From an uncultured Spirochaetaceae bacterium (GTDB lineage: Bacteria > Spirochaetota > Spirochaetia > Sphaerochaetales > Sphaerochaetaceae), in assembly GCA_900315435.1 (NCBI GenBank), contig OMYY01000016.1:1-59506 (forward strand): 59,506 nucleotides of DNA, in the 5' to 3' direction. The notes below the pieces were generated by a model. The model was not told the DNA's origin. It made no database searches and saw nothing but the letters and a program-made list of their open reading frames with translations. The position numbers and the translations under genes are program-made. Shown here piece by piece: positions 1 through 59,506 of the stretch. Every line of letters begins with the position of its first letter. Position 1 is the stretch's first letter.

Positions 1-19
1 AGAAAGGATACAGATAAAG

Positions 20-64
20 CTAGGCTACCTTTCTCCATTGATTTTCAGAGAAAAGGTAGCCTAG
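20..64 (-). terminator. Hairpin downstream of the RlmK-like gene
   Basis: A 13-bp perfect stem (CTAGGCTACCTTT at 20-32, complement at 52-64) lies about 70 bases beyond the stop of the minus-strand gene ending at 132. On the minus strand the hairpin is followed by a weak T-rich stretch (CTTTATC). A transcription terminator is the likeliest reading, but the U-tract is poor. Confidence 0.45.
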
Positions 65-131
65 GATTATTTCAGGTCCAACTCTGGGGGTTCACCTCAA
101 TCGGGAGCCCCTTCGAATCTTCGATTTGCGA

Positions 132-2477
132 TTATTGCTCGTCGTCGTTCTTTTTGTTGTCTTTCTCCAACCAGAAAAAGGATTTGCCCTCATCATCCGC
201 ACGGCGGGCACCAGACGGACGGAACTTGTCCATGCCATAAGGCTTCTGGCCACGGCGGTCATCGCGATCGGTATAACGGGACGGGCGGGAGAATCCGTCA
301 CGGCGGCCAAACCCGCGATCATCCCTGCGGCCATAGCCACGGTCGTCACGGTCGCCATAGCTCCTGCGGCCATAACCGCGGTCGTCACGGTCGCCATAGC
401 TCCTGCGGCCGTAGCCACGGTCGTCGCGGTCGCCAAAGTCCCTGCGGCCATAACCGCGGTCGTCACGGTCGCCATAGCTCCTGCGGCCGTAGCCACGGTC
501 GTCGCGGTCGCCATAGCTTCTGCGGCCGTAACCACGGTCGTCGCGGTCGCCAAAGTCCCTGCGGCCGTAACCACGGTCGTCGCGATCGCCAAAGTCCCTG
601 CGGCCATAACCGCGGTCGTCACGGTCGCCATAGCTTCTGCGCCCATAGCCACGGTCATCGCGGTCGCCATAGCTTCTGCGGCCGTAACCACGGTCATCGC
701 GGTCGCCAAAGTCCCTGCGGCCGTAACCACGATCGTCACGGTCGCCATAGCTTCTGCGGCCGTAACCACGGTCATCGCGGTCACCATTGCCTCTACGGCC
801 ATAGCCGCGGTCGTCGCGGTCACGTCCGCCACGACGGGCAGGGCGATCCTCGTCATCCGCATCATCTTCGTCTTTCTTGTCCGGACGGCCACCATAAGGA
901 CGTGGCTGGAACGCACGGGCGGCGATGGACATACGGTCATCCGCCTCGGGGGCGCTCTCCTCTTTGGCCTCTTCCTGGTCGGCGGCATCCTCGTCGGATG
1001 ATGCTGCTGTCTGCGGCTCTTCGGTCTCGCTCCAGTCCAAGGTCAACACATCCTCGTCAGCTTTCGCTTCTTCTGCCTTTGGCTGTTCGGTTGCAGGTTC
1101 CTCCGCCTTGGCTGCCTCAGCCGGGACCTCTTCAGCCTTTGGCTGTTCGACTACCGGCTCCTCCGCCTTGGCTGCCTCAGCCGGGATCTCTTCAGCCTTC
1201 GGCTGTTCGACTACCGGCTCCTCCACCTTGGATTCCTCAACCGGTGCCTCTTCAGACTTCGGTTGCTCGACTACCGGTTCCTCTGTAGCCTTTTTGGTGC
1301 TCTTCCTAGTGGTTTTCTTGGCCTTCGGGGCAGCCTCATCGGCTTCCGCAACGCTCTTGACCGCCTTCTTGGCGGTGCTCTTCCTGGTGGTTTTCTTGGC
1401 CGGCTTCTTCTCTTCCGCCGCCACTTCCATCACGACTTCTTCCTGATCTTTCACTTCTTCACTCATGATTTGTTCTTCCTGCAGGTTGTTTCCTGCCACA
1501 ACGCCAAAGTCCGCAATATCCTCTGGGAGCGGACCAGCTTCTTCCATCTTGGTCAACAACCAAGTTCTCGATGTGCCGGTTTTCTTGGTAAAGCCAGGGG
1601 CTGCGACCTCCCTCGAGACCTCTTCGATTGCATATCCGTGCACCTTTCTTTCATCAAGGCGGAAACTCCCCAAATTAGTGGAGAACACAACCCTTCCGCC
1701 CTGCACCAGGAGCCCATTGAGCAGCCAGAGCCACTTTGCGTGGTCCCTTTGGACATCGAAATCGCCGTCCATCTTATGGCTGTTCGAGAAGGTCGGGGGA
1801 TCGAAAACAATCAACTGATATTTCGATCCCTTCGCCAACTCCCGCTCCACAAACCTCAGGGCATCCATCTGCACGCATGGGTACAGGTCTCCCTCAAAGC
1901 CATTTGCCTTGAGATTTTCCTTTGCCCACTGGGTGTATGGCCCTGACAAATCCACCGAAACCACACTCGCCGCCCCGCCAGCCGCAGCATAGACGGAAAA
2001 AGCTCCCGTGTAGCTGAACAGGTTCAGGACGGAAAGCCCTTGACAATTCTCGCGCACCCACTCCCGGGTGACCGCGTGGTCAAGGAACAATCCGGTATCG
2101 ATATGCCGCGTCAAATCTACGGTGAAGGTCAATCCATTCTCCTTCACCAGGGTTTTCACCGACACCTCGCTGAGCGTCTCGTGCTGCTCCCTGCCAATCC
2201 GCTTCTCGCGGTGGTAGAAAACCACATGGTCGCTCTGGACGTACAGCATTCGGCTGACGATGTCGCAGCAAGTTTCCCTCATCGCCTCTTCCATACCGTC
2301 CACGCTGTAATCGGTGATACGCGCATACTTGCCATAGAGATCCACGGTCACGGGAAATTGTTCGAGATTCCGGTCATAGACACGCATGCAATCCGTACCG
2401 TATTGCAGCATCATACGGCGTTGCTTGAGCGCATTGGCCTTCAGGATCTTTCCAAAATCTTTCTCGTAAAATTCCAT
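132..2477 (-). CDS. RlmK-like 23S rRNA methyltransferase fused to a repetitive RNA-binding-type tail
   Basis: Residues 1 to about 310 are a class I SAM-dependent methyltransferase closely resembling the C-terminal (RlmK) half of E. coli RlmKL, which makes m7G2069 in 23S rRNA: NLFSYTGAFSV (SAM site), VVSVDLS, FDPPTFSNS and FDVQRDH are visible. There is no RlmL/THUMP half. The frame stays open into about 440 more residues: a Lys-rich AKKTTRKST segment, 20-residue acidic EPVVEQPKAEE repeats, then 13 RDDRGYGRR repeats and a basic end. Start at 2477 (MEFYEKDFGK) is where homology begins; the open frame continues upstream without homology. An in-frame ATG at 1466 has its own Shine-Dalgarno sequence, so the tail may also be made alone. 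Total 781 residues. Methyltransferase assignment is firm; the exact target base is inferred. Confidence 0.85.
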   Translation of the reverse strand: MEFYEKDFGKILKANALKQRRMMLQYGTDCMRVYDRNLEQFPVTVDLYGKYARITDYSVDGMEEAMRETCCDIVSRMLYVQSDHVVFYHREKRIGREQHETLSEVSVKTLVKENGLTFTVDLTRHIDTGLFLDHAVTREWVRENCQGLSVLNLFSYTGAFSVYAAAGGAASVVSVDLSGPYTQWAKENLKANGFEGDLYPCVQMDALRFVERELAKGSKYQLIVFDPPTFSNSHKMDGDFDVQRDHAKWLWLLNGLLVQGGRVVFSTNLGSFRLDERKVHGYAIEEVSREVAAPGFTKKTGTSRTWLLTKMEEAGPLPEDIADFGVVAGNNLQEEQIMSEEVKDQEEVVMEVAAEEKKPAKKTTRKSTAKKAVKSVAEADEAAPKAKKTTRKSTKKATEEPVVEQPKSEEAPVEESKVEEPVVEQPKAEEIPAEAAKAEEPVVEQPKAEEVPAEAAKAEEPATEQPKAEEAKADEDVLTLDWSETEEPQTAASSDEDAADQEEAKEESAPEADDRMSIAARAFQPRPYGGRPDKKDEDDADDEDRPARRGGRDRDDRGYGRRGNGDRDDRGYGRRSYGDRDDRGYGRRDFGDRDDRGYGRRSYGDRDDRGYGRRSYGDRDDRGYGRRDFGDRDDRGYGRRDFGDRDDRGYGRRSYGDRDDRGYGRRSYGDRDDRGYGRRDFGDRDDRGYGRRSYGDRDDRGYGRRSYGDRDDRGYGRRDDRGFGRRDGFSRPSRYTDRDDRRGQKPYGMDKFRPSGARRADDEGKSFFWLEKDNKKNDDEQ
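324..821 (-). repeat. 13 tandem 39-bp coding repeats (RGYGRR)
   Basis: Twelve full 39-bp units plus one 30-bp partial unit encode DRDDRGYGRRxxG. The last three residues are GNG in the first unit and then SYG or DFG in the order S,D,S,S,D,D,S,S,D,S,S. The units are contiguous and in frame, so the array can expand or contract without breaking the reading frame. The peptide is an Arg/Gly/Tyr/Asp-rich, probably disordered, RNA-binding type sequence. Confidence 0.95.
1059..1283 (-). repeat. Tandem 60-bp coding repeats (EEPVVEQPKAEE)
   Basis: Three full 20-residue units and a shortened fourth, each beginning EEPVVEQPK or EEPATEQPK, lie between the Lys-rich segment and the RGYGRR array of the same protein. 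They form an acidic, Pro/Ala-rich spacer. Confidence 0.9.
1464..1480 (-). promoter_or_regulatory. Internal ribosome binding site and ATG inside the methyltransferase gene
   Basis: On the minus strand AGGAAG (1475-1480) sits 8 bases before an in-frame ATG at 1466 that would start MSEEVKDQEEVV. Initiation here would give a separate 444-residue protein made only of the Lys-rich, acidic and RGYGRR segments. Whether it is used cannot be seen from sequence. Confidence 0.4.
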
Positions 2478-2558
2478 GGGATTCTCGTTTTGGTAGGTTC
2501 TTTTGCTCAGCCATTCTATATGGTAGACTAAAAAAATACTAGTGGGGGATACAGAGGT

Positions 2559-3041
2559 ATGGAAGCAGAAACCCTGGCTTTTCTGAAAGACATCGAAACC
2601 CGGCGAGGGGCGCCGATCGCATGGCGCACGTTCTGCACCTGGTATGGAACCAGCAGGCACGAAGGGCTTGAACGAGTATGGGGCGTATTCCTCTACCGGG
2701 TCGGGGATACCTTCTATCTCGAGGATTTCGAACACCAAAACACGTTCCTCGGCTTCCCCGTCAGGAAAAGGAAGACCGACAAACCCTACGAGCGGTACGA
2801 GGAGTCCTTCCACCGGAACGAAGTATGTGGCACCATGCAAATATCCAAAAGAACGGCGGAGAAAATCGTCCAAGGACAGCTTGCCCCCCGATATGTGAAA
2901 CCGATCCACGGCCTTGCGACCCTGTTCGCCGAACATATCGAGATGGTCACATTAACCGATGGTTCGGTGCTTTTATTCTCGCTGATGGACCGGAAGAAAT
3001 TTCTGGCCGAGTTGGAAAAACAACAGCATAATCATTCGTAA
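2559..3041 (+). CDS. Protein of unknown function, 160 residues
   Basis: I do not recognise the family. The protein is soluble, with no signal peptide or membrane segment, and has an aromatic-rich centre (VWGVFLYRVGDTFYLEDFEHQ) followed by a charged C-terminal half ending in a Lys/Glu/Gln-rich helix. It diverges from the methyltransferase gene with 81 bases between the two starts, and D-lactate dehydrogenase follows 41 bases after its stop. GGGGGA and GAGG lie 4 to 15 bases before the ATG, neither at ideal spacing. Even composition, open length and position between two real genes support coding; no function can be assigned. Confidence 0.75.
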   Translation: MEAETLAFLKDIETRRGAPIAWRTFCTWYGTSRHEGLERVWGVFLYRVGDTFYLEDFEHQNTFLGFPVRKRKTDKPYERYEESFHRNEVCGTMQISKRTAEKIVQGQLAPRYVKPIHGLATLFAEHIEMVTLTDGSVLLFSLMDRKKFLAELEKQQHNHS

Positions 3042-3082
3042 CTTCCTATCATTTGGATAGAACTGGAGAAGGAGATATCCAA

Positions 3083-4060
3083 ATGGTACACGCACGCTGT
3101 TTTGATGCAAAAACCTATGACCGCAAGGCCTTCGCCCCGTACGAGGGGCTGATTGCAATCGACTATACTCCGGAACAGCTGACCAAGGAGACCGCATACT
3201 TGGCCGAAGGTTACGAAGTGGTCATCGTCTTCGTCAACGACACGTTGGACCGCCAGGTCATCGACATCCTCTATCAGGGGGGAACCCGCCTGATCGCCCT
3301 GCGTTCCGCTGGCTACAACAATGTAGACTTGAAAGCCTGCGAGGGCCGTATCGCCGTTGTCCGGGTCCCGGCCTACTCTCCTCATGCGATTGCGGAACAC
3401 GCCTTGGCCTTGACCTTGGCCCTGAACCGGCATCTGCGGGAGGCCTTTGACCGCACCCGCCAAGGAAACTTTTCGTTGGAGGGCCTGGAGGGCTTCGACC
3501 TTTGGGGAAAGACCGCCGGCGTCGTCGGCACTGGCAGGATTGGCCGTGCCTTCATCCAGATCTGCCAGGGACTGGGCATGCGGATTCTTGCCTACGACCC
3601 CTTCCCGGGGAAAATGGAAGGAGTGGCCTTTACCGACCTGGATACATTGCTGCGGACAAGCGACGTGGTAAGCCTGCACTGCCCCATGACGGCAGAAAAC
3701 CATCACCTGATGGGCAAGAAGCAGCTGGAGGAGATGAAGCAAGGAGCACTGCTGGTCAACACCAGCCGTGGCGGTCTGGTGGACAGCAAAGCCCTGCTCG
3801 CCAGTCTCAAAGACGGGCACCTCGGTGGAGCCGCCCTTGACGTCTATGAGCATGAGGCCGGAATCTTTTTCAACGACAACAGAAAACAAGGAATCAAGGA
3901 CGAAACGCTCAAAGCCTTGATCGCCCTGCCTAACGTGCTGGTCACCAGCCATCAGGCATTCCTGACGGAAGACGCCCTTGAGGCAATCGCCCGCACCACC
4001 GTGGAAAACATCCTTGACTGGGAAAGACAACTGCCATCCAAGAACCTGCTTACGGCGTGA
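3083..4060 (+). CDS. ldhA: D-lactate dehydrogenase (D-2-hydroxyacid dehydrogenase)
   Basis: NAD-dependent enzyme that reduces pyruvate to D-lactate, regenerating NAD in fermentation. The 325-residue sequence follows E. coli LdhA throughout: LRSAGYNNVD, VRVPAYSPHAIAEHA, the nucleotide-binding GVVGTGRIGRAF, LHCPMTAENHHL, the catalytic-Arg motif NTSRGGLVDS, the Glu motif DVYEHE and the catalytic-His motif SHQAFLTEDA. The start at 3083 is preceded by GAAGGAG nine bases upstream; an earlier in-frame ATG at 3053 has no ribosome binding site. It is probably expressed alone or with the unknown gene just upstream. Confidence 0.93.
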   Translation: MVHARCFDAKTYDRKAFAPYEGLIAIDYTPEQLTKETAYLAEGYEVVIVFVNDTLDRQVIDILYQGGTRLIALRSAGYNNVDLKACEGRIAVVRVPAYSPHAIAEHALALTLALNRHLREAFDRTRQGNFSLEGLEGFDLWGKTAGVVGTGRIGRAFIQICQGLGMRILAYDPFPGKMEGVAFTDLDTLLRTSDVVSLHCPMTAENHHLMGKKQLEEMKQGALLVNTSRGGLVDSKALLASLKDGHLGGAALDVYEHEAGIFFNDNRKQGIKDETLKALIALPNVLVTSHQAFLTEDALEAIARTTVENILDWERQLPSKNLLTA

Positions 4061-4097
4061 ATCCAAGCCGTCTTTCCCTTGGCCCAATACCGATGTT

Positions 4098-4250
4098 CGC
4101 GGGATGAAGCGGGAAAAGGGAATGTTGCGCGTTCCGGTCGAACGACATTCCCTCTGACATCCCGTGCGTCTCTTCCATCACGAAGATGGGCAGAAGCCTC
4201 TTACGGATGCGGTCCCGACCAACGCATCCATCGCCTGCTCTGGCGACAGG
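4098..4250. other. Structured non-coding stretch with nested hairpins
   Basis: Five complementary pairs are visible: CGGGATG (4100-4106)/CATCCCG (4158-4164) encloses GGGAATGT (4118-4125)/ACATTCCC (4145-4152), which encloses CGTTC (4130)/GAACG (4140); two simple hairpins follow, GGATGCG (4205)/CGCATCC (4223) and TCGCC (4231)/GGCGA (4242). Both strands have open frames across it, but none has a ribosome binding site or protein-like composition. It could be a small RNA or the leader of the ORF at 4334. I could not match it to 6S, SRP, RNase P or tmRNA. Confidence 0.35.
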
Positions 4251-4280
4251 TGGGGCCGCGCGGAAAGGGTGCCTTCCCTT

Positions 4281-4314
4281 GTATGGTACCCATGTCACCT
4301 CCAACCTACCATAC
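4281..4314 (+). promoter_or_regulatory. Dyad just upstream of a small ORF
   Basis: GTATGGTA (4281-4288) and TACCATAC (4307-4314) are perfect 8-bp inverted repeats. The 18-base loop contains ACCTCC (4298-4303), which could instead pair with the GGAGGT ribosome binding site at 4325-4330. Two mutually exclusive structures are therefore possible; function is unproven. Confidence 0.3.
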
Positions 4315-4333
4315 CGGCATTCTCGGAGGTTTG

Positions 4334-4489
4334 ATGCCTGAAAAGGAGAAGATTCCGGATTATGGACACAACATGTTGCAGGAAGAGGAAATAGAATTCT
4401 TAACAAATATCTGCCCTCACAAGGTGGATGAATCATCGGAACGGACCGAGCCCCCCCAAGGCTCGCCATCCCGCAAAGCCATGATTTGA
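4334..4489 (+). CDS. Possible small protein, 51 residues, unknown function
   Basis: An ATG at 4334 follows GGAGGT (4325-4330) by three bases and opens a 51-codon frame beginning MPEKEKIPDYGHNML and ending SRKAMI. The N-terminal half is acidic and hydrophilic (LQEEEIEFL), the end Pro/Ser/Arg-rich; there is no membrane segment. It stands alone between D-lactate dehydrogenase and tRNA-Asn, downstream of the structured stretch. The strong Shine-Dalgarno sequence argues for a real gene; the short length and lack of a recognised family argue for caution. The 107 bases from its stop to the tRNA-Asn terminator show nothing definite. Confidence 0.4.
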   Translation: MPEKEKIPDYGHNMLQEEEIEFLTNICPHKVDESSERTEPPQGSPSRKAMI

Positions 4490-4595
4490 GCAATTTTTCG
4501 TGGAATGCCTTGGCTGACTATGAAAGGTGATGCCACATCACTATTCCCTTCGTGGGCGGTTGTACGCCATTTTGTACACCTCAACCTGTCATTAC

Positions 4596-4630
4596 AAAAA
4601 AAGACTTGCCAGCAAACAAACGGGCAAGCC
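4596..4630 (-). terminator. Rho-independent terminator of tRNA-Asn
   Basis: On the minus strand a GGCTTGCCC/GGCAAGTC stem (4604-4630) is followed directly by seven T residues (4596-4602). It lies 27 bases past the tRNA 3' end. Confidence 0.9.
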
Positions 4631-4656
4631 TTTCTCTCGAAAAGAATAATTTGTAT

Positions 4657-4729
<73 letters not shown>

Positions 4730-4742
4730 ACGAACATATAGG

Positions 4743-4771
4743 AATCTACAGTTTTCATTGGAATCTGTCAA
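4743..4771 (-). promoter_or_regulatory. Sigma-70-type promoter of tRNA-Asn
   Basis: TTGACA (4766-4771), 17-base spacer, TAGATT (4743-4748) on the minus strand. The predicted RNA start is a few bases upstream of the tRNA 5' end. Confidence 0.8.
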
Positions 4772-4782
4772 TACGGATAAAG

Positions 4783-4815
4783 AAAAAATCGGGGAGGGTT
4801 GCTCGCCCTCCCCGA
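4783..4815 (-). terminator. Terminator of the 5'-nucleotidase lipoprotein gene
   Basis: A perfect 9-bp stem CGGGGAGGG/CCCTCCCCG (4790-4814) with a 7-base loop is followed on the minus strand by six T residues (4783-4788). It lies 18 bases past the stop at 4833. Confidence 0.92.
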
Positions 4816-4832
4816 CCCATTCGTGAAACAGC

Positions 4833-7487
4833 TTATTTCACCGGATAGTTCTCAGACAGGTATTCCATGAACACGTCGCTGAGCATCTTTCCTCTGCTGA
4901 CCACATTGCCAAACATGGTGTAACCATCGCCACCCGCAGCCATGAAATCGTTGGTCGCGACTTTGTACGTTGCGTCTTTGTCAATCAGCTGGCCGTTGAG
5001 CAGGACCCTCTTGATCCTGTTGCCCGGCTTGGCGTACTTGCTGTAGACGACCTGCAGGTCGGTCTGCGCATAGCTACCGGCAGTCTCGGGAAGCTTCGAA
5101 TAGCCGTGCTCGAGTGCGGCGTAGACATCGCTGCCCTTGATTTCGCAGACGTAGACAACGTTGGTGAACGGCAGGACATTCATGACATCGCCTCTGGTGA
5201 CCTTGCCGGATTTCAGGGAAGCGCGGATGCCGCCACCATTGGTGATCGTGAAGTCGGCACCACTGTCCTTGGTAATCGCATCGACAATCATCTTGGAGAG
5301 ATTGGTCTTGCGGGTACGGACATGGGCGCGCTCGCCGTCGAGATCCTCGGGAATCATCGCGATAACCTTGTTCAGCTGGACGTTCAGGTCCTTGTTGATC
5401 GACTCGATCGTTGCGGTGATCTGCGGGTCGTCAGGCACGCTGGTGACACCGAACTGCTTGGCAAGGTCGCTCTTCTCCGGCTCGAGGACATCGCTGGCCT
5501 GGATCAGCATGGCAGTCTTGCTGACAGCCTTGCCGTCCTTTACCAGGATATCGACGACACCAACGTTCTTCAGGTACTCGCCGGTGGAGACAATCAGGGT
5601 ATCGCCAACCTGGTCGCCGCTCTTCAGGACCGTGTGGCTGTGACCATCGACGAACAAGTCGATACCCTTGACCTTTTCTGCAATCTGGTCGCTGGTGATT
5701 CCGCTGGGACCAGTCGGATCAAGGCCGATATGGCCGTCAACGATGATGAAGTCGGCATACTTCTTGACCAGGTCAACCATCTTCTGGACAGTACCATAGA
5801 AGTCATCCTGGGAGAAGTCGACGCCCTCGGTGTTCTTCGGATTGCTGGTGACCAGCGTGTCCGGAGTAGACAGGCCGATGACTCCAACCTTGAAACCGTT
5901 GAAATCATACAGTTGGTAGGGCTGGAACAGCAGCTTGCCATTCTTCTTGACATTGGCACTCAGGACGCGCAGCGTACCACCGTTGGTCGCAGCGATATTG
6001 GCCATCTCGACCAAGTGGTCGGTGCCATAGTTGAAGTCATGGTTGCCCGGAGCGATGGCATCATAGCCCAGCTCCTCCAGCAGAGCATCAACCGTCTCAC
6101 CCTGGAACAGGTTGGCGAAGTTGGTGCCATGGGTGGTGTCGCCAGCATCCAAGACCAGCATGTTGTCGGTGATGGAGCGGCCGGCGTTCAGCAAAGTACC
6201 AAGCTTGGCATACCCCATGCCGCCATCCTGCGGCACCACACGAGCGTGGACATCGTTGGTGTGCACGACCATCAGGTCGAAGGTCTTGTCGCCCTTGGTG
6301 TTCTTCTCGATCAGCTGGACACCATACGGATAGGGCAGCAAGCCGGCGACCACCTGGTCATCAGGCACCGCGGCCTTCGGGTCATAACCGGCACCGGCGA
6401 TGATGGAAGCATACTGCTGCACCAACGCGCTGTCGGCAGGGTCGGTGATGGCATCGGCGGGAACGCTCATCGGATAGGTGGCGACCACCTTGCCATCCTT
6501 GACGTGCAGCTGCACGACACCAATGCTCATGAGGTCGGCATCGGCGTGGACAATCTCGGTATCCCCGACAATCTTGGCGGAAACGGTATCCCCGGAGTCG
6601 ACGATCAGGTCGATACCCTTCAGGTTTTCGGCCAGGAACTGGCTGGAAAGGTCCCCGGTATCCGGAGCGTCGGTCAGGACGATGATGTAATCGACCAGCT
6701 TGTCGGCGATATCCAGGGCCGTCTGGGCGTTGGCGACAATCACATCACTGGTGAATGATACTCCGTCCACATCCTTCGGCATGGTCAGGCCGACAACCGC
6801 GACCTTGAAGCCGTTGAAATCATATACCTGATAGGGGGTTTCCAACAGATAGCCATTGGCGTCCAGAGCGTTGGCGCTCAGGGCGGCAGCCTTTTCGGTG
6901 CCTTCGATACCCGTAGCAAGCTGAATCGTCTGAGGAGTGTACGCATCGTAGCCGGCAGCATCCAGCGCCTTTGCGACCTGCAGGGCATTGGCTTCCGTCA
7001 CGCCCATGTTGCCAGCATTCAGCACCAGGTAATTGTCGGTAATCTGCTTGCCGATATTCGCGAGGGTCGCGAACTGGCCCAGGGACAGGCCACCGGCCTC
7101 ACCTTGGAAATTGCCGTTGATATCGTTGGTATGCACGACGAAGAGGTCGAACTCCTTGTCGCCCTGGGTATTGCGGACGATGGTGTTCACGCCATATGGA
7201 TAGTCACTCGTCGGCTTCGCAGGCTCCTGAGCCACAGGGGCGGGAGCGGCTTTCGGGGTTTCCACAGGTGCCGGGACTTCGGCCTTCACAGGAGCCGGAG
7301 CCTCTTCCTTCACCGGGGCTGGCGCAGGTGCGGGAACCTCAGCTGGCTTTTCTGGAGCAGGGGCTACCGCCGGTGCCGCCGGAATGGGCTCAGCTGCCTT
7401 TTTTGCTGTCGTCTGGCATCCCACCAGCGACACGATCAGCAGTGCGGCAAGAGCCGCTCTCGCGATCGATTTCGAAAGACGTTTCAC
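4833..7487 (-). CDS. Lipoprotein with two tandem 5'-nucleotidase-type metallophosphoesterase domains, the first degenerate
   Basis: 884-residue surface or periplasmic protein of the UshA/5'-nucleotidase family, which dephosphorylates nucleotides. A lipoprotein signal ends in LVGC (Cys24), followed by a Pro/Ala/Glu/Lys-rich linker. Two homologous modules follow, each introduced by YPYGV and HTND. The second (about residue 390 on) has intact motifs (HTNDVHA, LDAGDT, GNHDFNYG, GHSH) and the nucleotidase C-terminal domain (ITNGGGIRASL, NDFMAAGGDGY). In the first the matching motifs read HTNDING, LNAGN, PQTIQ and DSGD, so metal ligands are lost. GTG at 7487 is chosen because AGGAGG lies 6 bases upstream and gives a compact signal peptide; ATGs at 7514 and 7502 are possible. 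It has its own promoter and terminator. Confidence 0.9.
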   Translation of the reverse strand: MKRLSKSIARAALAALLIVSLVGCQTTAKKAAEPIPAAPAVAPAPEKPAEVPAPAPAPVKEEAPAPVKAEVPAPVETPKAAPAPVAQEPAKPTSDYPYGVNTIVRNTQGDKEFDLFVVHTNDINGNFQGEAGGLSLGQFATLANIGKQITDNYLVLNAGNMGVTEANALQVAKALDAAGYDAYTPQTIQLATGIEGTEKAAALSANALDANGYLLETPYQVYDFNGFKVAVVGLTMPKDVDGVSFTSDVIVANAQTALDIADKLVDYIIVLTDAPDTGDLSSQFLAENLKGIDLIVDSGDTVSAKIVGDTEIVHADADLMSIGVVQLHVKDGKVVATYPMSVPADAITDPADSALVQQYASIIAGAGYDPKAAVPDDQVVAGLLPYPYGVQLIEKNTKGDKTFDLMVVHTNDVHARVVPQDGGMGYAKLGTLLNAGRSITDNMLVLDAGDTTHGTNFANLFQGETVDALLEELGYDAIAPGNHDFNYGTDHLVEMANIAATNGGTLRVLSANVKKNGKLLFQPYQLYDFNGFKVGVIGLSTPDTLVTSNPKNTEGVDFSQDDFYGTVQKMVDLVKKYADFIIVDGHIGLDPTGPSGITSDQIAEKVKGIDLFVDGHSHTVLKSGDQVGDTLIVSTGEYLKNVGVVDILVKDGKAVSKTAMLIQASDVLEPEKSDLAKQFGVTSVPDDPQITATIESINKDLNVQLNKVIAMIPEDLDGERAHVRTRKTNLSKMIVDAITKDSGADFTITNGGGIRASLKSGKVTRGDVMNVLPFTNVVYVCEIKGSDVYAALEHGYSKLPETAGSYAQTDLQVVYSKYAKPGNRIKRVLLNGQLIDKDATYKVATNDFMAAGGDGYTMFGNVVSRGKMLSDVFMEYLSENYPVK

Positions 7488-7533
7488 GATAATCCTCCTC
7501 ATGATTGTCCTCATTAAACAGTATTCATCCCAA

Positions 7534-7542
7534 ACTATACCA
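7534..7542 (-). promoter_or_regulatory. Extended -10 promoter candidate for the 5'-nucleotidase gene
   Basis: On the minus strand TGGTATAGT is an extended -10 element (TGn plus TATAGT, 7534-7539), about 47 bases before the GTG start. No convincing -35 box is present at 16-18 bases. Confidence 0.5.
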
Positions 7543-7627
7543 CAGGAATTGAAAACTGCGTTACTAATTCATGAAAAAATTGCCTTTTCACGCTCTTTCC
7601 AGCAAGCCATATGGCCATGCGGATACG

Positions 7628-7654
7628 AAAAAGGGCACCGCCAACGCGATGCCC
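7628..7654 (-). terminator. Terminator of the 56-residue protein gene
   Basis: On the minus strand GGGCATCGC and GCGGTGCCC pair around a GTTG loop, followed by five T residues (7628-7632). It begins 25 bases past the stop codon at 7680. Confidence 0.85.
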
Positions 7655-7679
7655 CGTCTCACCGGAAGACGAATGGTCA

Positions 7680-7850
7680 TTACATCAAGTCTTTCGGCTT
7701 GCGTGCGGTATTGCCAGTCTTCTCGCAATACGCCTCATGGCGCAACTTGCCGTTCTCGAAGACGCTTCTCATCTTGATAGCTCCGCCCCAGCGGCTCAAC
7801 AAGGTCTTGGTACCGGCACGATGTGCGTTCTTAGATACTGCTCCAGCCAT
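7680..7850 (-). CDS. Small basic protein of 56 residues, unknown function
   Basis: A complete minus-strand frame begins MAGAVSKNAHRAGTKTLL and ends TARKPKDLM. It is rich in Lys, Arg and Asn, has two Trp/Gly-containing turns (SRWGGA) and a single Cys, and lacks a signal peptide or membrane segment. GGAGG lies 8 bases before the ATG; a TTGACT-18-TATAGT promoter lies at 7895-7924 and a strong terminator at 7628-7654. It is therefore a self-contained monocistronic unit. Composition suggests binding to nucleic acid or the ribosome, but that is only inference; I do not recognise the family. Confidence 0.85.
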   Translation of the reverse strand: MAGAVSKNAHRAGTKTLLSRWGGAIKMRSVFENGKLRHEAYCEKTGNTARKPKDLM

Positions 7851-7894
7851 ATCATTATCCTCCAGAAAGGGAATATCCCGAAATGTGCGTATGT

Positions 7895-7924
7895 ACTATA
7901 GCAAAGAGCCCAAGATAAAGTCAA
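7895..7924 (-). promoter_or_regulatory. Promoter of the 56-residue protein gene
   Basis: TTGACT (7919-7924), 18-base spacer, TATAGT (7895-7900) on the minus strand, about 45 bases upstream of the start codon. It is one of the best sigma-70 matches in the window. Confidence 0.8.
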
Positions 7925-7951
7925 ACCCCAAGTACACTTCTTTCCTAGACC

Positions 7952-8539
7952 TCACCCAGGAAAAGGCTCGACTTCCGGCACCGGGTGACGCTCCGCCTGC
8001 TCCATATCATAGCAGACCAAACCGCAGTTGGGCATCAGGTTCGACTTGAATTGCCCGATCGTATAGGAATGGAAATAGGTGGCAATCACCCTTCCCAACA
8101 TGCCATGGGCCACCAACAGCACGTTTTCCGAATAGGTCCTCCGCATCTCATCCAAAGCCGGATACACCCGGCAGACAGCGTCAGCCAGCGACTCCCCGCC
8201 GGCAAATCGGAGAAACGGCTCATCCTTGCATTCCTGGTACGGTCGCGCGCTGAAAAGAGAACCCTCGTCGCTGCCGAAGCACACCTCGTGAAAACGAGAA
8301 TCGACGACCACCGGAAGGGAAAGCGCCTTGGCGACGATCTCTGCCGTCTGGCGGGCACGGGTCAGGTTGGAGGAAACGATATGCCGGATCCGGTACCGGT
8401 CCCTGCCCTCGTACAGACGCCTTGCCAACTCCTTCGCCTCCTCCACTCCTTCGGGGGCAAGGGGCACATCGACGACACCGCTGATGCGGCCCGTCTCATT
8501 GTTGATGGTCCTGCCATGTCTGGTCACATACAGCAACAT
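7952..8539 (-). CDS. Histidine phosphatase (phosphoglycerate-mutase-like)
   Basis: 195-residue member of the histidine phosphatase superfamily, removing phosphate from a small metabolite through a phospho-His intermediate. The catalytic RHG box is in VTRHGRT near the N-terminus, the second basic patch in SSNLTRARQTA, the acidic residue follows in FHEVCFGSDEG, and the second catalytic His is in VAHGMLGR. The start at 8539 is preceded by GAGGTG and lies 8 bases after the comB stop, so the two genes form an operon. The substrate cannot be told; acid phosphatase, phosphoglycerate mutase or alpha-ribazole phosphatase activity are all possible. An upstream in-frame extension overlaps comB and has no homology. 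Confidence 0.87.
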   Translation of the reverse strand: MLLYVTRHGRTINNETGRISGVVDVPLAPEGVEEAKELARRLYEGRDRYRIRHIVSSNLTRARQTAEIVAKALSLPVVVDSRFHEVCFGSDEGSLFSARPYQECKDEPFLRFAGGESLADAVCRVYPALDEMRRTYSENVLLVAHGMLGRVIATYFHSYTIGQFKSNLMPNCGLVCYDMEQAERHPVPEVEPFPG

Positions 8540-8547
8540 GGCACACC

Positions 8548-9240
8548 TCAACAGTCGAAGCGAACCATGCGGTAGGGATAAGAGGAACGGTCGACAGCCA
8601 GCACGAAGTCGAACATGTCGGGAACCAGGCACATGAAGAAATCAGGTTCAGGAAAAGCTCCATCGGCCCTCCGCACGAAGAACTTGCGGCCGCTGGTGTA
8701 CTGGATCTGACGGATCTGCTGATGGATGTTGGGCTGCCTGCCCTCCAGCAGGTCACGGATGTAGGTGGCGCAGAGGATATCCTCGTCGGTGTCCTCCACC
8801 CCGTTGAGTCCCATGGCGACCAAGCTCACCACACGGGGATCCTTGTGCTTGATGTAACGGGCAACCGCCCTGGCGTTGACCAAGGAGGCGACAATCACCT
8901 CGCTGGCGTGGATGGCTCCTGCGATTCCCTGCACCCCTGCGCTGGTGGTATGGACCACACTCCTGCCTGCAAGATCGGGACCAGTGGTGATTTCCATCGG
9001 GGAATTCCCGGCGTCAAAACCGGGAACCTTCACCCCGTTCCGCTCGCCGACCAGGAAATAGTCCGGATGCTGGTGCTTCAGGGCGAAGCACTCCTCCACC
9101 TCTCTCACGGGGAAGATGTCCTTGACCTTCATCTGGGAGAGAAAGCACTCCACCGAGAAAGCCCGGAACACATCGATGATGACGGTCAGCCCCTCAGCGG
9201 CTTTGGCCCCTTCCAACTGATGCAATATGCGAATATCCAT
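8548..9240 (-). CDS. comB: Probable 2-phosphosulfolactate phosphatase (ComB family)
   Basis: 230-residue protein matching the ComB family, which in coenzyme M synthesis hydrolyses 2-phosphosulfolactate to sulfolactate and phosphate with Mg2+. Characteristic stretches are VIIDVFRAFSVE, the family block GERNGVKVPGFDAGNSP, VHTTSAGVQG and VAMGLNG. No other coenzyme M or sulfolactate gene is nearby, so the physiological substrate may differ. It is first in a two-gene operon with the histidine phosphatase. No clear Shine-Dalgarno sequence precedes the ATG at 9240. It diverges from yidD, with 76 bases between the starts. Confidence 0.85.
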   Translation of the reverse strand: MDIRILHQLEGAKAAEGLTVIIDVFRAFSVECFLSQMKVKDIFPVREVEECFALKHQHPDYFLVGERNGVKVPGFDAGNSPMEITTGPDLAGRSVVHTTSAGVQGIAGAIHASEVIVASLVNARAVARYIKHKDPRVVSLVAMGLNGVEDTDEDILCATYIRDLLEGRQPNIHQQIRQIQYTSGRKFFVRRADGAFPEPDFFMCLVPDMFDFVLAVDRSSYPYRMVRFDC

Positions 9241-9281
9241 ATGGCTGCTAGGTTAGCAGATTCGGCCAAGAAACAAAAGGT

Positions 9282-9310
9282 TTGAGGAAAAGGAAGGAAA
9301 AGCGTACGAT
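9282..9310 (+). promoter_or_regulatory. Promoter of yidD, predicted leaderless
   Basis: TTGAGG (9282-9287), 17-base spacer, TACGAT (9305-9310), then six bases (ACCGGT) and the ATG at 9317. RNA should begin at or next to the start codon. Confidence 0.65.
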
Positions 9311-9316
9311 ACCGGT

Positions 9317-9604
9317 ATGCGGATCCTCAGGCAGCTCTATCTGATTCCCGTCTATCTCTACAAGGGACTGCTCTCCCCCTTCTTCGGGGGCAGGGCCTGC
9401 CTGTACCACCCCACCTGTTCCACCTACATGGTCCAGGCGGTGCTGAAGCACGGCATCATCAAAGGCACCATTCTCGGACTTGCCCGCATCGGCCGCTGCA
9501 ACCGCGCCTTCTGGGGAGGAAACGATCCCGTCCCTGAACAGTTCTCCTGGCGGGGAATCAGGGACGCATATGTCCTGTTTCGGAAACCCCGAGCGAACGG
9601 ATGA
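9317..9604 (+). CDS. yidD: Membrane protein insertion efficiency factor YidD
   Basis: 95-residue YidD protein, a small amphipathic inner-membrane-associated factor that assists YidC-dependent membrane protein insertion. The family features are clear: an N-terminal amphipathic segment (LRQLYLIPVYLYKGLLSP), CLYHPTCSTYM, AVLKHGIIKG, ARIGRCN and GGNDPVP. It has no Shine-Dalgarno sequence; the purine-rich GGAAGG is 21 bases from the ATG. The promoter position implies leaderless translation. The last 47 bases overlap the end of udk on the opposite strand. It is not beside rpmH, rnpA or yidC here. Confidence 0.92.
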   Translation: MRILRQLYLIPVYLYKGLLSPFFGGRACLYHPTCSTYMVQAVLKHGIIKGTILGLARIGRCNRAFWGGNDPVPEQFSWRGIRDAYVLFRKPRANG

Positions 9605-10190
9605 ACGACAAAAGCACCGACAAGGCACGATAGTTGTTGCCACCTTCGGGGATGATCAGGTCGGCGTATTGCTTGGTCGGCTCGATGAAATGCTCGTGTC
9701 CCGGCCGCACCACCTCGAGATACTGGGTAATCACGCTATCCATCGTCCTACCTCGCTCATTGATGTCCCGCTTCAGCCTCCGGATGAAACGGATATCGGC
9801 GGGAGTATCGACATAGAGCTTCAAGTCCAGCAGGTCGCGGATATGCTGGTCGTAGAGCACCATCAGCCCCTCGATCACGATCAGCGGCTTAGGTTCGACG
9901 TGGACCGTCTCCTTGGTACGCACGCTGTGGACAAAGTCGTACTGTGGCATCTCGATCGGTTTCCCCTGCTTCAAGTCGGAAAGATGCCGGTAGAGCAACT
10001 GGTTGTCGAAGGCCGATGGCTGGTCGAAATTGAACGAAGTGATCGTGTTGTTGTTGAAGGTGGAGACGGACTGGTAGTAACTGTCCTGGGCCATGAAGAC
10101 CGAATCCGGGAAAGCCTCCCGGATTCTGCGCACGATGGTGCTCTTGCCACTGCCCGTGCCACCCGTAATCCCTATGATTTTCGGCTCCAT
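9558..10190 (-). CDS. udk: Uridine kinase
   Basis: 210-residue P-loop kinase that phosphorylates uridine and cytidine in pyrimidine salvage. The Walker A motif GGTGSGKST is at the N-terminus, followed by the nucleoside-binding region (MAQDSYYQ, FNFDQPSAFD), IVIEGLMVL and the lid segment RLKRDINERGRT. It starts 4 bases after the galM stop, with AGGT as ribosome binding site, so it is the last gene of a long minus-strand run from ispE or rplY. Its 3' end overlaps yidD convergently. No terminator is visible beyond it. Confidence 0.93.
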   Translation of the reverse strand: MEPKIIGITGGTGSGKSTIVRRIREAFPDSVFMAQDSYYQSVSTFNNNTITSFNFDQPSAFDNQLLYRHLSDLKQGKPIEMPQYDFVHSVRTKETVHVEPKPLIVIEGLMVLYDQHIRDLLDLKLYVDTPADIRFIRRLKRDINERGRTMDSVITQYLEVVRPGHEHFIEPTKQYADLIIPEGGNNYRALSVLLSFIRSLGVSETGHMRP

Positions 10191-10194
10191 GGGA

Positions 10195-11208
10195 TTACCT
10201 GACCGAGAACCGGTATTCGGTGACCGTCCTCAGCGTCTCCCCCTTTTTCACGATGCAAGAGGGGAAGCCAGGGTGGTTCGGAGCGTCCGGATAGGACTGC
10301 GTCTCAAAGCAGACACCCTCGTTGCGGCCGGCACCGGCAGCGTTGACCCCACCGGAAAGGCCGTTGCCCGTATAGAACTGGACAGCGGGAAGCGTGGTGC
10401 GCATATGCATCTCGATCCCGCTCTTCGGGTCGTACAGACACCCGAAGCTCTGGGGCCAGCGGTGCTCCTTGCCTATCACGTAGCAGTAGTCATAGCCGTT
10501 GATGGGAGTCCCGGCCATATCCTTGCGGATCGTCTTCGGAATCTGAAAGTCGTAGACAGTGTCCGCCACCACACGTATCTTCCCCGTCGGAATCAGCTGG
10601 TCATCGACCTCGAGCATCTCCGGACAGGAAAGCTGGACCTCGTCATCAAGGATGGACCCACCCCCGGAAAGGTTGAAATAGGTATGGTTGGTCAGGTTGA
10701 CCGGGGTATCCTCGTCGCTGGTCGCCGTGTAGGCAAGGGTCAACTTCCCGTCGGAGCTGATCGTGTAGGTGACCGTGACAAACAGGTTGCCAGGCATGCC
10801 GCCGTCCCCGTCGGGACTATCGTAGCAGAGGGTGACGCTATCGCCCTGTTCGTCGAAGGGAAGCACATTCCACATGTGCAGGCCGAAATCGCTCTGCCCG
10901 CCGTGGAGGGCGTTGCCGTTGTTGTTCTGCTCAAGATGGAAGGTGGTCCCATTCAGGGAAAAGCGACCCTTTGCGATGCGGTTTGCGAAGCGTCCAATCA
11001 CCTGTCCGTAGTGGGGACTGGTGATGTTCTGCAACACCTCCGGCATCTTCCAGACGACCGAGATCCTCCCCTTCCGGGAAGGAACCACCACATCCTCCAG
11101 GATCGCCCCCAGATTCAAAAGCCTCACCGTAAACTCGCCACTCTCAATGGTCAGGCGGACCACGTGCCGTCCCTCATACCGCTCAGCCAGGACCTCTTTG
11201 GAAATCAC
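10195..11208 (-). CDS. galM: Aldose 1-epimerase (galactose mutarotase)
   Basis: 337-residue mutarotase interconverting alpha and beta anomers of aldohexoses. Visible signatures are GRFANRI, the His motif ALHGG, LTNHTYFNLSG with the catalytic His, LPAVQFYTGN, and CFETQSYPDAPNHPGFPS with the catalytic Glu region. The start is GTG at 11208, preceded by GGGGAGG. It lies 16 bases after lepA and 4 bases before udk. It may serve the alpha-glucoside locus at 23-32 kb, but nothing in the sequence links them directly. Confidence 0.93.
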   Translation of the reverse strand: MISKEVLAERYEGRHVVRLTIESGEFTVRLLNLGAILEDVVVPSRKGRISVVWKMPEVLQNITSPHYGQVIGRFANRIAKGRFSLNGTTFHLEQNNNGNALHGGQSDFGLHMWNVLPFDEQGDSVTLCYDSPDGDGGMPGNLFVTVTYTISSDGKLTLAYTATSDEDTPVNLTNHTYFNLSGGGSILDDEVQLSCPEMLEVDDQLIPTGKIRVVADTVYDFQIPKTIRKDMAGTPINGYDYCYVIGKEHRWPQSFGCLYDPKSGIEMHMRTTLPAVQFYTGNGLSGGVNAAGAGRNEGVCFETQSYPDAPNHPGFPSCIVKKGETLRTVTEYRFSVR

Positions 11209-11224
11209 CTTGCCCTCCCCTTCG

Positions 11225-13036
11225 TCAACTATCGGAATCCTTGCTCTTCAGGACGGCCAGATAGGCGTGCTGGGGAATCTCGACGTTTCCCACCATCTGC
11301 ATGCGCTTCTTGCCCTCCTTCTGCTTTTCCAGAAGCTTGCGCTTGCGACTGATATCTCCACCGTAACACTTCGCGATGACATCCTTCCGATAGGGGCTGA
11401 TCGTCTCGCGGGCGATGATGGTGCTGCCCAAGGCCGCCTGGATGGCGATCTTGAACTGCTGGCGCGGGAGCTCGTCCTTCAGACGCTCGCAAATCTGTCT
11501 TCCACGACTCTGGGCATTGCCCTTGAAGACCAGCTGGCTCAGCGCGTCCACCGGCTCGCCGTTGACCAGGATGTCCATCTTCACCAGCTCGGTCGGCTTG
11601 TAACCGTTGACTTCGTAATCGAACGAGGCATAGCCACGGGAAATCGATTTAAGCCGGTCGTAAAAGTCGAAGAGCACCTCGCTCAAGGGCATGTCCCAGA
11701 TCAGCTCGACACGCTTCTCGTCCAGATAGTTCATACCGGTCTGCGCGCCACGCTTCTCCAGACAGAGCTTCATGATCGGACCGACATACTCGCTCGGAGT
11801 GATGATCGTCGCCCTGATATAGGGCTCCTCGGCATTCTTGATGCGGGTCTGGTCGGGGTATTCGGTAGGGTTGTCCACCTCAAGGTGCTCCCCATTCTGC
11901 AGGTCGATGTGGTAGCGGACCGAAGGACTGGTGAAAACCAGCGAGAGGTCGAACTCACGCTCCAGCCGCTCTTGGACCACCTCGAGATGCAACATCCCCA
12001 GGAAACCACAGCGAAAACCAAAACCGAGGGCTGCGGAACTGTCCTTCTCGTAAATCAGCGACGCATCGTTCAGCTTGAGCCTTTCCAAGGATTCCTCAAG
12101 CTCCTCGTAGTCGTTCGAGTCGACCGGATAGATCGAGGAGAAGACAACCGGTTTCAAGGCCTTGAAACCGGGCAAAGCCTTGGCGCAGGGCCTGTCCGCA
12201 TGGGTGATCGTGTCACCGACACGGATGTCGCTGATGGTCTTGATGCCTGCGATGATATACCCCACATCACCATCATGGAGCAGGTCTGTCGGCTTCAGGC
12301 CCAGCTGGAAAATGCCGACCTCCTCCACCTTGTAGGTGCCTTCGCCATGCATGAACTTGATCGTGTCGCCAGCCTTGACGTCTCCGTCGAAGACACGGAC
12401 ATGGACGATGACACCACGATAGGCATCGTAGTGGGAATCGAAAATCTCGGCAGCAAGCGGGTCGGTATCGACACCAGCAGGAGCGGGAATCTCGTCGACG
12501 ATGGCATCGTACAGCTTGTCCACTCCCTCGCCAGTCTTGGCACTGACCATCAGCGCCTTGCCCGGGTCAAGGCCAAGTTCGTGCTCGATTTCCTTCAGAC
12601 AGTTGGGGATGTCGGCCGACGCCAAGTCGATCTTGTTGATCACCGGGATGACGGTCAGGTTGTGCTCCATGGCCATGAAGAGGTTGGCGATGGTCTGCGC
12701 CTGCACCCCTTGGGTGGCGTCGATCAGCAGAAGCGCCCCCTCGCAGGAACTGATGGCACGGGAGACTTCATAGGAAAAGTCGACATGGCCCGGGGTGTCC
12801 ACCAGGTTGAGCTTGTAGGTCTTGCCGTCCCGCTGGTAGGGAACCGTCACCGCCTGGCTCTTGATGGTGATACCCCTCTCCCGCTCGATATCCATATTGT
12901 CCAGCACTTGGGTCTGGACCTTCGAGCGCTCGTTGATCAAGCGGGCGCGCTGGATGAAGCGGTCGGCAAGCGTCGACTTGCCGTGGTCGATATGGGCGAT
13001 GATGCAGAAGTTTCGGGTAAGGTCTGCCTCTCTCAT
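11225..13036 (-). CDS. lepA: Elongation factor 4 (LepA)
   Basis: 603-residue translational GTPase that back-translocates or remodels stalled ribosomes. The G motifs are clear: AHIDHGKST, DTPGHVDF and NKIDLA, plus the GTPase switch RERGITIKS. Domains II-V follow, and the LepA-specific C-terminal domain contains GGDISRKRKLLEKQKEGKKRM split over the end. Length is normal for the family. The start codon overlaps the ftsH stop by 4 bases, implying coupled translation. Confidence 0.96.
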   Translation of the reverse strand: MREADLTRNFCIIAHIDHGKSTLADRFIQRARLINERSKVQTQVLDNMDIERERGITIKSQAVTVPYQRDGKTYKLNLVDTPGHVDFSYEVSRAISSCEGALLLIDATQGVQAQTIANLFMAMEHNLTVIPVINKIDLASADIPNCLKEIEHELGLDPGKALMVSAKTGEGVDKLYDAIVDEIPAPAGVDTDPLAAEIFDSHYDAYRGVIVHVRVFDGDVKAGDTIKFMHGEGTYKVEEVGIFQLGLKPTDLLHDGDVGYIIAGIKTISDIRVGDTITHADRPCAKALPGFKALKPVVFSSIYPVDSNDYEELEESLERLKLNDASLIYEKDSSAALGFGFRCGFLGMLHLEVVQERLEREFDLSLVFTSPSVRYHIDLQNGEHLEVDNPTEYPDQTRIKNAEEPYIRATIITPSEYVGPIMKLCLEKRGAQTGMNYLDEKRVELIWDMPLSEVLFDFYDRLKSISRGYASFDYEVNGYKPTELVKMDILVNGEPVDALSQLVFKGNAQSRGRQICERLKDELPRQQFKIAIQAALGSTIIARETISPYRKDVIAKCYGGDISRKRKLLEKQKEGKKRMQMVGNVEIPQHAYLAVLKSKDSDS

Positions 13037-15075
13037 GCCTGCTCCTCGGGTTTTCCGTCAGCCTCGGCCTTTGCCTTCTCGGAGGCCTCCTTGGCCATGC
13101 GGGCCTCGTATTCAGCCTGCCGGCGTGCCTCCTCGGCGCGCTTGGCATTGAGTGCATTGCCCTTCTTGGCAGCCAGGTAATCGGAAGGCTCCTCCTTCAG
13201 GCCCGGCCAACCAAACAAGGCCCTGATCTCTGCGTCGTCAAGGGTCTCCTTGATGACCAGCTCGTGAGCCAGCTTTTCCAGCTGGTCCCTGTGGTCCCTC
13301 ATGATCTGGCGAGCCTCGTTCAGGCAACTGTCGAGAATCTTGTTGACCTCGCTGTCGATGCGGGTGGCGGTCGTCTCGCTGTAGTCCTTGTGCTGGGTGA
13401 TCTCCCTTCCCAGGAAGAGCGGCTCGTCCTCGTCGGCAAGGTTGATGAATCCTAGGTCGCTCATGCCCCACTCGGTGACCATGCGACGGGCAGTGTTGGT
13501 CGCCTGCTTGATATCGTTGCTCGTTCCGGTAGTCGTCTCACCGTAGATCAGTTCCTCGGCGACGAAGCCCCCCATGCACACCTTGATCCAGTCGGTCAGC
13601 ATCGACCGGTTCTTGGTGTAGGGATCGCGCTCCGGAAGGCTGACGGTCAGACCCAAGGCGCGGCCATGGGGAATGATCGTCACCTTGTGCAGCGGGTCAA
13701 GGTGCTGCAGGTAGTAGTGCAGCAAGGTGTGGCCTCCCTCATGGTAAGCAGTCGAAAGTTTCTCGTCATCCGTCATGGAGAAGCTCTTGCGGGCCACTCC
13801 GAGCAGTACCTTGTCGCGGGCCTGCTCCATGTCGTCCATCGAGACGGTCAGCTTTCCTTCACGGGCTGCGAAAAGGGCGGCCTCGTTGCAGAGGTTGGCC
13901 AAATCAGCCCCGCTACAGCCTGCGGTCCCGCGGGCGATGCGCTCGAGGTCGACGGAAGGTTCCAGCTTCAAAGGCTTGCAGTGGATGCGCAGGATGGCGA
14001 CACGCTCGTCGATGTCGGGCAGGTCCACCGTCACCTGACGGTCAAAGCGCCCCGGGCGAAGCAATGCCGGGTCAAGGACATCAGGCCGGTTGGTGGCCGC
14101 CATGACAATGACGGAACTCCCGCTGTCAAACCCATCCATCTCCACCAGGATCTGGTTCAAAGTCTGCTCGCGTTCGTCGTTGCCGCCGCCAAGCCCGCTT
14201 CCGCGGTTGCGGCCGACGGCATCCAGCTCGTCGATGAACAGGATGCAGGGATTGTGGCGGCGGGCAGTGTCGAACAAATCGCGCACACGCGCGGCGCCCA
14301 TGCCGACGAACATCTCGACAAAATCGGAACCGCTGGTATGGAAGAAGGAGACTCCGCTCTCACCGGCTACCGCCTTTGCAAGCAACGTCTTGCCGGTTCC
14401 CGGAGGACCGACCAGCAGCACGCCACGGGGAATCTTGGCTCCCACTTTGGTGAAGTGGTCGGGATGTTTGAGGAACTCGACCACCTCCTGCAACTCGTAC
14501 TTGGCCTCGGCCTGCCCTGCGACATCGTCAAAAGTCACCTTGTTGCCGTTGTCCTCGTACTCCTTTGCGTGGCTCTTGCCCAAGTTGCCCATCATCCTGC
14601 TGTTGATGCCGCTGGTCTGCCGGTAGAGCATGACAGTAAAGCCGATGAAGATGATCCAAGGCAGCAACTGCAACACCACCTGCAGCAACGAGATGTCCTG
14701 GATGGTCCCGGTAACCGAGACGTTGTGCGCCTTCAGCGTGGAGACCAACTCCTCGTCGAGATAGGGAATACGGGTCCTCGCGACATCGCCATTACGTTGG
14801 ACAAACGTAATCAGGCTCTGTTCCTTGATCTCGGCGCTGGCAACCTGCCCGCTCTCCACATAGCTCAGAAAGGTGGTATAGGGAACATCCTGCGGGCGGT
14901 CATTCCTCGTACTATCGATGAACATGTAGATGAACATCAGAATCAGCACGATGAAAACGAAAAGTGCGAAACGATTCTTCGGGTCGGGACGACGTTGCGG
15001 GCCATGCCCGCGCATGGGACCCCCTGAACCCCGATTCTGACGGTCATTATTCTGTTGTTGGTTTTGGGAATTCAC
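13033..15075 (-). CDS. ftsH: ATP-dependent zinc metalloprotease FtsH
   Basis: 680-residue membrane-anchored AAA+ protease that degrades membrane and regulatory proteins. After a polar Asn/Gln/Arg-rich N-terminus there is a transmembrane helix (about 36-53), a periplasmic domain, a second helix near residue 135, the AAA module ([17 protein letters not shown], the second-region-of-homology block [19 protein letters not shown]) and the protease domain with HEGGH as zinc site. Many relatives have HEAGH; HExxH is intact. The tail is charged, ending [15 protein letters not shown] start with AAAGGA 8 bases upstream, 12 bases after tilS. Confidence 0.97.
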
Positions 15076-15087
15076 GTGTTTTTTCCT

Positions 15088-16380
15088 TTAGTCCCAATAA
15101 TAGACAAATAGGTTTCGTCGGGCAAGCGATTTACAAGCGGTGGCGATGCGGTCGCGTCCCCCGATTGCGGACCCAAAGACCGCGACAATGCCCCCCCGGT
15201 CCTCCAGCAAGGGAATCGAGGTTACCGGTTTTTTCAGTTTCCAGCCGGACGCCAGGTGGGCGATACCAACCTGTTTGCCGAAAAGCTCGATCCGGTCTCC
15301 TTCACGGGCCGAGCGAAGGACCGGATTGGCGAGAACGGAAGGATCGATACGGATCCACTGCTTCGGATCCCCTTCCTGCTGGGGACGCGCATGGAACGTC
15401 CCCAAAGAAGGAAGGGAAAGAGCCCCTCCCCTCGTAAGACAATGGCCCCAATAGCAAAATTCCTGAACAGGACTCATCTCTTCCACATGCATCAGGCCAG
15501 CATCAAACCAAATCGAGAATGTTCCCAAACGTTCCCGCCACCGCGTCCCACCCCCCTCGAGCAGAGTCCGGATCCGGGTGATGAACGACAACGGAACGCG
15601 ACCGGCACGGGAAAGGAATCGGTAGAGCAGCTCGTCCCTGGCAATCCCGGGCAGGGCAAGGAAAACGTCCCGGGGAAGCGGGCACGTGGAGTCGATCGGC
15701 GCGATCCGTGAATCGATGAAATGGCGAAGCATCCGGGAAAAGGCCGCAAGGGTGTCCAGCAATGCGGGAAGTTCCGGATAGCGCTCGACCAAGGCAGGGA
15801 GCAGGACATGCCGGAGCTGGTTTCTGGCAATCCCCTGGTCGGCATTGGTGGAATCCTCGGACCAGAAAAGGTGCCGGGCCCGCAGTTCTCCCCGTAGTTC
15901 CTCGTGGGTAGAGCCGAGCAGAGGCCGGAAAACCAGCACCCCGTCCACCACCCGCTCTCCGGCAATCGCCAGATGGCTTGCCGAGGCACCCAGCAGCATG
16001 CGGAACACCACATTCTCCCGCTGGTCGTCCTTGGTGTGGGCGACAGCCAAAGATGCATGGTGCTCCCGACACCAGGCAAAGAGGAGACGGTAGCGGAGGG
16101 TGCGGGCCGCCCCCTCCATCCCCATCTTTCCTTTCAGTTCCTCCAGTTCCTCCGGATCCACGTCAAGCACGACCAAAGGAACCCCTAGGCGCCGGCAGTT
16201 GGCCGTGTTGAGGCCGAGTTCCCTTTCCAGTTCAGCTTCAGGGCGGATATGGTGGTTCACATAGAGCGCGGTCACCTCACCCCGTGCATGGAGCCTCCAG
16301 AGCAGGGCAAGGCTGTCGGAACCGCCACTGAAGGCGACGGCAATCTTCCCCTCAGGAACCGGGACGACGGTTGTAGGCAC
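15088..16380 (-). CDS. tilS: tRNA(Ile) lysidine synthetase TilS
   Basis: 430-residue enzyme that converts C34 of tRNA-Ile(CAT) to lysidine with ATP and lysine, so that it reads AUA. The PP-loop motif SGGSDS is at residues 18-23, LYVNHHIRPE and VAHTKDDQREN follow, and the C-terminal half matches the substrate-binding and TilS-C regions (GDRIELFG). GTG at 16380 overlaps the end of pth by 29 bases and has GAGG six bases before it. Gene order pth-tilS-ftsH is typical of spirochaetes. Confidence 0.93.
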   Translation of the reverse strand: MPTTVVPVPEGKIAVAFSGGSDSLALLWRLHARGEVTALYVNHHIRPEAELERELGLNTANCRRLGVPLVVLDVDPEELEELKGKMGMEGAARTLRYRLLFAWCREHHASLAVAHTKDDQRENVVFRMLLGASASHLAIAGERVVDGVLVFRPLLGSTHEELRGELRARHLFWSEDSTNADQGIARNQLRHVLLPALVERYPELPALLDTLAAFSRMLRHFIDSRIAPIDSTCPLPRDVFLALPGIARDELLYRFLSRAGRVPLSFITRIRTLLEGGGTRWRERLGTFSIWFDAGLMHVEEMSPVQEFCYWGHCLTRGGALSLPSLGTFHARPQQEGDPKQWIRIDPSVLANPVLRSAREGDRIELFGKQVGIAHLASGWKLKKPVTSIPLLEDRGGIVAVFGSAIGGRDRIATACKSLARRNLFVYYWD

Positions 16381-16912
16381 CTTCCACCTCGGCCAGGGCC
16401 CGGCCCTGCATCAGGTCGATTACCGCACGGGCTGCCCGGTCCAGAGCCTCGGTATACAGCGGGTCGGTTTCCCGGGACAGCACGTGGTCCACCACTGTCT
16501 CACCCTGTCTGGGACGACCGGTCCCGACATAGACGCGGATGAAAGAGCTCGAACCAAAGCAGGAAATCAGGCTCTTCAAGCCGTTGTGCCCTGCCGACGA
16601 CCCTCCCTTGCGCACGCGGATAGTCCCCACCGGCAGGTCCATCTGGTCACAGACGACAAGCATCGCCTCTGGGTCGCAGTCCCGGAAATCGGGAGCGATT
16701 TCCCCGGAAGCGTTCATATAGGTCAACGGTTCCACCAGAGCATAGGTACGGCCCCCGGCGTCTGTCCGGGCGATACGGTAGAGACGAAAACAGCGTTTTC
16801 TCAGGCGAACCTGAAAAAACGCTGCAACTCGATCCACCACATCAAATCCGGCATTATGCCGTGTATGGTCGTACTTGGAACCTGGATTCCCCAGCCCAAG
16901 CACCAGGATCAT
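16352..16912 (-). CDS. pth: Peptidyl-tRNA hydrolase
   Basis: 186-residue enzyme that recycles peptidyl-tRNA released from ribosomes. Family motifs are complete: GLGNPGSKYDHTRHNAGF with catalytic His, PLTYMNASG, VVCDQMDLPVG and GSSAGHNGLKSL. The start overlaps the rplY stop by one base (TAATG), so translation is probably coupled. Adjacency to rplY is common across bacteria. Confidence 0.95.
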   Translation of the reverse strand: MILVLGLGNPGSKYDHTRHNAGFDVVDRVAAFFQVRLRKRCFRLYRIARTDAGGRTYALVEPLTYMNASGEIAPDFRDCDPEAMLVVCDQMDLPVGTIRVRKGGSSAGHNGLKSLISCFGSSSFIRVYVGTGRPRQGETVVDHVLSRETDPLYTEALDRAARAVIDLMQGRALAEVEGAYNRRPGS

Positions 16913-17604
16913 TACTGCTTGGCCTTGTCCGTGGCGGGAGCGGCGGCAGGCGCTGCACCAGCAGCGGGAGCGGCGGTACCGGCATCGGTCGTGGCAGTAG
17001 CGGCGGTGGCGTCGGTAGCTGCCGGCGTGGCGGCGACCTCTTCCTTCACGGACCTGCAGGAGGCGACCGTCTTGTCCAGGTCGTCAAGGATCTCGACTCC
17101 CTCAGGCAGCTTGATGTCGGAAAGATGGCGTACCGTGTTCAGCTCCATGTCGGAAACGTCCAGGACCAGCTTGTCCGGAAGGTTCTTGGGAAGCGACTCG
17201 ATCTCGACCTGGTACATGACCTGGTCCAAAACGCCACCATCACGGGCACCAATCGGGTTGCCGGTGATCTTGATGGAAATTTCGGTCCTGAGCTTCTGGC
17301 CACGGGTGACCTGGTAGAAATCGACATGCTTGATCTGGTCATGGAGCAGATCATCCTGATAGTCCTTCATCAGGCATTCATAGGACTTGTCACCAACATT
17401 GATGGTGAGCAGGGAAGTGTCGGTGAAGTGGCGCATTTTCAGCGTGAACTCTTTGGCATCCAGCGTAATATGGATGGGCTGGGTGTTGCTCTTGCCATAA
17501 ATGACGGCAGGGATGCGGCCGGCGCGCAGAACGCGACGGCTACCAGCAGAACCAAAATCACTGGTTCTGTCTTGCGCGGAAAGAACTTTTCCTTCGTTGC
17601 TCAT
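16912..17604 (-). CDS. rplY: Ribosomal protein L25 (general stress protein Ctc)
   Basis: 230-residue long-form L25/Ctc protein, binding 5S rRNA in the large subunit. The N-terminal 5S-binding domain (SRRVLRAGRIPAVIYG, VDFYQV) is followed by the TL5 C-terminal beta domain (EIESLPKNLPD, LNTVRHLSDIKLPEGVEIL) and a low-complexity Ala/Thr/Pro tail of about 45 residues. ATG at 17604 has AAGGAG seven bases upstream, while an in-frame ATG at 17643 has none. tRNA-Gln lies 88 bases upstream with no terminator between, so the two may share a transcript. Confidence 0.95.
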   Translation of the reverse strand: MSNEGKVLSAQDRTSDFGSAGSRRVLRAGRIPAVIYGKSNTQPIHITLDAKEFTLKMRHFTDTSLLTINVGDKSYECLMKDYQDDLLHDQIKHVDFYQVTRGQKLRTEISIKITGNPIGARDGGVLDQVMYQVEIESLPKNLPDKLVLDVSDMELNTVRHLSDIKLPEGVEILDDLDKTVASCRSVKEEVAATPAATDATAATATTDAGTAAPAAGAAPAAAPATDKAKQ

Positions 17605-17628
17605 GTAGGACTCCTTACTACTACTCTC

Positions 17629-17644
17629 ATTGGCACATGCCAAT
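17629..17644. repeat. Dyad in the rplY leader
   Basis: ATTGGCA and TGCCAAT form a perfect 7-bp inverted repeat around a CA centre, 24 bases upstream of the rplY start. It could be an operator or a small leader hairpin that affects ribosome loading. Confidence 0.4.
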
Positions 17645-17692
17645 TACCATGGGTAGAACATCTATGATGCCCTAGTATTCCCTCAGTTACAT

Positions 17693-17765
17693 CTGGGAAG
17701 GCGGGATTCGAACCCACGAATGCTGGTATCAAAAACCAGAGCCTTAACCTCTTGGCGACTTCCCA
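17693..17765 (-). tRNA. tRNA-Gln (TTG)
   Basis: 73-base minus-strand cloverleaf: acceptor TGGGAAG/CTTCCCA with discriminator G, D-arm CGCCAAGAGGTTAAGGC, anticodon arm CTGGT-TTTTGAT-ACCAG (anticodon TTG) and T-arm GTGGGTTCGAATCCCGC. CCA is not encoded. It sits between spoVG and rplY. Confidence 0.96.
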
Positions 17766-17794
17766 ACGTCGTGTCAAGAGACAGACAGCACCAA

Positions 17795-17823
17795 AAGATA
17801 GCGTAATTCGGGTTCTTTGTCCA
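17795..17823 (-). promoter_or_regulatory. Promoter of tRNA-Gln and probably rplY onward
   Basis: TGGACA (17818-17823), 17-base spacer, TATCTT (17795-17800) on the minus strand. The -35 box lies immediately after the spoVG stop, so this is an internal promoter in the ispE-spoVG-rplY run. Confidence 0.7.
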
Positions 17824-17826
17824 GCA

Positions 17827-18090
17827 TTAATCGGCCGCCGACTGATACTGGGAAAGGATCTGCTCCTCCAGATAGGTGCGGAACGAAGTATCGATGGGAT
17901 GGACGACATCCTTGTAATCCCCGTTGCCGATCTTCCTGCATGGCATGGCGATGAAGGCGCCATCCTTCCCGTTGATGACCCGGATATTGTGAATGACCAG
18001 CTGGCTGTCGAGCGTGACCGAGGCGTATGCAAGCACCTTGCCGCCCACATCGACACCCACCTTCTTGATCCGAACTTCCGTAACCTGCAC
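17827..18090 (-). CDS. spoVG: SpoVG family RNA/DNA-binding regulator
   Basis: 87-residue SpoVG, a small nucleic-acid-binding regulator found in sporulating and non-sporulating bacteria, including spirochaetes. The family core is visible: VTEVRIKKV, the beta strands around LAYASVTLDSQLVIHNIRVI, and the conserved GAFIAMPCRK. The start is GTG at 18090 with a G-rich stretch eight bases upstream. It follows ispE by 30 bases, as in other spirochaetes, and lacks the acidic tail of some relatives. Confidence 0.95.
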   Translation of the reverse strand: MQVTEVRIKKVGVDVGGKVLAYASVTLDSQLVIHNIRVINGKDGAFIAMPCRKIGNGDYKDVVHPIDTSFRTYLEEQILSQYQSAAD

Positions 18091-18120
18091 TTTCGTAACC
18101 CCCCGGTGCAGACCCGCACT

Positions 18121-18972
18121 TCAGATCTGCACGAACCAGCTCTTGAACCGACCGGCATTCTTCTCCCCAAGCCGGGCGATATAGCTGTCCACAAACGTTT
18201 TTTCCTCACTCACGAAGAACCAGCAGCTACCGCTGCCGCTCAACGCCCCATACCCCACCAGTCCGTCAGCCGCCCGAATGAGGGAGTCATACGGCTGGCT
18301 CGTCTTGACCACTTCAAAGAAATCATTGCGCAGCACCCTGCCGTAGCGGGCGGGGCCGAGACGCAACGCCTCCAGCACCAGGCTTTTGGCTGGCGGAGCG
18401 GGGCGAGCGAGGCGGTCAAGTGCCTCATAGGCCTCCTTCGTCGAGCACTTCAGGGCGGAAGGCATCACCAGCGCGCCGTAGAGAGGTCTGACACCCTCGA
18501 CCGGCTCCACCTGCTCACCTCGTCCTGTCACCCAAGCAACGCGTGAGCGGGAGAGGAAAAAAGGAACATCGCTTCCCACCTCCGCCGCAACCTCCCGGAG
18601 CTTCTCTTGCTCCATCGGATACAGGGAGTCCAACAGGAGCAAAAGGCTCGCGGCATCGCTCGAACCTCCCCCAAGCCCGGCTTGGGAGGGAATCCGCTTG
18701 GTGCATCGGATGAGAAGCCGCACCGCTCTGCCCGATTTCCGCATCCAGATTCCGGCAGCTTTGCTCATGGTGTCTTTTCCCGGCCCACAAAGCCCTTCAA
18801 GCCCCCGGACCTGGACATCCGCGACTCCGCTTTCGGCAATCTCCACCTCCAGCTCATCACAAAGGTCGGTCCGGGCGAAAACCGATTCGATGGAGTGGAA
18901 CCCATCATCCCGTTTCTCCCCCACAGCCAGGTGAAGGTTCACCTTCGCGGGGGCCAGCACCACGCTTCTCAT
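18121..18972 (-). CDS. ispE: 4-diphosphocytidyl-2-C-methyl-D-erythritol kinase
   Basis: GHMP-family kinase of the MEP isoprenoid pathway that phosphorylates CDP-methylerythritol. LAPAKVNLHLAVG, the glycine-rich ATP loop IPSQAGLGGGSSDAAS and GYGALSGSGSCWF are diagnostic. I choose ATG 18972 (MRSVVLAPAKV, 283 residues): the usual start at 18996 lies inside a strong TTGACC-16-TATAAT promoter and would not be transcribed. RNA should begin near 18980, leaving a leader of only about 8 bases; GTG 18975 is also possible. No Shine-Dalgarno sequence is present. Confidence 0.92.
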   Translation of the reverse strand: MRSVVLAPAKVNLHLAVGEKRDDGFHSIESVFARTDLCDELEVEIAESGVADVQVRGLEGLCGPGKDTMSKAAGIWMRKSGRAVRLLIRCTKRIPSQAGLGGGSSDAASLLLLLDSLYPMEQEKLREVAAEVGSDVPFFLSRSRVAWVTGRGEQVEPVEGVRPLYGALVMPSALKCSTKEAYEALDRLARPAPPAKSLVLEALRLGPARYGRVLRNDFFEVVKTSQPYDSLIRAADGLVGYGALSGSGSCWFFVSEEKTFVDSYIARLGEKNAGRFKSWFVQI

Positions 18973-18987
18973 CACATTACGAAAATC

Positions 18988-19015
18988 ATTATACATATTT
19001 GTTCCAAATGGTCAA
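18988..19015 (-). promoter_or_regulatory. Promoter of ispE
   Basis: TTGACC (19010-19015), 16-base spacer, TATAAT (18988-18993) on the minus strand. It overlaps an in-frame upstream ATG of ispE and so helps decide the start codon. Confidence 0.8.
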
Positions 19016-19019
19016 TTTT

Positions 19020-19041
19020 ATATACAAGAAGAGTTGTATAT
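19020..19041. promoter_or_regulatory. Operator-like dyad upstream of the ispE promoter
   Basis: ATATACAA (19020-19027) and TTGTATAT (19034-19041) are perfect inverted repeats with a 6-base centre, four bases upstream of the -35 box. No T-run follows on either strand, so a protein-binding site is more likely than a terminator. Confidence 0.4.
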
Positions 19042-19090
19042 TGGCCTTTTCACATGCAAAACTGAATTTTCTATCATTAATTCAAAAGAA

Positions 19091-19819
19091 TTATGGGACG
19101 AATCCAAAACTATTTTGGAAGGAAACGAGGGCTGCATCCACCAAGGCAGCCCAGCCACGATTCGCTTGGGGATTCGCAGGACTGGGATGAACGATGGTAC
19201 CGACATGCCTGCCAGGAGGGGCGAGCCTCGCCAATTTCTCCCCCGCGTACTTGCCAACTCCTACCAGCATCGGAGCCTGGGACCAGTCCAGCACATCCCG
19301 CACGTATCGGTCGCAGACTTCTTCCAGCGCCTGCCGGCACCTGGCAGGCAACGCATCCGGCGTCACGTTCTTTCCGGTCGGGCCGGCGTCCATGAAGACC
19401 AGCGGGCAGTAGTTCAGCACCATCACATGCCGTGCCATCTCCATCGGGTCGGGCCATCTGGCTGCAAGATAGCCCCACAACCGTTTTCCGCTTCCTTCGC
19501 TGCGTTTGCAGGCAAGCCCCAGCACCGGACGTTTGGGATGCATCCGAAGCGGCTGCCCGACCGTGCCGTCCATATGGAGATAGCCGCGCACCGCGCCCAC
19601 CTCGCCAAAGGGAACCCCGTCCTGCGCCATGCCGAAAGGACCAGGGTTCATGCCCAGCCAGAGCATGCGGGCATCCTGCCTGCAGTAACGCTCCAGGAAT
19701 TCCTGATGCAGGTCCCAGGCGTAGACCAAAGGATTGTAGACATACAGTGACTCGGGAAAGGAAAGGGCTTCCACTTCATCACGGAACCGACGTGTACGTT
19801 CGATAAGCAGGTTTGTCAT
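19091..19819 (-). CDS. SMUG1-type uracil-DNA glycosylase
   Basis: 242-residue base-excision-repair glycosylase of the single-strand-selective SMUG1 type. The signature WLGMNPGPFGMAQDGVPFGEV matches the vertebrate enzyme almost residue for residue; the kept Asn is in GMNPG and the second motif reads HPSPANPQANRGW. LNYCPLVFMD and the NVTPD block are also typical. SMUG1 removes uracil and oxidised pyrimidines and is patchily distributed in bacteria. No Shine-Dalgarno sequence is present; TAGACT ends 7 bases before the ATG. The gene stands alone between ispE and the acyl-CoA synthetase. Confidence 0.93.
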   Translation of the reverse strand: MTNLLIERTRRFRDEVEALSFPESLYVYNPLVYAWDLHQEFLERYCRQDARMLWLGMNPGPFGMAQDGVPFGEVGAVRGYLHMDGTVGQPLRMHPKRPVLGLACKRSEGSGKRLWGYLAARWPDPMEMARHVMVLNYCPLVFMDAGPTGKNVTPDALPARCRQALEEVCDRYVRDVLDWSQAPMLVGVGKYAGEKLARLAPPGRHVGTIVHPSPANPQANRGWAALVDAALVSFQNSFGFVP

Positions 19820-19826
19820 GGAAAGA

Positions 19827-19832
19827 AGTCTA
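19827..19832 (-). promoter_or_regulatory. -10 box of the SMUG1 gene, predicted leaderless
   Basis: TAGACT on the minus strand ends 7 bases before the ATG at 19819. The -35 region is poor, so support comes mainly from the same -10-to-ATG spacing seen at other starts in this window. Confidence 0.35.
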
Positions 19833-19959
19833 CTCCATTTCGTTCCTGGACAGACAGGGGGGTTCTATTCTTGACACATATGTCCTTAAGCGTCAAAGTA
19901 TGTTCCATAGTCTGAATTAACTAGTCACACCGAAAAATGTTTGACCGTGAGGATTTAAC

Positions 19960-21654
19960 ATGGGACATAGATGGGATTATCTCAACGAGTACCGAGGCAA
20001 GGATTTCCAGGGAGAATGGCCTACCATTGCCGAAATGTTTCTGTTGACCGCCAAGCGCTTCCCCCACAACAAGTGCTTCACTCGCTTCAATCCTGACCGG
20101 GAGACCTGGGACTTCACCGAAGTGAAAGGACACGTGGTCCGTATCGCCTCGTGGCTGATCGAGCAAGGGCTCAAGCCCGGCGACCGCGTAGGCCTGAACG
20201 GAAAGAACTCCCCCTTCTGGGGCCTGACCTACGTGGCGGTATGCTATGCCGGCGGCGTAATCGTCCCGATTGACAACCAGATGCACATCGACCGGCTGAT
20301 GCAGCTGGCCGCCTTCGCCGGCGTCTCCTTCTTTTTCGGCGACAGCGACGTACTGGACAAGCTGGATCCGGAAAACGAATGGGTCAAGACCCTCCAGGGC
20401 AAGATGGTGACCCTGCTCGGGGATGCCGGCACGCAGGCTCCCTTCATCATGGACCTGCAGCCGATGAAGGAATACCCGCTCGTGCCAAGGACCGAGGACG
20501 ACGTGGCGGCCCTGTTGTTCACCAGTGGCACTACCGGCAACGAGAAAGCGGTCGAGCTTACCAACAAGAATCTGATCAGCGACGTCTACCAGGCAGGAGA
20601 CATGATGCCGTTCGTCGACGACACCGACACCCTGTACGCCCTGCTCCCGCTGCACCACACCTACTGCTGCACCGCCGTCTTCCTCGAGTGTCTGGAACAC
20701 GGTGCCGAATGCCTGTTCGGACAGTCCCTGGCGGTCAGCCGCATGCTGAACGACCTCAAGCGCGGCCACGTGACCGTCTTCATGGGAATCCCCCTGCTCT
20801 TCAATAAAGTCCTTGCAGGGATGATGAAGGAAGTCAAGAAGAAGGGACCCGTCGTCAACGGCATGGTCCATCTGATGATGATCGTCGGCGGCCAATGCAA
20901 GCTCTGGTTCGGCAAGAACCCGATGCGCCCCATCTTCAACAAGCTGCTGCTCAGCAAAATCGGACTGGACCACAACCGGCTCTGCATCAGCGGAGCCGGT
21001 CCCCTCGCCCCGAAAGTATTCAAGCAGTACCAGCAACTGGGTGTCGATTTCGTCCAAGGCTACGGACTTACCGAGACCAGCCCCATTGTCACGCTGAACC
21101 CGGTCGACCATTTCAAAATCGACTCGATCGGCAAGGTGTTCCCGCTGGACGAAGTGATCATCGCCGAGCCCAACGAGCACGGCGTCGGGGAAATCCGCGT
21201 CAAGGGTCCGAACGTCTGCAGGGGCTACTACCACGACGAAGCGCACACCAAGGAACTGTTCGACGAGAACGGATACCTGCGTACCGGCGACTTGGGAACG
21301 ATGGACGAGGAGCACTACGTCTACCTGAAAGGCAGGGCAAAGAACATCATCGTCACCGAGGGCGGCAAGAACGTCTACCCGGAGGAAATCGAGGACATGT
21401 TCCAGCTCTACGAAGAAATCCGGCAGATCATGATCCGCGGCTACCAGGAAAAGAAGGACGTCCCCTCCGAGTGCATCGAGGCAGTCGTCTATCCCGACCC
21501 CGAACTGAAGGACAAGGAAAAACGAATCAACCAGATCATCGACGAGGTCAACACCAAGCTGGCAGGCTACAAGAAGATCTCAAAGGTGACGATCCTCGAC
21601 AAGCCGATGGCGACCACCACGACGATGAAAGTCAAGCGCAGTCAGGTCAAATGA
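19960..21654 (+). CDS. Long-chain acyl-CoA synthetase (AMP-forming)
   Basis: 564-residue ANL-superfamily ligase that activates a carboxylic acid, probably a fatty acid, to an acyl-adenylate and then a CoA thioester. The AMP-binding motif LLFTSGTTGNEKAV, the A5 motif VQGYGLTETSP, the A7 motif YLRTGDLG and the A8 hinge KNIIVTEGGKNVYPEEIE are intact. There is no signal peptide. GAGG lies seven bases before the ATG. The 140 bases upstream, shared with SMUG1, contain TTGACA at 19872 but no -10 box at proper spacing. Chain-length preference is not readable from sequence. Confidence 0.92.
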   Translation: MGHRWDYLNEYRGKDFQGEWPTIAEMFLLTAKRFPHNKCFTRFNPDRETWDFTEVKGHVVRIASWLIEQGLKPGDRVGLNGKNSPFWGLTYVAVCYAGGVIVPIDNQMHIDRLMQLAAFAGVSFFFGDSDVLDKLDPENEWVKTLQGKMVTLLGDAGTQAPFIMDLQPMKEYPLVPRTEDDVAALLFTSGTTGNEKAVELTNKNLISDVYQAGDMMPFVDDTDTLYALLPLHHTYCCTAVFLECLEHGAECLFGQSLAVSRMLNDLKRGHVTVFMGIPLLFNKVLAGMMKEVKKKGPVVNGMVHLMMIVGGQCKLWFGKNPMRPIFNKLLLSKIGLDHNRLCISGAGPLAPKVFKQYQQLGVDFVQGYGLTETSPIVTLNPVDHFKIDSIGKVFPLDEVIIAEPNEHGVGEIRVKGPNVCRGYYHDEAHTKELFDENGYLRTGDLGTMDEEHYVYLKGRAKNIIVTEGGKNVYPEEIEDMFQLYEEIRQIMIRGYQEKKDVPSECIEAVVYPDPELKDKEKRINQIIDEVNTKLAGYKKISKVTILDKPMATTTTMKVKRSQVK

Positions 21655-21660
21655 CCAGAG

Positions 21661-21713
21661 ACGAAGGGAGTTCCTCGCAGTAAACGGAACTCCGCAAATG
21701 CCGGCTTCTTCGT
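21661..21713. repeat. Nested inverted repeats between the acyl-CoA synthetase and amidohydrolase genes
   Basis: GGAGTTCC (21667-21674) pairs with GGAACTCC (21686-21693), and outer arms ACGAAG (21661-21666) and CTTCGT (21708-21713) can stack on it. There is no T-run. The right outer arm touches the -35 box of the next gene, so it may be a terminator without a U-tract or an operator. Confidence 0.4.
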
Positions 21714-21740
21714 GACAATGTGGTGTGCATGCGCTACGAT
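21712..21740 (+). promoter_or_regulatory. Promoter of the amidohydrolase gene, predicted leaderless
   Basis: GTGACA (21712-21717), 17-base spacer, TACGAT (21735-21740), then six bases and ATG 21747. Confidence 0.6.
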
Positions 21741-21746
21741 GGGTAC

Positions 21747-23045
21747 ATGTATACACTCATCAGAAACGCCTTGGTCGTGCCGATGACCCGAGAGAACTAC
21801 TACCTCGAGCGGGCCGACATCGGCATTAACGACACCCATATCGACTTCGTAGGGAAAGCACCGGAAAACGTGCACGCCGACCGTGTCCTCGACGCCACCG
21901 GCATGATCGCCATGCCATCCCTCGTCAATGCCCACACCCATGTCGCCATGGAACTGGAACGCAACTACAAGGATGATCTGCCCACATTGGAAGCCTGGCT
22001 CGGAGAAATATTCCCCATCGAGGCCAAACTGACCGAGGGGGACATCCTCTGGGCTGACCGGCTGGGCATGGTCGAGCTGATCCAGAGTGGTTGTACCCTT
22101 TTCAACGACATGTACTACCAGGTCCACTGCGGGGCCAGAGCCGCCAAAGAGGCCGGTCTCAGGGCCGTCATCGGTTTCACCGGTGTCGGCGACGTCCCTG
22201 ACCTGAAGCGCACCCTCGACCGGGAAGGGCCGCTGGTGTGGCGCGAAGTGGAGCGAAGCGACGGCCGCATCAAGGTGGCCTGCGCCCCCCACGCCGTCTA
22301 CACCTGTACCCCCGCCCTCTACCAATACGCCCACGATTGGGCAAAGGAACATGGGGCCCTGCTGCACACCCACATGGCGGAAACCACCACCGAGGTAACC
22401 ACCTGCAAGAAGCGCTATGGGGCTTCTCCTTTCCGTCACTTGGAGAAACTGGGGTATTTCCAGGATACCCGCCACATTCTTGCCCATTGCGTCCACCTGA
22501 CCGACGACGAGATGGATGCCTTGAAGGATCTGGATGCCACCGTCTGCACCAACCCGACCAGCAACGCGAAGCTGGCAAGCGGCATGGCTCCCATCGGAAA
22601 GATGCTGAAGAAGGGGGTCAAGGTGGCGCTGGGCACCGATGGTTCTTCCAGCAACAACAACATCGACATGATCGAGGAAATGCACGTGGCATCCCTCATC
22701 AGCAGCTCGCTGACAGGGGATATCACCAGCCTGACTCCCTACCAGATCCTGAGGATGGCGACGGTCGACGGGGCGAAGGCGCTCGGCTTTGACCAAATCG
22801 GCACGCTTCAGGCCGGCAAGGAGGCCGACCTGATCCTGATCGACACCCGCAAGCCCCACCTGACCCCGCTGAACAACCCCTTCAGTGCTCTGGTCTTTGC
22901 CGTCCAGGCCAGCGACGTCGATACCGTCTTCTGCCAGGGAAGGATGCTGATGGAGCATCGAAGGATGCTGACCCTCGACCCACAGCCGATCATGGACGAA
23001 GTCAACGCCCACTGGAAAGCCCTGCTGGGGCGCTCCCACGCCTAA
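21747..23045 (+). CDS. Amidohydrolase, MtaD-like (methylthioadenosine/S-adenosylhomocysteine deaminase family)
   Basis: 432-residue zinc amidohydrolase of the cytosine-deaminase-like branch. Metal and catalytic motifs are all present: NAHTHVAME, HTHMAETTTEV, HILAHCVHL and LGTDGSSSNNNIDM. The last block, with SSSNN, is typical of enzymes deaminating S-adenosylhomocysteine, methylthioadenosine or related adenosines; guanine or 8-oxoguanine deaminases are alternatives. ATG 21747 is selected because a good promoter places the RNA start there and homology begins at MYTLIRNAL; no Shine-Dalgarno sequence is present. The stop overlaps the convergent GH31 gene by 4 bases. Confidence 0.88.
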   Translation: MYTLIRNALVVPMTRENYYLERADIGINDTHIDFVGKAPENVHADRVLDATGMIAMPSLVNAHTHVAMELERNYKDDLPTLEAWLGEIFPIEAKLTEGDILWADRLGMVELIQSGCTLFNDMYYQVHCGARAAKEAGLRAVIGFTGVGDVPDLKRTLDREGPLVWREVERSDGRIKVACAPHAVYTCTPALYQYAHDWAKEHGALLHTHMAETTTEVTTCKKRYGASPFRHLEKLGYFQDTRHILAHCVHLTDDEMDALKDLDATVCTNPTSNAKLASGMAPIGKMLKKGVKVALGTDGSSSNNNIDMIEEMHVASLISSSLTGDITSLTPYQILRMATVDGAKALGFDQIGTLQAGKEADLILIDTRKPHLTPLNNPFSALVFAVQASDVDTVFCQGRMLMEHRRMLTLDPQPIMDEVNAHWKALLGRSHA

Positions 23046-25399
23046 TAGGAACCGTGGAACGACAGGGATAGCGGCATCGTCTCCAAACGGAGTTCCTGGT
23101 TTCTCTTGCCTGTCCCGTCAAACAGGAAGCCCTCCGGGAGCATGGCGGTAAAGCGTCTGCCTTCGATAGGGAGCGTCCCCTGCTCGAGGGTGAAGGTGAC
23201 CCGCTTTGCATCCAGTCGGACAGCCAGCACCGTGTAGGCCCTCCGTTCCAGCTTGGTCGATCCGTCATCCTCAAAATAGCGATAGGAGACGGAAACGTCA
23301 CCCGGCTGGAGCCAGAAGTCCACATGCCGGAACCTTCCGTTTTGCAACGAACGGGTACCCGGTGCCGTCGGCACGACGGAACCTTCCTTCAACAGGTATC
23401 TGGCCGATCCGTAGAGCGGCACGCGGAAGGTATGGTATCTTCCCCCCGCAAGCAACGCTTGCTCTACGGGGTCGTACCACCTGGTTCCCTTGGGAAGATA
23501 GGCGCGGACCTCGTCACTTCCCTGCTCCACCACCAGAAGCTTCAGAATCCCGTCTCCGTACTGCACGGCCATGCTGTCGGTCGGGACGTCCGGATCTTCC
23601 GGATACTCCAGACAGAGCGCCCGGTCGATCGGGATTCCCGCTGTCGCCGCCTGCCAGGCCGCGCTGTAGGTATAGGGCATGAAGCGGTAATGGTCCTCGA
23701 TGCAGGCCTTGATCGCCGGCAGGGCGTTCGGGTAGGTCCAAGGTTCGGTCGGCTTGTCGTCCGCCCTCCAGGAGTGGATGACGAAGCGGGGCTGGAAAAC
23801 TCCGCTCTGACAGGAACGAAGCAACAGTTCCTCGCTGGGACGTTCTCCGTAGAAGCCTCCCAAGTCGTTGCCATAGAACGGTAGTCCGGAAAGCCCCAGG
23901 CTCAGGCACTGGTACTGGTTGAACTTCAGCGTCTTCCAGGTGCTGGTGTTGTCCCCCGTCCAAGTACGGGCATACTTCTGCAACCCCGCATACCCGCTAC
24001 GCGAATAGATCCAGTGGCGATGGACAGGATCGAACTCGTCGAAGGCCTCGGCAGCCGCCTTCGCCATATGGACCGGAAAAAGTGCCCGTACCTTGTAGGG
24101 ATCCGACTCGGGGTCCTCCAGCTCGCACTCGTTGTTGTCGTTCCAGATGCCGGTGCAACCATGCACCAGGTACGTGGCCTTCAACTGCTCTTTCCACCAG
24201 CGTTGCGCCTGCGGGTTGGAGAAGTCGATGAAGGAAGCCTGTCCACCCCAATAAAACTCCACCAACGGGTTGCCCTGCTTGTCCTTGAGGAAAAACCCTT
24301 TCCGCTTCAGTTCCTCATACCACGGATGGGTGGTCAGGATGCCTGGCTTGATATTCATCGTCAGGTTGTAGCCGCGCCCGGCAAGTTGCCTGAGGAACCT
24401 ATCGCAATCAGGAAATTTCCGCTTGTTCCAAAAGAAGGCGTAGCGGCTTCCGTCATCCGCCTTCAGATAGCCGGAGGAGAGGTACATGCCCTCGCAGGGG
24501 ATATGGTGGCGTTCGATTGTCTCAAAGTACCGCAAGATCCTCTCCATCGCGTCATCAGCCTCGACATAGTTCATGCTGGAGCCGAAGAAACCGAAGGAAA
24601 AGAGCGGGGGCAAGGCCGGGAAGCCCGTCACCTGGCAGTACGAGAAAAGGATATGCTTGTAGGTGTCCCCCGTAAACAGGTAGTAGGCGATGGGACCGCC
24701 TTCCACCTCCACGTAGGTGTAAAAGGGACTTTCCTCCCCGAAGTCGAAGGCGTTGACCAGTGTCTCGGGGAAATAGTAGCCGGCGACAACCTGCCGTGCG
24801 GGATTCTGCTTCAGAAAGAAGGGAACCGACTTGTACAGCGGATCGCTTTCCTCGGCATCGAAGCCGAGCGAGTCGCGGTTGTAGACCCGGAACCGTCTCC
24901 CGTTCCGATCAGGCTTCCCGCCTTTGTCCCCCAGGCCGAAATAGCGGTCGCCCGGGGTCGCAGGGAAGTTGCAACGGGCAAACCAATGCCGTTCGCCATC
25001 ATCCTTGAAGGCACGCACCTGGATGCGGGGGATGACCGTGTCCAACGACCCCAAGGCGCCACCGGAAACCAGCCGCCCATCATAGCTGACGGAAAGGTTT
25101 CCCTCCTCCATTTCCACTTTGACCGACAGGGTATGGACGCCATCTTTGGCCACAACCTCGGCGATGGCGTCTCCCCGAGTCAGGCAAAGGCGCAGATGCC
25201 CATCGGTTTCCGGAAAGCCCTTCAGCTCCCCGAAAGCCTTTTCCTGCACGGCAGGCACTTCCAGTCCATCGAAGTCATAGCGGAAAAAGACGATGCTTGT
25301 CGAATAGAACCGGATGGCAAGCGTTCCGCCTTTTCCCCGAACCTGGAGGCTGCACCCTTCCAGGACGATCGAGCGGATGGTCGAAAGCGAGTAGCGCAT
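23042..25399 (-). CDS. Glycoside hydrolase family 31 (alpha-glucosidase type)
   Basis: 785-residue cytoplasmic GH31 enzyme, last gene of the importer operon. The N-terminal beta-sandwich leads to the catalytic barrel: GFFGSSMNY, the nucleophile Asp421 in GIWNDNNE, and the acid/base Asp483 in RTWTGDNTSTW. LPFYGNDLGGF and HSWRADDKP complete the active site, followed by C-terminal beta domains. GH31 members hydrolyse alpha-glucosides, isomaltooligosaccharides, xylosides or related sugars; the exact substrate cannot be fixed here. It starts 3 bases after the permease stop and lacks a signal peptide, so it acts on imported oligosaccharide. Confidence 0.93.
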   Translation of the reverse strand: MRYSLSTIRSIVLEGCSLQVRGKGGTLAIRFYSTSIVFFRYDFDGLEVPAVQEKAFGELKGFPETDGHLRLCLTRGDAIAEVVAKDGVHTLSVKVEMEEGNLSVSYDGRLVSGGALGSLDTVIPRIQVRAFKDDGERHWFARCNFPATPGDRYFGLGDKGGKPDRNGRRFRVYNRDSLGFDAEESDPLYKSVPFFLKQNPARQVVAGYYFPETLVNAFDFGEESPFYTYVEVEGGPIAYYLFTGDTYKHILFSYCQVTGFPALPPLFSFGFFGSSMNYVEADDAMERILRYFETIERHHIPCEGMYLSSGYLKADDGSRYAFFWNKRKFPDCDRFLRQLAGRGYNLTMNIKPGILTTHPWYEELKRKGFFLKDKQGNPLVEFYWGGQASFIDFSNPQAQRWWKEQLKATYLVHGCTGIWNDNNECELEDPESDPYKVRALFPVHMAKAAAEAFDEFDPVHRHWIYSRSGYAGLQKYARTWTGDNTSTWKTLKFNQYQCLSLGLSGLPFYGNDLGGFYGERPSEELLLRSCQSGVFQPRFVIHSWRADDKPTEPWTYPNALPAIKACIEDHYRFMPYTYSAAWQAATAGIPIDRALCLEYPEDPDVPTDSMAVQYGDGILKLLVVEQGSDEVRAYLPKGTRWYDPVEQALLAGGRYHTFRVPLYGSARYLLKEGSVVPTAPGTRSLQNGRFRHVDFWLQPGDVSVSYRYFEDDGSTKLERRAYTVLAVRLDAKRVTFTLEQGTLPIEGRRFTAMLPEGFLFDGTGKRNQELRLETMPLSLSFHGSY

Positions 25400-25402
25400 G
25401 GA

Positions 25403-26236
25403 TTATCCTTTGACCGCTCCTGCGGTCACCCCTTCCATGAAGAAGTTCTGGAATGCCAGGAAGACGGCAATTACCGGGATGATGGTGATGGTGGTCATGG
25501 CCAGCAGGTCGGACCAGTTGATCTGCAACTGGCCGACGAAGGTAGCCAGAGCCTGCTGCAGCGTCTGCCTGTCCTGCTTGGAGATGACGATCAAGGGCCA
25601 GAGATAGTCGTTCCACCTCCACATGAAGGAGAAGATCGCGATGGTGGCGATGATCGGCTTGGCGATCGGGACGATGATCCGGCGAAACGTGAAGAACTCT
25701 CCTCCGCCATCGATTCTCGAAGCCTCGACCAGCGAGTCGGGAATGGTGGTCATGTACTGGCGGGCAAGGAACACTCCCGTCGGCGTCGCTGCCGGTGGAA
25801 TGATGATGCCCCACAGCGAGTTCAGCATTCCCAGCCGCTTCAACTGCAGGAAGATGGGAATCATGATGACCTGCAACGGAATCATCAGCGTCGCCAACAT
25901 CACCGTAAAGCAGAACCTGCGGCCGGGGAACTCGTATTTGGCAAGTGCGTAGCCCGCCATGATGTTGATCACGACGGCAATCACGGTCGAGGTGACCGAG
26001 ACGATGGCGGTGTTGGCGAAATAACGGGGAAAATCACCCCGCCCCAACGACTCGATGTAGTTCTCCAGCGTCCAATGCGCTGGCAGGAAACGCATCGGTA
26101 CCTGGAAGAGCTCGCTCTGCGGCTTGAAGGAGGAGAGCGCCACCCAGACAATCGGGAACAGGGTGATGATCGCCAAGAGGGCGATGATGGTGGTCGAGAT
26201 GCAACTCTTGGATGCCAAAGCGTTCTTATTACTCAT
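25403..26236 (-). CDS. ABC sugar transporter permease (MalG-like)
   Basis: 277-residue inner-membrane permease of a carbohydrate-uptake ABC importer. Six hydrophobic segments are visible, and the cytoplasmic EAA loop that contacts the ATPase reads EASRIDGGGEFFTFRRIIVPIAKP in part. Its start overlaps the upstream permease stop by 4 bases. No ATP-binding subunit is encoded in the locus, so a shared MsmK/UgpC-type ATPase elsewhere is needed. Confidence 0.94.
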   Translation of the reverse strand: MSNKNALASKSCISTTIIALLAIITLFPIVWVALSSFKPQSELFQVPMRFLPAHWTLENYIESLGRGDFPRYFANTAIVSVTSTVIAVVINIMAGYALAKYEFPGRRFCFTVMLATLMIPLQVIMIPIFLQLKRLGMLNSLWGIIIPPAATPTGVFLARQYMTTIPDSLVEASRIDGGGEFFTFRRIIVPIAKPIIATIAIFSFMWRWNDYLWPLIVISKQDRQTLQQALATFVGQLQINWSDLLAMTTITIIPVIAVFLAFQNFFMEGVTAGAVKG

Positions 26237-27117
26237 TGTTCGCCATCTCCCTTGGAAATCTTGAACTGGACCAGGGTGAAAGCCCCGATCATCAGCATCA
26301 GCACGATGGCCATCGCCGAGGCGTAGCCCATCCGGTCCTCCAGGAACGCCGACTCGTAGACCTGCTGGACAATCAGCTTGGTGGCGTAACCAGGACCACC
26401 CTTGGTCATGGTAAGAATCAGCTCATAAGCCTTGAAGGCGCTGATGGTCGCCAGGATGGATACCACCAGCGTGGTAGGGGAAAGCATTGGCAGGGTAATC
26501 TTCCGAAACGTGTACCAGGGACCGGCGCCATCCACACGGGCGGCTTCGTACAACTCGCCCGGAATCGCCTGCAGGCCGCTGATGAAGATCAGCATGTAAT
26601 AGCCGGCATAGGTCCAGATGGAGACGACGATGATGCTCGACATCGCCAAATTCCCGGTCGTGAGCCAATGGACCCCCTCGCCTCCCCATTGGCGCAGCAC
26701 ATAGTTGACTACGCCCATCTCGTCGCCAAGGATGAAACGCCAGGCGATGCCGACGGTGATCATCGAGAGCAACGAGGGAATATAAAAGACCGCCCGAAAG
26801 CCATGCTCTCCCTTCACCGAGCCCTTGGAAAGCAGGAGCGCAAGCAACAACGAGACGGCAATCAGGCAGACGACAGTAAGCACGGAATAGACAATGGTGT
26901 TGCGGAATGTGGTCCAGAACACCTCGTCGCGGGACAGCTCCACGAAATTGGAAAGACCGACAAAGCGGGGTGCGGAGAACACGCTCCAGTCGGTACAGGC
27001 CATCGCCAGCCCCTGAACGGCCGGAACGATGACGAAGCAGGCGAAAATCAGCAGGTTGGGAAGCAGGAAAAGATAGGGAATCCAGAATTCCTTGGAGCCT
27101 TTCTTGAACTGGGTCAT
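26233..27117 (-). CDS. ABC sugar transporter permease (MalF-like)
   Basis: 294-residue inner-membrane permease, partner of the downstream MalG-like subunit. It has six predicted helices and the EAA-loop core EAARVDGAGPWYTFRKITLP. An AGGAGG ribosome binding site precedes the ATG, and a strong hairpin separates it from the substrate-binding protein gene upstream. Confidence 0.94.
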   Translation of the reverse strand: MTQFKKGSKEFWIPYLFLLPNLLIFACFVIVPAVQGLAMACTDWSVFSAPRFVGLSNFVELSRDEVFWTTFRNTIVYSVLTVVCLIAVSLLLALLLSKGSVKGEHGFRAVFYIPSLLSMITVGIAWRFILGDEMGVVNYVLRQWGGEGVHWLTTGNLAMSSIIVVSIWTYAGYYMLIFISGLQAIPGELYEAARVDGAGPWYTFRKITLPMLSPTTLVVSILATISAFKAYELILTMTKGGPGYATKLIVQQVYESAFLEDRMGYASAMAIVLMLMIGAFTLVQFKISKGDGEQ

Positions 27118-27151
27118 GGGAGCATCCTCCTTTGAAGCGAAGAAAGGAACC

Positions 27152-27175
27152 GAGGTGGCGGCCAGCCGCCACCTC
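27152..27175 (-). terminator. Intercistronic hairpin after the substrate-binding protein gene
   Basis: A perfect 10-bp GC-rich stem GAGGTGGCGG/CCGCCACCTC with a 4-base loop lies 11 bases past the stop of the binding-protein gene and before the permease ribosome binding site. The following T-content is weak. Such hairpins in importer operons usually lower downstream expression or protect upstream mRNA, giving excess binding protein. Confidence 0.75.
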
Positions 27176-27186
27176 TGGATAGAGAC

Positions 27187-28458
27187 TTATTTGAAGTACT
27201 GGGCGCCACGCTTGTCGACGTTGGCGACACAGGTCTGGACATCGATGTTCCCCAACAGGTACTGGACGATCTGCTCCTTCGCGTAGGTGGCCACCTTGGC
27301 GAAGTTCGGATTCTTCCATTCGTTGGCAGTAACCGCCGGAGTGACCTTCAGCTCGTCGGTGAAGACGGCGAAATCTTCGGTGTTGGAGTCATAGGCAATC
27401 GAGGAATCGTTGCGGGCACCCAGGTTCTTGGTCGCCTTGTCGTAGGCCTCGGAGTGCTGCTTGTCCGCGGCAGCCAGCATGAAATCGACCGCTTCCTGCG
27501 GATGGGCGCACCCTTTGAAGGAGGCAAGCAGTTTCCCTCCGGGGACGGAAGAACGGATATCTGCCTTCGGCATCCGGACGCAACCCCAGTCGAAGTTGGC
27601 GATGTTCTTCGAGTAGGTGTTGACATTCCAGCTTCCTCCGATGTGGCAGGCGACCAGTCCGGCTTGGAAGAGTTCGGCGGGATTCTCGCTGCCAAGCCAG
27701 ACGCTCTTCGGAATCAGGTTCTCGTCATGCATCCGCTTGAACCACTGCAGCATCTTGACCGAGCCAGGATTGTCAAACTCCATACCGGTCTGGTCGGCAT
27801 TCAGCCAGTGGCCTCCATTCTGATACAGGATCGTGGAGAACCGATGCGGGGTGAAATCGACGGCAAGACCGTACTTCATCTCCGGGTTGGCGGCAATCAC
27901 CTGCTTGACGACCTTCTCCCAATCAGCCCAGGTCCAGCTCTTGCTGACCGCATCGATATCAATGCCGGCGTTCTTGAATGCAGTCTTGTTGACCAGCATG
28001 CCATTGGCGGTTGCCTCGGTAGGCAGGGCAACCACCTTGCCCTCCCGGTTGTAGGCGTAGGCGAGCATGCTCGGCATGAACTCCTCCTTCACTTTGCCCA
28101 CATCGGTATACCCGTCAAGTGGCAGTGCGGTGTCGATCAGGGCAACCAAGTCACCGGTACTCATACGAGCGACGTCAGGCGGGTTGCCGCCGGAAATCAA
28201 CATCTTCAGCTTCTGCTGGTAATCGGAGTAGGCGACAATCTGCATATCGAGCTTGATGTTGGGATGCTGCGCAAGGTAATCCTGCATCGTCGCCTTGAAC
28301 ACCTCGCTCTCATCCCCGTCGTTGAACCACAGTACCGACAGGGTGACATCCTTCTGGGTACCGGAACCGGACGCCTTGGGAGCCTCGGAACCTCCATTCG
28401 CGAACAGTGAAGCCGCCATCACCAAGGCCGACACCAGGACTGCAAGTACACGTCTCAT
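27187..28458 (-). CDS. ABC sugar transporter substrate-binding protein
   Basis: 423-residue periplasmic solute-binding protein of the carbohydrate-specific type. A classical signal peptide (MRRVLAVLVSALVMAASLFA) is followed by NGGSEAPKASG; there is no lipobox Cys, so it is soluble rather than a lipoprotein. The rest matches the extracellular binding fold (VLWFNDGDESEVF, ISGGNPPDVARMS, LPTEATANGMLVNK). AAGGAGG seven bases before the ATG is the strongest ribosome binding site in the locus. It is the first gene of the importer operon, controlled by the operator at 28492-28503. Confidence 0.95.
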   Translation of the reverse strand: MRRVLAVLVSALVMAASLFANGGSEAPKASGSGTQKDVTLSVLWFNDGDESEVFKATMQDYLAQHPNIKLDMQIVAYSDYQQKLKMLISGGNPPDVARMSTGDLVALIDTALPLDGYTDVGKVKEEFMPSMLAYAYNREGKVVALPTEATANGMLVNKTAFKNAGIDIDAVSKSWTWADWEKVVKQVIAANPEMKYGLAVDFTPHRFSTILYQNGGHWLNADQTGMEFDNPGSVKMLQWFKRMHDENLIPKSVWLGSENPAELFQAGLVACHIGGSWNVNTYSKNIANFDWGCVRMPKADIRSSVPGGKLLASFKGCAHPQEAVDFMLAAADKQHSEAYDKATKNLGARNDSSIAYDSNTEDFAVFTDELKVTPAVTANEWKNPNFAKVATYAKEQIVQYLLGNIDVQTCVANVDKRGAQYFK

Positions 28459-28475
28459 GCATAAACCTCCTTATT

Positions 28476-28507
28476 GTTTTGCATAATTTATCAAAACGTT
28501 TTGCATA
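28476..28507. promoter_or_regulatory. LacI-type operator with duplicated half-site
   Basis: CAAAACGTTTTG (28492-28503) is a perfect 12-bp palindrome with the central CG typical of LacI-family operators. It lies just downstream of the -10 box of the importer promoter, a repressing position. GTTTTGCATA occurs twice, at 28476-28485 and 28498-28507, exactly 22 bp apart (two helical turns). Confidence 0.8.
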
Positions 28508-28535
28508 TTGTCTTCCCCTTTACCAGATCTGTCAA
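28507..28535 (-). promoter_or_regulatory. Promoter of the alpha-glucoside importer operon
   Basis: TTGACA (28530-28535), 17-base spacer, GACAAT (28507-28512) on the minus strand. Initiation would fall within the LacI-type operator. Confidence 0.75.
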
Positions 28536-28539
28536 CAAA

Positions 28540-28707
28540 TTTTTCATTTCTCCATTTAATTGCAATTATATGCAAGTATTACATAAAAACGTACATGCAA
28601 ATAGGTTCTTATGTCACAAATATGAAATATGACATTTTCAAATTATTTTTTGCTAGCTTTTTGCGAATTATGAGGTATACTCGTACCCAAACACCGAGGA
28701 GGCATGT
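28540..28707. promoter_or_regulatory. AT-rich divergent control region of the two GH31 transcription units
   Basis: This stretch is much more AT-rich than its surroundings. It contains TTGCA (28560)/TGCAA (28571) as a possible second regulator site, another TGCAAATA, and a plus-strand -10 box TATACT (28676-28681) for the second GH31 gene. No good -35 box accompanies it. GGAGG at 28698-28702 is the ribosome binding site. Confidence 0.5.
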
Positions 28708-31272
28708 ATGCTGGCACGCAAATGGATCAAGACTGTCAGGGGGGAGGATTTCACCACATTGGTGGCGGACCATGGTTCAGCCCGCCTTTGGTTCCTCAGC
28801 GACGATGTCATCCGGTTCCGGCTTTCGTTTGACGGAATATTTGAAGAGGCCTCCTATGCCTTGGTCACCACTGCATGGGAGGACAGGCTCGACCCGCTCT
28901 TTTCCAAGGAACGCACCCGGATCAAGGCATTATCGCCCGAGATGGCGGAAAACGAAGATGAGATCCGCTTCTCCACCAAGCACCTGACGCTCGTGGTGCG
29001 CAAAAATCCCTTCTCCCTTGCGCTGCTTGATGCGGCAGGCAAGGAATTCTATGAGGACCTGTCCTTCCGCGCCTACGAGATTGACCAGCTCGGAAGAGTC
29101 GCCCACTACAGCAAGATCGACGAGCGGCACGACCATTTCTATGGCTTTGGCGAGAAAAACGGCAAGCTGGACAAGAAGGGATTCCGCATGCGCCAGAGTC
29201 CGCGCGACGCGATTGCCACCGACCCGGAATCGGGCGACCCGATGTACAAGCACATCCCCTTCTACATCCGTACCAACGACCAGGACAGGCATGCGCTGGG
29301 GCTCTTCTACAACAACTCCTATGACTGCGTCTTCGACATGGGAAACGAGCGCAGCGGCTACTGGGACCGCTACTGCTACTGGCAGGCTGACGGTGGAGAC
29401 ATCGACCTCTTCCTGATCAACGGCCCATCCGTCAAACAGGTGGTCAGCCGCTACACCTGGCTGACCGGCCGCACCATCATGCCGACCAAGCAGTCGTTGG
29501 GTTTCATCGACTCCACCATGTACTATGCGGAGTTGCCCCGGGACTGCGACAAGGAAATCCTTGGTGTCATCGACAAGTTCTCTGAAGAGGATATCCCCTT
29601 GGACGGCTTCTGGCTGGCCAGCGGCTACACCGCGGGAGAGGATGACGGGCTGCGCTACACGTTCCACTGGAACCTGCGCCGTTTCCCAGACCCGGAAGAC
29701 TTCATCCACTCCGTCGAGAGCAAGGGTGTGCAGGTGATTCCCAACACCAAACCGGGCATCCTTCCCCGCCACCCCTACCGTGACCGGTTCGAGAAGGCAG
29801 ACGCCTTCGTCAAGGACCCGGAGGGCAAAGAAGCTTACGTAGGCCGCTGGTGGGGAGGAGCCGGACGCTTTGTCGATTTCACCTCCAGCCGCGGACGGGA
29901 GACTTGGGCAAAGCTTCAGAAAGAAGCCCTGCTCTCCAAGGGAATCCACACCATCTGGAATGACAATTGCGAGTACGATGGCGTCGAGGACCGGAATGCC
30001 CGTTGCGACAAGGAGGGCATGGGCGGAACGATGGCGGAACTGAAGATCATCCAGTCCAACATGATGGCGTTCATGGCCTGCGACGCTCTCAGGGACTTCT
30101 ATCCCGGCGAGCGACCCTATGTGACCAACCGCGCAGGATACGCAGGCATCCAGCGCTACGCGCAGGTCTGGGGCGGCGACAACGTCACCGACTGGCGGAC
30201 TCTGAAGTACAACGTCGCCCTGATTCTCGGCATGGGGCTCTCCGGAGTCTCCAACACCGGCTGCGATATCGGAGGTTTCGCCGGCCCTGCGCCCAGCGGG
30301 GAGCTACTCTTGCGCTGGTTCCAGAACGGGATCTTCCAACCCCGCTTCTGCCTGAACTCGGCCAACAGCGACAACACCGTCACCCAGCCTTGGTCCTACC
30401 CGGAACACCTGTCCCTGATCCGCGAAGCCTTCCGTCTGCGATACAGGCTTTTCCCCTACTTGTATTCGCTGATGGCGCAGTCCCACACGGATGGCATCCC
30501 GGCCTGGAGGACGCTCTTCATGGAGTTCCCCGACGACCCTGCCTGCCTGGAGGACGAGTCGCTCACCTTCCTTTTCGGCCCCTCGCTGCTGGTGGCCAAC
30601 GTCCTTGAGCAGGGGGCGAAGGAACGGAGTCTCTACCTGCCCGCAGGTACCTTCTGGTACGACGTCAACGACCACTACCGCCGCTATGAGGGGGGATGCG
30701 CCATCACCATCCCGGTGGCACTCTCGACAATCCCGATGTTCCTCAGGGGAGGCGCAGTCCTCGTTTCCAGCCGAGACATCCGCCATTCGACCAAAGATGT
30801 GGCAAAAACCCTGGAGGTGACCATCACCCCGGAATCCGACAGCAGCTTCACCTTGTATGATGACGACGGCCATACCGAAGCCTTCCAGAAGGGAAACTAC
30901 GCCGAGACCAAAATCACCGTCGAGAGTGGGGAACGGGTGAAAATCCACTTCTCCACCACCGGAGACTATCCCCTTTCCTGGAATCGGCTGGAACTGAGGG
31001 TGATGCGCAAGGACAAGGGCGCTTTCTTCGTGGAGGTTGACGGACTCAGGATTTCCCAGTTCCTCTCGGTCGATGACTGGGAAACGAACAAGGAAGGATG
31101 GGTCTACGACCTATCCGACCGCTTTGTCCGGATCAAGCTCGACCGTCCCGAACGACGCGATTTCGAGATATTGGTCAGTTTTGAGAAGTTCGACCTGATT
31201 GGCATGGGACTACCGCTTCGTGCTATGATGGCGCACAACGAGGTGTCGAGTGGGAACGGTTACCATCATTGA
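28708..31272 (+). CDS. Glycoside hydrolase family 31 (second alpha-glucosidase type)
   Basis: 854-residue GH31 enzyme divergent from the importer operon. Nucleophile Asp419 is in IWNDNCEYD and acid/base Asp491 in VWGGDNVTDW; YYAELPRDCD and FWLASGYTAG belong to the same barrel, and the C-terminal beta domains carry TLYDDDGHTEAF. No signal peptide is present, so it is cytoplasmic. It differs from the first GH31 in length and around the active site (NDNCE against NDNNE), so the two probably cleave different linkages. The ribosome binding site is GGAGG, 5 bases away. It overlaps lacI by 23 bases. Confidence 0.93.
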   Translation: MLARKWIKTVRGEDFTTLVADHGSARLWFLSDDVIRFRLSFDGIFEEASYALVTTAWEDRLDPLFSKERTRIKALSPEMAENEDEIRFSTKHLTLVVRKNPFSLALLDAAGKEFYEDLSFRAYEIDQLGRVAHYSKIDERHDHFYGFGEKNGKLDKKGFRMRQSPRDAIATDPESGDPMYKHIPFYIRTNDQDRHALGLFYNNSYDCVFDMGNERSGYWDRYCYWQADGGDIDLFLINGPSVKQVVSRYTWLTGRTIMPTKQSLGFIDSTMYYAELPRDCDKEILGVIDKFSEEDIPLDGFWLASGYTAGEDDGLRYTFHWNLRRFPDPEDFIHSVESKGVQVIPNTKPGILPRHPYRDRFEKADAFVKDPEGKEAYVGRWWGGAGRFVDFTSSRGRETWAKLQKEALLSKGIHTIWNDNCEYDGVEDRNARCDKEGMGGTMAELKIIQSNMMAFMACDALRDFYPGERPYVTNRAGYAGIQRYAQVWGGDNVTDWRTLKYNVALILGMGLSGVSNTGCDIGGFAGPAPSGELLLRWFQNGIFQPRFCLNSANSDNTVTQPWSYPEHLSLIREAFRLRYRLFPYLYSLMAQSHTDGIPAWRTLFMEFPDDPACLEDESLTFLFGPSLLVANVLEQGAKERSLYLPAGTFWYDVNDHYRRYEGGCAITIPVALSTIPMFLRGGAVLVSSRDIRHSTKDVAKTLEVTITPESDSSFTLYDDDGHTEAFQKGNYAETKITVESGERVKIHFSTTGDYPLSWNRLELRVMRKDKGAFFVEVDGLRISQFLSVDDWETNKEGWVYDLSDRFVRIKLDRPERRDFEILVSFEKFDLIGMGLPLRAMMAHNEVSSGNGYHH
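31221..31229 (+). promoter_or_regulatory. Possible internal extended -10 promoter for the LacI-type gene
   Basis: TGCTATGAT matches the extended -10 pattern (TGn plus TATGAT), 20 bases before the GTG start and inside the end of the GH31 gene. TTGGCA lies 19 bases upstream of the hexamer. Confidence 0.4.
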
Positions 31273-32263
31273 TGTCGCGAGGAAGGCAGGAGTTGCTCCC
31301 GCCACGGTTTCCCATGCGCTGAATGGGAAACGGCCGGTCAACGACGCCACCCGCAGGCGGATTTTCCAGGTCATCAGGGAGCTGGGCTATGTCCCCAACC
31401 ACACGGCCAGCAGGTTGCGCAGCGGCAAGTCCGGCATCATCGGTTGCTACGCCAGCGACATCACCGAAAGCTTCGCGAATTTGATTGTCCGGGGGGCTGA
31501 ATGCGCCCTTTCCGGGAATGGCAGCTCTCTGCTCTTTGCCAGTGGCGTCGAGCTGGGAACCAATATCGACCGAGCCCTGGAGTTCTTCCGCGCCTACAAC
31601 GTCGACGGGATTCTGGTCTGCAACCACCTGACGGAAAACGCCCTGGAGGCGCAGAGACTGGTCACAGCCAATATCCCCTTGGTCGCGGTCAACAGCACGA
31701 TTGACGGCGTTACCTCGATTGTCCCGGACAACTATGCCGGAGGCATGCAGGCGGCGGAGCATTTGGTGGCAAGCGGTTGCCATCATCCCGCATTGATCAA
31801 AGGGCCGGCACAGCGCGAAGCGGTGACGATGCGTAGCCGGGGCTTCCTGGACCGGCTCAAGGAGCTCGGAGTGGCGATTCCAGAGGCATTGATCCTCGAG
31901 GGGGACTATTCCTTCCAGAGCGGCATGCAGGCAACCCAGGAAATCCTCTCTTCCCACCCCGAGACAGACGGTATCTTCTGCGCAAACGATTATGTCGCCG
32001 CCGGCGCCATTACCGCCGCCCAGCAGATGGGGCGTGCCGTCCCCGACAACCTGTTGGTCCTCGGATTCGACAACCGTGAGTTCTCCGCCTTCTGGCCAAT
32101 TCCCATCTCCACCTTCAAGCCACCGCTCGAGCAGATGGGGCAGCTAGGCATGCAGCTCTTGCTCGGCCAGATCCAGAACCCCGACCGACCGCCACGGGGC
32201 GAGGTGACGAAGATGCCCGCAGCGCTGATCATCCGGAAAAGCACCTGTAGACCGATAGTCTAG
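31250..32263 (+). CDS. LacI-family transcriptional regulator of the alpha-glucoside locus
   Basis: 337-residue repressor with an N-terminal helix-turn-helix (TIIDVARKAGVAPATVSHALNGKRPVN), the hinge helix ASRLRSGKSG and a periplasmic-binding-protein-like sensor domain (DGIFCANDYVAAGAI, VLGFDNREFS). GTG start with GAGG seven bases upstream. The position after the second GH31 gene and the LacI-type palindrome over the importer promoter make self-contained local control likely; the effector is presumably a transported oligosaccharide or product. Confidence 0.93.
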   Translation: MGTVTIIDVARKAGVAPATVSHALNGKRPVNDATRRRIFQVIRELGYVPNHTASRLRSGKSGIIGCYASDITESFANLIVRGAECALSGNGSSLLFASGVELGTNIDRALEFFRAYNVDGILVCNHLTENALEAQRLVTANIPLVAVNSTIDGVTSIVPDNYAGGMQAAEHLVASGCHHPALIKGPAQREAVTMRSRGFLDRLKELGVAIPEALILEGDYSFQSGMQATQEILSSHPETDGIFCANDYVAAGAITAAQQMGRAVPDNLLVLGFDNREFSAFWPIPISTFKPPLEQMGQLGMQLLLGQIQNPDRPPRGEVTKMPAALIIRKSTCRPIV

Positions 32264-32293
32264 AAAAAAGTCCGGCTCCCTGAGGAACCGGAC
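32264..32293 (-). terminator. Terminator of the tyrS end of the synthetase operon
   Basis: GTCCGG (32270-32275) and CCGGAC (32288-32293) close a stem containing TCC/GGA; on the minus strand six T residues follow (32264-32269). It directly abuts the stop of the convergent lacI-type gene and may also stop that transcript weakly. Confidence 0.85.
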
Positions 32294-32318
32294 CAGAGTA
32301 CAGAGGAACCACTCTCCC

Positions 32319-33575
32319 TTATTCCACAACCACACGGAAGAACCGCTTCTTGCCGGCCTTCAGGATCAATTCACCCTGTCCGTCCAGGCTGTCACTCGTG
32401 ATGACTGCCTTGAAGTCGTCAATCTTCTTGTCGTTGACCACCGCTCCACCCTGCTGGACGAGGCGTCTCGCCTCGCTGTTGGTCTTGGCCAGACCAGTCA
32501 TGACAAACAGTTCGAGGACCGGAATGCCGGCATCCAGCTTGGACTTTCCGACAGTCAGGCTGGGCATGCCGTCGCGGTTTCCGCTGCCGCCACTGACGAA
32601 CATCGCCTTGGCCGCGTCGCGGGCCTTGATCGCCTCGTCCTCGCCATGGGCGATCTTGGTCTGCTCGAAGGCAAGCTTTTCCTTGGCGGCATTGATGTCG
32701 ACATGCTCCCCCTCGTACTCGTGGATCTCGTCAAGGCTCATGAACGTGAAGAGCTTCATGAACTTGACCACATCGGCATCCGGAACGTTTCTCCAGTACT
32801 GGTAGTAGTCGTAGACGCTGAACATATCCTTGTCCAGGAAGACCGCGCCGCTTTCACTCTTGCCCATCTTCTTGCCATCGGCGCGCATGACCAGATTGAA
32901 GGTCAGGCCGTAGCACTGGGGTCCCTGCATGCGCTGGATCAGGTCGATGCCGGCGGTGATGTTGCCCCACTGGTCGGCACCACCGATCTGGAGCCTGCAC
33001 CCCGTCTTCTGATTCAGCATGTAGTAGTCATAGCTCTGCAGCAGCTGGTAGTTGAACTCCAGGAACGACAACCCCCGCTCCAAGCGTTGCTTGGTCCCCT
33101 CGTAGGTCAGCATCTTGTTGACCGAGAAGTACCGGCCGATCTCGCGCAGGAACTTGATGTAGTTCAGGTCAATCAGCCAATCAGCGTTGTTCATCATCAC
33201 CGCCTTGCCTACCCCCTTGGGCGGGTTGGCGGAGAAATCGACCACCGTGCCGAGCTGGTTCTTGATATGCTTCACGTTCTCGGCGATCTGCTCCTCGGGA
33301 AGAAGCTTGCGCATCTCGGTCTTGCCCGAAGGGTCGCCGATCATGCCGGTACCTCCGCCCACCAAGGCGATGGGGTTGTGGCCGGCGAGCTGCAAATGGT
33401 GCATCGCGAAGAAGGGAACCATATGGCCGATGTGCAGCGAAGGTCCAGTCGGATCCACGCCTACGTAAAAGGTCACCGGCCCCTTGTCCATCAGGTCCGA
33501 CAGCCCATCAAAGTCGGTGCAGTTGTTGACGAACCCACGGTCCATCAGCGTCTGAATCGCACTATTCATCCTCAT
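32319..33575 (-). CDS. tyrS: Tyrosyl-tRNA synthetase
   Basis: 418-residue class I aminoacyl-tRNA synthetase. The HIGH motif is PSLHIGHM, the KMSKS loop is KKMGKSESG, and GVDPTGPS, QIGGADQWGNI and NKMLTYEG are typical. The C-terminal S4-like domain (SEARRLVQQGGAVVNDKKI) is present. The first ATG at 33575 overlaps the glyS stop by 4 bases; the ATG two codons on has better spacing to GAGG. Last gene of the gltX-glyS-tyrS operon. Confidence 0.96.
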   Translation of the reverse strand: MRMNSAIQTLMDRGFVNNCTDFDGLSDLMDKGPVTFYVGVDPTGPSLHIGHMVPFFAMHHLQLAGHNPIALVGGGTGMIGDPSGKTEMRKLLPEEQIAENVKHIKNQLGTVVDFSANPPKGVGKAVMMNNADWLIDLNYIKFLREIGRYFSVNKMLTYEGTKQRLERGLSFLEFNYQLLQSYDYYMLNQKTGCRLQIGGADQWGNITAGIDLIQRMQGPQCYGLTFNLVMRADGKKMGKSESGAVFLDKDMFSVYDYYQYWRNVPDADVVKFMKLFTFMSLDEIHEYEGEHVDINAAKEKLAFEQTKIAHGEDEAIKARDAAKAMFVSGGSGNRDGMPSLTVGKSKLDAGIPVLELFVMTGLAKTNSEARRLVQQGGAVVNDKKIDDFKAVITSDSLDGQGELILKAGKKRFFRVVVE

Positions 33576-34906
33576 ACCCTCTTGTATTCCTTGTTTGCCT
33601 TGCGGATCTCGTTGGCAATCTCGCTGACCGGAATGCGCTTCTGCTCCATGCTGTCACGGAAGCGGAGCGTCACGGTGTGGTCGTTCAGCGTATCGTAGTC
33701 GATGGTCACGCAATACGGAGTACCGATCTCGTCCTGGCGGCGATACCTGCGGCCGATAGCCCCGCTGACATCAAAGTCGGTGGTAAAGTCCTCACGCAGG
33801 TCATGCTCGACCTTGCTGGCGTACTCGGCAAGGCCGTCCTTTTTCATCAGCGGCAGGACCGCGACCATGATCGGAGCAATATTCGGGTGGAAATGCAGCA
33901 CAACGCGGCTGTCACCTCCCTCAAGCTCCTGTTCCTCGTAGGCGTCGGACAGTGCCATCAGCACGTTTCGGGTCAGGCCTGCGGACGTCTCGACGACGTA
34001 GGGGATGTAGCGGCTGTTGTCGGCCGGATCAAGATAGGTCATATCCTTGCCGCTGAACTTCTGGTGCTGGGTCAGGTCATAGTCCGTACGGCTGTGGACG
34101 CCCTCAAGCTCCTGCCATCCCATCGGGAACAAATACTGGATGTCATAGGCGTCCTTGGCATAGAAGGCCAGTTCGTCCGGTCCATGCTGGTGCCAGCGCA
34201 GATGGTCCATGCGGATGCCCATCTTGCCGTAGAACTTCATGCGCTGCTCTCTCCAGTAGGGGAACCACTGTTCGTCGGTACCCGGCTTGCAGAACCACTG
34301 CATCTCCATCTGCTCGAACTCGCAGGAGCGGAAGATGAAGTTCTTCGTGGTGATCTCGTTGCGGAAGCTCTTGCCGACCTGGGCGATGCCGAAGGGAACC
34401 TTCATGCGGCAGGACTGGACGACATTCTTGAAATTGACGTAGATGCCCTGGGCAGTCTCCGGCCTCAGATAGACCACGGAGCTGTCATCCTGGGTCGGAC
34501 CGATATGGGTTGTGAACATCAGGTTGAAGTTGCGTGGAGCGGTGAACGTGTCCTTGTTGCCACAGTTCGGGCAAGGCCCGTCCAGGTCGATCTGGTCCGC
34601 TCTGAAGCGGGCATGGCAGACCTTGCAGTCCACCATCGGGTCGGTGAAGTTGGAAACATGGCCGCTCGCCTTCCAGACCGTGCTGTTCATCAGGATCGAG
34701 GCGTCGATGCCGACAATGTTGTCGTGCAACTGCGTCATCTCCTTCCACCACATGTCGCGGATGTTGTTCTTCAACGCGACGCCCAGCGGGCCGTAGTCAT
34801 AGGCGCCATTCAGTCCACCATAAATCTCGCTGGACTGAAAAATGAAACCACGCCGCTTGCACAGCGAGACAATCTTATCCAATGTCACTTCTGCCATACT
34901 CTTCAT
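33572..34906 (-). CDS. glyS: Glycyl-tRNA synthetase, single-chain type
   Basis: 444-residue class II synthetase of the homodimeric (eukaryote/archaea/Gram-positive) type rather than the alpha2-beta2 type. Motif 2 lies around VGKSFRNEI; GAYDYGPLG, RPETAQGIYVNF and EPSAGLTRN-like VETSAGLTRN are diagnostic, as is the zinc-binding pattern CKVCHARF...CPNCG. The anticodon-binding domain ends at KEYKRV. ATG 34906 or 34897 could start it; GAGGAAGG lies upstream. It follows gltX by 17 bases. Confidence 0.95.
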   Translation of the reverse strand: MKSMAEVTLDKIVSLCKRRGFIFQSSEIYGGLNGAYDYGPLGVALKNNIRDMWWKEMTQLHDNIVGIDASILMNSTVWKASGHVSNFTDPMVDCKVCHARFRADQIDLDGPCPNCGNKDTFTAPRNFNLMFTTHIGPTQDDSSVVYLRPETAQGIYVNFKNVVQSCRMKVPFGIAQVGKSFRNEITTKNFIFRSCEFEQMEMQWFCKPGTDEQWFPYWREQRMKFYGKMGIRMDHLRWHQHGPDELAFYAKDAYDIQYLFPMGWQELEGVHSRTDYDLTQHQKFSGKDMTYLDPADNSRYIPYVVETSAGLTRNVLMALSDAYEEQELEGGDSRVVLHFHPNIAPIMVAVLPLMKKDGLAEYASKVEHDLREDFTTDFDVSGAIGRRYRRQDEIGTPYCVTIDYDTLNDHTVTLRFRDSMEQKRIPVSEIANEIRKANKEYKRV

Positions 34907-34923
34907 CCTTCCTCTGTAAATCG

Positions 34924-36411
34924 TTAGTTTTTCGTCGCCTCGTGCAGGAAATCCAGAGCCCTCTGGAGTCTTGCACGCGTCTGTTCCTCGCCCAGCAGCT
35001 TGATCGAGTCGAACAGCGGCAGGCTGACCTGGCTGCCCGTCAGGGCAACGCGGATCGGCATGAAGACGCCATTGACCTTGACGCCAAGCCTGGTGGCCAA
35101 CTCGCAGAGCCGGGCCTCGACCTCTTCGCTCGGCAATTTATCCTTCAATCCATTCTCCAGAATCACGGAACCCTGCTCCAACGCCTTGACCGTCGTAGGC
35201 AGGTCGGTCTTCTTGTCGCAGAAGAGCGCCGGGTCGCTGTAGCTTACCTCCTGGAACAGGAAGCGGGAGAGCTCCACCACGTCGCCAAGCAGCTTCATGC
35301 GCTCCTTGACCACCGGCACCAGGATGTCCAGCTTCTTCCGCTGGTCCTCGGTCGGAGGATTGTTGAAGAAACCGGCCTTTTCCAGATAGGGAGCGAGTAG
35401 TCCCTTCAGCCGCTCGTCGTCGCATTGGCGGATATACTGGCCGTTGAACCAGTCGAGCTTCTTGTAGTCGAAGACACCGCTGGATTTGTTGATCTTGTTC
35501 ATGTCGAACAGTCTCTCCAGCTCTTCCTTGCTGAAGAACTGCTTCTGCCCGTCATAGCTCCAGCCGACCAGGCTGACGTAGTTCATGATCGCCTCGGGCA
35601 GATACCCCTTCTCCCGGAACTCGCGCACACTGGTAGAGCCATGGCGTTTGCTCAGCTTCTGTCCGTCCTTGCCCAGCACCATGGGAAGATGGCAATAGAC
35701 CGGAGGCTCCCAGCCGAACGCCTGATAGAGCAACACATGGAGCGGGCCGGAGGGAATCCACTCCTGGGCACGCATGATATGGGTGATCCGCATCAGATGG
35801 TCGTCGATGACATTGGCCAGATGGTAGGTGGGGAACCCATCGCTTTTGAGCAGGATCGGATCTGGCGAGACATCGCGGTTGCGACGGGTGATGTCACCCA
35901 TCAGCACGTCGTGGAAGGTGGTCTTGCCCTCGGTCGGGACAATCAGGCGGATGACCGGTTTGATTCCCTTGGCAAGCGCCTCTTCCTTCTCGGCCTCGGT
36001 GATATGCAGGCAATGGCGGTCGTAGCCCTGATACTGGCTGTGGCTCTCCTCCTGCTCCTTGCGCAGCGCCTCCAGACGCTCCGGGGAGCAGTAGCAGTAA
36101 TAGGCCTTGCCCATCTCGACCAGCTTCTTCGCGTACTCCTGGTAGATTGCGGTACGTTCGCTCTGGACATACGGTCCGTAGGGACCTCCGACTACCGGCC
36201 CCTCATCCCACTTGATGCCCAACCAATCCAAGGTATCGTAGAGATCCTGGACGTAAGCCTCACTGTAGCGCGTGCGGTCGGTATCCTCGATGCGAAGGAT
36301 GAACTTGCCTCCGTTGGCACGTGCGAAGAAATAGTTGAACAGCGCGGTCCTCACTCCACCGATGTGTTGGAATCCGGTTGGAGAAGGCGCGTAACGTACA
36401 CGAACTTCCAT
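34924..36411 (-). CDS. gltX: Glutamyl-tRNA synthetase
   Basis: 495-residue class I synthetase. VRYAPSPTGFQHIGGVRTALFNY carries the HIGH-like motif and KLSKRHG the KMSKS loop; LRIEDTDRTR binds substrate. ATG 36411 (MEVRVRYAP) is preferred over a TTG seven codons upstream because homology starts there and AGGAG lies 12 bases before it. It is the first gene of the synthetase operon. A discriminating or non-discriminating role cannot be decided by eye. Confidence 0.95.
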   Translation of the reverse strand: MEVRVRYAPSPTGFQHIGGVRTALFNYFFARANGGKFILRIEDTDRTRYSEAYVQDLYDTLDWLGIKWDEGPVVGGPYGPYVQSERTAIYQEYAKKLVEMGKAYYCYCSPERLEALRKEQEESHSQYQGYDRHCLHITEAEKEEALAKGIKPVIRLIVPTEGKTTFHDVLMGDITRRNRDVSPDPILLKSDGFPTYHLANVIDDHLMRITHIMRAQEWIPSGPLHVLLYQAFGWEPPVYCHLPMVLGKDGQKLSKRHGSTSVREFREKGYLPEAIMNYVSLVGWSYDGQKQFFSKEELERLFDMNKINKSSGVFDYKKLDWFNGQYIRQCDDERLKGLLAPYLEKAGFFNNPPTEDQRKKLDILVPVVKERMKLLGDVVELSRFLFQEVSYSDPALFCDKKTDLPTTVKALEQGSVILENGLKDKLPSEEVEARLCELATRLGVKVNGVFMPIRVALTGSQVSLPLFDSIKLLGEEQTRARLQRALDFLHEATKN

Positions 36412-36439
36412 ACAAACGCATGCTCCTGTCAATGAGGTA

Positions 36440-36468
36440 GTTGTACCCCAAATAATCTATTCAATCAA
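36440..36468 (-). promoter_or_regulatory. Promoter of the gltX-glyS-tyrS operon
   Basis: TTGATT (36463-36468), 17-base spacer, TACAAC (36440-36445) on the minus strand, in the 63-base gap after the hydrolase gene. Confidence 0.5.
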
Positions 36469-36474
36469 CAAGCC

Positions 36475-37323
36475 TTAGGCATCCAGCCAAGAGACCACGT
36501 AGGCCATCGCCTCATCCTCGGCCTTCGGGTCGGGGTCGTACATCGAAAAATGGGTGGCACCCTTGACTTCGACATACTCGTTGTAGCCCAGACGTTTTTT
36601 CTCAAGGAAGAGATCCCGGCAACCCGGGCCCACCAGGACATCCTTGCCGCTGGCAACCAGCCGGGTGTTTCCCGGCAAAGAGGGAAGCAGGGAAATCGCC
36701 TCCTGCTGGTAGGCGTACATCTCCAGCATCTGTCTCGGATAGAGCCATGAGAAGTATTCCTCGCCCAGTTTCGCGTCGTCGCAGGGGGCGTTCTCGTAGT
36801 GCAGGCGATAGCTGGGATCGGAATGCCACTGCACCCGTACCGGATGCTCCATTCCCTTGAGCTGCCCGATGAACCGTGGATCCTCGAAAGCCAGCACGTC
36901 CAATGCAGGGGCAAGCAACACCAGACGACTGACATGAAACCGGTGGGCCAGCTTGATTGCCGTCAGACCACCCATCGAATGACCGACCAGGTAGACGATC
37001 TGGTAGCGGGAACGGACAAACCTGTAGCAGTTCTCGGCACTCCGGTACCAGTCCGCCCTTCCCGTCTGCTGGAAATCGGCGCCACTGGTGCCACAGCCAG
37101 GTTCGCGGGGACAGAAGACATCGTAGCCGCGGTCAAACAGGTCGTCTCCGGGACGAACCATCTCACCTGGGTACCCGCCATAGCCGGTGCAGAGCACGAC
37201 AGCGATATCGCTTTTGTCCGGGTGGACCATCTGCCACGGCCGGGCAGCCGAAAGCACTGGAGCCTTGTCCCGATAACACCCTTGGTTCCAGTCTGGAACC
37301 TCATAGGAAATGTGGAGATGCAT
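36475..37323 (-). CDS. Alpha/beta hydrolase
   Basis: 282-residue serine hydrolase of the alpha/beta fold. The nucleophile elbow GHSMGG, the oxyanion region VVLCTGYGGYPGEM, the acid residue near VASGKDVLVGPG and the terminal His in KGATHFSMYDPDP fit a lipase, carboxylesterase or lysophospholipase-like enzyme. No signal peptide is visible. It lies 9 bases after the membrane LuxR-type gene with AAGGA as ribosome binding site, making it the last of a four-gene operon. Its substrate is unknown; an enzyme acting on a small ester or lipid signal would fit the neighbouring sensor, but that is speculation. Confidence 0.85.
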   Translation of the reverse strand: MHLHISYEVPDWNQGCYRDKAPVLSAARPWQMVHPDKSDIAVVLCTGYGGYPGEMVRPGDDLFDRGYDVFCPREPGCGTSGADFQQTGRADWYRSAENCYRFVRSRYQIVYLVGHSMGGLTAIKLAHRFHVSRLVLLAPALDVLAFEDPRFIGQLKGMEHPVRVQWHSDPSYRLHYENAPCDDAKLGEEYFSWLYPRQMLEMYAYQQEAISLLPSLPGNTRLVASGKDVLVGPGCRDLFLEKKRLGYNEYVEVKGATHFSMYDPDPKAEDEAMAYVVSWLDA

Positions 37324-37332
37324 AGGATTCCT

Positions 37333-38223
37333 TCACCAGGATTGCTTGAGCAGATTGAGCAAGTCGATTCTGCTGCGGACCTTGGTCTTTGCGAAAATAT
37401 TGGCGACGTGGTTGTTCACCGTGTTGACGCTGATGTCCAGCTGGCTGGCGATTTCCTTGTTGGTCTGGCCCTTGCGGATCAGCTGGATGACGGCGAACTC
37501 TCGCTCGGTAATATGGTATTCCGCCAAATCTTCCAACGTCGTCTCGTGGGGCGCCGCCTGCTGTTTCTGGGTCAGATGGAAATGGATGAAGAGGTAGACC
37601 ATCATGGTGATGGAAAAGGCAAGGAAGTAAATCCCGCACATCAGACCTTTCAGGAAGGGGAAAATCAGGGTCAGGGCGATTGCCGGCAACATCACCGCGC
37701 CGACAATGATCTCGGTGATACAGACCAGACGGATTCCCCGCTCGCTGATTGATTCCAGGTTCCGCAACAGCACGACGAAGCAGAAGGCAAGGTCGAAGAC
37801 GAAAAGCACCTCAAGCAACGTCGTGGAGAAAGGATTCAGAGTGACCAGCCAGAAGATTCCCACCACCCCGTCCACCGCGCTCAGGCAAAGGAAAAACGTC
37901 TTGGAGGGGTTCCTCCAGGGAATCGCGATCACGCTACAGGTGAAATAGGGAATGAAACTGGTCAGGAAGACCACGTTTCCCAGCATGACCGAGCCGATGA
38001 TGACCGAGAGGACCCGATAGGCGAGTCCCCCCTCGTTCATCACCAGACCCATCAGACGTTCCAGCAACAGAAGGACGATGCAAGCCAGGCACGAGCTCAG
38101 GCAGGCGATCAGATAGCCGACCCATTTCTGGGCTCTTTGCAACTGGTACACAATCGCCAGGGCAAGGCTCATGCAGCCTATGCCGAAGGCGAATATGTAC
38201 ACGATCAAGGTAGCGGCGTCCAC
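37333..38223 (-). CDS. Seven-helix membrane protein with C-terminal LuxR DNA-binding domain
   Basis: 296-residue regulator. Seven hydrophobic segments span about residues 6-28, 34-57, 68-94, 109-129, 135-153, 165-191 and 193-217; a short linker leads to a LuxR/GerE helix-turn-helix (ITEREFAVIQLIRKGQTNKEIA and SVNTVNNHVANIFAKTKVRSR). The domain order suggests a membrane sensor that binds DNA directly from the membrane, without a kinase. GTG start, 3 bases after the RloB-like stop and without a strong ribosome binding site, so translation is probably coupled. The target promoter could be its own operon. Ligand unknown. Confidence 0.88.
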   Translation of the reverse strand: MDAATLIVYIFAFGIGCMSLALAIVYQLQRAQKWVGYLIACLSSCLACIVLLLLERLMGLVMNEGGLAYRVLSVIIGSVMLGNVVFLTSFIPYFTCSVIAIPWRNPSKTFFLCLSAVDGVVGIFWLVTLNPFSTTLLEVLFVFDLAFCFVVLLRNLESISERGIRLVCITEIIVGAVMLPAIALTLIFPFLKGLMCGIYFLAFSITMMVYLFIHFHLTQKQQAAPHETTLEDLAEYHITEREFAVIQLIRKGQTNKEIASQLDISVNTVNNHVANIFAKTKVRSRIDLLNLLKQSW

Positions 38224-38226
38224 AGC

Positions 38227-38862
38227 TTAGCGCCGCCCCAGCTGCCTCTGGTTGTGCGTGATGTCGGCCTTGCCGCAGACACGGGTGATGTCGTTGACCA
38301 ACAACACCATGTTGGTGGCGTCCAGGCCAGTCTTCACGCCTGCAAGCGTGTTGTACAGGCTCGCCCCGTTGGCAGCCTTGCTGAGGGACGGGAAGAGGCT
38401 GATGTGGAAGGCGATGCCATCGGTCAGGAAATACTGGGCGGTGGGAGCATAGCCCGGCACCACCTTGTCCATCGCCTGCTCAAAGGCGGCCTTGTCGGCG
38501 ACGAAAGCCCTCGGCGTCTGGAAATGGAGCAGGTACCACAGCGACTGGCTGGGATTGTTCCACCCGAGGTTCACCTTTTTCTGGGCTGCAAATGGCTGCT
38601 CGGCCTTCACCTGGTCGGCAGTCAGGTTGAAGTCGGCGAAATCAAAGACCGCCCAGGCATCGGTGAAGCCGCCCTTGTTCCGCATGCGGGCCACTTTGGC
38701 GATGAAGTCGTGCAGGTCCTTCGCATCCAGGACGGTATCCACGTTCATGTTCGAGTAACGGCAATCCTTGCGCATCTGCGAGAAGAAGAGCGCGTTCGCC
38801 TCGTTGGCCGTCACGACCAGAATCGTCTCATTCGGATTTCTCGTGAGTTTCTTGCGTGCCAT
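38227..38862 (-). CDS. RloB-like (TOPRIM-fold) protein with altered catalytic motifs
   Basis: 211-residue protein resembling the RloB family, TOPRIM-like proteins first noted in restriction-modification loci and commonly paired with an ATPase. The layout N-terminal strand-turn, then VFDFADF (73-78), then a helical second half fits. In RloB relatives as I remember them the first motif reads like CEGExTE and the second like FDRDDF; here they read TANEANA (18-24) and FDFADF, so expected catalytic acidic residues are missing. It starts 2 bases after the ATPase stop. A non-catalytic effector or regulatory role is possible. Family assignment is moderate. Confidence 0.7.
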   Translation of the reverse strand: MARKKLTRNPNETILVVTANEANALFFSQMRKDCRYSNMNVDTVLDAKDLHDFIAKVARMRNKGGFTDAWAVFDFADFNLTADQVKAEQPFAAQKKVNLGWNNPSQSLWYLLHFQTPRAFVADKAAFEQAMDKVVPGYAPTAQYFLTDGIAFHISLFPSLSKAANGASLYNTLAGVKTGLDATNMVLLVNDITRVCGKADITHNQRQLGRR

Positions 38863-38864
38863 GA

Positions 38865-40115
38865 TCAGACCTCCTTGTCAGACGCGTCGACGAACGTGAA
38901 CTCGCTCAATAGCGGCAGGGCGCCGAAGGCACCGGCCATGTACTGGGCCTGGGTCTTGTCCTTGCTGCGGGAGAACTTGTAGTTGGCAAGCGAGAAATAG
39001 ACGGTCGAGCTCTCGCTGCTCTTCTCGGCGAAGTAGACGCCGTCACGGCGCAACAGGCCGGACTTCAGCAGGCTCGGGTTGCAGTCGACCACCAGCATCT
39101 GGCTCCCGAAGCCACGGTTGCAAGCCTCGAAGATCTCGACGATGTGGGCAAGCACGTAGGGGTGCAGCAACATGCCGAAGTCATCGATGACCAGCGTTCG
39201 GCCGACGGTGAAGCTCTCGAAGAAAGCGATGCCCATCAGGCACAGGCGACGCAACGAGAGGCTTTCGGTGCTGAAGTAGGAGGCATAGTGCTGGGTCACG
39301 TTGGTATGGATGAAAATCACCCGGCCGTTCTGGACGCGGACGTCACGGATATCGGTGATATCCAGAGCCCACAGGAAGTTCTTCAGCTGCTCGACCCAGT
39401 CCTTGTGTGCCTCGATCATGTCGGCCAGGTACTTCTCGGAGGCCTGGGAGACACCCATCGGCAGGATATGCAGGTTGAAATCGACCCAGCGGTACAGCAT
39501 GCTGCTGGTCTCGCCACCCTTATGGGCGCTTGCGGACAGGAACGAATGCTGGGCATCCAGTTTCCCGACCAGGCGTTTCTTCTCGCCACGGTACATCTTC
39601 CCCCAGCGGTATTTGTAGGTGACGTCGCTATCGTCGTCGGCCAACAGGGACGCATCATCGATCTTCCTCTCGAACATCAGCTTCTTGCTGCGCCCGATGA
39701 TGTGGTAGAGCGTCTCCTCGAAGATCTTCTTGTACGTGGCCTTCAGCGTGTAGACGGCGATGACCGAGTCATCGTTGCCGGTACCCTTGTCCAACACCAC
39801 GCGCAGGTTGATGGTGGCCGGCTCGATCTTGCTCTGGGGATCGTACTGGAACGCCGTGCCGGCGAGAATCCTCAGCGGGTTCTCCGCGTCGTCTGCCGCC
39901 GTGATGATGAACTTCAGCGCCTCGAGGGCCCTGATGAACGTGCTCTTGCCGGCTCCGTTCGGCCCGATAATCGCCGCCGTACGGATCAGGTTGAGCTTGT
40001 CGTTGACCGCGACAACTTTCGAAGCGTCCAACCGTCCGTCCCGAACCGCCTCAAACGAAATCGTCTGAGGCTCCTTGACCGACTTGAAGTTGGCGATTGT
40101 CATGTCAATAAGCAT
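38865..40115 (-). CDS. AAA/ABC-type ATPase (RloA/AAA_15-like) with degenerate hydrolysis motifs
   Basis: 416-residue ATPase of the SMC/OLD-like class. Walker A GPNGAGKST is at residues 51-59 after the usual IANFKSVKEPQTISF opening. The signature region reads STESLSLRRLCLMG (282-295) without the expected Gly, Walker B is LVIDDF (308-313) with Asp in place of the catalytic Glu, followed by the typical LHP, and the switch-His region reads VVDCNPSLL instead of a TH-type motif. ATP binding looks possible and hydrolysis doubtful. GGAGG precedes the ATG; a 13-codon leader ORF ends in this ribosome binding site. First structural gene of a four-gene operon. Confidence 0.82.
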   Translation of the reverse strand: MLIDMTIANFKSVKEPQTISFEAVRDGRLDASKVVAVNDKLNLIRTAAIIGPNGAGKSTFIRALEALKFIITAADDAENPLRILAGTAFQYDPQSKIEPATINLRVVLDKGTGNDDSVIAVYTLKATYKKIFEETLYHIIGRSKKLMFERKIDDASLLADDDSDVTYKYRWGKMYRGEKKRLVGKLDAQHSFLSASAHKGGETSSMLYRWVDFNLHILPMGVSQASEKYLADMIEAHKDWVEQLKNFLWALDITDIRDVRVQNGRVIFIHTNVTQHYASYFSTESLSLRRLCLMGIAFFESFTVGRTLVIDDFGMLLHPYVLAHIVEIFEACNRGFGSQMLVVDCNPSLLKSGLLRRDGVYFAEKSSESSTVYFSLANYKFSRSKDKTQAQYMAGAFGALPLLSEFTFVDASDKEV

Positions 40116-40124
40116 GCAAACCTC

Positions 40125-40166
40125 CTAGGAAGGGACAGGGCCTCCCTCTGGGAAACCCGGTTTCAT
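40125..40166 (-). CDS. 13-residue leader ORF upstream of the ATPase gene
   Basis: ATG at 40166 opens MKPGFPEGGPVPS and the TAG stop (40125-40127) overlaps the AGGAGG ribosome binding site of the ATPase gene (40121-40126). The ATG lies exactly 7 bases after the -10 box, so it would be at the RNA 5' end. The peptide is rich in Pro and Gly. Translational coupling or attenuation is plausible; expression is unproven. Confidence 0.45.
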   Translation of the reverse strand: MKPGFPEGGPVPS

Positions 40167-40173
40167 GGGGCTA

Positions 40174-40202
40174 ATTATATCCAGCCTCACCTAAATGTGA
40201 AA
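40174..40202 (-). promoter_or_regulatory. Promoter of the ATPase/RloB/LuxR/hydrolase operon
   Basis: TTTCAC (40197-40202), 17-base spacer, consensus TATAAT (40174-40179) on the minus strand; RNA should start around 40166-40168. Confidence 0.7.
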
Positions 40203-40230
40203 GCAATTTTGCTCACCTTTTGTTACAGCA

Positions 40231-40256
40231 GGCCATCAATTTTTCGTTTGATGGCC
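40231..40256 (-). terminator. Hairpin at the end of cobO
   Basis: GGCCATCAA (40231-40239) and TTGATGGCC (40248-40256) form a perfect 9-bp stem whose outermost base overlaps the cobO stop codon. The U/A-run lies in the loop, not after it, so termination efficiency is uncertain. Confidence 0.45.
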
Positions 40257-40801
40257 TAAAACTCCACCATTGCCATCGCTTTGCGGCCCTTTTCGACGGA
40301 TGAATGCTTCACCATCCGGATCTCGCTGACGATATCGGCAATCGCAACCAGCTCCTGGGGACAGTCGCGCCCGGTGACCACCAGGTGGGGAAAGCCCTTC
40401 TTGCCATGGTGGTCGTCAAGCCACGTGGCAATCTTGCGGACGTCCAGGTATCCCATCGTCAGGGCATAGGTGAACTCGTCCATCACCAGCAGGTCGATAT
40501 CCTGGCTGCTGATCCAGCGCTTGGCCTGTTCCCACCCTTCGACGCACAGGGCCCGGTTCCGCTCGGCGTTGTCGGCCTCCCACGTGAAACCGCTGCCGAA
40601 ATTCTTCCAGAGCACCCCGAGCGGGGCCAGCGTCCTCCACTCCCCGCAGTCCAGCCTGGCGGGATCCGCCTTGATGAACTGTGCGACAGCGCACCGGCCC
40701 CCATGGCCGAGCGCGCGGACTACTTGCCCCATCGCGGCAGTCGTCTTTCCTTTTCCATCACCGGTATAGATGATGATCTGCGGATTTCCTGTTCCTTTCA
40801 T
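40256..40801 (-). CDS. cobO: Corrinoid adenosyltransferase (CobO/BtuR type)
   Basis: 181-residue enzyme that transfers adenosyl from ATP to cob(I)alamin or cob(I)yrinic acid a,c-diamide. The P-loop YTGDGKGKTTAAMG near the N-terminus, LLVMDEFTYAL and VVTGRDCPQEL are characteristic. No other cobalamin-synthesis gene is in the window, so a salvage role is likely. It starts one base after the preceding lipoprotein gene, with AGGAA seven bases upstream. Confidence 0.93.
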   Translation of the reverse strand: MKGTGNPQIIIYTGDGKGKTTAAMGQVVRALGHGGRCAVAQFIKADPARLDCGEWRTLAPLGVLWKNFGSGFTWEADNAERNRALCVEGWEQAKRWISSQDIDLLVMDEFTYALTMGYLDVRKIATWLDDHHGKKGFPHLVVTGRDCPQELVAIADIVSEIRMVKHSSVEKGRKAMAMVEF

Positions 40802-40802
40802 A

Positions 40803-41846
40803 TCACGTTCCTGTTCCTTCCCATTGTCTCAGCGCCTCCCGATGGCTGGCGGCGTAGGACGCTAGCCGCTCTTGCAGTTTCCGCACTTCCCCGTCGCCGG
40901 TACCTTCAGCCACCTGGCCGATCAGGCTGAGGGCCTCATCCAGCTTGCCCTGCGCTTCCAGCAACAGGGCGGCGTTGGCTCCCGCCCGCCCGTTGCCTTC
41001 CTCCTTCCAGATTTCCAGATAGGCCTGATACGCCTCCTCCAGCAGTCCCTTGCCGGCCATCTTCGCCGCGGCCTTGGCTTCCTGGTGTTTCCTGATGGGA
41101 ATCAGGGGGACACGCTCCGTCCTCCAGGCAGGAGCGAGGGCCCGCGCGATCCGTCCCTGGAAGGAATCGACCATCGACCTGACCAACCCCATCACCGAAG
41201 GGGTCCGGAAGGAACTCCAGAGACGGGTATCGGTGTAGCCATCTGCCGAATAGACCCGCCTGCCCACCAGTGTGGTGTTGCTGCGATCCGCCGAATAGCT
41301 GTCCGAGGCAAGCAGCCTGCCGCTCTGCCGGTCCCGCACCGTCCACGTGACGCCGAGCGAGACGTCTTGCTCAAGCGAATATTCGCTACCCACCTCCACC
41401 TTGACCCGCTGGTTCTGTCCATCGACCGTGATGGTGCGCTCCTCGACCATGCTGTGGATCCTGGGAGTCTCCTCGACCTGGAGATAATCGATACGGAGCT
41501 GGATGGTGGCCTTCGCTTCCGATGGGGAGACCAGACGGAAATATCCTGTCCCGGAAAGGGTCTCTTGCAGACGGGTGGTGGCATATTCGCCCGCAGGTTT
41601 CCTTGCATCATAGGTGTCGCTGTACAGATACCAGTCCAGATCATCGAAATAGATATCAGGATGGCTGCGCCAGGAGAGCCCGGTGTCAGGGGGAAGGACG
41701 GCGATGTCACGATAGGAACTCAGGTCCACACGGGCAGGCACAAGGTGCCGGACCTTTACCGCGCTCTGGCAGGAGACAGAGAGGAGAAGGAGCACGCAAA
41801 GGACCACGGCGGACAACAACGGAAAGCGGTTCCTGGTTCGCATCAT
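40803..41846 (-). CDS. Lipoprotein with C-terminal helical repeats, unknown function
   Basis: 347-residue lipoprotein: signal peptide MMRTRNRFPLLSAVVLCVLLLLSVSC with lipobox SVSC. The central domain (DIAVLPP, LQETLSGTGYFRLVS, TVRDRQSGRLLAS) recalls lipoproteins with a CsgG-like alpha/beta fold, and the last 90 residues look like a TPR-type hairpin series (KGLLEEAYQAYLEIWKEEG, NAALLLEAQGKLDEALSLIG). The function is unknown; an envelope assembly role is conceivable. There is no Shine-Dalgarno sequence; a -10 box ends 6 bases before the ATG. It heads an operon with cobO, one base away. Confidence 0.82.
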   Translation of the reverse strand: MMRTRNRFPLLSAVVLCVLLLLSVSCQSAVKVRHLVPARVDLSSYRDIAVLPPDTGLSWRSHPDIYFDDLDWYLYSDTYDARKPAGEYATTRLQETLSGTGYFRLVSPSEAKATIQLRIDYLQVEETPRIHSMVEERTITVDGQNQRVKVEVGSEYSLEQDVSLGVTWTVRDRQSGRLLASDSYSADRSNTTLVGRRVYSADGYTDTRLWSSFRTPSVMGLVRSMVDSFQGRIARALAPAWRTERVPLIPIRKHQEAKAAAKMAGKGLLEEAYQAYLEIWKEEGNGRAGANAALLLEAQGKLDEALSLIGQVAEGTGDGEVRKLQERLASYAASHREALRQWEGTGT

Positions 41847-41852
41847 GTCCCC

Positions 41853-41882
41853 ATTCTATCCCCCCGGGGAACCGAGGCGCAA
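41853..41882 (-). promoter_or_regulatory. Promoter of the lipoprotein-cobO operon, predicted leaderless
   Basis: TTGCGC (41877-41882), 18-base spacer, TAGAAT (41853-41858), then six bases and ATG 41846 on the minus strand. Confidence 0.55.
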
Positions 41883-41897
41883 CCGGGGCCGATCCTG

Positions 41898-41927
41898 TTG
41901 ACAAGAATCAAGGCTCCCCTCTACTGT
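41898..41927 (+). promoter_or_regulatory. Promoter of the acidic protein gene
   Basis: TTGACA (41898-41903), 18-base spacer, TACTGT (41922-41927). RNA start would leave a leader of about 15 bases containing AGGAG. Confidence 0.65.
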
Positions 41928-41948
41928 TCCCCATAGGAGCATAACAGG

Positions 41949-42257
41949 ATGAAGAAGCCGCGCGCTGATTGGGAAGAGGATCTCGATTTCAACGTCGATG
42001 AGGAAAAATTCTATGACGGCATCGAGGAGGAAGAGGACGACTCGATGGACGACATGGATCCCTCGGAGGGGGCCGAGTGCAACGACGACGAGGATGATTT
42101 CTTCGCCGATGAGACCGATGACGACGGAAACGAGGCTCTGAATGACGGGTCCCTGGTCGATGGGGAGTCCAGCCTGGATGGCAAAGGTGACGATGACCTT
42201 GAGGAACAGATGTACGCCGAGACCGAGGAAACCGACGATACGGACGACAAATCCTGA
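41949..42257 (+). CDS. Very acidic protein of 102 residues, unknown function
   Basis: 47 of 102 residues are Asp or Glu, in runs such as GIEEEEDDSMDDMD and ECNDDEDDFFADETDDD. Apart from the short basic start MKKPRADW there is almost no positive charge, one Cys and few hydrophobic residues, so it is probably disordered. It has its own promoter, an AGGAG ribosome binding site nine bases before the ATG and a strong terminator, so it is a separate unit. Acidic tails of this kind occur in RNA-polymerase delta subunits, chaperone partners and DNA mimics, but no domain is recognisable. Confidence 0.8.
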   Translation: MKKPRADWEEDLDFNVDEEKFYDGIEEEEDDSMDDMDPSEGAECNDDEDDFFADETDDDGNEALNDGSLVDGESSLDGKGDDDLEEQMYAETEETDDTDDKS

Positions 42258-42278
42258 ACAGTCGGAAAGCAAGGAAAG

Positions 42279-42313
42279 CGAAAGGGTGGGCGACCACCCT
42301 TTCGTTGTCTTTA
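42279..42313 (+). terminator. Terminator of the acidic protein gene, possibly bidirectional
   Basis: CGAAAGGGTGG (42279-42289) and CCACCCTTTCG (42294-42304) form a perfect 11-bp stem with loop GCGA, followed by TTGTCTTT on the plus strand. The convergent lipoprotein gene ends at 42311, so the hairpin may serve both. Confidence 0.88.
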
Positions 42314-42724
42314 CCGGGAGCGCTCGAACTCCATCACCCCGGGAACCAGCGAGTCACTGGTGATGGTCAGCTTTCCGGAATTGCAGGCCACTTGCCCTCT
42401 CTGCCGTCCCTCGATCGCAAGCACCATTCCCCCGCCGGAAACCCGCACCTCCAGGCTCATCGTCTCCATCCCCTCCTCGTCATAGCCCTTGGCGGGATAG
42501 GAACCATCCTCGGCCTGCGGGCCGAAGACCAGGATGGCGAGCTTGGCGAAGGGAAGCGGCATGTAATCCCCTTTGGCCACCCAGGTCGTCCCGGACAACA
42601 CGTCATCCACAACCACCTGGACCGGTGGGATATCAATCACTCCCTCCGAGGAATCCCCCACCAGGAAGAGTCCGTCACAGCCGCAAAGCGTCCACAGACA
42701 ACACCAAACCAACAGATATCGCAT
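42311..42724 (-). CDS. Small lipoprotein of 137 residues, unknown function
   Basis: The signal peptide MRYLLVWCCLWTLCGC ends in a lipobox (LCGC). The mature part has an Asp/Val-rich N-terminal region and several beta-type stretches (LSGTTWVAKGDYMPLPFAKLAIL, MSLEVRVSGGGMVLAIEG, GKLTITSDSLVPG), suggesting a small beta domain. ATG 42724 has GGAGGT six bases upstream; an in-frame ATG at 42769 lacks one. No family is recognised. It is convergent with the acidic protein gene. Confidence 0.75.
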   Translation of the reverse strand: MRYLLVWCCLWTLCGCDGLFLVGDSSEGVIDIPPVQVVVDDVLSGTTWVAKGDYMPLPFAKLAILVFGPQAEDGSYPAKGYDEEGMETMSLEVRVSGGGMVLAIEGRQRGQVACNSGKLTITSDSLVPGVMEFERSR

Positions 42725-42792
42725 GGCAGTACCTCCAACGAGAGTTTCCCCGACGTTCATGTGACGCAACCGGCAAACCTTTTAATTACATA

Positions 42793-42820
42793 TTGACATT
42801 ATTTGTATATATGTCATTAT
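42793..42820 (+). promoter_or_regulatory. Promoter with overlapping dyad for the alcohol/aldehyde dehydrogenase operon
   Basis: TTGACA (42793-42798) and CATTAT (42815-42820) are 16 bases apart. TGACAT (42794-42799) and ATGTCA (42811-42816) form a perfect inverted repeat overlapping both boxes, a likely repressor site. AAGGAG follows at 42830. Confidence 0.5.
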
Positions 42821-42842
42821 CATTTATATGAAGGAGTTATCC

Positions 42843-44075
42843 ATGTTCATTGGTGCTCGTATTGCGTGTCGTATCGTTCAGATGGGCATGAGGGCCATCC
42901 TCCCCATTCTCCCCTACCGAGACCCGGAGATCCTCCATACGGCCGATGAAATAGCCATAGTCTGCAACCGGCAAGGCATCAAGCGCATCCTCTTGGTGAC
43001 AGACACCAATATCCGTTCTTCCGGCCTGACCCTTCCTCTGGAAAGAGCGCTCAAGGAGCGGAATGTCGCCGTGACCATCTTCGACGGGGTTGTCCCCAAC
43101 CCCACCATCACCTGCATCGAGCGGGCCTATCAGGCCTACATCCTGGGAAACTGCCAGGCGCTCATCGCCTTTGGAGGGGGTTCGGCGATGGACTGCGCCA
43201 AGGCCTGTGGCATCCGGGTGGTCAAGCCACACATACCGCTGGCCAAGTTGGGAGGCATCCTCAAGGTCCATGCAAGGATCCCCACCTTGTTCGCCATCCC
43301 CACCACGGCCGGTACCGGCAGCGAGACGACGCTTGCCAGCGTCGTCGTCGACGAGCAGACAGGGCACAAGTACGCGATCAATGACTTCTGCCTGATCCCC
43401 CGCTATGCGGTCCTCGATCCGGCGATGACCAGGAATCTTCCCCCCTTTGCCACGGCGACCACCGGCATGGACGCCCTGACCCATGCGGTGGAGGCCTATA
43501 TCGGCCGTTCCACCACCAAAGGAACGAGGAAGGATGCCGAGCAGGCGGTCAAGCTGATCAACCTCCATCTGCTTTCCACCTATTACAACGGAGCGAACGA
43601 CCTTCAGGCCAGAGCCGGCATGCTCAAAGCGTCCCACCTGGCCGGCCGTGCCTTCACCCGCAGCTATGTCGGCTATGTGCACGCCGTCGCGCACTCCCTC
43701 GGAGGAGCCTACGGCATTCCTCACGGATTGGCGAACGCCGTCCTGCTTCCCTACCTGCTTGACCTTTATGGCGACAGAATCGACAAGAAGCTTGCGAGAT
43801 TGGCCTGGAAGGCCGGTATCTGCGCTCCGGGAGACTCGACCCGAAGGGCCGCCGGGACATTCCGCCACTGGGTCAAGGAGATGAACCGCAGCATGCACAT
43901 CCCAACCCACCTGGAGGGAATACGGAATCAGGACATTTCCCGTCTGGCCAGGTATGCGGACAAAGAGGCGAACCCGTTGTATCCTGTACCCGTGCTGATG
44001 GACAGGCACCAGCTGGAGACCATCTACCGGCAGGTATCATCGAAGGAGGAGCGGCATGACAGCGCAGCAGATTGA
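42843..44075 (+). CDS. Iron-containing alcohol dehydrogenase
   Basis: 410-residue group III (Fe-dependent) dehydrogenase that interconverts an alcohol and aldehyde with NAD(P). FGGGSAMDCAK binds the cofactor, IPTTAGTGSE is a family signature, and the metal-binding His residues lie in TGMDALTHAVEAYI and HAVAHSLGGAYGIPHGLANA. ATG 42843 is chosen because AAGGAG lies six bases upstream; the ATG at 42828 contains that ribosome binding site. The end overlaps the aldehyde dehydrogenase start by 20 bases, so the two enzymes probably oxidise an alcohol to an acid, or the reverse, in series. Confidence 0.92.
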   Translation: MFIGARIACRIVQMGMRAILPILPYRDPEILHTADEIAIVCNRQGIKRILLVTDTNIRSSGLTLPLERALKERNVAVTIFDGVVPNPTITCIERAYQAYILGNCQALIAFGGGSAMDCAKACGIRVVKPHIPLAKLGGILKVHARIPTLFAIPTTAGTGSETTLASVVVDEQTGHKYAINDFCLIPRYAVLDPAMTRNLPPFATATTGMDALTHAVEAYIGRSTTKGTRKDAEQAVKLINLHLLSTYYNGANDLQARAGMLKASHLAGRAFTRSYVGYVHAVAHSLGGAYGIPHGLANAVLLPYLLDLYGDRIDKKLARLAWKAGICAPGDSTRRAAGTFRHWVKEMNRSMHIPTHLEGIRNQDISRLARYADKEANPLYPVPVLMDRHQLETIYRQVSSKEERHDSAAD

Positions 44076-45414
44076 GGAGATCATCATTCTGCAGAGAAGC
44101 GCCTTCCATCAGGAAAGCGTACAGGAGCGGCGCGAGCATCTTGGCAGGCTGGAGTCGGCGGTCAAGCGGTATGAACAGGAACTGGCGGAAGCCCTGCTGC
44201 AGGACTTGGGAAAGGACGAGACGGAAAGCTACATGTGCGAAACCGGCCTCGCTCTCAGCGAAATCCGTTTCCTTCGCAAACACCTTGCCAAATGGATGCG
44301 GCCCAAACGGGTAAGGACCAATCCGGCAAACTTCCCCGCCAAGAGCTACCTGGTCCACGACCCCTGGGGCGAGGTGCTGGTCATGAGCCCTTGGAACTAT
44401 CCGGTCATGCTCTCCTTGGAGCCGCTGGCAGGCGCGCTTGCCGGGGGCAACAGCGTGATCATCAAGCCTTCGGCCTACGCGCCCCACGTCTCCCGGTTGC
44501 TGAAGCGGATGCTTGATGAAACCTTCCCCCAAACCAAGGTGGCCACCATCGAGGGCGGACGGGAAGAGAACCAGGCACTGCTCGGCCAGAGGTTCGACTA
44601 CATCTTCTTCACCGGAAGTCCTGCGGTGGGAAGGCAGGTGATGGAGCAGGCTTCCAGACATCTCACCCCCGTCTCGCTGGAACTTGGGGGCAAAAGCCCC
44701 GTCATCGTCACCGAAAGCGCCAACCTGAAGCTGGCGGCCAAACGGATTGTCTTCGGCAAGTTCCTCAACATGGGACAGACCTGTGTCGCGCCCGACTACC
44801 TTCTGGTCGACCGGAAGGTAGAGAAGCAACTGGTCTCGCTGCTCCAGGACGAGATCCTGAGGCAATACGGCTCAGGCTTCAGCGGCCATATCGTCAATGC
44901 GAAGCACTTCGAACGGATCACAGGCCTGATCGACCAGGACAAGGTCTGCTTCGGGGGCAGGACGGAGGCCCTGACCTTGAAAATCGAGCCGACGTTGATG
45001 CGCGGCGTGACACTTGAGGACCGGATCATGCAAGAGGAGATCTTCGGACCGGTACTCCCCATCATCACGTATCGGAACCCGGACGAGGCGGTCTCGACCA
45101 TCGGCAAGCTCCCCACGCCCCTGGCGCTCTACCTCTTCACCGGACACAAGCGCGATGAAGGACGCTTCCTCTCGCTTCCCTTTGGCGGCGGGTGCCTGAA
45201 CGACACGGTCATGCACCTGACCACGCCCTATCTTCCCTTTGGAGGTGCCGGAGAAAGCGGCATGGGCAGCTATCACGGATGGCAGAGCTTCGCAACGTTC
45301 ACCCATCAGAAAAGCCTGCTGGAACAGAGCGCCAGAATCGACCTGCCCATCCGTTACCGTCCCTATACCAAGGCGACCCGACGGCTGCTCAAGCTTATTT
45401 TCGAACGGCTCTAG
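44056..45414 (+). CDS. Aldehyde dehydrogenase, class 3 type
   Basis: 452-residue NAD(P)-dependent aldehyde dehydrogenase. MSPWNYPVMLSLEPLAGALAGGN, the catalytic Glu in SLELGGKSP, the catalytic Cys in NMGQTCVAPDY, and EEIFGPVLPI are intact. The short length and the C-terminal basic/hydrophobic end (RPYTKATRRLLKLIFERL) resemble class 3 and coniferyl or fatty aldehyde dehydrogenases. GGAGG sits at the end of the preceding gene. A run of seven T residues follows 12 bases after the stop, without a hairpin. Confidence 0.93.
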   Translation: MTAQQIEEIIILQRSAFHQESVQERREHLGRLESAVKRYEQELAEALLQDLGKDETESYMCETGLALSEIRFLRKHLAKWMRPKRVRTNPANFPAKSYLVHDPWGEVLVMSPWNYPVMLSLEPLAGALAGGNSVIIKPSAYAPHVSRLLKRMLDETFPQTKVATIEGGREENQALLGQRFDYIFFTGSPAVGRQVMEQASRHLTPVSLELGGKSPVIVTESANLKLAAKRIVFGKFLNMGQTCVAPDYLLVDRKVEKQLVSLLQDEILRQYGSGFSGHIVNAKHFERITGLIDQDKVCFGGRTEALTLKIEPTLMRGVTLEDRIMQEEIFGPVLPIITYRNPDEAVSTIGKLPTPLALYLFTGHKRDEGRFLSLPFGGGCLNDTVMHLTTPYLPFGGAGESGMGSYHGWQSFATFTHQKSLLEQSARIDLPIRYRPYTKATRRLLKLIFERL

Positions 45415-45504
45415 CTGCAAAACCCTTTTTTTATCGCAAAGAGTCTCCCCCTTCAGGGGAAAATGTGGTACGGTGTGCAGGCATCTCACCTACGAGGTTG
45501 GGCT

Positions 45505-46866
45505 ATGGATACCATCGTTGCGATCAATGATTTCGTGAACGGCATCGTCTGGGGAGTCCCCATTCTGATCCTCATTCTCGGCACCGGCATCTATTACACG
45601 ATCCGTCTTGGATTCCTCCAGTTCCGCCATCCCGCCTATATCTTCAGGGAAACGGTCGTCAAAGCATTCAAAAAGAAGGATGACGGCACGGTCGTCGGGG
45701 AACTGACCAGCTTCCAGGCTGCCATGGTCAGTGTCAGCGCCATCGTCGGCAGCGGCAATATCGCGGGAGTCGCCACCGCCATCGTGCTGGGCGGTCCTGG
45801 CGCGATTGTCTGGATGGTGCTCGCCGCCTTCGTCGGCATGGCGACCAAGTTCGCGGAAATCGCCCTAGGCGTCAGATATCGCGCGGTACACCAGGACGGC
45901 ACGGTCAGCGGCGGAGCCATGTACTACCTGGCCGACGGCCTAGGCCAGAAGTGGCTCGGGGTGCTCTTCTCCATCCTGGTCATTCCTTTCGCCTTCGTCA
46001 TCAGTGGCGTGGTGGACACCAACACCATCGCCCTGACGCTGAACGAACGGTACTCGGTACCCACCCTGGCCACCGGCATCTTCCTTGCCGTGCTCACCGG
46101 CATCATCGTGTTCGGCGGCATCAAACGCATCGGCTACGCCTGCAGCCTGGTCGCCCCCTTCATGGGCGGCGCCTACATCATCGCCGGCCTGTCCATCATC
46201 TTTACCCATCTTCCCCAGATCCCAGGCGCATTCGTCCAGATCCTCGAGGGGGCCTTCAACCCCGCTGCCGTCACCGGCGGCACCATCGGAAGCATCCTGA
46301 CCTGCATGCGCTACGGCATCGCCCGCGGCATCTACTCCAACGAAGCCGGTCTGGGAACCGCGGCCATGGTCCACTGCGGAGCCAAAGTGGACAACCCGAT
46401 AGACCAGGCGCTCTGGGGTCCGGTCGAGGTATGTCTCGATACCGTCTTCATCTGCACGGTAACCTCGCTCGCCATCGTCGTCAGCGGACTGTGGATAGGC
46501 GGCCAGTACGACGGGGCGGTACTCACCATGCGGGCCTTCGACAAACTGCTGCCCGGCGGCATCGGCGGGTTCATCTGCCTCGGAGCGGTGCTCCTGTTCG
46601 GATTCTCCTGCCTGATCAGCTACTACACCTATGCCGAGCGCGCTGCCGAGTACCTGTTCGGCCCCAAGAGCAAACAAGTGGTCAAGCTCTTCTGGGTCGT
46701 CACCATCCTGGTCGGCAGCCAGTCCACCCTTGGTTTCGCCTGGGACCTTGCCGACACCTTCAACGGATTGATGATCATCCCCAACCTGGTCGGCATCATC
46801 CTGCTCTCAGGCCAGGTGGTCGACATGGAGCGCCACTATCGTGACGTCCATCTGATCAAAGCGTGA
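45505..46866 (+). CDS. Alanine or glycine:cation symporter (AGCS family)
   Basis: 453-residue inner-membrane symporter importing alanine, glycine or a related amino acid with sodium or protons. About 11 hydrophobic segments are visible and the family signatures VSAIVGSGNIAGVATAI, GGAMYYL and ARGIYSNEAGLGTAAM are present. ATG 45505 has GAGG seven bases upstream; the frame is open upstream to 45463. TGGTACGGT at 45466-45474 is an extended -10 candidate. The 3' end overlaps the convergent GH3-like gene by 11 bases. Confidence 0.93.
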   Translation: MDTIVAINDFVNGIVWGVPILILILGTGIYYTIRLGFLQFRHPAYIFRETVVKAFKKKDDGTVVGELTSFQAAMVSVSAIVGSGNIAGVATAIVLGGPGAIVWMVLAAFVGMATKFAEIALGVRYRAVHQDGTVSGGAMYYLADGLGQKWLGVLFSILVIPFAFVISGVVDTNTIALTLNERYSVPTLATGIFLAVLTGIIVFGGIKRIGYACSLVAPFMGGAYIIAGLSIIFTHLPQIPGAFVQILEGAFNPAAVTGGTIGSILTCMRYGIARGIYSNEAGLGTAAMVHCGAKVDNPIDQALWGPVEVCLDTVFICTVTSLAIVVSGLWIGGQYDGAVLTMRAFDKLLPGGIGGFICLGAVLLFGFSCLISYYTYAERAAEYLFGPKSKQVVKLFWVVTILVGSQSTLGFAWDLADTFNGLMIIPNLVGIILLSGQVVDMERHYRDVHLIKA

Positions 46867-48076
46867 GTTCCGCACAGAGCGAGATTGATTCGGAGCTGGT
46901 GCCGACCTGGACAAGGCAGGAGCCCCTTCCCCTGACGAAGGCCCAGCTCTCGTCGTCCCATACGGAAACCAACCGGTCATCCAGGGGTATGGTGACCGTC
47001 ATGCTTTCCCCCGGCTCGAGCGGAACACGGCAAAAATCCCGTAATACCGCAGCGGGTTGGGGAACCCGGCTCTCCAAGTGCTGGACGTAGATTTCCACAG
47101 GAGCGCTTGCCGCCCGTTTTCCGATATTGCCCACCTGGAAGGAAAGCGACGTCTTTTCCACGTGCAAGTCATGGAAAGCGAATGTGGTGTAGGTCAGCCC
47201 ATGGCCGAAGCAGAATGCGTGTTCCTTTCTCGCCCGATAGCCAAAGAACGGAGGAATCCGCACGGCACCCCAGCGGTCGACAGGAACCAGGCATCCCCTC
47301 CGCACGCTCCATCCTGCGGGGATCTGACGTGGCATCGCATAGGGCAGACAGCCACTGGGACACCGCTTTCCGCGGATCAGGTCCGCCAGCAGCTGGTTGT
47401 CGGGCTTGTGGGTGAAGGTGGACAAAATGGCGTCCACATGTTCCTTCCAGCTCTCCGTCTCCAAGGCGCTCTCGCATGCAAGAACCACCAAGGTATGTTT
47501 CCAGACGGGAAAGGCACCCACCTCCCAAGGAAGGACCTCGTCCCATTTGCCGGGTTTTCTCTGGACGAGCACCACCAGGAGCGCATCTTCCCTCTCGCGT
47601 TCTCCCCTCTCCCATGTCTTGCCCCCAAGGAGCGAGGCAAGACGACGCCTTTCCGGCCCGAAGACCACCACGTCTCCACTCCACGGAAGCAGGTCGTTCC
47701 GGTTCTGCAACAGGCAGTAGGCATCCTGGTAGGGTCTTCCTTCCTTGCCATCGCGGGATTCCACGGGTTGGGGAACCGACAGGCAAAGCTGGCGGCTGGT
47801 CTGCCCGTTGACCAGACCCCGACCTGCGGTGAAGGGGCGGACAAAGCCACCAAGCATGATCGCGTGGAGGGTCCGCTGGTCGACCTGATAGGCGAGGCGG
47901 TGGAAGCCGAGGGGAAAGCCGGTCAGGGTGCAACCTTCCTGGGGAGCAAGCATCCGGGAAAGCAGGCAGGGATCCTCGGGCCGGCTGGAAAGGAAGGAAA
48001 GGTCTCCCCGCAGCCTCTGGGGGGTGGACAGCCGGATTTCAGGATCAAAGGTGGCGCACAGCTGGGTGACATTCAT
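46856..48076 (-). CDS. GH3-type C-terminal and fibronectin-like domains without the catalytic barrel
   Basis: 406-residue protein. Residues from about 118 match the GH3 C-terminal alpha/beta sandwich (CLLQNRNDLLPW, VVVFGP, SGCLPYAMPR), and residues 290-400 match the GH3 fibronectin-III-like domain (FGHGLTYTTF, VGNIGKRAASAPVEIYVQ, VPLEPGESMTVTIPL). The first 117 residues are far too short for the (beta/alpha)8 barrel that carries the nucleophile and show no nucleophile motif. It is thus probably inactive as a glucosidase, a fragment of a once larger gene, or a sugar-binding protein. No signal peptide. Predicted leaderless start, promoter overlapping that of the YmdB-like gene. Confidence 0.72.
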   Translation of the reverse strand: MNVTQLCATFDPEIRLSTPQRLRGDLSFLSSRPEDPCLLSRMLAPQEGCTLTGFPLGFHRLAYQVDQRTLHAIMLGGFVRPFTAGRGLVNGQTSRQLCLSVPQPVESRDGKEGRPYQDAYCLLQNRNDLLPWSGDVVVFGPERRRLASLLGGKTWERGEREREDALLVVLVQRKPGKWDEVLPWEVGAFPVWKHTLVVLACESALETESWKEHVDAILSTFTHKPDNQLLADLIRGKRCPSGCLPYAMPRQIPAGWSVRRGCLVPVDRWGAVRIPPFFGYRARKEHAFCFGHGLTYTTFAFHDLHVEKTSLSFQVGNIGKRAASAPVEIYVQHLESRVPQPAAVLRDFCRVPLEPGESMTVTIPLDDRLVSVWDDESWAFVRGRGSCLVQVGTSSESISLCAELTL

Positions 48077-48083
48077 GGCTCAA

Positions 48084-48112
48084 AGTGTAAAGCCTTGCCT
48101 TCCCCATTGAAA
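48084..48112 (-). promoter_or_regulatory. Promoter of the GH3-like gene, predicted leaderless
   Basis: TTTCAA (48107-48112), 17-base spacer, TACACT (48084-48089), then seven bases and ATG 48076 on the minus strand. Confidence 0.5.
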
Positions 48113-48123
48113 AGCCTTACTTT
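48095..48123 (+). promoter_or_regulatory. Promoter of the YmdB-like/Lpt/rpoN operon, predicted leaderless
   Basis: TTGCCT (48095-48100), 17-base spacer, TACTTT (48118-48123), then six bases and ATG 48130. It overlaps the divergent promoter face to face. Confidence 0.55.
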
Positions 48124-48129
48124 TAAGGA

Positions 48130-48942
48130 ATGAATGTGCTTTTTGTCGGCGAGATTGTCGGGAAACCCGGCATTACCTGCGCCAAGAACCTCAAGGACCT
48201 GCGCGAGAAACACCACGTGGACTTCGTCATCGCCAACGCCGAAGGAGCGACTGGCGGCTTCGGTCTGGGCAAGGCACACGCGATCCAGCTGCACAAGCTC
48301 GGCATCGACGTGCTGACCGGAGGCGAGAAGATCTACTTCAAGCTTGACATGGTCGACTTCCTAGGCAAAAACAACTGGATCCTCCGTCCGGCAAACTATC
48401 CGATGGGGAATCCGGGACGTGGCGTGCGCATCTATCCGGTCGGCGACAAGAACCTGGTCGTGATCAACCTGCTAGGCACCAGCAGTTTCAACCGGGTCCA
48501 TCTGAACAACCCTTTCGGGCTGGTGCAGTCCACCGTGGAGAAGATGCGGAGCGAGGTGAAAGACCCGGTCTTCCTGGTCCAGTTCCATGCCTCGACCTCC
48601 GCCGAGAAGCAGACGATGGGATATATGCTGGACGGCAAGGTGAGCGCGGTGATCGGCACCCACACCAAGGTGATGAGCGCCGATGCGAGAATCCTGCCCG
48701 GCGGCACCGCCTATATCACCGACAACGGCCGGTGCGGCTCGCAGATGAGCATCGGTGGATTCGCCAATGATGTGGAGCTGCGCAAGTTGCTGACCAGCAT
48801 CCCGGAGCGCTCCCGCGAGAACTGGAACCAGCTGGAATTGCAGGCGGTCCTTGTCCAGATTGGCGAGGACGGCAAGGCCACCGGCATCGAGCCAATCCGG
48901 GTTCCCGTCGAGGATTCCGGAGTTCCGGAAGGAGAAGCATAA
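48130..48942 (+). CDS. YmdB/TIGR00282-type metallophosphoesterase with degraded active site
   Basis: 270-residue protein with the overall sequence of YmdB, a cyclic-nucleotide phosphodiesterase of Firmicutes and others. Compared with the B. subtilis metal-binding residues, here Asp8 is Glu8, the Glu-Asn pair is Glu38-Gly39, the Asn-His pair of GNH is Glu66-Lys67, and the last His of the THTH motif is Lys180; His153 and His178 remain. Catalysis is therefore doubtful. AAGGA abuts the ATG with no spacer and cannot act normally, while the promoter implies a leaderless mRNA. It heads the run rseC-like, lptC, lptA, lptB, rpoN. Confidence 0.88.
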   Translation: MNVLFVGEIVGKPGITCAKNLKDLREKHHVDFVIANAEGATGGFGLGKAHAIQLHKLGIDVLTGGEKIYFKLDMVDFLGKNNWILRPANYPMGNPGRGVRIYPVGDKNLVVINLLGTSSFNRVHLNNPFGLVQSTVEKMRSEVKDPVFLVQFHASTSAEKQTMGYMLDGKVSAVIGTHTKVMSADARILPGGTAYITDNGRCGSQMSIGGFANDVELRKLLTSIPERSRENWNQLELQAVLVQIGEDGKATGIEPIRVPVEDSGVPEGEA

Positions 48943-48943
48943 G

Positions 48944-49339
48944 ATGTACGAGCAGGCCATCGTCAAAGAGGTGATCTCGGAGGATCTGGTCAGGGTCGGC
49001 TGCACTACCAGCGCCTGCACCGGTTGCAAGAGCGCCGCCTTCTGCAACACCAAGGGACGCGAGTTCGAGGCAACCAACGACAACCACTTCCAGCTGGAAA
49101 GCGGCATGGTGGTCAGCCTCTACCTTCCCCCTGCCCGCACCATCGCCAGCACGCTGGTCACGCTGATGGTCCCCCTGCTCTGCTTCCCGCTTTTCTATCT
49201 GCTCTTCTCCTCTTTGGGCGAGAAAGGCGCCACCCTGATGGGATTCCTGGGGGTGGCGGTAGGATTCGTCCTGGTCGCCGTCTATTTCCGGCACCAAAGG
49301 CACCGCTATCTGCCTTCGGTAGCCGGCGTCATCGGATGA
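48944..49339 (+). CDS. RseC/MucC-like membrane protein (SoxR-reducing system type)
   Basis: 131-residue protein of the RseC family. The N-terminal domain carries the Cys cluster VGCTTSACTGCKSAAFCN, a likely redox or metal site, followed by two transmembrane helices (TIASTLVTLMVPLLCFPLFYLLF and MGFLGVAVGFVLVAVYF). In relatives it is linked to sigma-E control or Rnf-type electron transfer; neither is nearby. It starts one base after the YmdB-like stop with AAGGAG nine bases upstream, and its stop overlaps the lptC start (ATGA). Confidence 0.85.
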   Translation: MYEQAIVKEVISEDLVRVGCTTSACTGCKSAAFCNTKGREFEATNDNHFQLESGMVVSLYLPPARTIASTLVTLMVPLLCFPLFYLLFSSLGEKGATLMGFLGVAVGFVLVAVYFRHQRHRYLPSVAGVIG

Positions 49340-49857
49340 GATACACCTTCCTGCTTTTGGCGTCCCTGATCCTGCTCTCCTGTACTCCCCGCCCGCCCGA
49401 GGAACTGCAGGCCGCCGAGCCCGAGCTGCCGACGATGGTGCTGGAGGAAGCCACGTATCGCTTCTCTACCCGGAACATCGTGCCGATTTTGGTAAAGGCG
49501 GCGCGGATCACCATCGACGACAGGCAGCACCTGGCGGTTCTGGAAAGAGCTTCCTTCACCCAGCAGGGAGATGGGGGCATCCGGGGAAGCAGCGACCTGG
49601 TGACCATCGACACACAAACCAACGATGTCACCCTTGCGGGAAACGTCCATATCGCCCAGCCTTCCGGCGGTTTTGCCATTTCCGCGGAGACGATTTCATG
49701 GAATAATGGACAGCAGGTCCTTTCCAGCGCACCCGATGGCGTGGTAGAGGTGACGTTTGACGGGAGCGGCACCATCACCGGCAGCGGCTTCCGCGGGGAT
49801 CTGTCGCGGGACTCCTATGAGTTCGCGAGAATCGACCAGGGGGAGGTGCAGAATTGA
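49336..49857 (+). CDS. lptC: LptC-like lipopolysaccharide export lipoprotein
   Basis: 173-residue lipoprotein (MRYTFLLLASLILLSC, lipobox LLSC). The mature part consists of beta-jellyroll repeats (ATYRFSTRNIVPILVKAARITIDD, DTQTNDVTLAGNVHIAQPSGGF) as in LptC, the inner-membrane-anchored subunit receiving lipopolysaccharide from LptBFG. Most LptC proteins have a transmembrane anchor, so a lipid anchor is a variation. Overlaps rseC-like by 4 bases and lptA by 4 bases. Position before lptA and lptB supports the call. Confidence 0.85.
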   Translation: MRYTFLLLASLILLSCTPRPPEELQAAEPELPTMVLEEATYRFSTRNIVPILVKAARITIDDRQHLAVLERASFTQQGDGGIRGSSDLVTIDTQTNDVTLAGNVHIAQPSGGFAISAETISWNNGQQVLSSAPDGVVEVTFDGSGTITGSGFRGDLSRDSYEFARIDQGEVQN

Positions 49858-50477
49858 CCAGACGCGCGCTTGTCGCCACATCGCTCCTGCTTGCGGTCCC
49901 TGCCCTCTTTTCCGCCCCGATTACCTTCTCGGGCGGATACACCCGCATGCAGATGGCCGAAGGGGCACGGCAGATTGTCCTCTCCGGAGGTGCCGATGTA
50001 AGCGCCGACAGTCTCCAGCTTCACGCCGACACCATATCCCTTCGCGGGGACGACTACGGACTGGTCACCTGCTCTGGCAACGTAACCGTCACCGACGACA
50101 CCCAAGGGCTGACCGTCACCAGTCCCGCCATCGCCTATGACCGTACCCGGAAGCAGATCACCATCCACAGCTGGGTGGAAATCACCGACATGCAGAACAG
50201 GGTGGGCGCCTCGGCCGGGAACCTGCTCTTCGACATGGAAGAAGGCACCATGGAGCTGGAAAGCCACGTCCGGCTGGTCCGCACCACCGAGCGCGGAACG
50301 ATGGTGTGCAGGGCGGATCGGGTCCTTTTCGACCGGGACGGACAGAAGCTCAGCCTGAGCGGCACCGCCACCGTCCAGTGGGACGGGGACACCTACCAGG
50401 CTCATGCCATCACCGTCAATCTGGATACCGAGGAAATCACGATGGACGGCTCCATCAAAGGAACTGTCCATGGATGA
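49854..50477 (+). CDS. lptA: LptA (OstA) periplasmic lipopolysaccharide transport protein
   Basis: 207-residue periplasmic bridge protein. A signal peptide (MTRRALVATSLLLAVPALFSA) precedes OstA-type beta repeats: GGADVSADSLQLHADTISLRG, YGLVTCSGNVTVTDD, GLTVTSPAIAYDRTRKQI. The start is TTG at 49854, overlapping the lptC stop, with GGAGG seven bases upstream. Its end overlaps the lptB start by 8 bases. The presence of LptA, B and C implies a lipopolysaccharide-like outer leaflet or related glycolipid. Confidence 0.9.
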   Translation: MTRRALVATSLLLAVPALFSAPITFSGGYTRMQMAEGARQIVLSGGADVSADSLQLHADTISLRGDDYGLVTCSGNVTVTDDTQGLTVTSPAIAYDRTRKQITIHSWVEITDMQNRVGASAGNLLFDMEEGTMELESHVRLVRTTERGTMVCRADRVLFDRDGQKLSLSGTATVQWDGDTYQAHAITVNLDTEEITMDGSIKGTVHG

Positions 50478-51207
50478 AGCAAGAACCCTCTCGCTGAACC
50501 ATCTGGCCAAACGCTATGGAAAGCGCTGGGTCGTCAAGGACATCTCGTTCTCCATGCAGTCGGGCGAGGTGGTCGGACTCCTGGGACCCAACGGTGCCGG
50601 CAAGACCACCACCTTCTACATGGTGGTCGGCTTCATCAAGGCGGACAAGGGACAGATTCTGCTGGCAGGCCATGATATCTCCCGCCTCGCCATGTACCAA
50701 AGGGCCAAACTGGGACTGTCCTACCTGCCCCAGGAACCCTCGATCTTCCGGAAGCTCAGCGTGCGGGACAACCTGCGTCTCGTCGTCGAGACCCGCAAGG
50801 ACTTGGACTCCCAGGGACGGAAGCGGCGGGTGGACGAACTGCTGGAGGAGTTCGGAATCGCGCACCTCGCCGACCAGAAAGGCTATACCCTCTCCGGTGG
50901 CGAGCGGCGCCGTACCGAAATCGCCCGTGCGCTGGGAACCAACCCTTTGTTCCTCCTGCTGGACGAACCCTTCGCCGGCATCGACCCCAAGGCGGTCTTC
51001 GAGATCAAGCAACTGGTCAGGCAACTGGCCGGCAAGGGCATCGGCGTGCTGGTGACCGACCACAACGTCCGCGACACCCTCGCCATCACCGACCGTTCCT
51101 ACCTGATCAACGACGGCACCATCCTGGTCAGCGGCACCAAGGGCGACCTGCTCTCCAGCCAGACGGCCAGAGACATCTACTTCGGCGACGATTTCGAGGA
51201 GGAATGA
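50470..51207 (+). CDS. lptB: LptB, ATPase of the lipopolysaccharide exporter
   Basis: 245-residue ABC ATPase that powers lipopolysaccharide extraction with LptF and LptG. Walker A GPNGAGKTT, Q-loop YLPQEPSIFRKLS (typical of LptB), signature LSGGERRRTEIARAL, Walker B LFLLLDEPFAGID and H-loop VTDHNVRDTL are intact. AAGGA lies eight bases before the ATG. LptF and LptG are not in the window. The stop overlaps the rpoN start (ATGA). Confidence 0.96.
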   Translation: MDEARTLSLNHLAKRYGKRWVVKDISFSMQSGEVVGLLGPNGAGKTTTFYMVVGFIKADKGQILLAGHDISRLAMYQRAKLGLSYLPQEPSIFRKLSVRDNLRLVVETRKDLDSQGRKRRVDELLEEFGIAHLADQKGYTLSGGERRRTEIARALGTNPLFLLLDEPFAGIDPKAVFEIKQLVRQLAGKGIGVLVTDHNVRDTLAITDRSYLINDGTILVSGTKGDLLSSQTARDIYFGDDFEEE

Positions 51208-52586
51208 GCGTGGCTACCTCGATGGTACTGGAGACATCGCTCCAGCAGAAGCTCAGCGCGCAGATGATCCAGAACCTGCAGCTCGCCGCCATGCCGTTGG
51301 CCGAGCTGCAGCAGAAGGTATCGGATGCCATCCTCACCAACCCGGTACTGGAAATGCACACCCAAAGCGAAGGTTCCGACCTCTCGGGAAGCGACGATTC
51401 GGCCTATGACAAGGACGAGAGCGACAAGCGGGACGACCCTTCCAGCTGGGAGCAGTACGACCATGCCCAGCCTGATGGCTACGACGAAGAGGCGAGCGAC
51501 CGCGCCATGGCGGCGTTGGAGAACAGCCCCGGCTTTGGCGAAAGCCTCCAGGACCACCTGCTTTCCCAGCTGCGGCTGGAGAAACTCGATGAGCGCCAGA
51601 TGCAGGCCGGGGAGCTACTGGCCAGCAATCTTGACGGCAATGGTTTCTGGAGCCGGAACCCCGACGAAATCCTCCCCTCCTACCTTGCCTCGGTGAAGGA
51701 GCAGGTGCTTCCCATCCTGCAAGGCCTGGATCCGGTCGGCTGCTTTGTCCCTTCCTGGAGAGAGAGCCTGGTAGTGCAGGGCAAAGACCGCAAGCTGAAG
51801 CCGGAGGAAGTCGCGCTTTTGGACAAGCTGGTCCACAGCGACAACGCCTTGCAACTGATGGCGTCAGGCAAGGTGGAGGCAGCGGCCTCCCAGCTCGACT
51901 GCGACAAAGGAGACCTTGCTGCGATTTTCGCATTCATGAAGACGCTGACCCTCTATCCGGGCCGCAGCTACTCGGAAGAGTTCTCCGACGCGATCACCCC
52001 GGACCTCAGCGTCCACGCCAAAGACGGCAGCCTGTTGCTTGATGTCAACGATGAGGCGATTCCTACCCTGACCCTTGACCCCCAATACCTCGAGATGGAG
52101 AAGACCACCAAGGACCAGAAGGCAAAGAGCTACCTTTCCGGACAAATCCGCGAGGCGAAGGTCCTGATCTCGCAAATCGATTTCCGTCATACCAATCTGG
52201 AGCGGATGGGCAGACGTCTCTGTTCCCTGCAGCAAGAGTTCTTCTTCAAGGGAACCAAATATCTGAAACCGCTGAGCCAGAAACAGCTCGCCGACGACAT
52301 GGAGGTGAGCGAGGGGACGGTCAGCCGTCTGGTATCCAACAAATACATCGAGACCGACTGGGGCATCCTTCCGCTGAAGAGCCTGTTTGTCAGCGGGGTC
52401 GACGGAGCAAGCAAGAACAGCGTCCAGGAGATGATCCGGGAGATCCTCCAGAATGCGGCAGGAAAGAAAAAACTTTCCGACCAGAAGATCAGCGACCTTC
52501 TGGCCGGAAAAGGTGTCAAAGTCGCCCGTCGCACGGTGGCGAAATACCGGGCCCAGATGGGGCTCGATTCCTCGTTCGAGCGTTAG
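51204..52586 (+). CDS. rpoN: RNA polymerase sigma-54 factor
   Basis: 460-residue alternative sigma factor needing an enhancer-binding AAA+ activator. Region I is the Gln/Leu-rich start (SLQQKLSAQMIQNLQLAAMPLAELQQ), region II is acidic, and region III has the core-binding and DNA-binding parts with the helix-turn-helix KQLADDMEVSEGTVSRLVSNKYIET and the RpoN box ARRTVAKYR. Linkage of lptB to rpoN, and hpf next to it, is widespread in Gram-negatives. The 3' end overlaps hpf by 4 bases on the other strand. Confidence 0.95.
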   Translation: MSVATSMVLETSLQQKLSAQMIQNLQLAAMPLAELQQKVSDAILTNPVLEMHTQSEGSDLSGSDDSAYDKDESDKRDDPSSWEQYDHAQPDGYDEEASDRAMAALENSPGFGESLQDHLLSQLRLEKLDERQMQAGELLASNLDGNGFWSRNPDEILPSYLASVKEQVLPILQGLDPVGCFVPSWRESLVVQGKDRKLKPEEVALLDKLVHSDNALQLMASGKVEAAASQLDCDKGDLAAIFAFMKTLTLYPGRSYSEEFSDAITPDLSVHAKDGSLLLDVNDEAIPTLTLDPQYLEMEKTTKDQKAKSYLSGQIREAKVLISQIDFRHTNLERMGRRLCSLQQEFFFKGTKYLKPLSQKQLADDMEVSEGTVSRLVSNKYIETDWGILPLKSLFVSGVDGASKNSVQEMIREILQNAAGKKKLSDQKISDLLAGKGVKVARRTVAKYRAQMGLDSSFER

Positions 52587-52879
52587 TGCTCCTTGACCTT
52601 CTCTTTTTCCTTACGGGCGGTATTCTCGATCTTGTCGGCAATCAGCTCGATACCCTCGTAGAGCTCGATGCAGTCCTGGCTGACCATCTTCACGCTGCCC
52701 CATTTGAAATGGAGTTTCGCGTCGAGATGATATCCTTGTCCCAGCGTGTTGCGGGTCATGACGATATCCAGATCCTGCAGATAAGTCTCCGCGAAGGAAA
52801 GCTTTTTCAGTTTCTTATCCAGAAAAGCCTTGGTCTCATCACTCGGATTGTAGTGAACGCCTCTTGCGTTGATTTGCAT
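52583..52879 (-). CDS. hpf: Ribosome hibernation-promoting factor, short form
   Basis: 98-residue HPF/YfiA protein that binds the 30S decoding region and stabilises idle ribosomes. The fold pattern MQINARGVHYNPSDETKAFLDKKLKKL, the central VMTRNTLGQGYHLDAKL and the helix ELYEGIELIADKIE are clear; the long-form C-terminal dimerisation domain is absent. ATG 52879 has GGAGGA upstream; an ATG five codons earlier overlaps that site. A -10-like TATACT on the minus strand lies at 52918-52923. Unlike in enterobacteria it is convergent with rpoN. Confidence 0.92.
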   Translation of the reverse strand: MQINARGVHYNPSDETKAFLDKKLKKLSFAETYLQDLDIVMTRNTLGQGYHLDAKLHFKWGSVKMVSQDCIELYEGIELIADKIENTARKEKEKVKEH

Positions 52880-52969
52880 ACGCGCCTCCTCCATCGTTTC
52901 GTTTGATTGCTGGTTCCAGTATACATGCGATTTGACGAATCGGCGAGAAAAATGGCAGCTGCAGGCGCA

Positions 52970-52998
52970 TTGACACGCATCACGGAAAGAGAAACACT
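52970..52998 (+). promoter_or_regulatory. Promoter of the Cys-rich protein gene, predicted leaderless
   Basis: Consensus TTGACA (52970-52975), 17-base spacer, AACACT (52993-52998), then six bases and ATG 53005. Confidence 0.6.
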
Positions 52999-53004
52999 GG
53001 ATGC

Positions 53005-53331
53005 ATGACGGACCTGACCCAAGATTTGCTTTTCTCCCTTTCCAGCTCCCTTCCCGTCCTGGGCGAGCCTTGCACGCTCTGCGAGAAGGCGGTCGGAGGA
53101 GAGCCGTGCGACGACGCCGGCTCCTGCGGAAAGTACCTTCTCTGGCTGGAAAGACGGCGCACCCAAATCTACAGGATCGCCAAAGCGACCGACCGCAACA
53201 CGATCAGCATCTGCCATACCTGCCCGGTCTGTGGAGCCTGTCCGGTCTCCTTCGAGGAAAGGCTCTCCTTCTGCCCTGTCAAGCGCCAGGCAGTGCGGTA
53301 CATTTTCCAAAAGAAACGTCGTTCCTTGTAA
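53005..53331 (+). CDS. Cys-rich protein of 108 residues, unknown function
   Basis: Two Cys clusters, EPCTLCEKAVGGEPCDDAGSCG and CHTCPVCGACPVSF with a further Cys in SFCPVK, suggest binding of zinc or an iron-sulfur cluster. Between them is a basic helix (LLWLERRRTQIYRIAKA), and the C-terminus is Lys/Arg-rich. No known family is recognised. It has its own promoter with a consensus -35 box and no Shine-Dalgarno sequence, and lies just upstream of hprK, whose promoter begins 25 bases after its stop. Confidence 0.8.
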   Translation: MTDLTQDLLFSLSSSLPVLGEPCTLCEKAVGGEPCDDAGSCGKYLLWLERRRTQIYRIAKATDRNTISICHTCPVCGACPVSFEERLSFCPVKRQAVRYIFQKKRRSL

Positions 53332-53355
53332 CCTTTGCAAAGTTATAGTAGTTTT

Positions 53356-53384
53356 TTGTGTAGCGTTTCTCCCGACTTTATGGT
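53356..53384 (+). promoter_or_regulatory. Promoter of the hprK operon
   Basis: TTGTGT (53356-53361), 17-base spacer, TATGGT (53379-53384). The leader of about 15-20 bases contains AAGG seven bases before the hprK ATG. Confidence 0.6.
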
Positions 53385-53406
53385 AGGGTGAAGCCAAGGT
53401 ATACGT

Positions 53407-54396
53407 ATGTCCGACTTTACCGTACTTGATCTTCTTGACTTGGACCTGAAGGAGCACAACCACCTCGATCTGCACTGCATCGCAGGCCGAAGCGGGCTGT
53501 CGCGCAAGATCACCAACAGCAAGATTTCCCGTCCCGGCCTTCCGCTGACCGGTTTCTTCGAGGAGTTCGCCGCCGAAAGCATCCAGGTCTTCGGCCATGG
53601 AGAACAGAAATACATGGACAAGCTGGACCGGGAGAAGCGGACCGATACCTACGCCCAGCTGTTCGACCACCACGTCCCCTGCTGCATCTTCTGTGACGGC
53701 GGACAGCCGACCGGACCCTTCTTGCGGCTGGCCGAAGAGACCAGCACTCCGGTTCTGGTCACTCCGCTTCTCAGCGCCGACTTTGCCCGCCGCCTGTACG
53801 GGTCTTTGGGAGAGGTCTTCGCCCCCACCATGACCATCCATGCCGTCCTCGTCGAGGTCTTCGGCATCGGCGTGCTGATTACCGGCGAGAGTGGAGTCGG
53901 CAAGAGCGAGGCCGCCCTCGAGCTGATCGAGCGGGGGCACCGCCTGATCAGCGACGATACGGTACGGATGAAGAACATCGGAGACTCCTACCTGATCGGC
54001 ATGGGAGAAAACCCCACCCTCGCCCATCACATGGAAATCCGGGGCATCGGCATCATCAACATCTCCACCCTCTTTGGCGTCGGCGCCATCAGGGACAAGA
54101 AACAAATCCAGCTCTCCGTCCATCTGGAAGAATGGGACTCGACAAAGAACTACGACCGGGTCGGTGAGGAAGAACAGACCGACACATTCCTGGGCATTTC
54201 CGTTCCCAAACTCCTCATTCCCGTAAAGCCAGGGAGGAACATCCCGGTGCTGATCGAGACGGCGGCACGCAACGAGCGGCTGAAGAAACTCGGCTACTAC
54301 AGCGCCAAGGAGTTCGACCAGAGCGTCCTCAAGTGGCTGGAAAGCGAGACTGCACGGAATGTCTATTACCATTCCACGGACGAGGAGCAGAACTGA
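53407..54396 (+). CDS. hprK: HPr kinase/phosphorylase
   Basis: 329-residue bifunctional enzyme that phosphorylates and dephosphorylates Ser46 of HPr, linking carbon state to regulation. The C-terminal kinase domain has the P-loop GESGVGKSE, the HPrK signature MEIRGIGIINI and HRLISDDTVRM; the N-terminal domain is the usual MurF-like fold. AAGG precedes the ATG. The HPr gene follows with a one-base overlap. No PTS enzymes are in the window, so a mainly regulatory HPrK/HPr pair is possible. Confidence 0.95.
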   Translation: MSDFTVLDLLDLDLKEHNHLDLHCIAGRSGLSRKITNSKISRPGLPLTGFFEEFAAESIQVFGHGEQKYMDKLDREKRTDTYAQLFDHHVPCCIFCDGGQPTGPFLRLAEETSTPVLVTPLLSADFARRLYGSLGEVFAPTMTIHAVLVEVFGIGVLITGESGVGKSEAALELIERGHRLISDDTVRMKNIGDSYLIGMGENPTLAHHMEIRGIGIINISTLFGVGAIRDKKQIQLSVHLEEWDSTKNYDRVGEEEQTDTFLGISVPKLLIPVKPGRNIPVLIETAARNERLKKLGYYSAKEFDQSVLKWLESETARNVYYHSTDEEQN

Positions 54397-54659
54397 TGGT
54401 GGAGCGCGCATTGACCATTTCCAACCGGGCGGGAATCCACGCAAGACCGGCGGCGGCCATCGTCAAGACGGCCGGACGATTCAAGAGCAAATTGACCTTC
54501 ACCAAGGACACGATGATTGTCGATGGGAAGTCGATCATGGGAATCATCACGCTGGGCGCCCCCTACGGCACCAAGCTGACCATGCGGGCCGAGGGACCCG
54601 ACGAGGAGGCTCTGGCTGACGCGATCCAGAGACTTTTCGAGCACCATTTCGAGGAGTAA
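54396..54659 (+). CDS. ptsH: Phosphocarrier protein HPr
   Basis: 87-residue HPr. The active-site His is in NRAGIHARPAA (His15 equivalent) and the regulatory Ser in DGKSIMGIITLGA (Ser46 equivalent), so both the PTS phosphorelay and HprK control sites are kept. The ATG overlaps the hprK stop (TGATG). Residues beyond 80 are acidic. lexA starts 3 bases downstream. Confidence 0.95.
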   Translation: MVERALTISNRAGIHARPAAAIVKTAGRFKSKLTFTKDTMIVDGKSIMGIITLGAPYGTKLTMRAEGPDEEALADAIQRLFEHHFEE

Positions 54660-54662
54660 ACC

Positions 54663-55274
54663 ATGAAAACAGTCACCGACAGGCAAAAGGCAATCGCCAC
54701 CTACATCGCCACCTTCATCAAGGAGAAGAAGTACTCTCCGTCGGTGCGCGACATCGCCAGCGAGTTCGGATTCTCCGTCAAGGCGGGACATGACCACCTG
54801 AAAGCGCTGGAGCGCAAGGGCATCATCCGCATGACTCCGGGAGTTTCCCGCTCGATCGAACTGATCGACGACCAGTTCTCCCCCTTGGCCGAGACGATCC
54901 AGGTACCCTTGGTCGGTACCATCGCCGCCGGCAAGCCGCTGCTCAGCGAAGAGAACATCGAGTACAACCTGGACATCCCCGCCACCATGCTGCACGGAGG
55001 CAAGCATACCTACTTTGCCCTGCATGTCCGTGGCGAAAGCATGATCGAGGCCGGCATCAACGACGGAGACGTCGTCATCCTCGAGCAGTGCGAGAGTGCC
55101 GAGCGGGGCCAGATTGTCGCGGCCAGCGTGGATGACGATGGAATCACCCTCAAGCGCTTCTATCCGATGCAGGACTTCATCGAGCTGAGGCCCTGCAACA
55201 GTTCGATGGGGCCGATCCGCACCCGTGACTGCCGCATCCACGGCAAACTGGTGCTGCTGGTCAGGTCTTACTGA
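54663..55274 (+). CDS. lexA: LexA repressor
   Basis: 203-residue SOS repressor with an N-terminal winged helix (YSPSVRDIASEFGFSVKAGHDHLKALERKG) and a C-terminal self-cleavage domain: cleavage site in TIAAGKP (Ala-Gly), catalytic Ser in RGESMIEAGI and Lys in GITLKRF. It is embedded in the hprK-HPr-lexA-holA run, 3 bases after HPr and overlapping holA by one base, so no dedicated LexA operator is seen directly upstream. Confidence 0.95.
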   Translation: MKTVTDRQKAIATYIATFIKEKKYSPSVRDIASEFGFSVKAGHDHLKALERKGIIRMTPGVSRSIELIDDQFSPLAETIQVPLVGTIAAGKPLLSEENIEYNLDIPATMLHGGKHTYFALHVRGESMIEAGINDGDVVILEQCESAERGQIVAASVDDDGITLKRFYPMQDFIELRPCNSSMGPIRTRDCRIHGKLVLLVRSY

Positions 55275-56341
55275 TGGTGGCGCCCGTCTACCTCCTGCTC
55301 GGCCCCGAGACGGGCGAGAAGCAGGAACGGATCAAGGCAATCCGGAACCAGATCGCCAAGGAGAATGGTTCCACCCCCGAAGTCCACCATTACTACCCCA
55401 CCGACGAGGGCTGGGAAGGACAGATGTACCAGAACCTGACCACTGTGGGCTTTTTTGCCAGCTGGCAACTGGTCATCCTCAGTCAAGTCGAAATGCTCGG
55501 TGCGAAGGAAAGCAAGCAGCTGGCGGACTTCCTCAAGCCGCTGCTTGCTCCCAAACCCGCACCCTATCAGGCGACCTTGATCCTGGTCAGCGACGAAACC
55601 TACCTGCGGGAAGGAAAGGTACTCCAGACCACCATCCCGAAGAACCTGACGACCATGTTCTACGAGATGTTCGATGACCGGAAGGAAGAATGGGTCGGAA
55701 GCTATTTCCACCGGCATGGCATCACCATCACCCCGGACGGCATCAGCACCCTGCTGGACATGGTGGAGAACAACACCACCGAGCTGAAAATCGCCGCCAA
55801 CCAGCTGATCCTTTTCTGGCAGCTTGAGAAACGGTCGACGCCGGTAGATGGAGAGGCGGTCGAAACCTACATGGCCAACACCAAGGAGGAGGATGCCTTC
55901 ACCCTCTTTCCCGCAATCATGGCGCGGGACCTGAAAGGATCTATCCGGATCCTGCAGCAGATTTTCGCCTTAGGGGACAGCAGGACCAGCTTCTCCCTCT
56001 ATTCCCAACTGCTCTTCCAGTTCCGGAAACTGCTTTCCATCGAGGAACTCTACCACCAGACACACAGTGAGAAGGAGGCGTTCCTGAAAGCCCAGGTCTT
56101 TGGCAAAAACGCCGGAGTCTATACGCCGAAGGACAGGACCACCTACCACAAGGCGCTGTCCAACTACTCGCTGGATCAGGCACGCCAGGTACTTTCCTGC
56201 TTTGAGGACGCCGACATCCCGCTCAAAGGCGCAGGGGACATGAGCACGACGCTCTGGGAACAGTTGCTTTCCACCATCATCCTCCATAACGGAAAGAGGA
56301 TTGCAAGCCCCGTCTTCGTCACGGCCGCATCGATGGAATGA
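55274..56341 (+). CDS. holA: DNA polymerase III delta subunit
   Basis: 355-residue clamp-loader subunit. The N-terminal AAA-like domain begins VYLLLGPETGEKQERI; the middle has VENNTTELKIAANQLILF, the typical delta motif, followed by EEDAFTLFPAIMARDLKGSI and the C-terminal collar domain (LLFQFRKLLSIEELY). The ATG overlaps the lexA stop (TGATG). It ends 30 bases before the convergent uvrC. Confidence 0.92.
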   Translation: MVAPVYLLLGPETGEKQERIKAIRNQIAKENGSTPEVHHYYPTDEGWEGQMYQNLTTVGFFASWQLVILSQVEMLGAKESKQLADFLKPLLAPKPAPYQATLILVSDETYLREGKVLQTTIPKNLTTMFYEMFDDRKEEWVGSYFHRHGITITPDGISTLLDMVENNTTELKIAANQLILFWQLEKRSTPVDGEAVETYMANTKEEDAFTLFPAIMARDLKGSIRILQQIFALGDSRTSFSLYSQLLFQFRKLLSIEELYHQTHSEKEAFLKAQVFGKNAGVYTPKDRTTYHKALSNYSLDQARQVLSCFEDADIPLKGAGDMSTTLWEQLLSTIILHNGKRIASPVFVTAASME

Positions 56342-56371
56342 ATCTATCGAATGGGACGGATTTCCCCTTTC

Positions 56372-58204
56372 CTATAGCTTCAATGTCCGGAGGATCCGCT
56401 CGGCGACTGCCTTGGGGACCTTTCCCTTGGAGGCCAAGTCTTCGGGGCTCTGACGCATCAGCTCGTCCAGACTTCCGAAGGTCTTCATCAACCGCTGGCT
56501 GCGGGCCGGCCCCACCCCGTCGATCGATTCAAGCACCTTGAAGGTGGCGTCCACCGACCGCTGGTTCTGGTTTGCCGTCGTGGCGAAGCGGTGGCATTCA
56601 TCGCGCACCGCAATCAGGACGCGCAGTCCCTCGTCGCTCGGATCGAGCAAAAGCGGAGGTCGGTCGTGGTCGAAGACGATCTCCTCCATGTCCTTGGCAA
56701 GGCCGACTATCGGCACGTCGGTCAGCCCCAGGCTGTCCAGGATTTCCCGGACTGCCATCACCTGCCCCTTTCCGCCGTCAATCAGAATCAGTCCCGGATG
56801 CTCCAGATTCTCATTGACCACCCGGGTATAGCGCCTGGCAGTGGCCTCGCGCATACTTTCGAAATCATCGATCTTCCCGTCCAGCCCCTTGATATTGAAG
56901 CGGCGATAGCCTTCCCTGTTGGGGTTTCCGTCCCGGAAGCTGATCATGCTGGCGACGGTGTACTTGCCTGAGAGCTGGGCGATATCGTAGCCCTCGATCA
57001 GGGTGGGTACCGTGGGCAGGTCGAGCTCCTTCTGCAGCAGTTCCAGCGCCTTGGTGTTGTCCCTGCTCTTCAAGCGACGCTCTACGTCGCTACGGGCATT
57101 CTCCACCGCCATGCGGAGGATCCGGTAATGCCTGCCATCGGTGGGCACCGTCACCTCCAGATCCCCGCCGAACTGCTTCTTGAAGAATTCACTAATCAGC
57201 GGAACGTCAATCTCGTGGGAGACATAGAGGTACCGTGGCAGCTTCTTGCCGTCCGAGTAGTAGCGGACGAGGAAGTCCATCAACGTCTCCGTCTCGTCGT
57301 CGAAGGTCTCGGCCCGGTAGAGGGCACGGCCGATCAGACGGCCGTCCCGCATCTGCATGATGCTGACCGTGCACAGCGGAGAACGCATCTCGATCGCGGC
57401 ATAGTCGCGCGCTTCGCTCGTGAAGTCCTGGACCTCCTGCTCCTTGCCCACCGCCTCCAAAGCGACCAGCATGTCCCGCTTCTTGGCCGCTTCCTCGAAC
57501 TTGAAGGCCTTGGCGTCAGCCTCCATCTCGCTTTTCAGCTTCTGCTTCAGGCTCTGGTCGTCGCCAGAGAGGAAGCGCTCCACCTCGTCAATGGAGGAAC
57601 GGTACCGCTCTTTGGAGACGAGTCCGGCACAGGGGCCGCCACAAAGTCCGAGATGGTAGTACAGGCAGGGGCGGAGCTGCTTCTTCAGCGGGGTGCCGCA
57701 ACGCCGCAGGGGAAAGATTTTCTGGATCAGGTCGAGGAACGTGTCCAGCTTGCTGGCGTCCGGATACGGGCCGAAGTACTTCGATCCGTCGTTGACCAGA
57801 CGGCGGGTCTTGAAGACCTTGGGGAAGTCCTCGTGGGTGATCCGGATGACCGGATAGCTCTTGCCGTCCTTCAAGTCGATATTGTAGTGGGGGTTGTACT
57901 TCTTGATCAGGTTGTTCTCCAGCACGAGCGCCTCGTACTCGTTGCCGGTGATGATATGGTCGATATGCCGGATCTTGGCCACCAGTGCGGCGGTCTTCGG
58001 TGGGCGGTTCGCAAGGAAATAGCTGGTCACCCTGCGATGCAGGTCTTTCGCCTTTCCGACGTAGATTACCGTCCCCTTGCCATCCCTCATCAGGTAGACG
58101 CCGCTGTTGTGGGGGAGCGCGTGGGCCTGTTGCTTCGGCGTGAGGCTGTCCTCATGCACCGAAAGTCCCAGGTTCTCCACATCCCCGTTGTAGCTCTTTC
58201 CCAT
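56372..58204 (-). CDS. uvrC: Excinuclease ABC subunit C
   Basis: 610-residue nucleotide-excision-repair nuclease making both incisions with UvrA and UvrB. The GIY-YIG domain starts SGVYLMRDGKGTVIYVGKAKDL; the Cys-rich patch RPCLYYHLGLCGGPC, the UvrB-binding UVR motif, the RNase H-like domain (IEGYDIAQLSG, LILIDGGKGQ) and the terminal double helix-hairpin-helix (IDGVGPARSQRL) follow. ATG 58204 is preferred: TTGCCG-17-TAGTAT ends 7 bases before it, while the ATG at 58213 lies inside the -10 box. The frame stays open far upstream without homology. Confidence 0.94.
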   Translation of the reverse strand: MGKSYNGDVENLGLSVHEDSLTPKQQAHALPHNSGVYLMRDGKGTVIYVGKAKDLHRRVTSYFLANRPPKTAALVAKIRHIDHIITGNEYEALVLENNLIKKYNPHYNIDLKDGKSYPVIRITHEDFPKVFKTRRLVNDGSKYFGPYPDASKLDTFLDLIQKIFPLRRCGTPLKKQLRPCLYYHLGLCGGPCAGLVSKERYRSSIDEVERFLSGDDQSLKQKLKSEMEADAKAFKFEEAAKKRDMLVALEAVGKEQEVQDFTSEARDYAAIEMRSPLCTVSIMQMRDGRLIGRALYRAETFDDETETLMDFLVRYYSDGKKLPRYLYVSHEIDVPLISEFFKKQFGGDLEVTVPTDGRHYRILRMAVENARSDVERRLKSRDNTKALELLQKELDLPTVPTLIEGYDIAQLSGKYTVASMISFRDGNPNREGYRRFNIKGLDGKIDDFESMREATARRYTRVVNENLEHPGLILIDGGKGQVMAVREILDSLGLTDVPIVGLAKDMEEIVFDHDRPPLLLDPSDEGLRVLIAVRDECHRFATTANQNQRSVDATFKVLESIDGVGPARSQRLMKTFGSLDELMRQSPEDLASKGKVPKAVAERILRTLKL

Positions 58205-58211
58205 ACTGTCC

Positions 58212-58240
58212 ATACTACCCACCCGACCTTGCCTCGGCAA
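58212..58240 (-). promoter_or_regulatory. Promoter of uvrC, predicted leaderless
   Basis: TTGCCG (58235-58240), 17-base spacer, TAGTAT (58212-58217), then seven bases and ATG 58204 on the minus strand. Its -35 box abuts the -35 box of the divergent promoter. Confidence 0.6.
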
Positions 58241-58258
58241 CAACCAACGCCCTATCAT
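58229..58258 (+). promoter_or_regulatory. Promoter of the SPL-like gene, predicted leaderless
   Basis: TTGCCT (58229-58234), 18-base spacer, TATCAT (58253-58258), then six bases and ATG 58265. Confidence 0.6.
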
Positions 58259-58264
58259 AGTCCT

Positions 58265-59479
58265 ATGGACGACGTCGTGCAGCAATGGAAAGGCCGCTAC
58301 CATCTTTCCTTCCAGGAAGGATTGCAGCTCGAGCGGATGGAGGAGGACCTGGCCCTGTGGGAGATGGGGTCGCTGGCTGACCATGTCGACCTTTCGCTGG
58401 TGGACAAGGCCAGCAGCGGACAGCGGGGCAAGCTGCTGCTCGGTCAGGCCCGGCGCTTCGTCGATGCCGAGCGGAAACGCCCTACCGACTACTCCACCTT
58501 CCAGAGCCCACGGCTCTTGGACCGGAAACCGAAGGCCGTCTTCACAGCCCCGGAGACCTTCATGGGCCGTTGTCCCTGCCCGGCTGATGGCGAGCAGACC
58601 CGCTGCTGCAACCTGAAGACGCTGGACGCCGTCGAGCAGTGTTCCTTCGGTTGCGCCTACTGCGCCGTCCAGACCTTTTACGGAAAGAACGAAATCAGGA
58701 TTGTCGGCAACCTCAAGGAGCGGCTGGAAACCCTTGAGCTCGACCCCGGCACCTGGCATATCGGCACCGGACAATCCAGCGACAGCCTGCTCTGGGGCAA
58801 TGATTTCGGGACCTTGGACGCTCTGAAAGTCCTTGCCAGGCGCTATCCCGACTTGATCATCGAGCTGAAGACCAAGAGCTCCAGGACCGATTGGATCAGT
58901 GACGACTGGCCCAAGAACATCGTCGCCACCTGGAGCCTGAACGCCCCGCTGATCATCGAGAAGGAAGAGCTGCTCACATCCAGTCTCAAGGCGCGGCTGG
59001 ATGCCGCACGCATTGTGGCGGACCACCACATCCCGGTCGGCTTCCACCTCCATCCGATGGTCTATTTCCAAGGGTGGGAACAGGCCTACCAGGAAGTGGT
59101 CGGACAAATCATGGCCAGGTTCCGGCCGGAAGAGGTGATGATGGTGTCCATGGGGACGCTGACCTTCACAAAGAGCGTGATCAAGGCGCTGCGTAAGGGT
59201 GGCCGCCCCTCCAGGATTCTGGATATGGAACTGGTTCCCTTCGCCGGGAAATACTCCTATCCGATCGAGACCAAGCAGCGGATCTTCAAGAACGCCTACC
59301 ACGCCTTTGCGCCGGAATGGAAGGAGCCGGAAGACAGGAATCCCTTCTTCTACCTCTGCTTCGAGGACCCGAAGCTGTGGAAACCGGTGATGGGGTACGA
59401 ATACGCCTCAAACGCCGAGTTTGAGGAAGCCATGCGGCGACACTACCTCCAGACGGTCCGGCGTTTCCGTCAAAGGTAG
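58265..59479 (+). CDS. Radical SAM protein of the spore photoproduct lyase family
   Basis: 404-residue protein. The radical SAM cluster motif Cys-x3-Cys-x2-Cys is in EQCSFGCAYCAVQTFYG, followed by HIGTGQSSDSLLWGN, LIIELKTKSSRTDW, GFHLHPMVYFQGWE and MVSMGTLTF, an order matching SplB-type spore photoproduct lyases. SplB repairs the spore thymine dimer in Firmicutes; the host looks like a non-sporulating spirochaete, so another DNA lesion or substrate is likely. The N-terminal 110 residues are a helical extension. A second Cys cluster (RCPCPADGEQTRCC) precedes the SAM motif. Divergent from uvrC with fused promoters. Confidence 0.85.
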   Translation: MDDVVQQWKGRYHLSFQEGLQLERMEEDLALWEMGSLADHVDLSLVDKASSGQRGKLLLGQARRFVDAERKRPTDYSTFQSPRLLDRKPKAVFTAPETFMGRCPCPADGEQTRCCNLKTLDAVEQCSFGCAYCAVQTFYGKNEIRIVGNLKERLETLELDPGTWHIGTGQSSDSLLWGNDFGTLDALKVLARRYPDLIIELKTKSSRTDWISDDWPKNIVATWSLNAPLIIEKEELLTSSLKARLDAARIVADHHIPVGFHLHPMVYFQGWEQAYQEVVGQIMARFRPEEVMMVSMGTLTFTKSVIKALRKGGRPSRILDMELVPFAGKYSYPIETKQRIFKNAYHAFAPEWKEPEDRNPFFYLCFEDPKLWKPVMGYEYASNAEFEEAMRRHYLQTVRRFRQR

Positions 59480-59506
59480 GGCGACGGGACCCCTTCCCCA
59501 AGCGGT

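Follow-up and report, generated by a model that had tools for sequence, protein, structure and literature searches.

A conserved fusion of an RlmK-type methyltransferase to a disordered repeat tail in Sphaerochaetaceae, with a predicted internal translation start in many members

Introduction

The RlmK half of E. coli RlmKL (structures 3v8v and 3v97) is a 23S rRNA m7G2069 methyltransferase. The K and L domains of this protein are able to act separately, separate RlmK and RlmL proteins occur in other bacteria, and E. coli RlmKL aids 50S assembly beyond methylation (PMC11194073). In eukaryotes, the rRNA methyltransferase fibrillarin is localised by its Arg-rich arm, the GAR domain, which was gained in one lineage and is missing from the archaeal relatives (PMC7194090). 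Two products of one gene are described for SpaO, where a C-terminal part (SpaO-short) is made from an in-frame internal GTG alongside the full-length protein (PMC13059759). Long disordered regions are also found in other RNA-acting bacterial proteins, such as RNase E with its RNase E bodies (PMC10412687) and IF2 with its N-terminal region (PMC11838494).

Here, a window of 59,506 nucleotides (contig OMYY01000016.1, uncultured Spirochaetaceae bacterium) was analysed, which carries a gene for an RlmK-like methyltransferase with a disordered tail. The nearest named records place the organism in the Sphaerochaetaceae. The enzyme domain is alike the RlmK half of E. coli RlmKL over its full length and shares its motifs, whereas the tail is absent from RlmKL and the protein coexists with an intact RlmKL. 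As in fibrillarin, an Arg-rich disordered arm gained in one lineage is joined to an enzyme of rRNA-methyltransferase type; the two methyltransferase families are, however, unrelated (no fibrillarin family was among the Pfam matches of the window protein), the fibrillarin arm is N-terminal and Gly/Arg-rich whereas the tail described here is C-terminal and Arg/Asp/Tyr-rich, and bacteria have no nucleolus. SpaO offers the one-gene, two-product layout that is proposed here, where the second product is predicted from the sequence, but differs in protein family and function. RNase E and IF2 have no sequence relation to the present tail, whose condensation is putative. A literature search returned no paper on the protein described here.

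The reading favoured here, to which a probability of roughly 0.6 is given, is that of an RlmK-type enzyme with a once-gained, disordered polyampholyte tail ending in a docking-like tip, in which the tail would localise the enzyme and many members would possess an internal translation start.

Results and discussion

Organisation of the gene and its enzyme domain

The gene is located on the minus strand (132..2477) and runs intact, with no internal stop, from the ATG at 2477 to the stop codon at 134-132, encoding 781 aa. Residues 1-310 (1548..2477, minus strand) make up a class I methyltransferase of RlmK type, which was matched by Pfam PF10672 (1.8e-31) and by NCBIfam PRK11783.1. The latter match was confined to the RlmK half (profile positions 396-702 of 704); as one half of the protein is missing, its 269 bits do not reach the cut-off of 466 set for the whole protein. 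The best solved structures were 3v8v and 3v97 at residues 392-701 (hmmsearch, 1.3e-80); sequence and fold match across the RlmK domain, and the catalytic motifs DPPTFSNS and FDVQRDH are retained.

The same genome also encodes an intact RlmKL, so that the fusion gene is an additional paralogue and not an RlmKL substitute; replacement of a broken RlmKL was ruled out on this ground. The stand-alone enzyme and the RlmK half of spirochaete RlmKL formed separate clades (branch 100/99) and are not orthologous. We annotate the gene as a predicted RNA methyltransferase of RlmK type and as a paralogue of the RlmK half of RlmKL. Its activity on 23S rRNA is putative, since an intact RlmKL coexists and the stand-alone enzyme forms a clade of its own.

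Composition and constraint of the tail

The remaining 471 aa of the window protein are predicted to be disordered. AlphaFold pLDDT was mostly 80-98 in the enzyme and mostly below 50 in residues 328-777, which is in line with disorder over nearly all of this stretch. Reading from the enzyme towards the C-terminus (all on the minus strand), the tail comprises the Lys-rich segments KKPAKKTTRKSTAKKAVKS (1353-1409) and KAKKTTRKSTKKA (1287-1325), which are genus-specific and were also found in G001 and G002; 60-bp acidic tandem repeats of the EEPVVEQPKAEE type (1069..1283, 3.6 copies by TRF); a short conserved motif of DD.L.LDW type, DEDVLTLDWSETEEP (1014..1058), whose DDxLxLDW form recurs in many, not all, tails of the family; 13 in-register copies of a 39-bp repeat, DRDDRGYGRR(SYG/DFG) (315..821; TRF: 324-821, 12.8 copies); and the conserved C-terminal tip QKPYGMDKFRPSGARRADDEGKSFFWLEKDNKKNDDEQ (135..248). 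The first-pass annotation had described an RlmK-type domain continuing in frame into a Lys-rich segment and into 60-bp acidic and 13 nearly identical 39-bp RGYGRR repeats, and both the single frame and the two arrays were located as claimed. Its suggestion that in-frame repeats permit length variation is likewise borne out, with 13 units in the window and about 7 in G002 (88% identical).

Among 12 repeat copies compared, the DRDDRGYGRR core was invariant as protein while its codons varied, and differences were almost all synonymous (pS 0.43, pN 0.055, pN/pS 0.13). The repeats are under purifying selection at the protein level. Across Sphaerochaetaceae, repeat sequences are species-specific, and bulk composition is constant: at tail lengths of 113-584, the fraction of charged residues (FCR) was 0.53+-0.05 and the net charge 0.02+-0.05, with 9% aromatic residues and 21% Arg. 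Common to the family is the tip PYG[FYM]DxFxxxRxR, often with FFWxDxD (in fuller form KPYGfDxFxxxRxR…FFWxDxD). When the tip was searched in other proteins and outside the family, no convincing match was obtained (one weak and partial hit, G012:C8, E 0.001); convincing matches were to the same gene in Sphaerochaetaceae only.

These data bear on whether the tail is functionless low-complexity ballast expanded by replication slippage. Variation of repeat number and sequence among species would suit this view, as would the frame-shifted array of G082 (see below), but it is rendered very improbable by the low pN/pS among copies, the constant charge and aromatic content, and the conservation of the tip and the LxLDW motif.

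Distribution and origin of the fusion

At a threshold of E <= 1e-70, the methyltransferase was present in 123 of 139 Sphaerochaetaceae genomes. None of these 123 showed a stop within the matched region, and an open frame of at least 380 aa is present in nearly all of them. The few short frames that were checked are cut off either by the contig end or by one frameshift. A clean stop between enzyme and tail, by which the first-pass fusion would have fallen into two ordinary genes, was looked for in the 123 family genomes with the enzyme and was not found; the same fusion was recovered family-wide. In L079, from a fragmentary MAG, a single frameshift near the enzyme end leaves tail and tip whole but moves them into the following frame. 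In L151 (G082) the repeat array contains several frame changes, and a different frame carries the intact tip. Sequencing errors could account for either case, or, in G082, genuine decay.

Orthologues in other spirochaete families and homologues in Bacteroidota stop at the enzyme end and have no tail. In the tree, from which G005 was left out, all tailed enzymes formed one clade (100/100) that includes one tail-less member, G007; this topology needs one gain of the tail, in the Sphaerochaetaceae ancestor, and one loss, in G007. The copy of G005 (L069) is tail-less and fast-evolved and has lost both the DPPxFS and the SAM motif. The fusion is confirmed as real, ancient and conserved.

A conserved predicted internal start site in relatives

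In-frame internal starts are missed by annotation pipelines. At the enzyme/tail boundary, the signature (TA)AGGAG-N7-(A/T)TG was present in 22 of 57 lineages. The site covers codons 304-308, read as AGG AGT TGG NNN (A/T)TG, and its codon choice was compared with codon-usage expectation over related lineages, so that the following counts are not independent events: R304 is AGG in 24/26 (expected 3.7), S305 is AGT in 25/26 (expected 3.5, or 11.0 if only AGT and AGC are allowed), and 23/26 have TTG or ATG as codon 308, Leu at this position being TTG in 13/16 (expected 3.9) and the other 10 lineages having ATG. Further downstream, Asp at 309-315 is encoded by GAT in 35/36 cases (expected 16.9), and within one clade L303 is CTA in 8/9 (expected 0.8), which extends the element to TAAGGAG. 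Of 262 columns, S305 was the most codon-conserved (z 34; next 14). Both the Shine-Dalgarno (SD) element and the in-frame start of the relatives thus exceed what codon usage predicts. AGGAGT was used at only 17 of 361 Arg-Ser pairs in neighbouring ORFs, and all six further genomes from outside the first set (g7, g17 and g19) carry the site together with (A/T)TG. Wherever both could be scored, the internal SD scored above that of the gene's own start (20/20 lineages). RNA structure at the internal site was only slightly below average.

An AGGAG followed after 7 nt by an (A/T)TG that shares the reading frame of the tail is, as a motif, a translation-start pattern, and a second, tail-only product is strongly indicated in many relatives. 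A frameshift element at AGGAGT was considered as well and rejected: the codon alignment contains no shared slippery run, and the conserved tail lies in frame 0.

The junction could also have been kept for another reason in a gene with a single product. The enzyme would then always carry the tail at its C-terminus, and AGGAGT might serve, for example, ribosome pausing during enzyme folding. One continuous frame in nearly all members agrees with this, an SD-like element just past the domain suits a pause, and a synonymous-shuffle test over all lineages gave no significant excess of strong SDs ahead of in-frame ATGs around the junction (Fisher p 0.52). Pausing leaves unexplained, however, why codon 308 is so regularly TTG or ATG at start spacing and why the codons after it are rich in GAT, and we regard a single product as rather unlikely. 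Alternatively, the tail may formerly have been a separate downstream gene whose ribosome-binding site overlapped the enzyme gene end and which was fused by stop loss, the site now being a non-functional relic. Its position, exactly at the old enzyme end as in untailed relatives, fits such an origin, but a relic would decay, whereas AGG-AGT persists in three deep clades while other synonymous sites are far less conserved; moreover, a search outside Sphaerochaetaceae yielded no tail encoded as a gene of its own. A relic is judged improbable, and an internal start in active use is the reading retained below.

Lineages without the site and the ATG at 1466

AGGAGT is missing from g3, g18, g11, g16 and the window's genus. 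In the window, residues 304-308 (RTWLL; 1554..1568, minus strand) are encoded by AGA ACT TGG TTG TTG, by which the SD part of the site is, on codon alignment, lost in this genus. The candidate internal start of the genus is located at 1464..1480 (minus strand) and consists of AGGAAG (1480-1475), a spacer of 8 nt and ATG (1466-1464), opening the frame MSEEVKDQ.

This ATG and its AGGAAG had been pointed out in the first-pass annotation and were found as described; the accompanying proposal of a tail-only product fared unevenly. It gains from the extreme synonymous conservation at residues 304-308 in relatives. For the window itself, synonymous reshuffling of the gene's codons gave an equal or better SD than AGGAAG in about 98% of trials (p=0.985), and the motif is no more than expected by chance, because Gln and Glu codons explain it. 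The ATG at 1466 is kept in G002, and in G001 (61%-identical), whose linker can otherwise scarcely be aligned, CAGGA-N10-ATG is still present at the same spacing (CAGGA-N10-ATGAGTGAAGAA). An internal start at ATG 1466 is plausible.

Most site-less lineages have an in-frame ATG or Val codon within about 45 codons, often with an AGGA-type SD, Val being GTG in all examples seen. Met density is 2.4% in the first 42 tail residues vs 0.29% in the remaining tail, an eightfold difference. Compensation between the 308 site and a later ATG or GTG is not claimed: the association gave Fisher 7e-7 without phylogeny, but comes down to only 2-4 independent contrasts on the tree.

Proposed function of the tail and of the internal start

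In the favoured reading, the C-terminus of the enzyme was extended once, in the Sphaerochaetaceae ancestor, by an Arg/Asp/Tyr-rich repeat tail. By analogy with the Arg-rich arm of fibrillarin, the tail would hold or concentrate the enzyme on RNA or pre-ribosomes, and the tip would bind a partner; the phase-separating or RNA-binding character suggested for the tail in the first-pass annotation is putative. In many members ribosomes would also initiate internally, where enzyme and tail meet, and release a free tail, for which ATG 1466 would be the corresponding start in the window's genus. Since the internal SD is the stronger one, the free tail would probably be as abundant as the full-length product or more so, and it may work in trans as a scaffold or RNA chaperone.

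A further-reaching version, held tentatively and somewhat against the odds, makes the free tail a second and in many species more abundant product in its own right, namely a family-specific RNA scaffold or chaperone whose tip recruits a partner and whose repeat number tunes its action. Were the favoured reading true, an arrangement like that of fibrillarin would have evolved independently in bacteria, with an internal start that would govern how much free tail is made relative to tethered enzyme. For work on disordered tails in bacterial RNA modification or ribosome assembly, both AGGAGT and the tip offer handles.

Genomic neighbourhood

Upstream, a divergently oriented gene (2559-3041, plus strand; about 160 aa) adjoins the methyltransferase gene in 44 of the genomes examined, outgroups included, and the downstream glutaminyl-tRNA synthetase (GlnRS) gene recurs across the family and outgroups. 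At L054, L058, L084, L096 and other loci of g11 and g16, TAATAT-like hexamers lie no more than about 15 nt from the methyltransferase ATG and no SD is present, a layout as in leaderless mRNAs. Further along the window, 4833-7514 (minus strand) encodes a large putative lipoprotein (893 aa). Its N-terminal segment is rich in Pro, Ala and Glu, and two similar 5'-nucleotidase-like halves were recognised by reading the protein sequence.
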